Shown here: positions 1 through 43,029 of the stretch, in pieces
Layout of the letters: each line of letters opens with the position of its first letter
Position numbering within the stretch: the stretch's first letter is position 1
Origin: an uncultured Phocaeicola sp.
GTDB taxonomy: Bacteria; Bacteroidota; Bacteroidia; Bacteroidales; Bacteroidaceae
NCBI GenBank assembly: GCA_944321335.1
Contig: CALUKX010000017.1
Location: forward strand, 1-43,029
DNA length: 43,029 nucleotides
Direction: 5' to 3'
Translations under genes and position numbers: made by a program
The notes under the pieces: generated by a model
The model's input: only the letters and a program-made list of their open reading frames with translations
Told to the model about the DNA's origin: nothing
Database searches by the model: none

Positions 1-205
1 GATAAGGCAAGAACAACCTTTAAGAACAGCGTATGCAACTAACTGTATTTCAGTATAGGAAAATAAGCATAACGCTTATTTATCTATCTTTTTATGTAAC
101 GATTGTTTGTTTATTTCATTGGCATTTAGTATTTGTTGTACTCAAAGATAATTTTTTTATTGATAAATTCGTTCAAATCAACAATAAAAATTATTAATTG
201 TTGTC
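1..205. other. Non-coding left edge with a weak hairpin and possible minus-strand promoter
   Basis: No convincing gene is present. Positions 61-81 form an AT-rich hairpin (AAATAAGC, 5-base loop, GCTTATTT) followed on the plus strand by a T-rich stretch, so it may terminate a gene lying left of the window. On the minus strand, 143-150 reads TATCTTTG, a good Bacteroidetes -7 box, with TTTG at 174-177. The spacing of 23 is slightly long. Short reading frames here look random. Confidence 0.35.
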
Positions 206-859
206 TTACGGATTTCCTGCCGTAGCCTTCAGCGATTCCTTGCACAATCCGTTCAACCCGCATTGCTCGCATTTCGGTTTGCGTGCCACACAGATATAAC
301 GTCCGTGAAGGATCAGCCAATGATGAGCCGTCGGAACAATCTCTTTCGGGATATATTTCATCAGATATTTTTCGGTGGCATAAGGAGTGGTGCAGCTCAT
401 CGGTACAAGTCCGATACGATGGCTGACGCGGAACACGTGGGTATCTACAGCCATTGCTGCCTTATTGAAAACTACACTCTGAATCACGTTGGCCGTCTTT
501 CTTCCTACACCCGGCAATTTTACTAGATCTTCCAGATTGTCGGGAACTTCACTATTGAAATCCTTCACCAGCATCTGTGCCATACCCACCAGATGTTTCG
601 CCTTGTTGTTCGGATAACTCACGCTGCGGATATACTCGTAGATTACTTCCGGCGTGGTGGCCGCCATTGCTTCCGGTGTAGGGAAGTCGCGGTAAAGCGG
701 AGGGGTAATCATATTCACCCGCTTGTCGGTGCATTGGGCACTCAGAATCACAGCTATCAACAGTTCGAACGGATTGTTGTAGTGAAGTTCGGTTTCGGCT
801 ACAGGCATCGCATGCTGGAAGTAGTCGATTACTTTATTGTAAAGTTCCTGTTTTCTCAT
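206..859 (-). CDS. nth: Endonuclease III (DNA glycosylase/AP lyase)
   Basis: This base-excision-repair enzyme removes oxidised pyrimidines and cleaves the resulting abasic site. The 217-residue protein has the family's usual length. It shows the helix-hairpin-helix LPGVGRKTANV with the catalytic lysine context at about residue 120, a downstream VDTHVFRVSHR segment carrying the catalytic aspartate, and a C-terminal four-cysteine iron-sulfur motif (C-x6-C-x2-C-x5-C, in CVARKPKCEQCGLNGLC). It begins 13 bases after the corA stop and is probably cotranscribed with it. The start MRKQELYNKVIDYF matches the normal N-terminus. The identification is secure. Confidence 0.97.
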   Translation of the reverse strand: MRKQELYNKVIDYFQHAMPVAETELHYNNPFELLIAVILSAQCTDKRVNMITPPLYRDFPTPEAMAATTPEVIYEYIRSVSYPNNKAKHLVGMAQMLVKDFNSEVPDNLEDLVKLPGVGRKTANVIQSVVFNKAAMAVDTHVFRVSHRIGLVPMSCTTPYATEKYLMKYIPKEIVPTAHHWLILHGRYICVARKPKCEQCGLNGLCKESLKATAGNP

Positions 860-872
860 CGGTTTATGAGGT

Positions 873-1913
873 TTAATACCATTTCTTATGTTTGAAGTAA
901 TAATATACGGCTACTGCAAGGATAATCATCAGTATCCAGGCACAAAGATAACCATATTTCCAACTCAGTTCGGGCATGTGCTGGAAATTCATTCCCCAAA
1001 TTCCTGCAAGGAAGGTCAGCGGAATGAAGATGGTGGAAACCATAGTGAGTTGCTTCATGATATTGTTCATGCGGCGGTCGTTGTTCGACAGATAGAGATC
1101 GACCAATGCGGTAATCATATCGCGGCAGCTTTCCAAGGTCTGTAAAGCGAACTGCAGATGGTCGTTCACGTCGTTGAAGAAAGGTCGGTTGGCCTTGTGA
1201 AGCAGATTGTTTTCCGCCCGGAAAAGCTTGCCGAACTGCTCTTTCAGCGGAAGGATGTTCTTCCGGATGAGCCGGTAATTCCGCCGGTAAGCCTGTATAT
1301 CGTCGATGCCGGGATCGTCATCGGGGTCGGGTGAAAGGAAACGTTCTTCCATATCTTCCAGCTCGTCTTCCATTGTCGAAAGGATGGATGTGAAATTGGC
1401 CATCGAGCTGTTCAGTATCACACTTAGCAGATAATCGGTCTGTCGGTTTCTGATTTTCAATACGTTGTTATCGATTGCCGAATGTATATCGTTGAAGATA
1501 TCGGTTTCCTGTTCGGTGAAGGTAATGAGAAAATTTTCGCCTTCGATGATACAAAGTTGCTGAGGCTCATAATCCTGTTCCGCATTTCGTGTAAAAAGTT
1601 TCAGGATTACCACGTTATAGCTCTCGTGTTCTTCAATCTTTGTCAGGTGATTCGAGTTGAGAATATCCTGGGTAGTCAGAAAATCGATGTTGAAACGTTC
1701 GCAGACCTGTCGCACCGAAGCGGCGTTCTGCAATCCGTGTACCTGAAGCCAGTTGATGCAGTCGTTCCGCAACGATTGGTCCAGCTCTTCGATGGTATCG
1801 GCTTTATATCTGGATACATCGTTTGCATTATAACAACAAAGATGCAGATGTGTGGGTGTCCGACTGGCTCCGTTGTAGTTCAACTGTTCGCTAAGAAGAT
1901 TGTTTTTCGTCAT
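873..1913 (-). CDS. corA: CorA-family magnesium/cobalt transporter
   Basis: This is an inner-membrane divalent-cation channel of the CorA family, most likely importing Mg2+. The 346-residue product has a large acidic, helical cytoplasmic domain. It ends in two transmembrane helices, the first followed by the diagnostic pore motif GMN (in GIWGMNFQHMPEL), and a basic tail (KHKKWY). An upstream in-frame ATG at 2120 would add 69 residues. I prefer the start at 1913 because a full promoter (TTTG-N20-TATTTTTG) lies just upstream at 1939-1970, inside that extension, and because MTKNNLL gives a family-like length. The extension would also begin just beyond the tandem repeat at 2044-2109. Downstream lies nth, 13 bases away. 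Confidence 0.94.
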   Translation of the reverse strand: MTKNNLLSEQLNYNGASRTPTHLHLCCYNANDVSRYKADTIEELDQSLRNDCINWLQVHGLQNAASVRQVCERFNIDFLTTQDILNSNHLTKIEEHESYNVVILKLFTRNAEQDYEPQQLCIIEGENFLITFTEQETDIFNDIHSAIDNNVLKIRNRQTDYLLSVILNSSMANFTSILSTMEDELEDMEERFLSPDPDDDPGIDDIQAYRRNYRLIRKNILPLKEQFGKLFRAENNLLHKANRPFFNDVNDHLQFALQTLESCRDMITALVDLYLSNNDRRMNNIMKQLTMVSTIFIPLTFLAGIWGMNFQHMPELSWKYGYLCAWILMIILAVAVYYYFKHKKWY

Positions 1914-1938
1914 AATTCTGAAACCCTTTATGGTATCA

Positions 1939-1970
1939 CAAAAATAGTTGATTCCAAGAGAATAGGCAAA
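1939..1970 (-). promoter_or_regulatory. Promoter of corA-nth
   Basis: Read on the minus strand, TTTG (1967-1970), 20 bases and TATTTTTG (1939-1946) fit the Bacteroidetes consensus exactly. The promoter sits 26 bases upstream of the chosen corA start and decides that start. Confidence 0.7.
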
Positions 1971-2043
1971 AGATTGTGAAGCTTTCTGATGCCGTGACAA
2001 TATCCTTCGGCTGAAGTCCCTTGAAACATAAGCGTGTTTTAAC

Positions 2044-2109
2044 CGTCCTCGGTACGGAAGACGGTCGTCCTCGGTACGGAAGACGATCGTCCATGGTACG
2101 GTGGACGGT
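2044..2109. repeat. Three tandem 22-bp imperfect-palindrome units
   Basis: The units lie at 2044-2065, 2066-2087 and 2088-2109. Each begins CGTCC, has GGTACGG at its centre and ends GACGGT or GACGAT. Units 1 and 2 differ at one base. Unit 3 has diverged but has gained better arms (CGTCCA...TGGACG). There is no spacer between units, and the 22-bp period is about two helical turns, so all copies face the same side of the DNA. Confidence 0.85.
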
Positions 2110-2204
2110 TTATGTGTCAATTTTCATCAAAAACTGGAGAAGGCTTCATAAAAACATCGTTTTCAGGGGTATTTTCAAAACCCCTGTTTTTGCTGATTAT
2201 CAAC

Positions 2205-2290
2205 GGGTTTGCGTGAAGGGACATGAAGGGAAAAACAACGTGGTGAAGCGTTCTGAAGGGGGTGGGTTCACGCAAATACGTTGTAACACA
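2205..2290. repeat. TGAAGGG-rich dispersed repeat, copy 1
   Basis: This non-coding segment contains repeated GTGAAG/TGAAGGG words and ends ATACGTTGTAACA. The 18-base string GTGAAGCGTTCTGAAGGG (2243-2260) recurs, inverted and with one mismatch, at 31507-31524. There the related word TGTAACGTAT also lies nearby (31448-31457). The ends include GCGTGAA and TTCACGC (2211-2217 and 2267-2273), which could pair. Confidence 0.6.
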
Positions 2291-2504
2291 ATTCGTTAGA
2301 AAGCCATGATCGGAATTTCGGATTTTTCTTCGTTCATGTAGAAGGTGATTGAACAATTGTGAGTCGTTGCATCTGTTATCTTGTTCAGATGTTCTTTTAA
2401 ACCACTGTTTGGTATTAATCAAATAGAATTTCTTTATGTCGAAAATAAATTTCTTTCAGTTTTTGCGTTATGAAAGGTAGAAATATCATTCATAATATTG
2501 AACC

Positions 2505-3353
2505 ATGAAAACAGAAGAAATAATGGCTTTGTTTCATCAATTCGAAAGCATAGCCAATGAGTATCAAGGGATAGAATGTTGGAGTGCGAGGGAATTGTCG
2601 AAATTGCTTGGATATACCCAATGGAGAAACTTCGAGAATATCATCGATAAGGCTAAGGAAGCATGTGAAAATGCAGGGCAGGAAGTTGGTTATCATTTTG
2701 CTGACGTCAGCAAAATGATAGAATTGGCTAAAGGAGCACAGCGGAATGTTAATGATTATCTTTTGACACGCTATGCCTGTTATCTTGTAGCTCAGAACGG
2801 AGATCCCCGTAAACCTCAGATTGCTTTTGCGCAAAACTATTTTGCTGTACAGACCCGGCGTGCAGAGCTTGTCCAGCAACGGATTCTGAATTATGAGCGT
2901 GTGCAGGCAAGAAGTAAGCTTGCCGATACGGAAAAACGTTTGTCTGGTATCCTATACGAAAGGGGGATAGACAGCAAAGGGTTTGCACTCATCCGTTCGA
3001 AAGGCGACAAGGCATTGTTTCGTCTGGATACAGCCATGTTGAAACGTAAGTTGGGTATGCCTGGTTCCCGGTCATTGGCAGATTTTCTGCCTACCATAAG
3101 CATTAAAGCGAAAGATTTTGCGGCAGAAATGACATCAGTCAATGTGCAGCAGAAAGATTTGTATGGGCCGGTTGTTATTGGAGAAGAACATGTGGATAAT
3201 AATACAGCTGTCAGAAATATGCTTTTGCAACGTGGCATTGTTCCTGAACTGCTTCCTGCAGGAGAAGATATAAAGAAAGTGGAACGGAGGCTAAGGACTG
3301 AAGAGAAATCAATAACAAAAGACTCTAAAAAAGAAGGGGTTGCCCGAAAATAG
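2505..3353 (+). CDS. dinD: DinD-like protein (DNA-damage-inducible protein D family, BRO-N-like)
   Basis: This 282-residue protein closely resembles E. coli DinD, an SOS-induced protein reported to inhibit RecA filament functions. Shared features are the N-terminal [20 protein letters not shown] segment (BRO-N-like fold), [25 protein letters not shown], the helix [16 protein letters not shown], a central helical region and the C-terminal [19 protein letters not shown]. The final 15 or so residues are basic and low complexity. No SOS box was recognised upstream. The gene sits with an ORF6N gene in a repeat-rich island between housekeeping operons, which suggests acquisition, but no integrase or att sites are visible. 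An exact 30-bp palindrome lies within codons 63-72. Confidence 0.88.
2691..2720. repeat. Perfect 30-bp palindrome inside the DinD-like gene
   Basis: The half-site TATCATTTTGCTGAC is followed immediately by its exact reverse complement, with no spacer. The DNA could extrude a cruciform, and the mRNA could form a 13-bp stem with an ACGT loop. Because of the symmetry the same peptide, [10 protein letters not shown], is encoded on both strands. There is no T-run, so it is not a typical terminator. Confidence 0.95.
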
Positions 3354-3469
3354 ATACTATGGCTATTTTTACAAGGGAAATTGAAAATAATGTATGCCAA
3401 CGGATAATAATATGAGTTATTGGCGTTTATAGGATAAAAACAGTTCGTAATCATTATTATAGTTATATT

Positions 3470-4048
3470 ATGGAAAAGGAGATGCAGATTATTGGAATGA
3501 AGGAAGTGGAATCACGGATAATTGAAGTTCGTGGACAAAAAGTTTTGTTGGATGCCGATGTAGCTGCTCTTTATGGAGTAGAGACAAAACGTGTCAATGA
3601 AGCGGTAAGAAGAAATCCTGAAAAGTTCCCGAATGATTTTTGTTTTCAGTTGCAAGTGTCTGAAACTCAGGATGTGGTCGCAATTTGCGACCGGTTTAAA
3701 CCGTTGTTGAAATCTTCAGTAGAACCGAAAGCATTTACAGAAGAAGGGCTTTATATGATGGCTACGGTTTTGAAGAGTCCGCGTGCAACAGCTACTACGA
3801 TTGCCATTATCCGGACTTTCAAAAAATTAAGAGATTTGACCCGTAATTTGTCTGATGTCTCTGAGGTATTGGATATAGAAAAGAAGAAAAGGCTTCTTCA
3901 GCATACAGGTGAACTGTTATCTGATATATTGACGGGTGACACCGAAACTACAGAAACAGAATCTTCTGTCGAATTGAATCTGATGGCTGTGAAGTTCAAA
4001 CATGTAGTGAAGAAAACTAGAAGTGTAAAACCGAAAAAAAACAGATAA
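3470..4048 (+). CDS. ORF6N-domain DNA-binding protein
   Basis: This 192-residue protein has an ORF6N domain at roughly residues 10-95. The visible marks are IIEVRGQKVLLDADVAALYG, VKRVNEAVRRN-like spacing (here ETKRVNEAVRRNPEKFP), DFCFQLQ, and KAFTEEGLYMMATVLKSPRA. ORF6N domains are small DNA-binding modules common in phage antirepressor-type and mobile-element proteins. The C-terminal part is helical and charged, ending in KPKKNR. The start at MEKEMQIIG is preferred, with MQIIG four codons later as an alternative. It lies 116 bases after the DinD-like gene in the same orientation. Target and role are unknown; a regulator of itself or its neighbour is one possibility. Confidence 0.85.
   Translation: MEKEMQIIGMKEVESRIIEVRGQKVLLDADVAALYGVETKRVNEAVRRNPEKFPNDFCFQLQVSETQDVVAICDRFKPLLKSSVEPKAFTEEGLYMMATVLKSPRATATTIAIIRTFKKLRDLTRNLSDVSEVLDIEKKKRLLQHTGELLSDILTGDTETTETESSVELNLMAVKFKHVVKKTRSVKPKKNR
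3676..3703. repeat. Two abutting perfect inverted repeats inside the ORF6N gene
   Basis: Positions 3676-3692 are GGTCGCAA, T, TTGCGACC (8+1+8). Sharing one base, 3692-3703 is the palindrome CGGTTTAAACCG. They lie in the codons for VVAICDRFKPL. Confidence 0.9.
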
Positions 4049-4182
4049 TGATAAAGCGGCTTTTTTTAATATAAGTCGTTTGCTAGATAATATACATGGA
4101 TTTAAGGCTCGGGTATAATCTATAAGATAGGTTGAATTCGCCATAATTAAGTACTGACAAAAAGCTTAAACGGTGAAGTCCA

Positions 4183-4213
4183 TTGCATAATCCAATAATT
4201 ATTCGTACCTTTG
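4183..4213 (+). promoter_or_regulatory. Promoter of the queuosine-precursor operon
   Basis: TTG (4183-4185), 20 bases and TACCTTTG (4206-4213) fit the Bacteroidetes consensus. Transcription would begin near 4220 and leave a leader of about 80 bases containing the riboswitch candidate. Confidence 0.7.
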
Positions 4214-4263
4214 CACCCGAATTTTAAAAAGAGAACTATAACATGTGATGCCGTGAATAACGG

Positions 4264-4298
4264 CCGTGTATTCTAGAACACCACGTAAAAAACAGGAG
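4264..4298 (+). promoter_or_regulatory. preQ1-I-like riboswitch
   Basis: The stem CGTG (4265-4268) pairs with CACG (4282-4285) around a loop containing TTCTAG and ACACC. It is followed by the A-rich tail TAAAAAACAGGAG. This order (short stem, TTC-TAG loop, ACACC, closing strand, AAAAAAC tail) matches the class I preQ1 aptamer. The AGGAG in the tail is the ribosome-binding site of the ATG at 4301, and the loop TTCT could pair with AGGA. Control is therefore probably at translation initiation, with ligand shutting the gene off. The downstream queuosine-precursor genes strongly support the call. Confidence 0.82.
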
Positions 4299-4300
4299 CG

Positions 4301-4987
4301 ATGAAAAAAGAAAATCTCGTATCAGTACCTTTTATGGTTTTGGGTATTGTGTTTTGTATCTGCCTTGTGGCAGCTAATCTTTTAGAAACCAAAGTTGTCC
4401 AATTGGGTCCGATTGCCGTTACTGCCGGACTGATTGTTTTCCCTGTATCTTACATTATTAACGACTGTATTGCCGAAGTTTGGGGCTTCAAGAAGGCGCG
4501 TCTCATTATCTGGATGGGATTTCTGATGAACTTCTTTGTGGTTGCCTTGGGGCAGATCACTATTGCTATTCCTGCCGCTCCTTTCTGGGAGGGGGAAGAG
4601 GCTTTCGATTTTGTCTTCGGTATGGCTCCTCGAATTGCCGCTGCCAGTCTGTTGGCTTTCTTGGTCGGCTCATTCCTGAATGCTTATGTCATGAGTAGGA
4701 TGAAGGTAGCTTCGCAAGGCCGTCATTTTTCAGCACGTGCCATCTTGTCGACTTTGGCCGGCGAAAGTGCCGATTCCATTATCTTTTTCCCGTTGGCTTT
4801 CGGGGGATTGATGCCGGTAGAGGAACTTGGAAAGATGATGTTGGTGCAGGTTGTCTTGAAAACCGCTTACGAAATCATTATTCTTCCGGTGACTATCCGT
4901 GTGGTAAACTACATCAAGCGTGTGGACGATTGTGATGTTTACGATGAACATATTTCTTATAACATATTGAAAATTAAAGAAATCTAA
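4301..4987 (+). CDS. yhhQ: Queuosine-precursor transporter, YhhQ/VUT family
   Basis: This is a 228-residue polytopic inner-membrane protein of the VUT family, whose characterised members import queuosine precursors such as preQ0 or preQ1. About six hydrophobic helices are visible. Family signatures include [13 protein letters not shown] near residue 25, the conserved helix [20 protein letters not shown], and the late segment [20 protein letters not shown]. It stands first in an operon with queC (2-base gap) and queF, behind the preQ1-I-like element, so its expression should fall when preQ1 is plentiful. Start 4301 follows AGGAG directly. Which precursor it carries cannot be told from sequence. 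Confidence 0.9.
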
Positions 4988-4989
4988 AT

Positions 4990-5682
4990 ATGATAAATCA
5001 AGCTGCACTTGTGGTTTTCAGTGGCGGACAGGATTCTACCACTTGCCTTTTCTGGGCGAAAAAACATTTTAAGGAGGTTTATGCCTTGAGTTTTGTTTAT
5101 GGTCAGAAACACGTGAAAGAGGTGGAACTGGCTCGTGAAATCGCACGAAAGGCGGATGTCCATTTCGATGTGATGGATGTGTCGTTTATCGGGCAGTTGG
5201 GCAAGAACTCGCTTACGGACACTTCTATCCAGATGGACCAGGAGAAGCCTGCCGATTCGTTCCCGAATACGTTCGTGCCGGGACGAAACTTGTTTTTCTT
5301 GAGTATCGCAGCTGTCTATGCTCGTGAAAGAGGTATCTTCCACATGGTTACAGGTGTTTCGCAGACCGATTTCAGCGGTTATCCCGATTGCCGTGATTCG
5401 TTCATCAAGTCGCTGAACGTGACTTTGAACCTGGCTATGGACGAGCAGTTCGTAATTCATACTCCGCTGATGTGGATTGACAAAGCTGAAACTTGGGCAC
5501 TTGCCGATGAACTCGGTGTATTGGATATTGTGCGTCATGATACTTTGACTTGCTACAACGGGGTACAAGGTGACGGATGCGGCCATTGTCCGGCTTGCAA
5601 GCTTCGTCGTGAAGGTTTGGAAAAGTATCTCGCTTCGAAAGAAGAAGTCCGCAAGTCGATGGAAGCTGCAGATATCGAATAA
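4990..5682 (+). CDS. queC: 7-cyano-7-deazaguanine (preQ0) synthase
   Basis: QueC converts 7-carboxy-7-deazaguanine to preQ0 using ATP and ammonia in the cytoplasm. The 230-residue protein has the ATP-pyrophosphatase P-loop SGGQDSTTC at residues 11-19, the [17 protein letters not shown] segment, [18 protein letters not shown], and four C-terminal zinc-binding cysteines at about 188, 197, 200 and 203 (CYNG...CGHCPAC). It follows the transporter gene with only a 2-base gap and is followed by queF. No queD or queE is in the window, so those steps are encoded elsewhere or precursors are imported. Confidence 0.97.
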
Positions 5683-5716
5683 TGTATGATTTGAAAAGAA
5701 ACGAACAACAAGTAAT

Positions 5717-6172
5717 ATGGAAAGAAAAGATGAATTGACAATCTTGGGTAAGACTACAGCCTACAAGCAGGATTATGCTCCGGAAGTGTTGGAGGCTTTT
5801 GTCAACAAGCACCCGGAGAATGATTATTGGGTACGTTTCAACTGCCCCGAGTTTACGAGCCTTTGTCCGATTACCGGTCAGCCTGACTTTGCCGAAATCC
5901 GTATCAGCTATTTGCCGGATATCAAGATGGTGGAAAGCAAAAGCTTGAAATTATACTTGTTCAGTTTCCGTAATCACGGTGATTTCCATGAAGATTGCGT
6001 GAATATCATCATGAAGGATTTGATTAAGCTGATGGACCCGAAGTACATTGAGGTGACAGGTATCTTCACTCCACGTGGCGGTATCTCCATCTATCCGTAT
6101 TGTAATTACGGTCGTCCGGGAACAAAGTATGAAGAACTGGCGGAATACCGTATGCGTAACCACGACCTTTAA
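5717..6172 (+). CDS. queF: NADPH-dependent 7-cyano-7-deazaguanine reductase (preQ0 to preQ1)
   Basis: This is the short, unimodular QueF type (151 residues). It reduces the nitrile of preQ0 to the aminomethyl group of preQ1, the base inserted into tRNA and the probable ligand of the riboswitch upstream. The catalytic cysteine is Cys50 in [13 protein letters not shown], with the partner aspartate at 57. The family motif [15 protein letters not shown] follows, then [12 protein letters not shown] near the end. It is last in the operon, 34 bases after queC, and a hairpin terminator follows. Confidence 0.97.
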
Positions 6173-6202
6173 TCCCGAAATTTGATATAAGCTATAAATA
6201 CC

Positions 6203-6237
6203 GAAGCCCTCGAAGTGATCTCACTTTCGGGGGCTTC
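6203..6237. terminator. Hairpin between convergent queF and dnaX
   Basis: A near-perfect stem (GAAGCCCTCGAAGTGA with TCACTTTCGGGGGCTTC) has a loop of about 2-4 bases. It is followed by TTCTGTAT on the plus strand. It ends the queuosine operon and may also serve dnaX from the other side. Confidence 0.75.
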
Positions 6238-6263
6238 TTCTGTATATGAATCTCTTGTATTCC

Positions 6264-8138
6264 TTATGATAGTTCCAGGCCGAATGTCTTCTTCAGCTCC
6301 AGCAGATCGGGATTCTTCTTGCTCATCATCTGGAATCGTTCAACATGGCTATAGGCTCGGACATTTTCATTGTTTTCACTTACCCGTACCGTCATCTTGA
6401 TTTTGCGGTTATGCAGTTGTTTACGCAGATGAGCTTCAATGTGGGGAGCCAAAGTCTGCATGTATTTCTGTACCATTCCATTATCGACTACAGCTTCGAA
6501 AGTTTGCTTGTCATCGAGCAGATGGGGTTGGATATTCATCATACGTGCCGCATTGGCGCTCTCTTCTTTGGGCAGGTTGGATGCAAATTCGCGCCAATAA
6601 TAGTTCAGGTCCTTTTCATTGAAGATGTAATCTTCGTAATCATCGACAGTCGAAGTCGGTTGGGTGGTTGCCTGAACCGGTTGGTTCTGTTGGGGTGCAT
6701 TCGTTTGTTGTCCCGGTTTCTGTCGGATTGAGAAGGTTCCGATACTTCCTGCCTTCATTACCGGAATTTTACTACCGGTTGTTGGAGGAGGAAGCGGACT
6801 CCCGGTATTCTGACGTGGTTGGCCTACCTGTTGAGGCTGTACTTGAGTACGGACTTGTTCCGATTGTACAGGTTGAGGCTGTGTTGATTGCTGCCCGACT
6901 TGAGGACGAGCGCCGGTTTGCTGTGCTGTGTTAGTCGGAGCGGCAGCTTGAGTTTGCACATTAGGTTGGGCAGCTTGTGTTTGCTGGTTGAAGATAGGTT
7001 TTAAGGTCTGTTTAGGGCTACGCCCCTGTCCCGGTTCATCAGCTTCGGCTGTAATTTGTGCAAGTTGGATGAGTGTAAGCTCTACAAGCAGACGTTTGTT
7101 TTTGCTTACACGGTAGTTCAGGTCGCAATCGTTGCACAACTTCATCGCTTTATAAAGGAATTGAGGTGAACACTTCTGTGCCTGTTCCTGATAACGGTCG
7201 CGTATGGAAGCACCTACTTCAAGTAGTTGCAGGGTTTCAGCATCCCGGCTTACAAGCAGGTCACGGAAATGGCCGGCCAATCCGGTTACAAAATGATTGC
7301 CGTCGAATCCTTTGCAGAGAACTTCATTGAAGAGCAACAAGCTTTCACTTACCTTGTTTTCGAGGAAGAAATCGGTAAGCTTGAAATAATATTCGTAATC
7401 GAGAACATTCAGATTCTCGATTACACTTTGGTAGGTAATATGTCCGTTGGTAAAGCTGACTACCTGATCGAAGATTGAAAGCGCATCACGCATACCGCCA
7501 TCGGCCTTTTGGGCAATCACTGTCAATGCTTCCGGTTCGGCTTCGATATGTTCTTTGGAGGCTACATTCTCCAGATGTTCAACGATATCGGTTACATTGA
7601 TGCGGCTGAAATCATAAATCTGGCATCGGCTCAGGATTGTAGGAAGCAGCTTGTATTTTTCTGTAGTCGCCAGAATGAAGATGGCATGCTGAGGCGGTTC
7701 TTCCAATGTCTTCAGGAATGCATTGAAGGCGGAAGGCGACAGCATATGTACCTCGTCGATGATATATACCTTATATTTACCGATTTGTGGCGGTACACGG
7801 ACCTGATCGATCAGGTTACGGATATCATCGACCGAGTTGTTTGATGCGGCATCCAGTTCATGGATATTGTAGGAACGCTGTTCGTTAAAAGCTTTACACG
7901 ATTCACACTCATTGCAGGCCTCTCCGTCGGCAGTAGGGTGCAGGCAGTTGATGGTCTTGGCGAATATTCGGGCACATGAAGTCTTTCCCACACCGCGGGG
8001 ACCGCAGAACAGGTAGGCATGTGCCAGTTTGTTGCTGGCGATAGCGTTCTTCAAGGTAGTAGTCAGTGCGCGTTGTCCGACAACCGTATCGAAAGTGGCT
8101 GGACGGTATTTGCGTGCTGATACAATATAATTCTCCAT
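6264..8138 (-). CDS. dnaX: DNA polymerase III subunit gamma/tau
   Basis: This is the clamp-loader ATPase of the replicative polymerase. The 624-residue protein carries Walker A GPRGVGKT at residues 46-53, a zinc module (Cys65, Cys75, Cys78, Cys81), Walker B with DEVHML, sensor 1 ATTEKYKLL and the SRC motif ILSRCQIYDF. A low-complexity Gln/Pro/Thr linker runs from about 390 to 510, followed by a C-terminal domain of the tau type. I start at MENYIVSARKYRP (8138) rather than the ATG 15 codons upstream because MENYIVSARKYRPATF is the usual start. A -7 box lies beyond it at 8181-8188. Confidence 0.96.
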   Translation of the reverse strand: MENYIVSARKYRPATFDTVVGQRALTTTLKNAIASNKLAHAYLFCGPRGVGKTSCARIFAKTINCLHPTADGEACNECESCKAFNEQRSYNIHELDAASNNSVDDIRNLIDQVRVPPQIGKYKVYIIDEVHMLSPSAFNAFLKTLEEPPQHAIFILATTEKYKLLPTILSRCQIYDFSRINVTDIVEHLENVASKEHIEAEPEALTVIAQKADGGMRDALSIFDQVVSFTNGHITYQSVIENLNVLDYEYYFKLTDFFLENKVSESLLLFNEVLCKGFDGNHFVTGLAGHFRDLLVSRDAETLQLLEVGASIRDRYQEQAQKCSPQFLYKAMKLCNDCDLNYRVSKNKRLLVELTLIQLAQITAEADEPGQGRSPKQTLKPIFNQQTQAAQPNVQTQAAAPTNTAQQTGARPQVGQQSTQPQPVQSEQVRTQVQPQQVGQPRQNTGSPLPPPTTGSKIPVMKAGSIGTFSIRQKPGQQTNAPQQNQPVQATTQPTSTVDDYEDYIFNEKDLNYYWREFASNLPKEESANAARMMNIQPHLLDDKQTFEAVVDNGMVQKYMQTLAPHIEAHLRKQLHNRKIKMTVRVSENNENVRAYSHVERFQMMSKKNPDLLELKKTFGLELS

Positions 8139-8180
8139 AGGCTGATATGCTAAGTAAAAAAATCGGTAAATATCTATGTA

Positions 8181-8188
8181 CAAAAGTA
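8181..8188 (-). promoter_or_regulatory. Probable -7 box of dnaX
   Basis: The minus strand reads TACTTTTG here, 42 bases upstream of the chosen start. No good -33 box was seen. Confidence 0.4.
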
Positions 8189-8231
8189 TATAAAATACTC
8201 TGTTTTCTGATGTCCTTGACTTGAAAATTTA

Positions 8232-8239
8232 TATCTTTG
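8232..8239 (+). promoter_or_regulatory. Probable -7 box of the DivIC-like operon
   Basis: TATCTTTG lies 25 bases upstream of the ATG at 8265. The -33 region is weak. Confidence 0.45.
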
Positions 8240-8264
8240 CTTCGTAATCATCAGATAGAATCCT

Positions 8265-8591
8265 ATGAATAAGCTGAAGAACGTGTGGGGGTATATCCGC
8301 CGTCACAAATATATGTTTACTTTTATCATCTTCCTACTGATAATCGGTGTGCTTGATGATGAAAACAGTCTGATCCAGCGGGCTGCCCATCTTCGTGAGA
8401 TTCATGAACTGAATTCGGAAATCGATAAGTACCGCAAGCAGTATGAAGAGGATAGCCGTACCTTGAAAGAGCTTACAAACAATCCGAAAGCATTGGAAAA
8501 GGTTGCTCGTGAAAAGTATCTGATGAAGGAGGAAAACGAGGATATTTATATTTTTGAGGAAGACTTGGAGAAGAATAAAAACGATGAGTAA
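8265..8591 (+). CDS. FtsB/DivIC-family septum formation protein
   Basis: This 108-residue bitopic membrane protein has a basic N-terminus (KLKNVWGYIRRHKY), one transmembrane helix at about residues 17-30, and a periplasmic coiled coil (IHELNSEIDKYRKQYEEDSRTLKEL). The motif NPKALEKVAREKYLMKEENEDIYIFEED is typical of the FtsB/DivIC family. Members link the FtsQ/DivIB and FtsL components of the division complex. The next gene overlaps its 3' end by 8 bases, so the two are probably translated together. FtsB and DivIC cannot be separated on sequence here. Confidence 0.88.
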   Translation: MNKLKNVWGYIRRHKYMFTFIIFLLIIGVLDDENSLIQRAAHLREIHELNSEIDKYRKQYEEDSRTLKELTNNPKALEKVAREKYLMKEENEDIYIFEEDLEKNKNDE

Positions 8592-8931
8592 ATTTTATCC
8601 CACTATAGCTGTCATTGGTGCCGTACTTCTGCTTATCGGTGCGTTGCTTCAGATTACACGACTTGAATGGGCTCCTTATCTGTATCTGTTGGGAGCAATC
8701 ATGTTTTCATACGTACAGGTAATGTCGGGCGGGTACGATGGAAAGAATATCGTGCTCAAGCGTCTGCGCGGACAACAAATTGTCGGAGCGATTCTGTTGG
8801 TCGTAGCCGGTGTGATGATGATTGTCTGGCATCGTAATGAATGGGTAATTGCCTTGACCATTGCTGCAGTGCTTGAACTATATACTGCATTCCGTATTCC
8901 GCAGGAAGAAGAGCGTGGAAAGAAACGCTAG
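8584..8931 (+). CDS. Small four-helix membrane protein of unknown function
   Basis: The 115-residue product begins MSKFYPTIAVIG at 8584, overlapping the end of the DivIC-like gene. This start is preferred to the in-frame ATG at 8554, which would embed ten basic residues read out of frame from the preceding gene. Four hydrophobic stretches are visible (about residues 6-22, 28-45, 66-82 and 87-102), separated by short loops, with a charged tail EEERGKKR. I do not recognise a characterised family. Coupling to a division gene suggests an envelope role, but this is context only. Its stop overlaps the stop of the convergent acyltransferase gene by 3 bases. Confidence 0.75.
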   Translation: MSKFYPTIAVIGAVLLLIGALLQITRLEWAPYLYLLGAIMFSYVQVMSGGYDGKNIVLKRLRGQQIVGAILLVVAGVMMIVWHRNEWVIALTIAAVLELYTAFRIPQEEERGKKR

Positions 8932-10001
8932 TTCCTGCATTTCCCTTTTATCCAATTGTAACAAGCATATATGCCTAAAGGTAGAAGAATGCCTGCAAGG
9001 GTGTAGAGTATCCAGAAATATTCATTGTGGACCCCGATAATCGGATGCCGGCCGAGTTCCTCCGGAGGTAAATTGTAGCACACTATCTTGAGCGCACTTA
9101 CAGCCTTGAAGGCCAAAAAGTGCAAGGCAAGAATCTCCAAAGAATGGTTGCCGATATACGCCATCCAACTTGCACATCGTGTTTTTGATAGGTATTTCCC
9201 TAAATAATAAGCCATCAACCATCCGAAAAATCCAGGAACAAGAATCGTATAGAACATCTTTAAGCTGGCATTGTATGCCATGCTCGCAGGGGATATTATT
9301 GAGAAAACCGTTACAATACCGATTGCAAGCAACAACATCCATGCATTGAATGGAATTTTATTCTCGAAAGTGCGGTATAAGACTCCGATGGCATAAAATA
9401 CAGTACCCGCACATTCCCGATACCCTCCTTGGGTGATTCCGATAGTCAGGTTAAAACCACGTAGATAGGAAGTTACCCCAATCATAAGCAGTAATATGAT
9501 GAAGGTGATTGTTGTAGGATTTTTTATCTTGAAAGTCTTGTACAACAGGCAGAATAATCCCATGAATAGCAGACTGGCTACAAACAGGGAACGGAGAAAC
9601 CACATAGCTCCCAACAGATGATTTTCCTGACCGCTCATCATAAATACCATCCAACCGATGCGTTTGGTTATATCGGCATGTGTGTAAGGTTGTGCTCCGC
9701 ATAGGGAATTGATGATGCCTATGTGACAAAATAGGTTATGTAGTATCAGAAACAACAGTCCCCATTTTAGAAAAGGTAAATAAAGCCCCTTGAAACGTTT
9801 GCCTACAAATTCCCACGGTTTTTCCGCTTGGGAAGGTGCAAAGAAATAACCTGCTGCAATGAAGAAGAGCGGCATATGGAATTCATATAGAAAGTGTGAG
9901 AGCCATGAAGGTGCACCTGCATGACCGACGACTACCAATATAATTCCGATAGCTTTGGCAATCGATATGTCGGCTCTTGATTTAAGAAGCGGCTTGTTCA
10001 T
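8928..10001 (-). CDS. Acyltransferase-3 family integral membrane protein
   Basis: This protein of about 357 residues has some ten transmembrane helices. Its N-terminus (SIAKAIGIILVVVGHAG followed by FLYEFHMPLFFIAAGYFF) is the signature of the acyltransferase-3 family, with the conserved GH histidine and the FHMPLFF segment. Such enzymes move acetyl or other acyl groups across the membrane onto sugars or other envelope components; the acceptor here is unknown. I start at MNKPLLKSRADIS (10001). An ATG at 10031 is also in frame. Either start overlaps the 3' end of the upstream kinase-fusion gene, which points to translational coupling. Confidence 0.85.
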   Translation of the reverse strand: MNKPLLKSRADISIAKAIGIILVVVGHAGAPSWLSHFLYEFHMPLFFIAAGYFFAPSQAEKPWEFVGKRFKGLYLPFLKWGLLFLILHNLFCHIGIINSLCGAQPYTHADITKRIGWMVFMMSGQENHLLGAMWFLRSLFVASLLFMGLFCLLYKTFKIKNPTTITFIILLLMIGVTSYLRGFNLTIGITQGGYRECAGTVFYAIGVLYRTFENKIPFNAWMLLLAIGIVTVFSIISPASMAYNASLKMFYTILVPGFFGWLMAYYLGKYLSKTRCASWMAYIGNHSLEILALHFLAFKAVSALKIVCYNLPPEELGRHPIIGVHNEYFWILYTLAGILLPLGIYACYNWIKGKCRN

Positions 10002-11307
10002 CGTGGTGTAGCTTACTGTGATATAGTTCACAAATCAGGTTGCAGGCTGTATCGATATCCATACTTCCTGTATTGATAGTCAGATCATAATTGTGCGGAT
10101 CTCCCCATTTCAGGTTTGTGTAGTGCTGGTAATGGGAAATGCGGGCTTTGTTGATACGTTCAATCTCTTCCGGTGCCTTGTTTTCTGCAACATGATAGTA
10201 TCGGATGCATCTACGGATTGCATTTTTCTCGTCGGTATAACAGAATATTTTGATGAGAGAATCGGAACTACGGTCCTTCAGTATATAATCCGAACAACGT
10301 CCGATGATGACACACGGTTCTTTCTGTGCCAGTTCACGGATTACACGACTTTGGGAAACGAACAATGCATCGGCCGAAGAAAGGCTCTTTTCGATAGGGG
10401 ATTCATAATCCTGCAGAATGATGTTGAGCAAATAGTTTGACGACCGTGACTGTTCGTTTTGTGAAATGTATTTCTCTGTAAATTGGCTTTCGTTGGCAAC
10501 CATTGCTATCAGTTCCTTGTCGTAATATTTGATTCCCAATTGTTGGGCAATCTTCTTTCCCAACAAACGGCCTCCGCTTCCATATTCACGGGCAATGGTA
10601 ATGACAACCGGCAATTGGGCGGATGTTTCGGGTTCGGTAGCCGTAGGGCGTTTGGTTATCAGCCAACGGTCGAGAACAGCGACATAGGGATTAAGAAAAT
10701 GCACTATCGGTCCTACAATCAAGGCCGCAATAACCGTACCTTCGCGTACTCCATCCAAATGTCCTATAAAAGTGAAAGAAAGGATGCAGGATATGGCTAC
10801 CAATGTACAATCGAAACATACTTTGATGAAACCGAATTCTTTTTTCACGAATTTGGATATTACCTGTACAAAATATTCACCGACGACCATAGCGACATTA
10901 GCCCTTACTTCCAGACTGATACCCAAAGCCAGAATTAAGCATCCGATGAGCAAGGTTACCATCTGTGTGACATAATTCGACGGTTCCAGCCAATAAAGGA
11001 TATTCATGGATACATCAATAAACGACCCGAAGAAGAGGGTGATCGGAACCTGCATTATCAGTTCATATTTCTTCTCCCGTATTTCTTTCCGTTTCATCAA
11101 GGTCATTTCCATGAGAATGAAAAGGAAATTCATGATAATGGTGTATTGTCCCATCGTGAACGGAGAGAATAGACTAAGAACATAGGGGACGCTCGAAATG
11201 GGTGATGTTCCCAATAAGGCTTTTGTAATAACGGCAATACTGAATGAATTTACGAAGATTGCCAATAAGAAAAGTAAATATCGTTTGGATAATTCTGTAC
11301 GATTCAT
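9982..11307 (-). CDS. YitT/YczE-like membrane domain fused to a cytidylate-kinase-like domain
   Basis: This 441-residue protein has two modules. Residues 1-215 contain about six hydrophobic helices resembling the YczE/YyaS/YitT membrane family (LLGTSPISSVPYVLS, MGQYTIIMNFLFI, EVRANVAMVVGEYFVQ). Residues 232-430 form a domain of the cytidylate-kinase-like group: ITIAREYGSGGRLLGKKIAQQLG (phosphate-binding GSGG at 243-246), YYDKELI, and CVIIGRCSDYIL. The linker near 218-230 is polar. The second half would be cytoplasmic. A plausible role is nucleotide-dependent control of the transporter-like half, but nothing shows the substrate. The gene overlaps the acyltransferase gene downstream. Confidence 0.85.
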   Translation of the reverse strand: MNRTELSKRYLLFLLAIFVNSFSIAVITKALLGTSPISSVPYVLSLFSPFTMGQYTIIMNFLFILMEMTLMKRKEIREKKYELIMQVPITLFFGSFIDVSMNILYWLEPSNYVTQMVTLLIGCLILALGISLEVRANVAMVVGEYFVQVISKFVKKEFGFIKVCFDCTLVAISCILSFTFIGHLDGVREGTVIAALIVGPIVHFLNPYVAVLDRWLITKRPTATEPETSAQLPVVITIAREYGSGGRLLGKKIAQQLGIKYYDKELIAMVANESQFTEKYISQNEQSRSSNYLLNIILQDYESPIEKSLSSADALFVSQSRVIRELAQKEPCVIIGRCSDYILKDRSSDSLIKIFCYTDEKNAIRRCIRYYHVAENKAPEEIERINKARISHYQHYTNLKWGDPHNYDLTINTGSMDIDTACNLICELYHSKLHHDEQAAS

Positions 11308-11328
11308 AGTAATGTTCTAAAGATGTAC

Positions 11329-11336
11329 CAAAGTTA
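11329..11336 (-). promoter_or_regulatory. Probable -7 box of the YitT-kinase/acyltransferase operon
   Basis: The minus strand reads TAACTTTG, 21 bases before the start at 11307. No -33 match at the usual spacing was found. Confidence 0.4.
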
Positions 11337-11406
11337 CCAAAAAAGTGGTATCGGCGGTTGCAATCATTCGATTTTCTTTCTGAAATAAAATGTTAAGGGT
11401 AAAAAG

Positions 11407-11441
11407 AAAGCTCCATATCCGGGATGCAGATATGGAGCTTT
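11407..11441 (-). terminator. Terminator of the DPP11-type gene
   Basis: A perfect 13-bp stem (AAAGCTCCATATC with GATATGGAGCTTT) and 9-base loop lies six bases after the stop. On the minus strand it is followed by CTTTTT. Confidence 0.85.
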
Positions 11442-11446
11442 TGAAA

Positions 11447-13609
11447 TTATCGGATGATATCCATTTCTTCAATCAGATGTTTGGCTCCTGCATATTTATC
11501 GATGATAAACAAAATGTATCGGATATCTACGCAGGCGGCTCTTTGAAGGGCAGGGTTATAAGCGATATCACCTGTCAGTCCTTCATAATTGCGGTCGAAG
11601 CCGGTACCGATAAGCTCACCTTTGCTGTTGAATACAGGTGAACCGGAATTACCGCCTGTATTATCTGTAGCTGTAGCAAAACACACCGGCATACGTCCGT
11701 CGGCCATAGCATAAGGGCCGAAATCTTTGTTCTTGTATAGCTCTTTCAACTTGCTCGGAACTACAAATTCCGGATTGTTAGGATCTTCTTTCTGCATCAC
11801 CCCATCTAATGTGGTGAAGTAAAGATATTCAATCCCGTCGGCAGGCGAATAAGAACCTATCTTGCCATAGGTGAGGCGTAGTGTGGAATTTGCATCTGGA
11901 TAAACAGCTTTGCCTTCTTTCTTTTTCAATTCCAACATTCCGGCTATCCAAATCTTGTGTGCCCTGTTATAAGCATCGGTTTCGGCTTTCATGGCTTCGC
12001 TTGTAGCCTTATACCCGTTTCTGACAGATTCGGCATAATCGGTCATAAGGTCATCTTGTAATGTATCGGCCGAAGGATTGGCTATGAAATCGGCCAAAGC
12101 TTCCGGACTTCTGAAAATAGAGGTATCGAAACAGGCATCTACAAAAGCGTCAATATTACCTTTGAATTCCTTGTCGATACGTTCGAAAATACTGATTCGT
12201 TGGTCTGTCGGAATTAATCGGGCATATAACGAAATAAGTTGCTTGGATACTTTACGGTCGACAGCCGTATTATAATCCTTATTGAAATATTTCTCGCCAG
12301 CTGTTTTCAGTTCTGCCAATTCCTTTTCTATTTCTTTTGATTTACCGGTCTGCAGTGCGGTAAGAAGCTTTCCGGTAGCTGGAATCCTGGAGAATTCCGT
12401 ACCTAACATCAAGGCTTCGTAAATGGCTTGCTGGTGATAGACATACTGATATCGTTTAGCCACAATCTGTTTGATGGCATTATAGGCATCCTGATAAGCC
12501 GGGTTATCTGTTTCTCTTCCATAGGCCAGCAACTTTTCTTGCTCGGCACGCTTCCGGTCAAGCACTTTCAGCTTGACCAATCCTTCGTTCATACCGATCG
12601 CATTCTTCCAATAATTGGCCGAAGAAGCATATTTGGCAGCATACTGGATACGGGTTTTTGCGTCTTTGGCCATTTCTTCACCCAAGATACGGAGGCGTAC
12701 ACCACGGATCGTATCACGCATGAAATTGGTAGTCTGCATGCGTTCTTCCACTTCGTCACTGATCATGTATCGCCAGTTCCTTCCTGGAAATCCCATTACG
12801 AAAGTAAAATCACCTTCTTCAATCCCTTTCATGTTGATGGTGATATGTTTCTTCACTTTCAGCGGTACGTTCTTTTCAGAATATTTTGCCGGTTTACCGT
12901 CGGCTGTAGCATAGATGCGGAAGATGGAGAAATCGCCGCAATGGCGTGGCCACATCCAATTGTCGGTATCGGCACCGAACTTCCCGATGGAAGAGGGTGG
13001 AGCACCCACCATACGGATGTCTTCGTAGACGGTCTTTACAAAAAGATAATATTTGTTGGCTCCATAGAACGGTTTCAATTCCAGAACGGTGAATTCGTCG
13101 GTCTTGATCTTCTCTTTTTTTGCAAAGCGTTTTGCAACTTTCTCAAGGTATGATGGAGAAAGATAGTTCAGTCCTTCCGGATCTTTGTCTTTTTTCAATT
13201 GCTCCTGTACATAGGATGTTACATCCAAAATGCGGTCAATAAATGTAATGGTCAATCCTTGGCAGGGTAGCTCTTCACTGCGTTGCATGGCCCAGAATCC
13301 ATCGGTCAGATAGTCATGTTCTACAGAACTGTGTTGCTGGATATAGCCGTAACCGCAATGGTGGTTTGTCAGTACCAAACCTTCCGACGAAATTATTTCT
13401 CCGGTACAACCGCCACCGAAGTGTACGACAGCGTCTTTCAGGCTGATATTGTCGGGGCAATAGATTTTATCGATAGCCAAATCCAATCCCAAATCCTGCA
13501 TGACTGCAGCATTCTGTTTCTTCAGGTCGGTAAGCATCCACATTCCTTCATCGGCATATCCTGTAAGGAACGATGCAGCCAAGAGGGTGGTCAGAATAGT
13601 TTTCTTCAT
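11447..13609 (-). CDS. dpp11: S46 dipeptidyl-peptidase, DPP11-type (Asp/Glu-specific)
   Basis: This secreted serine exopeptidase releases dipeptides with acidic P1 residues from oligopeptides in the periplasm. It has 720 residues with an N-terminal signal peptide (MKKTILTTLLAASFLTGYA). The catalytic histidine lies in TNHHCGYG near residue 84 and the nucleophile is Ser655 in GGNSGSPVF. Residue 673 is Arg (GFDR), the residue known to select acidic P1 side chains in Porphyromonas gingivalis DPP11. Numbering fits exactly when the start is taken at 13609. The longer frame to 13681 would swallow the promoter at 13652-13682. It lies directly downstream of the DPP7-type paralogue but has its own promoter and terminator. 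Confidence 0.95.
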   Translation of the reverse strand: MKKTILTTLLAASFLTGYADEGMWMLTDLKKQNAAVMQDLGLDLAIDKIYCPDNISLKDAVVHFGGGCTGEIISSEGLVLTNHHCGYGYIQQHSSVEHDYLTDGFWAMQRSEELPCQGLTITFIDRILDVTSYVQEQLKKDKDPEGLNYLSPSYLEKVAKRFAKKEKIKTDEFTVLELKPFYGANKYYLFVKTVYEDIRMVGAPPSSIGKFGADTDNWMWPRHCGDFSIFRIYATADGKPAKYSEKNVPLKVKKHITINMKGIEEGDFTFVMGFPGRNWRYMISDEVEERMQTTNFMRDTIRGVRLRILGEEMAKDAKTRIQYAAKYASSANYWKNAIGMNEGLVKLKVLDRKRAEQEKLLAYGRETDNPAYQDAYNAIKQIVAKRYQYVYHQQAIYEALMLGTEFSRIPATGKLLTALQTGKSKEIEKELAELKTAGEKYFNKDYNTAVDRKVSKQLISLYARLIPTDQRISIFERIDKEFKGNIDAFVDACFDTSIFRSPEALADFIANPSADTLQDDLMTDYAESVRNGYKATSEAMKAETDAYNRAHKIWIAGMLELKKKEGKAVYPDANSTLRLTYGKIGSYSPADGIEYLYFTTLDGVMQKEDPNNPEFVVPSKLKELYKNKDFGPYAMADGRMPVCFATATDNTGGNSGSPVFNSKGELIGTGFDRNYEGLTGDIAYNPALQRAACVDIRYILFIIDKYAGAKHLIEEMDIIR

Positions 13610-13651
13610 AACATAAGATGAAATTGATTGTTGCATAGAAGTTGGTTTATG

Positions 13652-13682
13652 CAAATTTAATAAAAAACGGAAGATAAACAAA
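13652..13682 (-). promoter_or_regulatory. Promoter of the DPP11-type gene
   Basis: TTTG (13679-13682), 19 bases and TAAATTTG (13652-13659) on the minus strand fit the consensus exactly. The -33 box abuts the terminator of the upstream DPP7-type gene. Confidence 0.7.
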
Positions 13683-13709
13683 AGCCCCTGTCGGTTAGGA
13701 CAGAGGCTT
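13682..13709 (-). terminator. Terminator of the DPP7-type gene
   Basis: The stem AAGCCTCTGTC/GACAGGGGCTT (one G-T pair) with a 6-base loop is followed on the minus strand by TTGTTTATC. It lies 21 bases after the stop. Confidence 0.8.
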
Positions 13710-13730
13710 CGGTCGTTATCGAATCAGAAA

Positions 13731-15896
13731 TTATTCAATGATTGTCATTTCATCGATCAGGTTCTTGCAGCCACCCAATTTTTCAACGATGAAAAGGATA
13801 TAGCGGATATCAACTGCAATGCAACGCTGGAGGTTATTGTCGAAATTGATATCGCCTGAAAGAGATTCCCAGTTACCGTCGAATGCTGCACCGATCAGTT
13901 CACCGCTTCCGTTGATGACCGGTGAACCGGAGTTTCCGCCGGTAATATCGTTGGTGGTCAGGAAACAGGTCGGCATTTCACCGTTAGGCATTGCATAGCG
14001 TCCGAAATCCTTGTTGTTATACAGTTCTTTCAATTTTGCAGGTACAACGAACTCCGGATTGTTAGGATCTTCTTTTTCCATTACTCCTTTCAAGGTAGTG
14101 TAATAGTTATAGTGGATACCATCTTTCGGATCGTATGGTTTCACATTTCCATAAGTCAGACGAATAGTAAAGTTTGCGTCCGGAGCTTTCGGGGTAGGAG
14201 CATACATTTCGCACAAACCACGAACATATGTTTTGTGCAACAAATCGATATTACCGCTCGCTTTCTCACGCTTGTCATATAGCTTTTTTGCCATTTCATT
14301 TTTTGTAGTTGAATATGCAATAGCCAAGTCGTTGTCGATAGCTTCTACTGTCGGATTTTCAATGAACGCATTGAAGTTCTTTTCATTCGAGAAGATGCTG
14401 TTATCATACAAAGCATCAATATAAGCATTGTAATCGCCATTGAATTTAGTCTTGATGGTTTCGTAGAATACGGGAAGTGCATCTGCATCAACACTCTGTG
14501 CATACAATGGAATCAGCACCTTGGCAACCTTGCGGTCTACTTCATGGTCGTAATCTTTGTTGTGGATAGCGTTGTAAGCTTCCTTCAATTGTTCGATGCT
14601 TTTTTCAATGTCTTTCTTTTTGCCTTTCTGGAGAGCAGTCTTCAGATTATTGAAGATCATATATGTAGCACCGAATTCGATACCGTTGCGGAAAGTTTCG
14701 TTAAAGTAAGTCTGTTCTTTGGTAATCGGTGTGATGTTTGCTACATAATCATCGATTTCAGAAACTACCTTGGCATAATCGGCGTTGTTCTTGTCTTTTG
14801 CATACTGAGCGAACTTTGCTTCTTGTTCCGCTTTAGTTTCCAATACATTATTGTCGATGATCGCTTTGTTCATACCGATTGAGTTCTTCCAGTAGTTGCT
14901 TGAACTTGCAAACTTGCTGGCATACTGAATACGAACTTTGTCGCTTGCAGCCATTTCCTTGCGCAATACGTCCTGACGTGCTTCACGAACTTGGATGCGT
15001 GGAGTGTTTACTGCATCCATGCGAAGTTTGACTTCACTCTGAGTCAGGTAACGACTGGTACTTCCAGGGAATCCCATAATCATGGCATAATCGCCTTCCT
15101 GCAAACCTTTCAGTGAAATAGCCAGATGTTTCTTTACCTTCAATGGCACATTATCCTTACTGTAAGCAGCTGGATTGCCATTTTTGTCGGCATAGATACG
15201 GAACATGGAGAAGTCGCCTGTGTGACGCGGCCACATCCAGTTATCAGTTTCACCTCCGAATTTTCCGATTGATGAAGGAGGGGCTGCAACCATACGTACG
15301 TCATTGTAGGTCTTGATGAAGAACAAATAGAATTTGTTGCCTTCATAGAACGGCAATGCCAAAGTTGAGATACCCGGTTTCCCTTTCAGGTCGCTCTTCT
15401 TCAATTCCTGTTTAGCGAGTTTGTCAAGATATTCGTACCCGAAGGAATTGATTTCTGTAACTTTACCTTTCTTGATATCTTCATTTACCTTATCGGTAAT
15501 ATCTACAATTCTTTCAACGAACTTGAAAGTCAGACCCGGGGTAGGAAGTTCCTGTGAACGGTCTTTAGCCCAGAAACCATCGGTCAAGTAATCGTGTTCA
15601 ACAGAACTATGCTGTTGGATTGCATCGTATCCACAATGGTGGTTAGTCAGAATCAGTCCATCAGGAGAAATGATTTCTCCTGTGCATCCACGGCCAAAAA
15701 TACCTACAGCATCTTTCAATGAAATACCATTCGGATTATAGATGTCTGCAACATCCATCTTTAACCCCTGTGCTTTCATACGGTCGGACAGGTTCTGTTC
15801 CTGCATGAGCTGAAGAAGCCACATTCCTTCATCGGCTTTCACCGGTGCAAAGACGGCACAAATCAGTGCCAATGCCAAAACTTTTAATTTTCTCAT
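13731..15896 (-). CDS. dpp7: S46 dipeptidyl-peptidase, DPP7-type (hydrophobic P1)
   Basis: This 721-residue secreted S46 peptidase is paralogous to its downstream neighbour. The signal peptide [21 protein letters not shown] is followed by [10 protein letters not shown]. The catalytic histidine lies in [21 protein letters not shown] and the nucleophile is Ser656 in GGNSGSPVI. The residue 18 positions after the serine is Gly (AAFDG) where DPP11 has Arg, which is the DPP7 state and favours aliphatic or aromatic P1 residues. Together the pair would cover acidic and hydrophobic peptides, feeding amino acids to a peptide-using Bacteroidales. It has its own -7 box and terminator. Confidence 0.93.
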
Positions 15897-15941
15897 GTGT
15901 TTTGTATTAAAATTAGAATTGAATTCAAATTGTCAAGCGTA

Positions 15942-15949
15942 CAAAGATA
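15942..15949 (-). promoter_or_regulatory. Probable -7 box of the DPP7-type gene
   Basis: The minus strand reads TATCTTTG, 45 bases upstream of the start. The -33 region is weak. Confidence 0.5.
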
Positions 15950-16024
15950 TTAAAAAAAGCCGTTAATACCTTATCAGAAAGTAATATTCCTCTATTAAGT
16001 TTAAATTTTGGTAATTTATTTTTC

Positions 16025-16050
16025 ATGTTTCGCGAAACATTATATTTTTG
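16025..16050 (+). promoter_or_regulatory. Palindromic operator candidate and -7 box before the lipoprotein gene
   Basis: A perfect 16-bp palindrome, ATGTTTCGCGAAACAT (16025-16040), ends two bases before the -7 box TATTTTTG (16043-16050). It occupies the spacer of the promoter, where a bound protein would block or reshape initiation. The start codon is at 16077. Confidence 0.6.
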
Positions 16051-16076
16051 TCTTGAAATTATTAAAGGCTTATTGC

Positions 16077-16775
16077 ATGTATAAATTTTATTTTTTCTTG
16101 ATTTGTGCTGTGATTTGCACTTCATGCGGCAAAAAATATAAAATAGATGGGGTATCTTCAGTATCCAGCCTTGATGGTAAGATGTTGTTCATTAAAGTAC
16201 CATCAGGGGGGCAGATGGTCAACATCGATTCAGCTGAAGTTATACATGGATTGTTCAAAATGGAGGGAACTGTTGATTCTACTGTTATCGGTTCTCTTTA
16301 TATGGACGATGAATGTATTATGCCGTTGGTTATAGAAAGCGGACATATTGATATTAATATAGACAATGCGGGTATTACTGTAAAAGGTACTCCGCTCAAT
16401 GATAGTTTCAATGATTTCGTAATGCAGAAGAATTCTTTGGATGATAAGGCTTATGATGTTGAACGTCTTGAGAGCCAGATGATCATGAATGGAGATGATC
16501 CGGAAACTATCCGCACTGAAATTGAGAAGAAACGTTCGGAACTTGCTATGGAAATGGATAATCTGGCAAAGAACTTTATTCAGAAGAACTATGATAATGT
16601 TCTTGGCCCCGGGGTTTTCATCATGCTGTGCAACAGCTTGCCTTATCCGGTACTTACTCCAGTGATGGAGGAGATTGTGAATCAGGCTCCGGATTCTTTC
16701 AAAAATGATCCGATGATTAAGGAATATGTTTCGGTCGCTAAAAGTAATATGGAAAAACTTCGGTCCATGAATTGA
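16077..16775 (+). CDS. DUF4369-like lipoprotein
   Basis: This 232-residue product has a lipoprotein signal with lipobox ICTSC and acylated Cys17. The N-terminal half resembles the DUF4369 domain found at the front of many Bacteroidetes thiol-disulfide proteins (GKMLFIKVPSGG...VNIDSAEVIHGLFKMEGTVDS, then MPLVIESGHIDINID and TPLNDSFNDF). The usual C-terminal thioredoxin domain with a CxxC motif is absent; instead there is a helical region (EIEKKRSELAMEMDNLAKNFI). It therefore looks like a stand-alone DUF4369 module with no evident catalytic site. Start 16077 is chosen over the ATG at 16008 because the latter lies upstream of the promoter. Confidence 0.8.
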   Translation: MYKFYFFLICAVICTSCGKKYKIDGVSSVSSLDGKMLFIKVPSGGQMVNIDSAEVIHGLFKMEGTVDSTVIGSLYMDDECIMPLVIESGHIDINIDNAGITVKGTPLNDSFNDFVMQKNSLDDKAYDVERLESQMIMNGDDPETIRTEIEKKRSELAMEMDNLAKNFIQKNYDNVLGPGVFIMLCNSLPYPVLTPVMEEIVNQAPDSFKNDPMIKEYVSVAKSNMEKLRSMN

Positions 16776-16796
16776 TGGACATATTGGGAATAAAGA

Positions 16797-16835
16797 AAAA
16801 ATCAGTTGCTTACATCAAGCAACTGATTTTTTTTT
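16797..16835. terminator. Bidirectional terminator between the lipoprotein gene and plsC
   Basis: An inverted repeat (ATCAGTTGCTT with AAGCAACTGAT) is flanked by A-runs and followed by about ten Ts. The flanks make it functional on both strands for the convergent genes. Confidence 0.9.
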
Positions 16836-16839
16836 TCTT

Positions 16840-17592
16840 TTATTGGTCTGGATTGGCTATTTTCCCTTGATATTCAACCGGAAGATCCTTTTCGATTTCC
16901 TTGTATGATTCTTCCATTATGCGTTGCAGGTTTTCGTCTGTCTTTCCTGTTGGGAAGATCGGTTGATGGATGGTAAGTTTAAGTTTGTGCCAATGCAATA
17001 GTTTACTTGTTCGGGGCAATACATTGAACGGACCGTCAATAGTAAGTGGTACTACCGGAAGTTGAAGTTGATGAGCCAAAAGGAATGCTCCTTTTTTGAA
17101 ATCAGCCATATGTCCGGTAAAGGTTCTAGCACCTTCGGGGAAAACGACAAGTGACGTTCCATCTTTCAATACTTTTTCAGCATTCTTGATAGTTTCGTAT
17201 ACTTTTCGTGGACTGGATTTGTCGACAAAAATGAATCCTGCCGATTCGCATGCTTTTCCTACAAACGGTATCTTACGGAGACTCTTTTTCATCATCCATT
17301 TAAAGTTACGTCCTAGAAATCCATATACCAGGAATATATCGAATGCACCTTGATGATTGGCTACAAATACATAAGAGGTCTTCTTGTCGAGATACTCATG
17401 TCCTTTCACCTTAACCGGTAACAGAAAAAGTCGACAGGTGAGGTTAGCCCAAATCTTTCCGGGATAATAACCCCAGAAATGTCCGTTCCCCAACCAGCAT
17501 CCTGCCATAGTTGTAAGTGCAGCCAATATGGTCAGCACTAAAAAAATCGGAAGTCCGATGCAGATCTGATAGACGTAATATAAATATTTCAT
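16840..17592 (-). CDS. plsC: 1-acyl-sn-glycerol-3-phosphate acyltransferase (PlsC family)
   Basis: This protein transfers an acyl chain to lysophosphatidic acid at the inner face of the membrane, making phosphatidic acid for phospholipids. The 250-residue protein has one or two N-terminal membrane helices. The catalytic motif NHQGAFD has His80 and Asp85. The substrate motif FPEGART spans 151-157, and a later VPLTIDGPFNVLPR segment is also typical. It is the last gene of a five-gene minus-strand run, 23 bases after the metallophosphoesterase gene. Other lysophospholipid acyltransferase specificities cannot be excluded. Confidence 0.92.
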   Translation of the reverse strand: MKYLYYVYQICIGLPIFLVLTILAALTTMAGCWLGNGHFWGYYPGKIWANLTCRLFLLPVKVKGHEYLDKKTSYVFVANHQGAFDIFLVYGFLGRNFKWMMKKSLRKIPFVGKACESAGFIFVDKSSPRKVYETIKNAEKVLKDGTSLVVFPEGARTFTGHMADFKKGAFLLAHQLQLPVVPLTIDGPFNVLPRTSKLLHWHKLKLTIHQPIFPTGKTDENLQRIMEESYKEIEKDLPVEYQGKIANPDQ

Positions 17593-17615
17593 TTGTTGTT
17601 AGTATAGTTATATGG

Positions 17616-18797
17616 TTAGTTACTTTTCTTAAGAGTGATGACTGTAATTTCAGGCCAAGCACCAAGGCGCATAGGAAATAAAACAAAGCCCAAACCAATG
17701 TTGACATATAAACCTCTGCTACCTTCCAGATATAGTCCGTTATGTTCGGGATACATGAACCGTGATGCGGAAAAACCGAAAATATTGAATTGCATATCGT
17801 GTGTATGTCCAGATAACATAAGTTGTATGTCTGTTTCTGGTAAAACTTCTCTTCTCCAATGTGTCGGATCATGACTGAGTAATATCTTGAACAGCCCATC
17901 TGTACCTTTTAATGCTTTGGGAAGATTGCCTCGGTTGGGAAAAGGAGGATTTCCACTGTTTTCAACACCAAGCAATGCTATTGATTCATCGCCACGTTTT
18001 ATCAAGTGGTTTGTATTGTTGAGCATGTGCCAACCCATGCGTTCTTCACGTATAATCAGAGAATCTATGTTGGCGATACGATCCTTTTCATTTGCCCAAT
18101 GGTGGTATATGGCATAATCATGATTGCCCAAAACAGAATAAACGCCGTCTTTAGCTTTTAGTCTGGATAAAACAGGCATGTGCGGTAGCAATTCATCTGC
18201 CATGCTGTTTACCAAATCGCCGGTAAATACAGCTAAATCGGCATGCTGTGCGTTACATAATTCTATCGCTTTGCTTATGGCTGTTGTATCTCCGTTCCAA
18301 CTTCCGGTATGAAGATCGGATATTTGCAAAATCCGATACCCATCGAACGCATCCGGCAGATCGGGAGAATGGAACGTTACTTCACGTACTTGAAAATTTT
18401 CTTTCCCTTCGATTGCTCCGAAAAGCAGATAGCCGAATGAGGCTAGGCCGAACAAAGAGCAGAATCCCAATCCTATAAGGCAGAGACTGTTCCTTTTGTA
18501 ACAGAAGTATCTGGAAGCGAGCCATCCGGTTCCTCGAAAAAGCAGGCTTGCTATCGAAAATATCAGTTTGGGTAAAACAATGCACAGAACTACAATAAGA
18601 TAGATTCCTAAAGCATTATGTAAAGTGTCGCGAAGCAATACTAAGACAAGCATTGCAATCAATAATAGGATACTTGGAAACCAGAAAAACAGTTTAATCC
18701 AACGTTTGGATGATTTCCGGATATAAGTTTGGTAAAGATACCAATCGGGTAGTATCAATAAAGCCAGTAATATCAATGCGACTCGAAGTAGTATCAT
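17616..18797 (-). CDS. Membrane-anchored calcineurin-like metallophosphoesterase
   Basis: The 393-residue protein has four or so N-terminal transmembrane helices (about residues 1-20, 37-56, 61-85 and 104-126). A metallophosphoesterase domain resembling YkuE/YaeI follows. The metal-binding blocks are all intact: DLHTGSW (Asp161, His163), GDLVN (193-197), GNHDY (224-228), the LSHDP histidine and GHTHDMQ. Such proteins hydrolyse phosphodiesters or phosphomonoesters, and some act on lipids. Its place between a reactivation-domain gene and plsC gives little help. It starts 6 bases after the preceding gene. The active domain probably faces the periplasm, but topology was not determined. Confidence 0.9.
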   Translation of the reverse strand: MILLRVALILLALLILPDWYLYQTYIRKSSKRWIKLFFWFPSILLLIAMLVLVLLRDTLHNALGIYLIVVLCIVLPKLIFSIASLLFRGTGWLASRYFCYKRNSLCLIGLGFCSLFGLASFGYLLFGAIEGKENFQVREVTFHSPDLPDAFDGYRILQISDLHTGSWNGDTTAISKAIELCNAQHADLAVFTGDLVNSMADELLPHMPVLSRLKAKDGVYSVLGNHDYAIYHHWANEKDRIANIDSLIIREERMGWHMLNNTNHLIKRGDESIALLGVENSGNPPFPNRGNLPKALKGTDGLFKILLSHDPTHWRREVLPETDIQLMLSGHTHDMQFNIFGFSASRFMYPEHNGLYLEGSRGLYVNIGLGFVLFPMRLGAWPEITVITLKKSN

Positions 18798-18803
18798 ATT
18801 ATA

Positions 18804-19709
18804 TCAATGTTGAAGATTTGCCAATAAATATTTTCTGATTTGATCAACGCTGCATCCTCTGCGTGCTGCATAATCATTCAATTGTTCGTTATCAATCTTA
18901 CCTACAGCAAAATAATGGGATGCCGGATGTGCAAACATCAGCCCACAAACAGATGCGTGAGGTTGCATCATCCCATTTTCTGTAAGTCGGATTCCTATAC
19001 GTTTCATGTCAATCAGCTTGTCCAAAAGATAACTTACGGAAATATCCGGCATGGAAGGGTATCCCACAGCAGGACGGATTCCTTGGTAGTCTTCGTTCAA
19101 CAATTGTTTGATAGTAAGCTTTTCATCCTTTGCATAACCCCACACTTCTTTGCGGACAGTTTCATGTATTTTTTCAGCTGCAGCTTCGGCCAAACGTTCG
19201 CCCAAGGTTTTGATTAGCATATATTGATAGTCGTCGTGCTCATATTCTTTCTCCATATTTTCGTCAATTGTTGTAGCGAATCCGCCGACAGTATCTTTGA
19301 TACCAGAAGATAAGGGGCGAACGAAATCGCTCAGACATAGGTATGGATCTTCAGGACGAACACGGGTTTGTTGCCGTAATAAAGGGAAACGCATACCATC
19401 TAGTATAAGATTGTCGCCGTCTGCATTGGCATCCATCAGTTTATAGACAGCAAACACCTGATATCGGCAATCTATCTGGTTGAGCATACGTGTCGCTTCC
19501 TTATATAGTTGCATTGCTTCAGATGCTTTAGTGCGGTCCTCTTCTGGAAAACTTGCCAACCAGCCGGCACGGCAGGAATCGCAACCGTGAATATCTGCAA
19601 TGGCCGCAAAACGAGGCTGGAATCCCCAAGCATGGAAGAAGTAGATCCAGTTAATGTATTCGGCCAAATCATGTATCTGATAAGTTACGGTCGTAATAGC
19701 TGTCTGCAT
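18804..19709 (-). CDS. Stand-alone MetH reactivation (AdoMet-binding) domain protein
   Basis: The 301 residues align with the C-terminal activation domain of E. coli cobalamin-dependent methionine synthase. Matches are LAEYINWIYFFHAWGF at 15-30, PLLRQQT...LSDFVRPLSSG at 109-136, EHDDYQYMLIKTLGERLAEAAAE at 157-179, HETVRKEVWGYA at 182-193, the AdoMet-binding RPAVGYP at 212-218, and MQPHASVCGLMFAHP...YFAVGKI further on. In MetH this domain supplies AdoMet to remethylate the oxidised cob(II)alamin. Here it is a separate protein with no homocysteine, folate or B12 domains attached, so it should work in trans on a shortened MetH encoded elsewhere. An alternative is another corrinoid enzyme as partner. 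It sits 17 bases after pyrC. Confidence 0.9.
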   Translation of the reverse strand: MQTAITTVTYQIHDLAEYINWIYFFHAWGFQPRFAAIADIHGCDSCRAGWLASFPEEDRTKASEAMQLYKEATRMLNQIDCRYQVFAVYKLMDANADGDNLILDGMRFPLLRQQTRVRPEDPYLCLSDFVRPLSSGIKDTVGGFATTIDENMEKEYEHDDYQYMLIKTLGERLAEAAAEKIHETVRKEVWGYAKDEKLTIKQLLNEDYQGIRPAVGYPSMPDISVSYLLDKLIDMKRIGIRLTENGMMQPHASVCGLMFAHPASHYFAVGKIDNEQLNDYAARRGCSVDQIRKYLLANLQH

Positions 19710-19726
19710 ATTGTCTGAAGAATATT

Positions 19727-21067
19727 TTATCGTTCAAAAATAAGGGGTTCGCCACGGTGGTTTTTATTGACTGTTCCATTATCATAAACCAAAGCTCCGT
19801 TGACGAAAGTCTTTTCTACTTTAGAATGGAAACGCTTGCCTTCCATCGGACTCCATCCACATTTACTCTCAATGCAATCGGTTGTCACTTCCCATTCCTT
19901 ATCCGGATTTACCAAAACCAAATCGGCCTTATATCCGGGACGGATAAATCCTCGTTTGCTGATTTGATAGAGTTGGGCTGGTGCATGACACATTTTTTGA
20001 ACCAATTGTTCTGTTGAAAATATACCTTCACGAACCAATTCCAACATACTTACCAATGAGAATTGTAATGTTGGCATACCCGATACAGCTTTCAAGGCTC
20101 CACCTGTTTTTTCCGACAATAGGTGAGGGGCATGATCGGTACCGATAACATCAATCAGATTCGTATTCAAGGCATGTCGGAGAGCATCTCTATCTGAGCG
20201 GGTTTTGATGCTTGGATTGCATTTGATTCTTGCTCCCATCGTCTTGTAGTCTTCATTACAGAACATCAGATGAGAAACACAAGCTTCGGCGGTAATTTTT
20301 TTTTCAGTCAACGGCTTGTCTTCGAATAGTTCCAGTTCGCGTGCGGTACTGATATGTAATATGTGTAGCCGTGCACCGGTTTCCTTGGCCAGTTTTACAG
20401 CCAATGAGGACGATTCCCAACAAGCCTCTTCACTGCGGATGAGGGGATGACAGGTGATATCCGGATCTTCACCATATTTCTCCTTATATTTATCTGTGTT
20501 TTTGCGGATGATATTTTGGTCTTCGCAATGTGTGGCAATCAGTATTCCGGCATTGGAAAATATCTTCCGCAACGATTCCATACGGTCGACCAGCATGTTT
20601 CCGGTACTGGCACCCATGAAAAGTTTGATTCCACATACATGGGTCTTGTCGAGTTTCTGTAATAAGTCTACGTTATTATTAGTCGCTCCGAAGTAGAACG
20701 AATAATTGACAATACATTTTGTGGCTGCATCCGCAAATTTTGCATCCAAAGCCTCCAGACTGGTTGTCTGCGGATTACAATTGGGCATATCCATAAAAGA
20801 TGTTACACCACCAGCCGCAGCGGCTGCTGTTTCTGTTGCCATATCCGCTTTGTGGGTAAGTCCCGGATCACGGAAATGTACATGGTCATCAATGACTCCG
20901 GGCAATAACAGGAGTCCGTCGGCTTCAATAATTTCTTCGCATGGCAGAGAAGGGGAAACATTCCTTTCCAGAACTTCAGAAATCAAATCATTTTCAATTA
21001 CAACCGAACCTTGGAACTTTCGTCCTTCGTTTACGATGGTTGCATGTCTTATCCATGTACGTTTCAT
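19727..21067 (-). CDS. pyrC: Dihydroorotase
   Basis: This amidohydrolase catalyses the reversible cyclisation of carbamoyl aspartate to dihydroorotate in pyrimidine synthesis. The 446-residue protein shows the metal motif DDHVHFRDPG (His62, His64), MPNCNPQTT, ATHCEDQ, LHILHIST and the C-terminal GTDHAPH. The length and the MATETAAAAAGGVTSFMDMPN segment place it with the larger class I/AllB-like dihydroorotases. Allantoinase or dihydropyrimidinase would be the main alternatives, but the motifs favour dihydroorotase. It begins 9 bases after the glycosyltransferase gene. Confidence 0.92.
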   Translation of the reverse strand: MKRTWIRHATIVNEGRKFQGSVVIENDLISEVLERNVSPSLPCEEIIEADGLLLLPGVIDDHVHFRDPGLTHKADMATETAAAAAGGVTSFMDMPNCNPQTTSLEALDAKFADAATKCIVNYSFYFGATNNNVDLLQKLDKTHVCGIKLFMGASTGNMLVDRMESLRKIFSNAGILIATHCEDQNIIRKNTDKYKEKYGEDPDITCHPLIRSEEACWESSSLAVKLAKETGARLHILHISTARELELFEDKPLTEKKITAEACVSHLMFCNEDYKTMGARIKCNPSIKTRSDRDALRHALNTNLIDVIGTDHAPHLLSEKTGGALKAVSGMPTLQFSLVSMLELVREGIFSTEQLVQKMCHAPAQLYQISKRGFIRPGYKADLVLVNPDKEWEVTTDCIESKCGWSPMEGKRFHSKVEKTFVNGALVYDNGTVNKNHRGEPLIFER

Positions 21068-21076
21068 AGGCTGCAG

Positions 21077-21823
21077 TTATTGTTTTTTCTTTGGGTATTT
21101 CTTGAACCAGCTGTCCCATTTCAATCGGATGACGCCGAATACAGCTTCTCCGAAAATACTTGAGTTCATCTTCGATGTTCCCAATACACGGTTGACGAAG
21201 ATGACAGGCACTTCTGTTACCTTGAATCCGCATTTGTAGGCTGTAAATTTCATCTCAATCTGGAAGGCATAGCCTTTGAAACGGATTTTATCTAAGTTGA
21301 TAGTTTCAAGAACTTCACGGCGATAGCAAACAAATCCGGCAGTAGTGTCATGAATGGGAAGACCGGTAATGATACGTACGTATTTTGATGCAAAATACGA
21401 CATCAGAACACGACCCATTGGCCAATTCACTACATTTACACCACTTACGTATCGTGAACCGATAGAGAGGTCAGCACCGTCTTCATGGCATGCCTTGAAC
21501 AAACGGGGTAAATCGTCTGGGTTATGGCTGAAATCGGCATCCATTTCGAAAATATAATCGTATCTTTTCTCGATTGCCCATTTGAAACCTGTGATGTAAG
21601 CGGTTCCAAGGCCTAATTTCCCTTTCCGTTCAATCATAAATAAACGTTCCGGGAATTCCGCCTGCAGCCGACGCACGATATCGGCTGTGCCGTCGGGAGA
21701 ATTGTCTTCGATAATCAGAATGTGGAAACATTTTTCCAGCCCGAAGACGGCACGAATGATATTTTCAATATTTTCCTTCTCGTTATAAGTTGGAATAATG
21801 ACAATGCTATCGCTAGTTTGCAT
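21077..21823 (-). CDS. Polyprenol-phosphate-mannose-synthase-like glycosyltransferase (GT2)
   Basis: This 248-residue GT-A-fold glycosyltransferase resembles bacterial dolichol/polyprenol-phosphate mannose synthases. Visible motifs are IIPTYNEKENIENII, EDNSPDGTADIV, KGKLGLGTAYITGFKWA, the metal-binding EMDADFSHNP, IGSRYVSGVNVVNWP, and HDTTAGFVCYRRE. It has no long C-terminal membrane anchor. The product would be a lipid-linked sugar used by periplasmic glycosyltransferases; the exact sugar is not determined. It heads a five-gene minus-strand run through plsC, with a TATCTTTG box just upstream. Confidence 0.92.
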   Translation of the reverse strand: MQTSDSIVIIPTYNEKENIENIIRAVFGLEKCFHILIIEDNSPDGTADIVRRLQAEFPERLFMIERKGKLGLGTAYITGFKWAIEKRYDYIFEMDADFSHNPDDLPRLFKACHEDGADLSIGSRYVSGVNVVNWPMGRVLMSYFASKYVRIITGLPIHDTTAGFVCYRREVLETINLDKIRFKGYAFQIEMKFTAYKCGFKVTEVPVIFVNRVLGTSKMNSSIFGEAVFGVIRLKWDSWFKKYPKKKQ

Positions 21824-21844
21824 ATCTTAGTCTAATTTATGGGA

Positions 21845-21852
21845 CAAAGATA
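21845..21852 (-). promoter_or_regulatory. Probable -7 box of the glycosyltransferase-pyrC-plsC run
   Basis: The minus strand reads TATCTTTG, 21 bases before the glycosyltransferase start. It lies between that gene and the upstream esterase, suggesting that the five genes form their own unit. Confidence 0.5.
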
Positions 21853-21866
21853 ATGAATAAATATGT

Positions 21867-23069
21867 TTATTTGAATAAGAGTTGCGTAAATTCACTCAGA
21901 TAAATACGCCAATTTTTCCATATGTGCCCGCCGTCGGTTTCCATGTAGGTGTATTTATATCCTTTACTATCCAACAATTTCCGAAAATCGGTATTGTCCT
22001 TATATAGAAAATCGGTCGAACCTATACCTATCCAATAGAGTTTTGGGACATCCTTGAATAAAGTATCAAGCTTCTGTTCCAAATTTTCATATACATCTGT
22101 ATTTTCTCCTTTAGTCTGTTTGTTGATGGCGGCAGAGAACAAGCCGATATAGCCGAACTTATCAGGATAAAGTGCTGATATATATAATGAATGGAAACCA
22201 CCCATTGACAGCCCACAGATAGCCCGATGGCTCTTGTCGTTGATTGTGCGGTAATTATCCTCGATATATTTCATGACATCCGGGAAAGCTTTTTCGATAG
22301 AGCCTTCCATTGTTTTCGGATTCATAAATTGAGGCTTCGGCATACCGTCGGCTCCTATTCCCGGTGCTGCCTGTTGCGCTCCATTGCCGTTGGGCATCAC
22401 AACAATCATCGGCTCTACTTTCCCTTGAGCTATCAGATTGTCCAATATCTGGAAAGCACGTCCTAGTTCTCCCCATGCATCTTCATCACCGCCTGCACCA
22501 TGCAGCAGATACAATACAGGATAACTTTGGTTACTTTCTGTATATCCGGCTGGGGTGTACACCGTCATGCGTCGCTGTTTCATCCCTAAGGTCGGGCTGC
22601 TGTACCAAACTTTCGAAACATTACCGTGGGGGACATCCTGGACCTTGTATAAATCACCTTTTCCTCCTCCTACAATAAAGATGTTGGAGATGGTGGAAAT
22701 ATCCCGATTCTGATATACATTATTGGGGTCATTCATCCGCAGTCCGTCGACTAGAAAATGGTAGCTATACAATTCGCTCGATAAGGCATTTGTTGTGTAT
22801 TCCCATATTCTGTTGGTGGTTTGCTTCAATTCTGCCTTGCCAGGGGCTTCCTGTATGCCGAAGGGAGTATCAATCTTCCGCGGAGCAAGGAAATCTCCTT
22901 CCACTTCCACTTTAGATGCTTTCGGAGCTGAAATACGGAACGTAACCGTATTGTCCGGGTTCACTTGGGGAGAAACAATCTCTCCGTTATTCCATAAAGC
23001 CTGTTGGGCTGACAGAATGGAACTGAATGTACAGACCATAAATAATGTAGATATTCTTTTCATGTTCAT
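21867..23069 (-). CDS. Secreted esterase with N-terminal immunoglobulin-like domain (alpha/beta hydrolase)
   Basis: The 400-residue protein has a signal peptide (MKRISTLFMVCTFSSILSAQ). An N-terminal early-set/CBM48-like beta domain at about 30-135 contains VTFRISAPKASKVEVEGDF and LYSYHFLVDG. The C-terminal alpha/beta-hydrolase domain belongs to the putative-esterase family that includes feruloyl and acetyl-xylan esterases. The nucleophile is Ser288 in GLSMGG, the oxyanion region is LLHGAGGDEDAW, and the catalytic histidine is in DGGHIWKNW. It probably removes acyl or feruloyl groups from plant polysaccharides. The start codon overlaps the stop of the TPR gene (ATGA), which fixes MNMKR as the start and implies coupled translation. 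Confidence 0.88.
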   Translation of the reverse strand: MNMKRISTLFMVCTFSSILSAQQALWNNGEIVSPQVNPDNTVTFRISAPKASKVEVEGDFLAPRKIDTPFGIQEAPGKAELKQTTNRIWEYTTNALSSELYSYHFLVDGLRMNDPNNVYQNRDISTISNIFIVGGGKGDLYKVQDVPHGNVSKVWYSSPTLGMKQRRMTVYTPAGYTESNQSYPVLYLLHGAGGDEDAWGELGRAFQILDNLIAQGKVEPMIVVMPNGNGAQQAAPGIGADGMPKPQFMNPKTMEGSIEKAFPDVMKYIEDNYRTINDKSHRAICGLSMGGFHSLYISALYPDKFGYIGLFSAAINKQTKGENTDVYENLEQKLDTLFKDVPKLYWIGIGSTDFLYKDNTDFRKLLDSKGYKYTYMETDGGHIWKNWRIYLSEFTQLLFK

Positions 23070-25249
23070 GACAGAATTAAATCAGGTATCAGATAAATGT
23101 TCTCTTGCGAAATATGCTGCTCAAGCAATGCTTCTTTATCGGCAAGGAAGAGTTTCAGGAAAGCGTCGTGCGATTCACATAGCTTTTCAGCCTCCTTGTA
23201 GGCTTCAATTGCTTTCGGAATATTCCCTTGAGCCAGATATACATGGCCGGTATTCAACCAATCGCTTGTCTGAGCTTTGTCAGTCGATGTCAGTTTGTTG
23301 TAGAAGCGCAATGAGTCATCGTATTTGCCGGTCATGAAATAACACCAGCCGATTGCTCTCTGTGCATTTGCAGGAGCCTTTTCAAGATATTCTACTTTAA
23401 AGAAATAGGATAAGGCCTTATCGTATCTACGCAAGGTCGCTAGGCACTGACCGATCTGAAGAAGCAAGTTCAGATTATCCGGTTGCATGGTTTCGACTTT
23501 CTGAAAATATTCCAAAGCCTCTTCATACAGATGCATACGTTTGTAACATTGAGCCATGTGTTTTAAGGTCCATACATTGTCTGGCTTGAGTATATCTGCC
23601 TCTTTCATGGCTTGTATAGCTTCCGGATATTGTTTCAGCTTTTGTAGGCTGAATCCTAACTTTTGCCAGATTTCCGGATCGTCTTTCTTAGTCTGACTTA
23701 ATCGGATATATACGTCTGCAGCTTCCTGATAATATTCTTTGTTGAATAGATGACCGGCAATTCTGATCAGTTGTTCGGGCTGGTCGAGAACCGGTTTGAG
23801 CAATGGTGTGTTCCATAAATCGATTTTATCTTTGAAGATATCTTTCTCTTCATTGCGGAACATCCATAATTTAAGGAAACGGTACAGGTCCTGGATGTAT
23901 TGGCGGCAGACAACAGACGGTTTTGATGCATTCTTGCTGTCTTCTTCAATCATCTTCAGTTCTTCTTTTGAATTGTTCATGTCAATCATCTGCATACTCA
24001 GCATTTCACGCTGTTTTTCTGGTAATGAACTGAGAGAAAGGCAGAACGAATACTTGTCGGAATTACAAAACATAGTCGAGCCTATCAGGGCATCAATTAT
24101 GGATGATTTGTCTTCATTGCGGAACAGGAATGAAACGGCAGAATTATTCTTGTCGAATGGATAGAACCAATGTGCAGCTTGACGGAAGAACGGGTAACTT
24201 TTCAGGTGTGAGAATGTGCTCATGTAAGTATCAGCCCCTTCCATCTGAAGTTGCCCTAACTCCACTATGTGATCCTTTATCTGGTCGAGTTCTTTGTTCC
24301 ATTCTGGGTTTTTGTCTTCCAACTCTTCCAGATCTTCGATATCGATAATTTTTGTGTCTGGATTCATCAGTTTGGAACTGCGCATCATTTGCGGAATTAT
24401 TTCTTCGCGCATACGTTTGTCTATCTTCTCCGTTTCTCTAGAAAGCAGAAAAAATAACTGTACGCTGCAAATCATCTGCAAAGTTTTTTCATTCTCTGCA
24501 TACAAGGGAAAAATTGCCGATAGGTCTGGATAAAGACTAAGGCGTTGATCCTGATAATAGGCTGTAAGCAGAATACCTACCAAGGCTCGTTGGGTTACAT
24601 TCACATCGGAATGATTGAGAAATGCATTTATTAGGAAGCGGAATTTCAACGGATCGAAGATGCGGAGCAGATTCAATGTGGCTGCACTGATTATTACAGC
24701 CAGGTCGTTGGCTGGAAGCATGACTGAATCTACAAGGGCTTGTGCGGCAGTAAAATCATCTTCTTTCCAAAAGGGAGAAGTCCAGACACGGTCGAAAAGT
24801 TCGTCGAGAGTCTGCTCACGCCGTTGTGCCAGTTCCCGAATCTTCTGTTGGCGGAGTATCGGATTGTTTTCTGTAAATTGGAGTACGCTCAGGTCTTCAC
24901 TGATTGTTTCCAGACTAAGCTGAAGCTCGGAGATGGTATGCAGAGGTGACATTGTAGAACTTCTGAACTTGTCACCGTAATGTCCGTATTCTTTTTTATA
25001 TTTTCGGATGAATTCAATTCGGTCGGCCAATTCATATCCTGTACGATGCATACCTACATACATTTTACTGCGTTCCGGATCATTCATGCCTTGCGCTGCA
25101 TATTGTAGCATATAGCCATAGGTAGTCTGAAGGTTTTCCACCTGAGACTTCAATTCCCAACTATCGGTTTCTTCTGCCAAAGCCTGGAGTTGGACAAAGG
25201 CTTCTTTCAATCGATGTTGGTCGAGTAATTGGATAATATCGTTGTACAT
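23066..25249 (-). CDS. Large tetratricopeptide-repeat protein
   Basis: The 727-residue cytoplasmic-looking protein has no signal peptide. It is helical throughout, and the last third (about residues 500-700) contains consecutive TPR units such as EIWQKLGFSLQKLKQYPEAIQAM, VWTLKHMAQCYKRMHLYEEALEYF and LLLQIGQCLATLRRYDKALSYF. The N-terminal two-thirds matches nothing I recognise. I choose the start MYNDIIQLLDQHRL (25249) over the ATG at 25321 because a -7 box (TACATTTG, 25279-25286) sits between them. Its stop overlaps the esterase start, so the two are probably coexpressed. The likely role is a protein-interaction scaffold; partner unknown. Confidence 0.8.
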   Translation of the reverse strand: MYNDIIQLLDQHRLKEAFVQLQALAEETDSWELKSQVENLQTTYGYMLQYAAQGMNDPERSKMYVGMHRTGYELADRIEFIRKYKKEYGHYGDKFRSSTMSPLHTISELQLSLETISEDLSVLQFTENNPILRQQKIRELAQRREQTLDELFDRVWTSPFWKEDDFTAAQALVDSVMLPANDLAVIISAATLNLLRIFDPLKFRFLINAFLNHSDVNVTQRALVGILLTAYYQDQRLSLYPDLSAIFPLYAENEKTLQMICSVQLFFLLSRETEKIDKRMREEIIPQMMRSSKLMNPDTKIIDIEDLEELEDKNPEWNKELDQIKDHIVELGQLQMEGADTYMSTFSHLKSYPFFRQAAHWFYPFDKNNSAVSFLFRNEDKSSIIDALIGSTMFCNSDKYSFCLSLSSLPEKQREMLSMQMIDMNNSKEELKMIEEDSKNASKPSVVCRQYIQDLYRFLKLWMFRNEEKDIFKDKIDLWNTPLLKPVLDQPEQLIRIAGHLFNKEYYQEAADVYIRLSQTKKDDPEIWQKLGFSLQKLKQYPEAIQAMKEADILKPDNVWTLKHMAQCYKRMHLYEEALEYFQKVETMQPDNLNLLLQIGQCLATLRRYDKALSYFFKVEYLEKAPANAQRAIGWCYFMTGKYDDSLRFYNKLTSTDKAQTSDWLNTGHVYLAQGNIPKAIEAYKEAEKLCESHDAFLKLFLADKEALLEQHISQENIYLIPDLILS

Positions 25250-25278
25250 AAATCTGTATTTGTCTGTTTCGTTACTTG

Positions 25279-25286
25279 CAAATGTA
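25279..25286 (-). promoter_or_regulatory. Probable -7 box of the TPR gene
   Basis: TACATTTG on the minus strand, 29 bases upstream of the chosen start. No clear -33 box was seen. Confidence 0.4.
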
Positions 25287-25360
25287 GTAATAATTTCGAT
25301 TGTGACTTTGTCCTGTCCCATAAAAGTAACGCATCAATAGAGTATATGTATGATTCTGCG

Positions 25361-25392
25361 TTGGGATATTTTTTGAAAACCTTCTATCTTTG
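25361..25392 (+). promoter_or_regulatory. Promoter of the first histidine phosphatase gene
   Basis: TTG (25361-25363), 21 bases and TATCTTTG (25385-25392) lie 23 bases upstream of the ATG. Unlike the second phosphatase gene, no 11-bp-spaced repeat was seen here. Confidence 0.6.
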
Positions 25393-25415
25393 TGTCCTGA
25401 TAAATCACACTCCGT

Positions 25416-26690
25416 ATGAAAAAATCTTTTTTATTGGGACTGCTTTGTTGTAGTTACTTTGTCCTTAATGCACAGACAGCCAAGGAAGAAATAAACGACA
25501 ATATTTATCTTTCGGCCGCCAATTATTATGCTTATCCGAACCCGACATCGAAACTTACTCCGGCGCCTTCCGGTTACAAGCCATTTTATCTCAGTCATTA
25601 CGGCCGCCACGGATCCAGGTATCTGATTGATCCGAATGATTACAAATATCCGTTGCATGTGCTGCAGGAAGCAAAACACAATGATGTGTTGACCGGCTTA
25701 GGAGAAAATACATTGACGATACTCGACAGCATTTCTGCAATGGCTGAAGGACGTTATGGTGAACTGACGGCATTGGGAGCCCGTCAGCATAAAGAGATTG
25801 CAGCACGGATGTACCGGAATTTTCCTGAAATATTTCAGGGTGATGCTACAATCGATGCACGCTCTACAGTGGTAATCCGTTGTATCTTGTCGATGATGGC
25901 AGAGTGCAATCAGTTGCAGGCCCTCAATCCTAAACTTCATATCGCGGCAGACGCCAGCCATCACGATATGTATTATATGAATAATAACGACCCTTATTTC
26001 GTGAATATCCGTGAGGGAAATCGAATCGATTCTTTGTTTGCTGATTTGAAGAAAAAATATGCTCACCCCGAACGTCTGATGAAATCACTTTTCAAGGATA
26101 CCGATTATATCAAATGGAAAATTGATGGAACGGAGTTGATGATCCGGCTGTATAGTGTGGCTGTAAATATGCAGAGCCATGATACCGACATGGAGCTGTT
26201 CTCTTTATTTACGAAAGATGAATTGTATGATTTGTGGCGGATAACGAATGTATATTGGTATGCCGCTTTCGGTCCTGCCCCGCTTACGGAAGGCAAGATG
26301 CCTTATATACAGGCAAATCTGTTGGAGAACTTTTTGGATACGGCTGATACTTGCATCGTGAAGAAGGATAATACCGCCACCTTACGTTTCGGACATGAGT
26401 CTTGTCTGTTGCCTTTGGTCTGCCTGTTGGAATTGGACAATGCAGATTATCAGACAACCGATCTGGATAATCTGGACAAAGAGTGGCGGAATTATAAGTT
26501 TTTCCCGATGGCTTCCAATGTCCAGTTTATCTTTTATCGCAAGAAGAAATCGGATGATATCCTGTTGAAGGTGCTTTTGAACGAAACGGAGGCAACATTA
26601 CCTGTCGAGACAGATATGGCTCCTTATTATCATTGGAAGGATGTGGAGTCTTATTATAGGAACAAGTTGGCTTCATTCAGAAAAAACTGA
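25416..26690 (+). CDS. Secreted histidine-type phosphatase (MINPP/phytase-like), paralogue 1
   Basis: This 424-residue branch-2 histidine phosphatase has a signal peptide ending near LNAQ. The phosphohistidine motif is RHGSR with catalytic His65. The C-terminal motif is FGHESCLLPL with His327-Glu where many members have His-Asp. Relatives in Bacteroides include inositol-polyphosphate phosphatases acting on phytate, but substrates of this one are unproven. A paralogue of 427 residues lies 5 kb downstream and aligns end to end, with both catalytic histidines at identical numbers. No lipobox is seen, so it is probably periplasmic or packaged into vesicles. Confidence 0.88.
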   Translation: MKKSFLLGLLCCSYFVLNAQTAKEEINDNIYLSAANYYAYPNPTSKLTPAPSGYKPFYLSHYGRHGSRYLIDPNDYKYPLHVLQEAKHNDVLTGLGENTLTILDSISAMAEGRYGELTALGARQHKEIAARMYRNFPEIFQGDATIDARSTVVIRCILSMMAECNQLQALNPKLHIAADASHHDMYYMNNNDPYFVNIREGNRIDSLFADLKKKYAHPERLMKSLFKDTDYIKWKIDGTELMIRLYSVAVNMQSHDTDMELFSLFTKDELYDLWRITNVYWYAAFGPAPLTEGKMPYIQANLLENFLDTADTCIVKKDNTATLRFGHESCLLPLVCLLELDNADYQTTDLDNLDKEWRNYKFFPMASNVQFIFYRKKKSDDILLKVLLNETEATLPVETDMAPYYHWKDVESYYRNKLASFRKN

Positions 26691-26712
26691 TTCTTGTCGC
26701 GGATATTTTTTG

Positions 26713-26720
26713 TAATTTTG
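26713..26720 (+). promoter_or_regulatory. Probable -7 box of mfd
   Basis: TAATTTTG lies 20 bases upstream of the ATG at 26741. The -33 match is poor. Confidence 0.4.
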
Positions 26721-26740
26721 CAGCCGATAGACAATTTACA

Positions 26741-29700
26741 ATGGAAATAGCAGAACTTCAAAAGATTTATGCCAAGCATCCCAATACCGAGGGATTGGAT
26801 TCCTTGCTGAATAATAAAGATATACGTACTGTTTTTTTAGAGGGAGTACATGCATCGTGTGCTTCGCTGTTTGCATCTGCCTTTGTGAAGAGGGATTCCC
26901 GTGTTTCTGTCTTTATGCTGAATGACCTTGAAGAAGCGGGGTATTTCTATCACGATCTAGTGCAGGTGAACGGGGAGGATAATATATTGTTCTTTCCTTC
27001 ATCGTATCGTCGTGCCATCAAGTACGGGCAGAAGGATGCCGCCAATGAAATTCTTCGTACCGAAGTGTTGAGCCGGTTGGAGAAGAAGGAGCCGGTAGCG
27101 GTCGTGACATATCCCGAAGCTTTGGCCGAAAAGGTGGTTTCGCAGAAAGTGCTGAGCGAACGTACCCTGAAGTTGAAGGTAGGACAACATATTGCGACCG
27201 ATGCGATTACGAAAGAACTGGTGGACTATGGTTTCGATCATGTAGATTATGTATACGAACCGGGACAGTTTGCCACACGAGGAAGTATCCTTGATGTGTT
27301 TTCATTTGCATCGGAATATCCGTATCGTATTGATTTCTTCGGTGATGAAATTGATAGTATCCGCAGTTTTGAAGTGGAAAGCCAGTTGTCGAAAGAGAAG
27401 AAGACCTCCATCAGCATTGTGCCGGAATTGGCTCCGAGTTCTGGTAGCGATGTTTCGTTCCTCGATTTCATTCCGACCGATTCTATCCTTTGGATTAAGG
27501 ATCTGATGTGGGTGCGCGAGCGTATCCAGTCGATTCATGAGGAGGCCGTTTCCCCACAGGCCTTGCAGGCTTACGAAGGGGAGCAGACTGATTTGCTGAA
27601 TCTGGAAAAGAAACTGATAAACGGTGCCGAGTTTACTGTTAGGGCTTTGGATTTTGTACGTGTTGATTTCGGTAACAAGCCGACAGGTACGCCGCAGGCG
27701 AAGCTGACTTTCAATACTTCTATCCAACCTATTTTTCATAAGAATTTTGATCTGGTGGCCAGTACGCTGACCGATTATTTGCAGCGTGGCTATACGATAT
27801 ACATTTGTTCCGACAGTGTCAAACAGACCGACCGTCTGAAGGATATCTTTAAGGAACGAGGTGACAAGATTGATTTCGTTCCGGTCGACCGTACCTTGCA
27901 CGAAGGTTTCATCGATCATAATCTGAAGAGTTGTATCTTTACCGACCATCAGATTTTCGACCGATTCCATAAATACAACCTTCGTAGCGATAAGGCACGT
28001 AGCGGTAAGGTGGCCCTCTCGCTCAAGGAGTTGAATATGTTCGAACCGGGAGATTATGTGGTACATATAGATCATGGTATCGGACGGTTTGCCGGACTGG
28101 TCCGTATCCCGAACGGAAACACTACGCAAGAAGTCATCAAACTGATTTATCAGAACGATGATGTGGTGTTCGTTTCTATCCATTCACTGCACAAGATTTC
28201 CAAATATAAAGGTAAGGAAGGCGAACAGCCCCGTATCAGTAAGTTGGGTACAGGTGCTTGGGAGAAGATGAAGGAGCGGACAAAGACGAAAATCAAGGAT
28301 ATTGCCCGCGATCTGATCAAGCTTTATTCGCAACGAAAACAGGAAAAAGGTTTCAAATATAGTCCCGACAGTTTCCTGCAGCACGAACTGGAGGCGAGCT
28401 TTATCTACGAAGATACTCCCGATCAGCTGAAAGCGACTCAGGAAGTGAAAGCTGATATGGAAAGCGACCGTCCGATGGACCGTCTGGTATGTGGGGATGT
28501 GGGATTTGGTAAGACCGAGGTGGCAATCCGTGCCGCTTTCAAGGCTGTTGCCGACAATAAGCAGGTAGCTGTGCTTGTACCGACTACTGTTTTGGCTTAT
28601 CAGCATTTCCAGACATTCAAGAAACGATTGGAAGGATTGCCTTGCAAGGTCGAATATCTGAGCCGTGCACGTACAGCCAAAGATACGTCACGCATCATCA
28701 AGGAACTGGCTTCGGGTGATATCAATATTCTGATCGGTACTCATAAAATAATAGGGAAGAGTGTCAAATTCAAGGATTTGGGATTGCTGATTATCGATGA
28801 GGAACAGAAGTTTGGCGTGAGCGTGAAGGAGAAATTGCGTCAGTTGAAGGTTAATGTCGATACGTTGACGATGACGGCCACTCCGATTCCACGAACCTTG
28901 CAATTCTCATTGATGGGAGCACGCGATTTATCGGTTATCCAGACACCGCCGCCCAACCGTTATCCTATACAGACAGAAGTTCATACGTTCAACGAGGAGA
29001 TTATTACCGAAGCCATCAATTTCGAAATGAGCCGTAACGGACAGGTGTTCTTCGTCAACAACCGTATTCAGAATCTGCTCGAACTTAAAGCGATGATTCT
29101 CCGCAACATTCCTGATTGCCGTGTATGTGTCGGTCACGGACAGATGCAGCCGGAGGAACTGGAGAAGGTGATATTCGATTTCGTAAACTACGATTATGAT
29201 GTGTTGTTGGCTACGACCATCATCGAGAGCGGCATTGATATTCCGAATGCCAATACCATCATCATCAATCAGGCGCAGAATTTCGGATTGAGCGACCTGC
29301 ATCAGATGCGTGGTCGTGTGGGACGAAGCAACAAAAAGGCTTTTTGTTATCTGTTGGCTCCTCCTTTGACCAGCCTGACTCCTGAGGCGAAACGTCGTCT
29401 GCAGGCCATCGAAAATTTCAGCGATTTGGGAAGCGGTATTCATATCGCTATGCAGGATTTGGATATCCGTGGTGCGGGAAATATGTTGGGGGCTGAACAG
29501 AGCGGATTCATTGCCGACTTAGGTTATGAAACTTATCAGAAGATATTGGCTGAGGCTGTTACCGAATTGAAGAACGATGAGTTTGCCGATTTGTATGCCG
29601 ATGAAATCAAGGCAGGTGAGGAAAAGATAAGCGGAGAGGAATTTGTCGATGAATGTACGGTGGAAAGCGATTTGGAATTGCTGTTCCCCAACGAATATAT

Positions 29701-30103
29701 TCCGAGCAGCAGCGAACGTATGTTGTTGTACCGTGAACTTGATAAACTGGAACTCGACAAGGATGTCGAAGCGTTTAAGTCGCGGTTGGTCGACCGTTTC
29801 GGAAAGATTCCGCCCGAAGGGGAGGAGCTTATCCGTATTGTCCCGTTACGCCGTTTGGCCAAACGGCTCGGCGTGGAAAAGGTCATTCTCAAGGCCGAAC
29901 GTATGACCATGTTTTTCGTAAGCAATCTCGACAGTCCGTATTACCAGAGCGATGCTTTCGGCAAGATTATCAATTACATGTCGAAATATCCCCGCAACTG
30001 CAATCTGCGTGAACAGAACGGAAAGCGGAGTATGGTAATCAAAGATATTACTAATGTAGAACAGGCTGTGCGGATTTTGCAGGAAATAGTAAGTCTTACA
30101 TAA
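26741..30103 (+). CDS. mfd: Transcription-repair coupling factor
   Basis: Mfd removes RNA polymerase stalled at DNA lesions and recruits UvrA. The 1120-residue protein shows the full architecture: an N-terminal UvrB-like region with SYRRAIKYGQKD and EPGQFATRGSILDVFS, the RNA-polymerase-interacting domain around 440-500 (GDYVVHIDHGIGRFAGL), and the RecG-like translocase. The translocase has Walker A GDVGFGKTE near residue 588, the DEEQKFGV box near 687, TATPIPRTL, and the DLHQMRGRVGRS motif. The C-terminal regulatory domain lies at about 960-1120. It is transcribed alone and ends in a strong hairpin. Confidence 0.97.
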   Translation: MEIAELQKIYAKHPNTEGLDSLLNNKDIRTVFLEGVHASCASLFASAFVKRDSRVSVFMLNDLEEAGYFYHDLVQVNGEDNILFFPSSYRRAIKYGQKDAANEILRTEVLSRLEKKEPVAVVTYPEALAEKVVSQKVLSERTLKLKVGQHIATDAITKELVDYGFDHVDYVYEPGQFATRGSILDVFSFASEYPYRIDFFGDEIDSIRSFEVESQLSKEKKTSISIVPELAPSSGSDVSFLDFIPTDSILWIKDLMWVRERIQSIHEEAVSPQALQAYEGEQTDLLNLEKKLINGAEFTVRALDFVRVDFGNKPTGTPQAKLTFNTSIQPIFHKNFDLVASTLTDYLQRGYTIYICSDSVKQTDRLKDIFKERGDKIDFVPVDRTLHEGFIDHNLKSCIFTDHQIFDRFHKYNLRSDKARSGKVALSLKELNMFEPGDYVVHIDHGIGRFAGLVRIPNGNTTQEVIKLIYQNDDVVFVSIHSLHKISKYKGKEGEQPRISKLGTGAWEKMKERTKTKIKDIARDLIKLYSQRKQEKGFKYSPDSFLQHELEASFIYEDTPDQLKATQEVKADMESDRPMDRLVCGDVGFGKTEVAIRAAFKAVADNKQVAVLVPTTVLAYQHFQTFKKRLEGLPCKVEYLSRARTAKDTSRIIKELASGDINILIGTHKIIGKSVKFKDLGLLIIDEEQKFGVSVKEKLRQLKVNVDTLTMTATPIPRTLQFSLMGARDLSVIQTPPPNRYPIQTEVHTFNEEIITEAINFEMSRNGQVFFVNNRIQNLLELKAMILRNIPDCRVCVGHGQMQPEELEKVIFDFVNYDYDVLLATTIIESGIDIPNANTIIINQAQNFGLSDLHQMRGRVGRSNKKAFCYLLAPPLTSLTPEAKRRLQAIENFSDLGSGIHIAMQDLDIRGAGNMLGAEQSGFIADLGYETYQKILAEAVTELKNDEFADLYADEIKAGEEKISGEEFVDECTVESDLELLFPNEYIPSSSERMLLYRELDKLELDKDVEAFKSRLVDRFGKIPPEGEELIRIVPLRRLAKRLGVEKVILKAERMTMFFVSNLDSPYYQSDAFGKIINYMSKYPRNCNLREQNGKRSMVIKDITNVEQAVRILQEIVSLT

Positions 30104-30126
30104 TATTCCCTTTCGATGGATATCGG

Positions 30127-30157
30127 AGGCGGTATGGGCTGCATGTCCATACCGCCT
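30127..30157 (+). terminator. Terminator of mfd
   Basis: A perfect 11-bp stem (AGGCGGTATGG with CCATACCGCCT) and 9-base loop is followed by TCTTGTTGTTT. Confidence 0.85.
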
Positions 30158-30311
30158 TCTTGTTGTTTATTGCCGACATTTGTGAAGTAAACAGACCGGT
30201 TTCCGGTTTATCTAGAGAAAATATCAGAGGTTAAAATCTTTGTTTAATGAAATATTTTTATTAAGTTTGGAGAAACACATTAATAATTCTTTGATTTAAC
30301 CTTATTAAGCT

Positions 30312-31391
30312 ATGAATACCGTAAATAATTTCTTCCTATCCGACAATGAACTTTTAGGACATTTCCGCGATGCTTTTACCGAATTTCGCAAGCGTGTACA
30401 GAAACCAACCATTTTGATTCCGGGTTTGACTGATAAATACAAACCGTCGCTGATTCGTTTCATGTTCGGGCAGGATATGGATGTATCATCGAAGGATGAT
30501 GCCAATGCAAAAGGTTTCCATACCTATGCCAGTGAACATATTCCGATTGATGTGATTGCAAGCAAGGGTATCGAACGTCTGGAACAGGAGAGTGGTAATC
30601 TCTTTGACAGGAAAATACACATGGTCTGGTATTTTATCAGTGATTTTACGGAACGAAGCCTTTATTACGATTACTACAATATCGAGTATCTGGTAAAGGA
30701 ACGGATGTTGCCCACTTGTATCATCTATACGCCCGATGGTACTGATGTTCCCCCACGTGATGTCTTGGATATGATGCAGACTTTCGTTTCCGAGAAGTTC
30801 GGCAACAGAATCCGGAGTTTCCAGATTTCTGCGAAGAAAGTGAAAGATCATGATATCGATTGGAATCCGTTGATGGAATGGTCGGTTTCCTTGTTGAAGG
30901 ACAAGGAAGAACTCCGTCGCGGATTCATCGTTTCACAACGTCTGAATATAGATTTGAAGGATGAGGAAGCACGCGAACGGAACAAATCGTATCGTGCTGC
31001 CGCCGGTGCTTTGGGTGCGGCGCCTACTTCGTATAGTATGAATGCGTTGTCGTCGTTGCAGATATGGAATGCTGCCGATCTGTTTTGTGTATATGGATTC
31101 GATAATTGTATCCAGGGGGATAAGGAACTGATGATCCAGATAGGACGACGGTTGATGGTGTTGCTCAACGAGCTATGTCCGACCAATTCCTTTATCACGG
31201 CCGATGTGGCTAAACGGGTAACGGTTTATCTTATCTATGGGCTTTGGATTCTTACTCGTCGTTTCCACATGAGGGACGAAACCCTTACTTCCGAAAAACT
31301 CCATAAATTGTTCTCTGAGAAGAATATCTCCAGACTGATTGAAGAGTTGAAGAAGAAACAGAGCGAAGAGCCCCATCTGACGGACGATTGA
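30312..31391 (+). CDS. Degenerate-P-loop GTPase-like protein with DUF697-like C-terminal region
   Basis: I do not know a named family for this 359-residue protein, but its layout follows small GTPases of the Era/YcjX-DUF697 kind. The G1 position reads GLTDKYKPS (38-46): the lysine is kept, but the second Gly is Tyr and the Ser/Thr after Lys is Pro. The stretch IHMVWYFISDF at 102-112 matches the strand before G4, which reads YTPDGTD instead of NKxD. G5 is intact as SAK (173-175). Residues 225-265 (RAAAGALGAAPTSYSMNALSSLQIWNAADL) resemble DUF697. It therefore looks like a pseudo-GTPase unlikely to bind or hydrolyse GTP normally. It is monocistronic, with no signal peptide. Confidence 0.65.
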   Translation: MNTVNNFFLSDNELLGHFRDAFTEFRKRVQKPTILIPGLTDKYKPSLIRFMFGQDMDVSSKDDANAKGFHTYASEHIPIDVIASKGIERLEQESGNLFDRKIHMVWYFISDFTERSLYYDYYNIEYLVKERMLPTCIIYTPDGTDVPPRDVLDMMQTFVSEKFGNRIRSFQISAKKVKDHDIDWNPLMEWSVSLLKDKEELRRGFIVSQRLNIDLKDEEARERNKSYRAAAGALGAAPTSYSMNALSSLQIWNAADLFCVYGFDNCIQGDKELMIQIGRRLMVLLNELCPTNSFITADVAKRVTVYLIYGLWILTRRFHMRDETLTSEKLHKLFSEKNISRLIEELKKKQSEEPHLTDD

Positions 31392-31447
31392 CGGCCGTTG
31401 TGATCTCCTCTCTCAGCAGGTTTTTTCCTTAATTTCGGCATATTTTT

Positions 31448-31524
31448 TGTAACGTATTGATTCCTTGCGGGTTGTTGTGAAAGGAGGTGCGATTTCCCTT
31501 CACTTTCCCTTCACAACGCTTCAC
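31448..31524. repeat. TGAAGGG-rich dispersed repeat, copy 2 (inverted)
   Basis: CCCTTCACAACGCTTCAC (31507-31524) is the reverse complement of 2243-2260 with one mismatch. TGTAACGTAT (31448-31457) mirrors the end of copy 1. TTCCCTTCAC words repeat between them. The interior has diverged. Confidence 0.6.
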
Positions 31525-31655
31525 GTGACTTCACATCCTTTAACCGGTAAGTCATCCGATAAAGCCTTTTCGGCTATGACTTCTAGAGGAAAGGATGTTT
31601 TTTATATATTTCCTGCCCGATGTCCCTTCTGTTTTTGAAGTTTTGTAACAATCGG

Positions 31656-31673
31656 GTTTCATTTCTGTTTCAT
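31656..31673 (+). promoter_or_regulatory. PhoB-box-like direct repeat GTTTCAT-N4-GTTTCAT
   Basis: Two identical 7-mers (31656-31662 and 31667-31673) are separated by TTCT, giving the 11-bp period of PhoB boxes. The word resembles the E. coli CTGTCAT half-site. It lies about 60 bases before the -7 box at 31732, farther than usual for an activator touching the polymerase. Confidence 0.4.
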
Positions 31674-31731
31674 GTGAGGAGAAAACGTGTTTTTCTTACC
31701 TTATTTATATTATGCCAAATCGGTGAACGAT

Positions 31732-31739
31732 TATTTTTG
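31732..31739 (+). promoter_or_regulatory. Probable -7 box of the second histidine phosphatase gene
   Basis: TATTTTTG lies 29 bases upstream of the ATG at 31769. Confidence 0.4.
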
Positions 31740-31768
31740 CCACGCATAAAAAAGATGATAGTCAATCA

Positions 31769-33052
31769 ATGAAGAAAGTGTTTTTAGTGGTATCGCTGTT
31801 TAGCCTGGCCTTTTCGGTTCAGGCTCAGACAGCAAGAGAGGAAATTCAGAAGGATCCGGCTTTGGCTTCCGGAAAGTATTATGCTTATCAGGCACCCGAT
31901 GTGCAGCTCACTCCGGCTCCCGATGGTTATGAACCGTTTTACATTTCTGCCTTTGCCCGTCACGGGTCGCGTTATCTTACCAAAGAAAAGAAATATGCCC
32001 AACCTTTGGGACAGTTGCTTGCTGCCGATGAGGCCGGGGCGCTGACTGCCGATGGAAAACGCACTTTGAAGGTGGTGGCCGCATTGGCTCAGGAAGCCGA
32101 AAACAAATACGGTGAACTTACTCCGAAAGGAGCCCAGCAGCATCGCGAGCTTATCGGCCGCATGTATAAGAATTATCCGCAGGTATTTCAGAATGGTATC
32201 CATGTCGATGCGCGTTCCACTTATAAGACACGGGCTTTCCTTTCGATGGCTGCCGCTTGTGTAGAGCTGAAGGGTTTGAATCCGCAGTTGAATGTTACTA
32301 CCAATACCAGCGAAGCGGATACCTATTATATAAAGTATAAGAATCCGCTTTATGAGGCACAACATCTGGAAAACATCGATTCGGTTTATCAGGCTGCCGA
32401 CAGTGTTTACGTACATCCGCAACGTTTGATGAAACAGCTGTTCAAGGATTCGGCTTATGTTGCACAGAACATCAAGGATCCTGTAAAGCTGATGGCTGAC
32501 CTGTTTGAGCTTCACGGAATCAGCCAGAGCAGTTACAACCAGCCCGACCTTTCGTTCCTGTTTACCGATGAAGAATTGTATAATATGTGGCAGCGAAACA
32601 ATTTTGAATGGTATTACGAAAAGGGTGCTTCACCGTTGAGCGACAATTGCATGTATAAACTCGAACGCAATCTGTTGAACAACTTTATCGAAACAGCCGA
32701 TACGGTCATCGCTTCGAAGAAGAATGCGGTAACCTTGCGTTACGGACACGATACGAATCTGGCACCGTTGGCTGCCTTGATGGGAATCAACGAACTGCAG
32801 ACATCCACTGCCGACTGGCAGAAGATTGCCGATACCTATCGTACTTACCGTATTATCCCGATGTGTGGAAATGTGCAGCTCATCTTCTATAAGAAGAAAG
32901 GTTCGAAAGATATTCTGGTCAAACTTCTGCTCAATGAGCGCGAAGTCCGTTTGCCGCTTGCTACCGACACCGCTCCTTATTATAAATGGAAGGACGTACG
33001 AGGTTATTGGAAAAAGGTTGTAGACGGAATTGACCTCCCGGCAAAGCAATAA
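31769..33052 (+). CDS. Secreted histidine-type phosphatase (MINPP/phytase-like), paralogue 2
   Basis: This 427-residue branch-2 histidine phosphatase has a signal peptide (MKKVFLVVSLFSLAFSVQAQ). The catalytic motif is FARHGSRYL with His65, and the proton-donor motif is YGHDTNLAPL with His327-Asp, the usual HD form. It matches paralogue 1 over its whole length (LTPAPDGYEPFYIS, KYGELTPKGAQQHRELIGRMYKNYPQVF, DARSTYKTRAFLSMAA). It is the first gene of the phosphatase/receptor cluster and is preceded by a PhoB-box-like repeat. The likely job is release of phosphate from inositol phosphates or other esters in the periplasm; the substrate is inferred from family only. Confidence 0.9.
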   Translation: MKKVFLVVSLFSLAFSVQAQTAREEIQKDPALASGKYYAYQAPDVQLTPAPDGYEPFYISAFARHGSRYLTKEKKYAQPLGQLLAADEAGALTADGKRTLKVVAALAQEAENKYGELTPKGAQQHRELIGRMYKNYPQVFQNGIHVDARSTYKTRAFLSMAAACVELKGLNPQLNVTTNTSEADTYYIKYKNPLYEAQHLENIDSVYQAADSVYVHPQRLMKQLFKDSAYVAQNIKDPVKLMADLFELHGISQSSYNQPDLSFLFTDEELYNMWQRNNFEWYYEKGASPLSDNCMYKLERNLLNNFIETADTVIASKKNAVTLRYGHDTNLAPLAALMGINELQTSTADWQKIADTYRTYRIIPMCGNVQLIFYKKKGSKDILVKLLLNEREVRLPLATDTAPYYKWKDVRGYWKKVVDGIDLPAKQ

Positions 33053-33075
33053 TCAATAGATATATGAATATAAAT

Positions 33076-33112
33076 GGCCTGCAATGTGTTGAAAATAAAT
33101 GCATTGCAGGCC
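33076..33112 (+). terminator. Terminator of the second histidine phosphatase gene
   Basis: A perfect 11-bp stem (GGCCTGCAATG with CATTGCAGGCC) with a 15-base loop is followed by TTTCTGTTTGTTT. Confidence 0.8.
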
Positions 33113-33154
33113 TTTCTGTTTGTTTGTAACAGAATCTTAAAATGTGTAGTGTGA

Positions 33155-33183
33155 ATGTAACAAGCCTGCAACAAACATGAAAA
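33155..33183 (-). promoter_or_regulatory. Three 7-mers at 11-bp spacing before the TonB-dependent receptor gene
   Basis: ATGTAAC (33155), CTGCAAC (33166) and ATGAAAA (33177) recur at exactly 11-bp steps. On the minus strand they read TTTTCAT, GTTGCAG and GTTACAT, close to the GTTTCAT words at 31656-31673. They end 10 bases before the -7 box. The orientation is opposite to the other two sites. Confidence 0.35.
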
Positions 33184-33193
33184 GCGACCTCCA

Positions 33194-33201
33194 TACCTTT
33201 G
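33194..33201 (+). promoter_or_regulatory. -7 box of the receptor/lipoprotein operon
   Basis: TACCTTTG lies 19 bases upstream of the ATG at 33221. No good -33 box exists; the repeats at 33155-33183 occupy that position, as expected for an activated promoter. Confidence 0.5.
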
Positions 33202-33220
33202 CAGCAAATAAAAAATAGAG

Positions 33221-35872
33221 ATGAAATCGAAATTGGTATTAGGTTTATGCTTGTTGGCTTCTTTGCAGGCTCAAGCATGGGACATTAAAGGAAGAATTAA
33301 AGATGCACTGACTGGGGAGGAGATTATCGGTGCATCGGTAATGGTGAAGGAGGAACCGGGAAGGGGAGCTGTAACCGGATTGGACGGTAGCTTCAATCTT
33401 TCGGTCAGTAGAAAGAAGTACACGCTGGTTTGCTCTTATGTAGGTTATAAGAGAGTGGAAATCGAAGTGGATGCTTCGCGTAAGGAAATTGAAATTCCAA
33501 TGAAGACCGACGACGTGGAACTGGCTGGTATCACTGTTGTTGCAAAGAATCCGGGTAGAACCGAAGCGGGTGCGCGCGGAATCGAAAAGCAGGCTATGAA
33601 CGTGGTGAACGTGATGAGTGCGAAAGCGATCGAGCTTTCTCCGGATATTACGGTGGCAAACGTCATCCAGCGTATGTCGGGTGTAACTGTTGAACGCAAC
33701 AGTAGCGGTGAAGGACAGTATGCGATCCTTCGCGGTATGGATAAGAGATATAACTATACATTGGTCAACGGAGTGAAGATTCCGAGTCCGGACAACAAGA
33801 ACCGTTTCGTGCCGTTGGATATTTTCCCGTCGGAAATGCTGGATCGTCTGGAGGTGACCAAATCATTGACTGCAAATATGGAAGGCGACGGTATCGGTGG
33901 TGCCGTAAACCTGATTATGAAGGATGCACCGACCGAACGCCAGTTTACTGCAAACATTTCTACCGGTTATAATGCAATGTATTTCGACCGTGATTTCCAG
34001 TCGTTCAAACATGGCGATATCGCCAAGAAGTCGCCGTACGAAGCAATGGGAATGCCCGAAGACTATAAGGTTACAGCCGATAACTTCAAGATGTCGAACT
34101 TGCGCATGGATTGGAAGAAACCTTTGCCCGACCTTACTGCAGGTATTTCTTACGGCGATCGTTTCTTCAAAGACAAGTTGGGTGTGATGCTGGCAGGTAG
34201 TTTCCTGAATACCTATCGTGGTAAGGAAAGCGAACTTTACTATCAGCCGGGAACTGCCCACAACGGTATCGAGTATCGTAATTATTCTTCGCAACAGACA
34301 CGTATCGGGGCTCACGTGAAACTCGATTATCAGATCAATCAGAATCATAAACTTACTTGGTACAACGGTTATATGGATATGATCGAAGCCGAAGTACGTG
34401 ACGGAAAGGACGATAAGGAACGTCAGATCCGTATGAAATGGAATCATCAGTATATCATCAACTCGACCTTGAAGGGTGAGCATCAGTTCATGAACGACGG
34501 TGCTTTGCGCCTGAACTGGTCGGCTGTGGTATCGAAAGCTTACAGCGAAACTCCGGATAATGCCGAAATCTATATGCAGGGATCGCATGTTCAGACTTCA
34601 GGCGCTGCCATCCGCCGTTGGGAACACAATTCCGACAAGGATTTTGCAGGTTACCTGGATTTGATGTACAAGCTGAAACTCGACAACGGTTCTGTATTCG
34701 ACTTTTCTATAGGAGGTATGTACCGCGACAAGAAACGCGACAGCTTCTTCAATGAATATACATTCAATTCGGCAACAGGAAACAAGGATCCGCAGTATAT
34801 CGGTGAGGATTGGAACAACTTCGATGAAATCCTTCTTACTCCGCGTCCTTACGGAAACATCGGCGACCCTTTGAACTACGATGCAACCGAAAAGATCGGT
34901 GCCGGATACGGTATGGTGAAATATACGTTAGGTAAACTGGAATTGATTGCCGGTGTACGTGTGGAACATACCGATCAGGGATATGTGTTGAAATTCGCCC
35001 GTGACGTGGATCCGGAAGGTAATCAGAAATATACCGATGTATTGCCTAGCTTCCATGCCAAGTATGCGGTGCACGAGAATGCCAATCTGCGTTTCTCTTA
35101 CGCCCGCTCAATCAACCGTCCGAGCTTCTTCGAAATCGTTCCTTACAGCATCATCAACGAAGACTATAAGGAGAAAGGTAATCCGGACTTGGAACATACG
35201 GTAGCCGACAACGTGGATATCCGTTACGAATTCTTCCCACGTTCTTCCGAACAGATTATGGTGGGCTTGTTCTATAAGCGTCTGAAGAACCCGATCGAAT
35301 ATGGATTGCTCAACGAAGGACAGGATACTTACTACAAGCCGATGAACTTTGGTAATGCCAATAACCTTGGAGCGGAAATCGATGTGATGAAGTATTTCAA
35401 CTGGTTCGGTATCAAGGCCAATTATACATACACTCACTCGAAGATTACAACCGACAAACGTATCATGAACGGATCGGAAGTTACCTCCAAGCGCCAGTCG
35501 CGTCCGTTGTTCGGTCAGGCGGCACACGTAGCCAACCTTTCCTTGCTCTTCAAGGATACCAAACACGGATGGGAAGGACAGATTGCAGGTAGCTATACCG
35601 GAAAACGTCTGAGCGATATCTCCAACTGGTACGACGACGATATTTGGGAAGACGGATATTTCCAGCTCGACGCATCGGTTGAGAAAAGCTGGAAAAACGG
35701 ACTCAGCATCTTTGCCAAGGCATCGAACCTGCTCGATACTCCGTTGCTCCGATTCATACAGGACGGTCCTCATACAGCCAATGTAAATTCCGACCGTCAC
35801 AAAGGAAACGTAATCGAACGTAAGGAATGGCACGGACAGTCGTTCATGCTCGGTGTACGATTCAAACTTTAA
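33221..35872 (+). CDS. TonB-dependent outer-membrane receptor with carboxypeptidase-regulatory-like N-terminal domain
   Basis: The 883-residue protein has a signal peptide (to about LQAQA) and a CarboxypepD_reg-like domain at about 20-95 (DIKGRIKDALTGEEIIGASVMVKEE). A plug domain at about 110-235 contains VIQRMSGVTVERNSSGEG, RGMDKRYNYTLVNGVKIPSP and GDGIGGAVNL. A long beta-barrel follows and ends in a terminal aromatic/hydrophobic strand (FMLGVRFKL). It is not a SusC-type protein in length or motifs. The next gene, 58 bases on, encodes a surface lipoprotein rather than SusD. Flanking phosphatase genes suggest uptake of a phosphate-containing compound, but metal chelates or other ligands remain possible. 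Confidence 0.9.
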   Translation: MKSKLVLGLCLLASLQAQAWDIKGRIKDALTGEEIIGASVMVKEEPGRGAVTGLDGSFNLSVSRKKYTLVCSYVGYKRVEIEVDASRKEIEIPMKTDDVELAGITVVAKNPGRTEAGARGIEKQAMNVVNVMSAKAIELSPDITVANVIQRMSGVTVERNSSGEGQYAILRGMDKRYNYTLVNGVKIPSPDNKNRFVPLDIFPSEMLDRLEVTKSLTANMEGDGIGGAVNLIMKDAPTERQFTANISTGYNAMYFDRDFQSFKHGDIAKKSPYEAMGMPEDYKVTADNFKMSNLRMDWKKPLPDLTAGISYGDRFFKDKLGVMLAGSFLNTYRGKESELYYQPGTAHNGIEYRNYSSQQTRIGAHVKLDYQINQNHKLTWYNGYMDMIEAEVRDGKDDKERQIRMKWNHQYIINSTLKGEHQFMNDGALRLNWSAVVSKAYSETPDNAEIYMQGSHVQTSGAAIRRWEHNSDKDFAGYLDLMYKLKLDNGSVFDFSIGGMYRDKKRDSFFNEYTFNSATGNKDPQYIGEDWNNFDEILLTPRPYGNIGDPLNYDATEKIGAGYGMVKYTLGKLELIAGVRVEHTDQGYVLKFARDVDPEGNQKYTDVLPSFHAKYAVHENANLRFSYARSINRPSFFEIVPYSIINEDYKEKGNPDLEHTVADNVDIRYEFFPRSSEQIMVGLFYKRLKNPIEYGLLNEGQDTYYKPMNFGNANNLGAEIDVMKYFNWFGIKANYTYTHSKITTDKRIMNGSEVTSKRQSRPLFGQAAHVANLSLLFKDTKHGWEGQIAGSYTGKRLSDISNWYDDDIWEDGYFQLDASVEKSWKNGLSIFAKASNLLDTPLLRFIQDGPHTANVNSDRHKGNVIERKEWHGQSFMLGVRFKL

Positions 35873-35930
35873 GAGAAAATTTTACAACATTATTAAAATA
35901 GAAAATTCAGTTTAACTAATTATTTACTTT

Positions 35931-37322
35931 ATGAAATTCAATGCATTTTTAGTAAGTGCAGCTTTGATGTCAATGACATTGGTAGCATGTAGTGATGACG
36001 ACAACACTGTTGACAATGGTGGTAACGGCGGAAACAACGGAGGTAACGAACCTACTACCGAAATGGTTTCCGGTAATGTAGAAGGCGTTTGGAAAGCAAA
36101 CTCCATTGTTAAGGTAGGTGGCCACATCGTAGTTCCGGAAGGAAAGACACTGACTATCGAAGAAGGTGTTCAGGTGATCTTCGACGATAAAGGTGTAGGT
36201 GTAAATCATGCTCCGATCGAATTTACCGTAAACGGTAACTTGTATTGCGAAGGAACAGAAGCAAATCCTATTCTGATGTCGGTTGCTGAAGAAGACCGTA
36301 CAGAAGCCAATATCTTTGAAGGTTTGTGGGGTGGTATCGTTGCTTCATCTACTTGTGAGGAAATGTTGATCGACCATACTATTATCGAATACACCGGTGG
36401 TCAGGTAATCGAAGGTTCTCCTGCCGCTACTAACGGTGTGTATACTGCAGGTGACGATGCTTATCCGCAGATTACTACAAACAACATCAACGGAAAATAC
36501 GTTATCACCAACTCGGTATTGCGTAACGGTTGGTCGGACGGTATCTACCTGATGGGTGGTAATGCAATCATTGCCAACAATACATTTGCTGCTAACGGTT
36601 ACGACGGTGCAGAAGCTGTTAACGTAAAGGCCGGATGTAAGGTAGACGTTGCAGGTAACGTAATGTTCAGCCCGAACACCAACGGTATGAAGTTGTCTAG
36701 TTCAGGTCAGAGCGAAAACCGTGGACAGGCTAAGGTTCAGGCTTACAACAATACCATCATCAACGCAGGATGGCGTCGTGACGGTGAAAAGGGTGGATGT
36801 ATCTACACTGAAAAGAACGCTTTGGTTAACGTAATCAACAACTTGATGGTTAACTGTAAGTTCCGTGCAATGACTCCGAACTACGAAACACCGAACGATC
36901 CGGAAGAAGGTTATGATGAAAACTCAATCGTAGATTATAACTACTACACTTCAGGAAGCCAGAAGAGTGATGTAGTGTTCGATGGTCCGGAAGATACAGG
37001 TGTAGCTTACTCATGGCAGGGTTACAACTACGCACACGAAAACTATTACAACGGCGTGGTTGACAAGAACAGTGTAATCGCTACAGAAGAAAACTCTGAA
37101 GACCCGATGTTCGTTAACTTCGACATCAACGGTGTCGGTCTGACTGACTATGTTTACGATGCTGCTTGGGACTTCCACGTACAGGCTAACTCACCGGTAT
37201 TGAGCGGTGCTTATCCTAAATCGGATATCACTCCGTATTTTGCAGGTGGTCTGACAGTAAACGGCAAGTCGTACAAATCACCGGCTATTGCAAATCACTT
37301 CGGTGCTTTCGGTACTAAATAA
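35931..37322 (+). CDS. Surface lipoprotein with parallel beta-helix
   Basis: This 463-residue lipoprotein has a lipobox (LVAC) with Cys20, followed directly by SDDD. An acidic run at this place is the Bacteroides signal for export to the cell surface. A Gly/Asn-rich linker (about 25-42) leads to a region rich in repeated strands: AIIANNTFAANGYDGAEAVNVK, GNVMFSPNTNGMKLSS, AYNNTIINAGW and NALVNVINNLMVN. This is the pattern of a right-handed parallel beta-helix. No catalytic residues are recognised. It is probably cotranscribed with the receptor gene and may be its surface-exposed substrate-capturing partner. Polysaccharide-lyase activity is an alternative for this fold but the usual motifs are not seen. 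Confidence 0.82.
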   Translation: MKFNAFLVSAALMSMTLVACSDDDNTVDNGGNGGNNGGNEPTTEMVSGNVEGVWKANSIVKVGGHIVVPEGKTLTIEEGVQVIFDDKGVGVNHAPIEFTVNGNLYCEGTEANPILMSVAEEDRTEANIFEGLWGGIVASSTCEEMLIDHTIIEYTGGQVIEGSPAATNGVYTAGDDAYPQITTNNINGKYVITNSVLRNGWSDGIYLMGGNAIIANNTFAANGYDGAEAVNVKAGCKVDVAGNVMFSPNTNGMKLSSSGQSENRGQAKVQAYNNTIINAGWRRDGEKGGCIYTEKNALVNVINNLMVNCKFRAMTPNYETPNDPEEGYDENSIVDYNYYTSGSQKSDVVFDGPEDTGVAYSWQGYNYAHENYYNGVVDKNSVIATEENSEDPMFVNFDINGVGLTDYVYDAAWDFHVQANSPVLSGAYPKSDITPYFAGGLTVNGKSYKSPAIANHFGAFGTK

Positions 37323-37356
37323 TCCGACTCCCTAATACACAATTTATAGATCTTTT

Positions 37357-37395
37357 AAAGTCCGGCCTGAAAATTTGTTCCAGAGCCGGACTTTT
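37357..37395 (+). terminator. Terminator of the receptor/lipoprotein operon
   Basis: A stem (AAAGTCCGGC with GCCGGACTTT) is followed by TT. It lies 35 bases after the stop. Confidence 0.85.
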
Positions 37396-37801
37396 AAGTT
37401 TATGTGTATTCTTTTTACCTGTATAAGGTGTCTCCGTAATAGCTTTCCTATCGGATTTCCTCATTCTTCCTGTAAGGGCATGGGGGGGAGTATAAACCCC
37501 TTGACATTTCTGCAGAATTATTTGATATATTCCAAAATATCCCTTGACAGATTGCTGGAGATTCCTTGACGCAGTCGGAAAAATGTTTTGTCATTTGGAT
37601 GGATATGATTTGATATCTTGAAATATACATTTCGTCCTTCTCGGGCGAATTCCTGATACTTTTCGGAATTCTCTCGAACGAATGAAATTATGTATGAAAT
37701 ATTTTACGGAAAAAATCTCCGTTTTTCAGATTCATTTCAGTTTTGATACTCATCTTTGTATCATTAAAAATATCCAATTATTCACATTTAAACTATAATT
37801 T
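37396..37801. other. Intergenic region before the TRAP-like phosphatase, with short repeats
   Basis: No gene was recognised. CCTTGAC occurs three times (37499, 37542 and 37564; steps of 43 and 22 bases). GAATTCC/GGAATTC (37647-37653 and 37665-37671) can form a small hairpin without a T-run. The 11-bp-spaced repeat and a weak -7 box near the gene are listed separately. Confidence 0.55.
37723..37758 (+). promoter_or_regulatory. PhoB-box-like repeat and weak -7 box of the TRAP-like gene
   Basis: TTTTCAG (37723-37729) and ATTTCAG (37734-37740) share TTTCAG at an 11-bp step. Ten bases later comes CATCTTTG (37751-37758), a -7 box lacking the preferred T. The repeat takes the place of the -33 box. 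The long leader to the ATG is AT-rich. Confidence 0.4.
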
Positions 37802-38743
37802 ATGTTTTCGATTAAAAAATCATTGATTGCCTTATCATTGGCATTGGTATCGGCATTTGCTTTTGCACAAACTCCCGAAGTATGGAAGACACTCGAAAAG
37901 CCTCTGAATTTCTATCTGGCAAACGACCTGGGACGAAACGGCTACTATGATCAGAAACCGATAGCGGAACTTATGGGGACTATGGCCGAAAATCTCGACA
38001 TCGAATGTGTGGTGGCTGCCGGCGACGTTCATCATTTCGAAGGTGTCCGCAGCGTGAATGACCCGTTGTGGATGACGAACTACGAACTGGTTTATAGCCA
38101 TCCGGAACTTATGTTGCCTTGGTATCCAATCTTAGGTAACCATGAATACCGTGGAAACACACAGGCTGTAGTCGATTATTCGAATGTGAGCGCCCGTTGG
38201 GAAATGCCCGACAAATATTATACTAAGGTAGTGGAAAACGATGATATCACAGTCCGTCTGGTGATGATCGATACATCTCCGCTGCTCGACAAGTATCGTG
38301 AAGATACTGAAAAATATCCGGATGCATGCAAACAGGATATCGACAAGCAGTTGGCTTGGATAGATTCAGTACTCACATCGGCTAAGGAAGACTGGGTGCT
38401 TGTAGTTGGTCATCATCCTATCTATGCGGATACAAAGAAAAACGACTCTGAACGTCTAGACATGCAAAAGCGTGTAGACTCTATCTTGCGCAAACATAAC
38501 GTAGATATGTATCTTTGCGGTCATATCCACAACTTCCAGTACATCCGCAAGGCCGACAGCAACATTGATTATGTTGTCAACTCATCAGCATCATTGAGCC
38601 GTGATGTAAAACCAATCGACGGAACCAAGTTCTGTAGCGGTGAAACTGGCTTCTCATTGATTGCTGCCGACAAGAAGGAACTCAACCTTCACATGATCAA
38701 CAAGGAAGGTAAGGTACTCTATACTGTAAGCCGTAAGAAATAA
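37802..38743 (+). CDS. Secreted TRAP-like (purple-acid-phosphatase family) phosphatase with Tyr-to-His metal-ligand change
   Basis: The 313-residue protein has a signal peptide (MFSIKKSLIALSLALVSAFAFA). It aligns unusually well with small mammalian-type tartrate-resistant acid phosphatases (ACP5): LPWYPILGNHEYRGN, SARWEMPDKYY, DWVLVVGHHPIYAD and MYLCGHIHNFQYI. Metal blocks are DLG (Asp42), GDVHH (Asp75), GNHE (Asn113, His114), VVGHH (His204) and GHIH (His241, His243). In purple acid phosphatases the second block is GDxxY; here the Tyr position is His78, so the Tyr-Fe(III) chromophore cannot form. The gene closes the phosphatase/receptor cluster and has its own terminator. It probably hydrolyses phosphomonoesters in the periplasm or outside the cell. 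Confidence 0.85.
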   Translation: MFSIKKSLIALSLALVSAFAFAQTPEVWKTLEKPLNFYLANDLGRNGYYDQKPIAELMGTMAENLDIECVVAAGDVHHFEGVRSVNDPLWMTNYELVYSHPELMLPWYPILGNHEYRGNTQAVVDYSNVSARWEMPDKYYTKVVENDDITVRLVMIDTSPLLDKYREDTEKYPDACKQDIDKQLAWIDSVLTSAKEDWVLVVGHHPIYADTKKNDSERLDMQKRVDSILRKHNVDMYLCGHIHNFQYIRKADSNIDYVVNSSASLSRDVKPIDGTKFCSGETGFSLIAADKKELNLHMINKEGKVLYTVSRKK

Positions 38744-38804
38744 CTCCGATTCTATCGGATGCGATTTGATAGAATATTGATATAGGTCTTTAAAATTATG
38801 AAAG

Positions 38805-38835
38805 GCCCGACGGAAATGATACTTTTTCGTCGGGC
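38805..38835 (+). terminator. Terminator of the TRAP-like gene
   Basis: An 8-bp GC-rich stem (GCCCGACG with CGTCGGGC) is followed by TTTTCGTTTTG. Confidence 0.85.
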
Positions 38836-39091
38836 TTTTCGTTTTGTAAACTGGAGTTGTCTTTTTCTAACAGTTGAAAGCTAATTAGGGAAAATTTTCC
38901 TTATTTTGACAGAAAAATATGCTCTTCAACCTAAAAAATCGCCTTTTGTAGGGAAGGGTATCTCTTTTTTTCCTACTTTTGCACAGTTTTAGGTTTCATG
39001 TGCTAACAGACTAAAGTGGCAGATGAACTTCAGGATCGCCCGAAGCGGTCGGAAATGAACCTTATAGATGAATATATTTAAAACATAAAGC
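38836..39091 (+). promoter_or_regulatory. Promoter and long leader of the acyl-CoA carboxylase operon
   Basis: TACTTTTG (38974-38981) is a good -7 box; TTTG at 38945-38948 is 25 bases away, too far for a normal -33. The leader of about 100 bases has a GC-rich stretch near 39030-39050 but no riboswitch class I recognise. A 12-bp palindrome, GGAAAATTTTCC, lies upstream at 38889-38900. Confidence 0.45.
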
Positions 39092-40603
39092 ATGATACAG
39101 AAAGTATTGATCGCTAACCGTGGTGAAATTGCTGTGCGTGTAATGCGTTCTTGCCGTGAGATGGGCATCCGCACCGTTGCAGTATTCTCGGAAGCCGACA
39201 GAACGGCCCGCCACGTACTTTATGCGGATGAGGCCTGTTTCATTGGTCCGGCAGCATCGCGTGAAAGTTATTTGAACATTGATAAGATCATTAATGCAGC
39301 GAAGACTCATGGAGCGGATGCGATTCATCCGGGATATGGTTTCTTGTCGGAGAATTCGGAATTTGCACGTCGCTGCCGTGAAGAAGGTATTATTTTTATC
39401 GGTCCGGATCCTGAAACGATGGATGCGATGGGTGATAAGATTTCTGCCCGTAAACACATGATTGCTGCAGGGGTACCGGTTGTTCCTGGTACAGAAAAGC
39501 CTTTGAGCAGTGTTGAAGAGGCAAAGGAAATCTGTAATAAGATCGGCTATCCTGTTATGCTGAAAGCTTCTATGGGTGGTGGCGGTAAAGGTATGCGTCT
39601 GATCCACAACATCGATGAAGTGGAAGAAGCTTACAATACAGCCCGTTCGGAATCTATGTCATCATTCGGCGACGATACCGTTTACCTTGAAAAGTTCGTT
39701 GAAGAACCTCATCACATCGAATTCCAGATTCTTGGAGATAACTTCGGCAATGCTGTTCACTTGTTCGAACGTGAATGTTCAATCCAGCGCCGTAACCAGA
39801 AGATTGTAGAGGAAACTCCTTCGCCTTTCGTTACTCCCGAACTTCGTCAGAAGATGGGAGAGGCTGCCGTTGCTGCAGCGAAGGCTGTAAATTATAAAGG
39901 TGCCGGAACTATCGAGTTCCTTGTCGACAAGCATCGTAATTTCTATTTCCTCGAAATGAATACCCGTCTGCAGGTGGAACATCCGATTACCGAAGAGGTG
40001 GTTGGTGTTGACCTCGTTAAGGAACAGCTCCGCATCGCAAGCGGCGAACCTTTGCATTTCAAGCAGGAAGACTTGAAACAGCGTGGTCACGCTATCGAGT
40101 GTCGTATCTGTGCCGAAGATTCGGAAAACAACTTCATGCCGTCACCGGGTGTCATCCGTCAGCTGATGGAACCGAACGGTATCGGTGTGCGTATCGACAG
40201 CTACGTATACGAAAGCTATGAAATCCCTATCTACTACGACCCGATGATCGGTAAGCTGATTGTATGGGCAACTACCCGTCAGTTCGCTATCGAACGTATG
40301 CGTCGTGTGCTTTACGAATACAAGATTACGGGTCTGAAGACCAACATCGGTTATCTGCGTCACATTATGAATGTACCTGATTTCGTGGAAGGTCATTACA
40401 ATACCTTGTTCATTCCGAAGCATCAGGATATGTTGCGTGAATGGGCCGGAAAGAAGGAAGAGGAAACCGAGAACATCGCCATGATCGCCGCTTACATCGA
40501 TTACCTGATGAACCTCGAAGAAAACAAGTCGGGTTCTACCGATAACCGTCCGATCAGCCGCTGGCGTGAATTCGGATTGAAGAAAGGTGTATTGCGTATC
40601 TAA
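39092..40603 (+). CDS. accC: Biotin carboxylase subunit of an acyl-CoA carboxylase
   Basis: This ATP-grasp enzyme carboxylates biotin on the carrier protein using bicarbonate and ATP. The 503-residue protein shows the N-terminal KVLIANRGEIAVRVMRSC, HPGYGFLSEN, the glycine-rich loop SMGGGGKGMR, HIEFQILGD, ERECSIQRRNQK, EMNTRLQVEHPITE and the C-terminal domain. It lacks a fused biotin domain; that is the next gene (20-base gap). The order carboxylase, carrier, transferase indicates a propionyl-CoA-type complex rather than the fatty-acid acetyl-CoA carboxylase. Confidence 0.95.
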   Translation: MIQKVLIANRGEIAVRVMRSCREMGIRTVAVFSEADRTARHVLYADEACFIGPAASRESYLNIDKIINAAKTHGADAIHPGYGFLSENSEFARRCREEGIIFIGPDPETMDAMGDKISARKHMIAAGVPVVPGTEKPLSSVEEAKEICNKIGYPVMLKASMGGGGKGMRLIHNIDEVEEAYNTARSESMSSFGDDTVYLEKFVEEPHHIEFQILGDNFGNAVHLFERECSIQRRNQKIVEETPSPFVTPELRQKMGEAAVAAAKAVNYKGAGTIEFLVDKHRNFYFLEMNTRLQVEHPITEEVVGVDLVKEQLRIASGEPLHFKQEDLKQRGHAIECRICAEDSENNFMPSPGVIRQLMEPNGIGVRIDSYVYESYEIPIYYDPMIGKLIVWATTRQFAIERMRRVLYEYKITGLKTNIGYLRHIMNVPDFVEGHYNTLFIPKHQDMLREWAGKKEEETENIAMIAAYIDYLMNLEENKSGSTDNRPISRWREFGLKKGVLRI

Positions 40604-40623
40604 TAAATAAGGAAAGGAAAATT

Positions 40624-41145
40624 ATGGAAATACATATTGGAAGCAGAGTTGCCGACGTTACTTTGGTTAGCAAGGAAGGCAACAAGGTACAATTGACAAT
40701 CGACGGTGTTCCTTACGATGTAGATATTGTAATGGCCGAAAACGGTAGCTGCTCGATTCTGCACGACGGAAAGTCGTACAATGCCGAACTGATCCGTAAG
40801 GAAGGTGGCAAGAGCTATACCGTGAATGCACATTACCAGTCGTACAATATCGATATCATCGACTCTCAGGCCAAATACCTGCGCATGCGTAAGTCGAACG
40901 ACGAAAAGCAGTCGGACAAGATCATCTCTCCGATGCCGGGTAAGGTTGTGAAGATTCCTGTGAAGGTAGGCGACAAGCTCGAGGCAGGCGATATCGTAGT
41001 GGTAATCGAAGCCATGAAGATGCAGAGCAACTACAAAGTGAACAGTCCTTGCATGGTGAAGGAAATCATGGTGAACGAAGGCGACTCGGTAAACAGCAAC
41101 CAAGTGATTATGACTTTGGATGTAATTAATGAAGAGGAAAAATAA
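40624..41145 (+). CDS. Biotin carboxyl carrier protein of the acyl-CoA carboxylase
   Basis: The 173-residue protein has an N-terminal domain of about 90 residues and a C-terminal biotinyl domain (ISPMPGKVVKIPVKVGDKLEAGD). The biotin attachment site is Lys132 in EAMKM. The carrier shuttles carboxybiotin between the subunits encoded on either side. The N-terminal part (EIHIGSRVADVTLVSKEGNKVQLTIDG) resembles the docking region seen in propionyl-CoA carboxylase-type carriers. It lies 20 bases after the biotin carboxylase gene and 2 bases before the transferase gene. Confidence 0.95.
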   Translation: MEIHIGSRVADVTLVSKEGNKVQLTIDGVPYDVDIVMAENGSCSILHDGKSYNAELIRKEGGKSYTVNAHYQSYNIDIIDSQAKYLRMRKSNDEKQSDKIISPMPGKVVKIPVKVGDKLEAGDIVVVIEAMKMQSNYKVNSPCMVKEIMVNEGDSVNSNQVIMTLDVINEEEK

Positions 41146-41147
41146 TT

Positions 41148-42680
41148 ATGACAACAGCAGAACAATATAAAAAGTTTGAGGAACTGGATAAGCAGGCTTC
41201 TCAAGGCGGTGGTGTAGAACGCGTGGAAAGACAACACGCCAATGGCCACATGACAGCTCGTGAACGTATCGACATGTTGCTGGATAAAGGTACTTTCAAT
41301 GAAATCGACAAGTTCGTGATTCACAACTGCAGCGATTTCGGTATCGACAAGACTCATATCCCGGGCGACGGTATCGTTTGCGGTTATGGTAAGATAGACG
41401 GCCGTCTGGTCTACGTTTATGCTTACGATTTTACCGTATATGGCGGTACATTGGGTACAACCGGTGCACAGAAGATTGTCAAGGTACAGCAGCTGGCATT
41501 GAAGAACGGTGCTCCGGTCATCGCATTGAACGACTCGGGTGGTGCACGTATCCAGGAAGGTGTAGGCAGTATCTCGGGTTACGCTTCCATCTTCTATCAG
41601 AATACCATCGCTTCGGGGGTTGTTCCGCAGATCTCGGCTATCCTCGGTCCGTGTGCAGGTGGCGCTTGCTACTCTCCGGCATTGACCGACTTCATCTTCA
41701 TGGTGAAGGAAAAGAGCCACATGTTCATTACCGGTCCGGATGTAGTGAAGGCTGTTACTCACGAAGAAGTGGACAAGGAAGAGTTGGGTGGTGCATATAC
41801 CCACAGCAGCAAGAGCGGTGTAACTCACTTCCTTTGCGACACGGAAGAAGAAACTTTGATGAGCATCCGAGAACTCTTGAGCTTCCTGCCGTCGAACAAT
41901 ATGGAAGACGCACCGAGCATTCCTTGCACCGACGATATCCGTCGTGTGGAAGAATCGCTGATGAACGTTATTCCTGACGATCCGAACATGCCGTACGATA
42001 TCAAGAATATCATCGAACCGGTAGTCGATAACCACTACTTCTTCGAAATCATGCCGCACTTCGCTAAGAACATCGTAATCGGTTTCGCACGTTTGGGCGG
42101 TCGCTCGGTAGGTATCGTTGCCAACCAGCCGGCATATCTGGCAGGTGTTCTGGATATCGATGCATCCGACAAAGCATCACGTTTCATCCGTTTCTGCGAC
42201 TGCTTCAATATTCCTATCGTAACGTTCGAAGACGTTCCGGGCTTCTTGCCGGGATGCGACCAGGAACACAACGGAATTATCCGTCACGGTGCGAAGATTG
42301 TTTATGCATACGCCGAAGCTACTGTACCTAAGATTACAGTCATCACCCGTAAGGCTTACGGTGGTGCATACATCGTAATGAACAGCAAACCGATCGGTGC
42401 CGATGTTAACTTCTCTTATCCGACTGCAGAAATCGCCGTGATGGGAGCAGACGGTGCAGTGAACATCCTGTACCGTAAGGCTACTCCGGAAGAGAAAGCG
42501 AAAGCGGTGGAAGAATACAAGGAAAAGTTCTCGAACCCGTATCGTGCAGCCGAACAAGGTTACATCGACGAAATCATTCTTCCGAAAGACACCCGTTACA
42601 AGTTGATCCAGGCATTGGAAATGACCGAAAACAAGAGTGTAAGTAATCCTCCGAAGAAGCACGGCAATATGCCGCTTTAA
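41148..42680 (+). CDS. Carboxyltransferase subunit, PccB-like
   Basis: The 510-residue crotonase-fold protein has both carboxyltransferase halves in one chain. Motifs include HANGHMTARERIDMLLDKGTF, DFTVYGGTLG, the oxyanion loop GGARIQEGVGS, LGPCAGGACYSPALTDF, the second-half VPGFLPGCDQEHNGIIRHGAK and KAYGGAYIVMNSK. It moves CO2 between carboxybiotin and an acyl-CoA, probably propionyl-CoA/methylmalonyl-CoA. In a propionate-making Bacteroidales it may run toward decarboxylation. No sodium-pump membrane subunit adjoins it, so coupling to a membrane gradient is not supported here. A terminator follows. Confidence 0.93.
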   Translation: MTTAEQYKKFEELDKQASQGGGVERVERQHANGHMTARERIDMLLDKGTFNEIDKFVIHNCSDFGIDKTHIPGDGIVCGYGKIDGRLVYVYAYDFTVYGGTLGTTGAQKIVKVQQLALKNGAPVIALNDSGGARIQEGVGSISGYASIFYQNTIASGVVPQISAILGPCAGGACYSPALTDFIFMVKEKSHMFITGPDVVKAVTHEEVDKEELGGAYTHSSKSGVTHFLCDTEEETLMSIRELLSFLPSNNMEDAPSIPCTDDIRRVEESLMNVIPDDPNMPYDIKNIIEPVVDNHYFFEIMPHFAKNIVIGFARLGGRSVGIVANQPAYLAGVLDIDASDKASRFIRFCDCFNIPIVTFEDVPGFLPGCDQEHNGIIRHGAKIVYAYAEATVPKITVITRKAYGGAYIVMNSKPIGADVNFSYPTAEIAVMGADGAVNILYRKATPEEKAKAVEEYKEKFSNPYRAAEQGYIDEIILPKDTRYKLIQALEMTENKSVSNPPKKHGNMPL

Positions 42681-42707
42681 TCGGATTTGTGGAATATAAC
42701 CAGATAG

Positions 42708-42746
42708 AACGTGCAGTCAGCATAATGTTGGCGGCACGTTTTTTTT
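42708..42746 (+). terminator. Terminator of the acyl-CoA carboxylase operon
   Basis: A short stem (AACGTGC with GCACGTT), a 19-base loop and a run of Ts lie 27 bases after the stop. Confidence 0.75.
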
Positions 42747-43029
42747 GTTTGCCGACATTCTGTTTTTATTATGTGTGTTTTTTGTTTCATAATGTCAGTA
42801 TATTATGGGTGCTAAATGTTAAATTCTGTGATGATATATGGCTATATGATACTGATAACTTCGTGCAAGGGTATCATTAATTATAACATTCTTCAATTTT
42901 TAGCCACTTTTTATGCATAAATTATTATTGGGTAGGTGATTTCTTTGTTCTTGTTTAACGTGAGTTCGGTATAATAATCTTATGCAATAAGCCTACTTTT
43001 ATCAATGATGTCAATATTGAGTGACGGTT
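42747..43029. other. Non-coding right edge
   Basis: AT-rich sequence with no recognisable gene or RNA. It probably contains the upstream region of a gene beyond the window. A reading frame at 42689-42880 runs through the terminator and looks random. Confidence 0.5.

Follow-up and report, generated by a model that had tools for sequence, protein, structure and literature searches.

The window, the whole analysed stretch of 43,029 nucleotides from an uncultured Phocaeicola sp. (contig CALUKX010000017.1), carries four genes that stand consecutively on a single strand, as the preliminary description had stated. An open reading frame check confirmed their order, reading frames and strand: a secreted clade-2 histidine phosphatase (HP, 31769..33052), a TonB-dependent receptor (TBDR, 33221..35872), a predicted surface lipoprotein (LIPO, 35931..37322) and a secreted TRAP-like metallophosphatase (PAP, 37802..38743), all on the plus strand. 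A single operon of four genes was ruled out because a terminator-like stem follows HP (33076..33112, plus strand), a gap of 479 bp separates LIPO from PAP, and separate promoter boxes are present; the genes make up two transcription units at the least, and probably three. The terminator scan of the window gave 10 terminator-like sites, where shuffled sequence averages 7.8, and the stem between HP and TBDR is distinguished by its 15 pairs, the next longest having 7. Another GC-rich stem with T after it, at about 37359-37393, was noticed by eye and is absent from the scan.

Receptor, lipoprotein and phosphatases

The TBDR (883 aa) begins with a carboxypeptidase-regulatory-like domain, and the domain search assigns CarbopepD_reg_2, Plug and barrel regions; no SusC model is present among its NCBIfam matches. 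The LIPO (463 aa) carries the lipobox LVAC with Cys20, followed by SDDDN. The window LIPO itself has no match in Pfam, NCBIfam or the PDB, and the LIPO profile gave only chance-level matches to PDB sequences (best E 0.13). Its right-handed beta-helix type is predicted from nine of 20 family members that match PF13229 (Beta_helix, best E 4e-7), the window protein not being among them, together with N-rich repeats recognised by eye. Neither LIPO nor its homologs have a SusD family among their Pfam matches. With neither a SusD match nor a SusC model, the proposal of a non-Sus receptor/lipoprotein pair is supported; as for a beta-helix protein in the place of SusD, the position after the receptor and the non-SusD character hold, whereas the Beta_helix model is matched by some relatives and not by the window LIPO. 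Three basic residues, K233, K254 and R282, are identical in 20/20 sequences, which fits an anionic ligand.

HP matches His_Phos_2 (PF00328, E 2.5e-14), shares 70% identity with PDB 7r5y across 406 aligned columns and matches MINPP structures at E of about 1e-46. Its RHGSRYL motif at position 64 fits RHGxRxx, and an HD pair at 327, within GHDTN, is found instead of the HAE proton-donor tripeptide of MINPP, which is absent. The HD motif is recorded for other phytases (PMC12406696). PAP (313 aa) matches Metallophos (E 1.7e-16) and, by sequence, mammalian TRAP (E 6.6e-35), and the metallophosphatase motifs GD, GNHE, GHH and GHxH are present. The colour of purple acid phosphatases is due to a tyrosine ligand (GDNFY in mammals); in the PAP family this iron-binding column holds His in 18/18 sequences (H78 being invariant), and a pattern search of a wider set found His for Tyr in 67 of 71, the other four not being parsed. 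Judged by their motifs, HP and PAP thus each lack one textbook residue of their family. Both window proteins show, by eye, a Sec-type signal peptide and no lipobox cysteine, which suggests that they are probably periplasmic. Some PAP homologs may be lipoproteins, since a lipobox-like motif lies within the first 40 residues of 31/71. A second clade-2 histidine phosphatase, a paralog of HP with RHGSRYL and GHES motifs (44% identical by sequence comparison), is encoded outside the four-gene locus at 25416..26690 on the plus strand, and is only a candidate member of the module.

Conservation of the neighbourhood

LIPO lies directly downstream of TBDR in 74/74 scorable named loci, many of which are close relatives and hence not independent; L168 and L178 fall outside this count, as they have no scorable LIPO frame. 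The two genes also adjoin in 19/19 family neighbourhoods and in 20/20 distant loci from other Bacteroidota families, a set that leaves out G407, G189 and three second copies. PAP directly follows LIPO in 67/74 named loci and is kept in 17/19 family loci, in two of which it stands upstream of TBDR, indicating that the PAP link survives rearrangement. HP is upstream of TBDR in only 8/62 named and 4/19 family loci, and its homologs, present in 13 of the 23 genomes searched, are in several cases located away from the module. On these grounds HP was rejected as a core part. The conserved core of the locus is TBDR plus LIPO, with HP as an optional, accessory neighbour. Of the four-gene neighbourhood anticipated in the preliminary description, the receptor, lipoprotein and PAP are retained and HP is not, and the partnership of the pair with a phosphatase is conserved. 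The distribution is that of a patchy subfamily, with strong LIPO matches in 20/151 family genomes; in one distant genus, that of G352, the receptor occurs in 2/61 genomes (E <= 1e-200).

The identity of the phosphatase partner differs between lineages. In 6/20 distant loci, representing four families, a beta-propeller phytase directly follows LIPO, as opposed to PAP in the window family; four of these enzymes were scanned and match PF02333, and for the remaining two homology was recognised with phmmer. A further TBDR-LIPO-phytase locus, L240, brings the total to seven. The PAP-linked receptors of the window family and all six phytase-linked ones fall within one clade of the receptor tree (97/99). 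L032, with its receptor divided between two frames, is in neither the receptor alignment A2 nor this tree, and L240 is likewise absent from the tree. Overall, ten of the 20 distant loci have a recognised phosphatase nearby, seven have only F3, and three have neither. F3 is a lipoprotein family of about 310 aa without a convincing Pfam match. Its pattern EASGL...NDSG looks propeller-like by eye. Homology of F3 to beta-propeller phytases is unsupported (hhalign probability 2.6%).

A repeat with an 11-bp period upstream of the units

Upstream of each unit a repeat TGNAAY-N5-TGNAAY with an 11-bp period is observed, clear for TBDR and HP and weaker for PAP. For the TBDR/LIPO unit, promoter scoring and a strict-pattern genome scan place the box TGTAAC-N5-TGCAAC, together with TACCTTTG, at 33156..33201 on the plus strand; we take TACCTTTG to be a Bacteroides-type -7 element, from the consensus TAnnTTTG. 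Promoter scoring places the HP repeat, TGAAAC-N5-TGAAAC, at 31656..31672 and the weaker PAP repeat, TGAAAT-N5-TGAAAA, at 37723..37739, both on the minus strand.

The consensus was derived by eye from 20 family promoters, and these 20 also served for scoring it. A score of at least 9/10 at period 11 is reached by 46/70 named TBDR promoters, a set that partly overlaps those 20, with 1-10 at other periods; the controls gave a mononucleotide-shuffle mean of 2.3 (maximum 7) and 13/385 for the remaining genes of these loci. Read on the reverse strand with the period at 11, 5/20 family and 5/70 named promoters also reach the threshold. In the distant set just 5/20 TBDR promoters attain it. For HP, the reversed repeat is found at period 11 in 9/9 promoters (eight named loci plus the window), with 0-1 at periods 8-10 and 12-15, and in 4/5 promoters of a smaller family set. 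Among PAP genes more than 140 bp after LIPO, 5/15 reach 9/10 at period 11 in the minus orientation, with 0-1 at other periods.

The repeat is also present in 3/4 pstS promoters. The strict pattern gave four matches in four genomes, and the backward control none. In the whole genome of origin it occurs once, before the window TBDR, and in a same-genus genome three times, before pstS, a Porin_O_P gene and a PHO4 transporter; it is absent from the same-genus genomes G112 and G013, where the TBDR promoters carry looser versions. Because the repeat also precedes pstS and its strict form is confined, in the four genomes, to the TBDR, pstS, Porin_O_P and PHO4 promoters, the element upstream of TBDR is very probably a Pho box. 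As regards the shared regulation expected for the genes of the locus, a common upstream regulatory element is present.

Related systems and proposed function

The nearest kin are the PUSIV pair of Flavobacterium johnsoniae, Fjoh_0545 (a TBDT) and Fjoh_0546 (lipoprotein FII), which is strongly induced on Pi depletion, and the PUSIII pair Fjoh_3857/3856 (PMC8115612). As in the low-phosphate-responsive PUS pairs described there, a TonB receptor with PF13715 and Plug adjoins a non-SusD lipoprotein, which for FII carries the pectin-lyase fold entry IPR011050. By sequence grouping, the window pair belongs to a subfamily sister to that of Fjoh_0545/0546: its receptor branches apart from FII-type receptors (100/100, on long branches), and it is linked to PAP or a beta-propeller phytase and does not lie beside phoBR, no phoBR being recognised by eye in the named-locus neighbour list; of the PUS pairs, PUSIV is the one placed in the phoBR cluster. 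A related pair induced by Pi starvation is thus already published (PMC8115612), and the PAP- or phytase-linked subfamily is set apart from the PUS pairs; none of the titles and abstract openings listed from the open-licence literature described PAP together with a TonB receptor and beta-helix lipoprotein in gut Bacteroidota. PMC8115612 also lists Fjoh_1367/1368, a phytase (PF02333) next to a low-Pi-induced TBDT, comparable to the seven TBDR-LIPO-phytase loci, although with consecutive locus numbers no lipoprotein gene can lie between them. ElpS of Caulobacter crescentus is, according to PMC2996285, a phosphate-starvation surface lipoprotein linked to phosphatase activity, whose release needs the type II secretion system; it is kin to FI/FII according to PMC8115612, and its likeness to LIPO rests on these published descriptions. 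BtMinpp (BT_4744) of Bacteroides thetaiotaomicron, a periplasmic and vesicle-borne InsP6 phosphatase (PMC3969271), is like HP a clade-2 histidine phosphatase with a signal peptide, whereas HP has the HD and not the HAE donor motif, is much closer to 7r5y and adjoins an importer. The order of receptor gene and then lipoprotein gene is that of SusC/SusD, from which the pair differs in its beta-helix-like LIPO family without SusD match and its TBDR without SusC model match.

The reading we favour, with a probability of about 0.6, is that of a Pho-regulon module with which the cell scavenges organic phosphate at its outer membrane. Exposed on the cell surface, LIPO would bind a phosphorylated ligand and pass it to TBDR, with which it would be physically paired; TBDR, powered by TonB, would move the ligand into the periplasm, where PAP would remove the phosphate, with HP assisting in certain Phocaeicola and their close kin, and the released Pi would cross via inner-membrane transporters. 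The likeliest ligand would be phytate or lower inositol phosphates; phytases occur among the histidine, beta-propeller and purple acid phosphatase classes (in part PMC12406696). The phosphate-ester scavenging locus first proposed thus keeps its non-Sus pair, conserved phosphatase and shared element, while HP is no fixed member and the genes do not form one operon. A narrower form of this reading, which is tentative, is a dedicated TonB-driven importer of intact inositol phosphates, in which a beta-helix lipoprotein replaces SusD and the periplasmic enzyme swaps among three unrelated folds. These folds are histidine, beta-propeller and PAP-like with a Tyr-to-His metal site.

It is rather unlikely, yet worth weighing, that TBDR imports Pi or small phosphoesters in general (nucleotides, sugar phosphates, glycerophosphodiesters), with no inositol-phosphate specialisation and with the phosphatases as broad helpers. 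The box is common to general phosphate uptake genes, the partner enzymes vary among lineages and TRAP-like enzymes have broad specificity, all of which would suit such an importer; however, Pi could already be served by the Porin_O_P gene presumed to belong to this regulon, and TBDR and LIPO are repeatedly paired with a beta-propeller phytase, an enzyme of rather narrow specificity, which points to phytate. An enzymatic role of LIPO is improbable: the beta-helix character of its family would allow a surface enzyme of the pectin-lyase/polygalacturonase fold, with a phosphorylated polymer or a plant cell-wall glycan as its substrate and TBDR importing the pieces, but the motifs NTD, GHG and RIK, characteristic of GH28, are missing, by which a GH28 enzyme was ruled out, and the Pfam matches of 20 LIPO members include no carbohydrate-active domain. 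For the related FI/FII lipoproteins, plant-glycan binding or hydrolysis is proposed by the authors of PMC8115612. Improbable too, finally, is an importer of iron or metal complexes (siderophore or ferric phytate) that is incidentally phosphate-regulated, for example for the metal supply of the metallophosphatase; NCBIfam siderophore and heme receptor models do score TBDR, all far below their cut-offs, but the promoter elements match Pho genes, and a table in PMC8115612 names four TBDTs, Fjoh_0545 included.

Should the dedicated inositol-phosphate importer prove true, gut Bacteroidota would practise a 'selfish' uptake of phytate, as opposed to the hydrolysis by BtMinpp, which is vesicle-borne and shared. 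In plant food, phosphorus is stored mainly as phytate. The locus offers a small gene set for direct uptake tests in cultured commensals such as Phocaeicola plebeius DSM 17135 (L167) and P. barnesiae DSM 18169 (L147), each of which has all four genes, HP, TBDR, LIPO and PAP, as well as a working Pho-box definition for the genus (probably Phocaeicola), and it suggests that the Sus-like receptor-plus-lipoprotein architecture extends to non-glycan nutrients with another lipoprotein fold.

The genome of origin also holds a second pair elsewhere, at L051, which the receptor tree groups with the PUSIV type. Homologs of this pair adjoin, by eye, response-regulator- and kinase-like genes in 7/8 genomes of another family; in five of those seven loci a porin-like gene is present too, an arrangement that by eye resembles the Fjoh_0541-0546 order.

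Organisation and conservation of the receptor/lipoprotein module

The four reading frames, which the preliminary description took for a possible phosphate-ester scavenging locus with a non-Sus receptor/lipoprotein pair, are all present in the window, in agreement with that description. The first (31769-33052) encodes a branch-2, or clade-2, histidine phosphatase (HP) with 70% identity to PDB 7r5y across the aligned stretch; MINPP structures are more distant relatives, and HP carries RHGSRYL and, where MINPP has HAE, an HD donor motif. A second clade-2 enzyme, 44% identical to HP and with HE at the donor position by eye, lies at 25416-26690 (+), just upstream of an mfd-like gene, and Pfam recognises two tandem S46 peptidases at 11450-13636 and 13734-15896 (-). 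The TonB-dependent receptor (TBDR, 33221-35872) shows the domain set typical of such receptors. In the domain-model search it matches none of the SusC models and falls slightly short of TIGR01782 (299.7 bits vs a cut-off of 310). For the predicted lipoprotein (LIPO, 35931-37322), family-model and structure-database searches returned no family of its own, but 9 of the 20 members of its family have a Beta_helix match. Acidic residues after the lipobox cysteine form the surface-export signal of Bacteroides, and the LIPO pattern resembles it: among 78 named homologs examined, 68 have a recognised lipobox, and 51 of these carry at least two acidic residues in the five positions after the cysteine. 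The purple-acid-phosphatase-like enzyme (PAP, 37802-38743) matches mammalian TRAP. In its iron-binding tyrosine column all 18 sequences (the window PAP and 17 homologs) have histidine, and such enzymes, with histidine replacing the charge-transfer tyrosine, are possibly a new metal-site variant. Since 31 of 71 PAP homologs (L126-L225) show a lipobox-like motif within the first 40 residues, some species may anchor the enzyme to the membrane.

Of 151 family genomes, 20, the window's own among them, encode strong homologs of LIPO (E <= 7e-57), and neighbourhoods were fetched from the other 19. TBDR adjoins LIPO in all 19; PAP is kept in 17, lying upstream of TBDR in L047 and L050, and is absent from L035 and L039; HP is found in four. 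The best 80 of 162 confirmed loci from named genomes, many of them close relatives of each other, were then scored, two having no scorable LIPO frame and others being omitted count by count at contig ends. Within this selection TBDR lies directly upstream of LIPO in 74/74 scorable loci, PAP directly downstream in 67/74 and HP upstream in 8/62. Record titles among the named members include Phocaeicola plebeius, P. coprophilus, P. barnesiae, Bacteroides salyersiae (L154, with PAP upstream on the opposite strand) and Parabacteroides; those of the eight HP-carrying loci read Phocaeicola, Bacteroides ilei or Bacteroides mediterraneensis. A search of 23 genomes found HP homologs in 13, in some cases away from the module, and the homolog in L084 (G013) contains one TGA stop inside the match, indicating a pseudogene or a sequencing error.

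The initial interpretation was largely right in spirit, but HP is only an accessory to the module and the genes do not form a single operon. A single operon is rejected on the grounds of a 15-pair terminator-like stem after HP and a 479 bp gap between LIPO and PAP. TBDR and LIPO are probably one transcript, because they are 58 bp apart and no box, in either orientation at period 11, stands upstream of LIPO (0/20).

A candidate Pho box

The clearest TBDR promoters carry a direct repeat, TGNAAY-N5-TGNAAY, about 20 bp above a TAnnTTTG element. The consensus was first read by eye and then scored out of 10, in family and named sets that overlap in part. At period 11, 12 of 20 family promoters reach at least 9/10, vs 0-3 when the period is changed and an average of 0.6 (max 3) after mononucleotide shuffling. 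In the named set the count is 46 of 70, with 1-10 for the remaining periods (the 10 at period 16), a shuffle mean of 2.3 (max 7) and 13/385 for other genes of the same loci. Only 5 of 20 distant TBDR promoters reach 9/10. The repeat stands reversed in 9/9 HP promoters (4/5 in the family set), and, reversed likewise, it precedes 5 of the 15 PAP genes lying more than 140 bp after LIPO, the window PAP included. The repeat is shared by three of the four pstS promoters, and the fourth reads CGTAAC-N5-CGTAAC by eye; no PstS match was found in the window's own genome, which is 84% complete.

The strict pattern of repeat plus -7 element was sought in four whole genomes (the window's own, G112, G013 and G140). 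The own genome has one match, exactly before the window TBDR; G140 has three, of which one precedes pstS, another a Porin_O_P gene and the third a PHO4 phosphate transporter; G112 and G013 have none, and the backward control gave no match. The Porin_O_P and PHO4 genes of G140 (L226 and L229) provide useful anchors for a Pho regulon in the genus.

Relation to phosphate-starvation systems

PMC8115612 reports, for F. johnsoniae, strong induction by Pi depletion of the TBDT Fjoh_0545 and lipoprotein Fjoh_0546, which sit in the phoBR cluster, Fjoh_0546 having a pectin-lyase fold entry, and likewise of the TBDT Fjoh_1368, adjoining the phytase Fjoh_1367. The window's own genome holds a second receptor and beta-helix-like lipoprotein pair (L051, 11722-15680 (-), contig C3) with, by eye, a similar 11-bp-period repeat upstream. 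Homologs of this second pair occur in 8/8 loci fetched from another family. Neighbours identified by eye from sequence include response-regulator- and kinase-like genes in seven of the eight, and a porin-like gene in five of those seven; the gene order resembles, by eye, that of Fjoh_0541-0546. On these grounds the window pair is placed as a sister subfamily of an experimentally Pi-responsive one. ElpS (PMC2996285) is a more distant analogue. The window system belongs with the Pus-type outer-membrane phosphate systems, among which it is a new form.

Partner enzymes and the candidate ligand

Across 395 genomes of the phylum, the LIPO profile matches 154 at E <= 0.001, mostly partially, and 23 at E < 1e-25, two of these from the window's family. 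In the 20 loci fetched from 19 genomes outside that family, TBDR always lies directly upstream of LIPO (20/20). The next gene after LIPO encodes a beta-propeller phytase in six (L126-L131; four families). All four phytases scanned match PF02333, and the remaining two are homologous to them (phmmer: L128-L129 1.9e-203, L128-L131 1.4e-202); L240, from a further genome, is a seventh phytase-linked locus (phytase-profile match 1.3e-199). PAP homologs occur in L133 and L144, and other metallophosphatases in L140 and L143. Nine loci (L132, L133, L135-L139, L143, L145) hold F3, a family of lipoproteins of ~310 aa adjoining the pair, with the motifs EASGL...NDSG and EPQGEA and no convincing Pfam match; it is possibly an unrecognised propeller-type phosphatase. 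Neither phytase, PAP, other metallophosphatase nor F3 was found in L134, L141 and L142, although L141 has a metallophosphatase match below threshold close by (E 0.012).

Because of the phytase partners and the basic LIPO residues K233, K254 and R282, identical in 20/20, the ligand might tentatively be narrowed from organic phosphate to inositol phosphates, a reading held at somewhat under even odds. In a tree of 43 receptors, one clade of 25 (97/99) unites the receptors from the window's family, almost all of them linked to PAP, with the six phytase-linked ones; the PAP-linked receptors of L133 and L144 fall outside it, and FII-type receptors separate at 100/100, on long branches. One genome, G409, carries the receptor/lipoprotein pair twice, with a phytase in L128 and with no recognised enzyme in L141.
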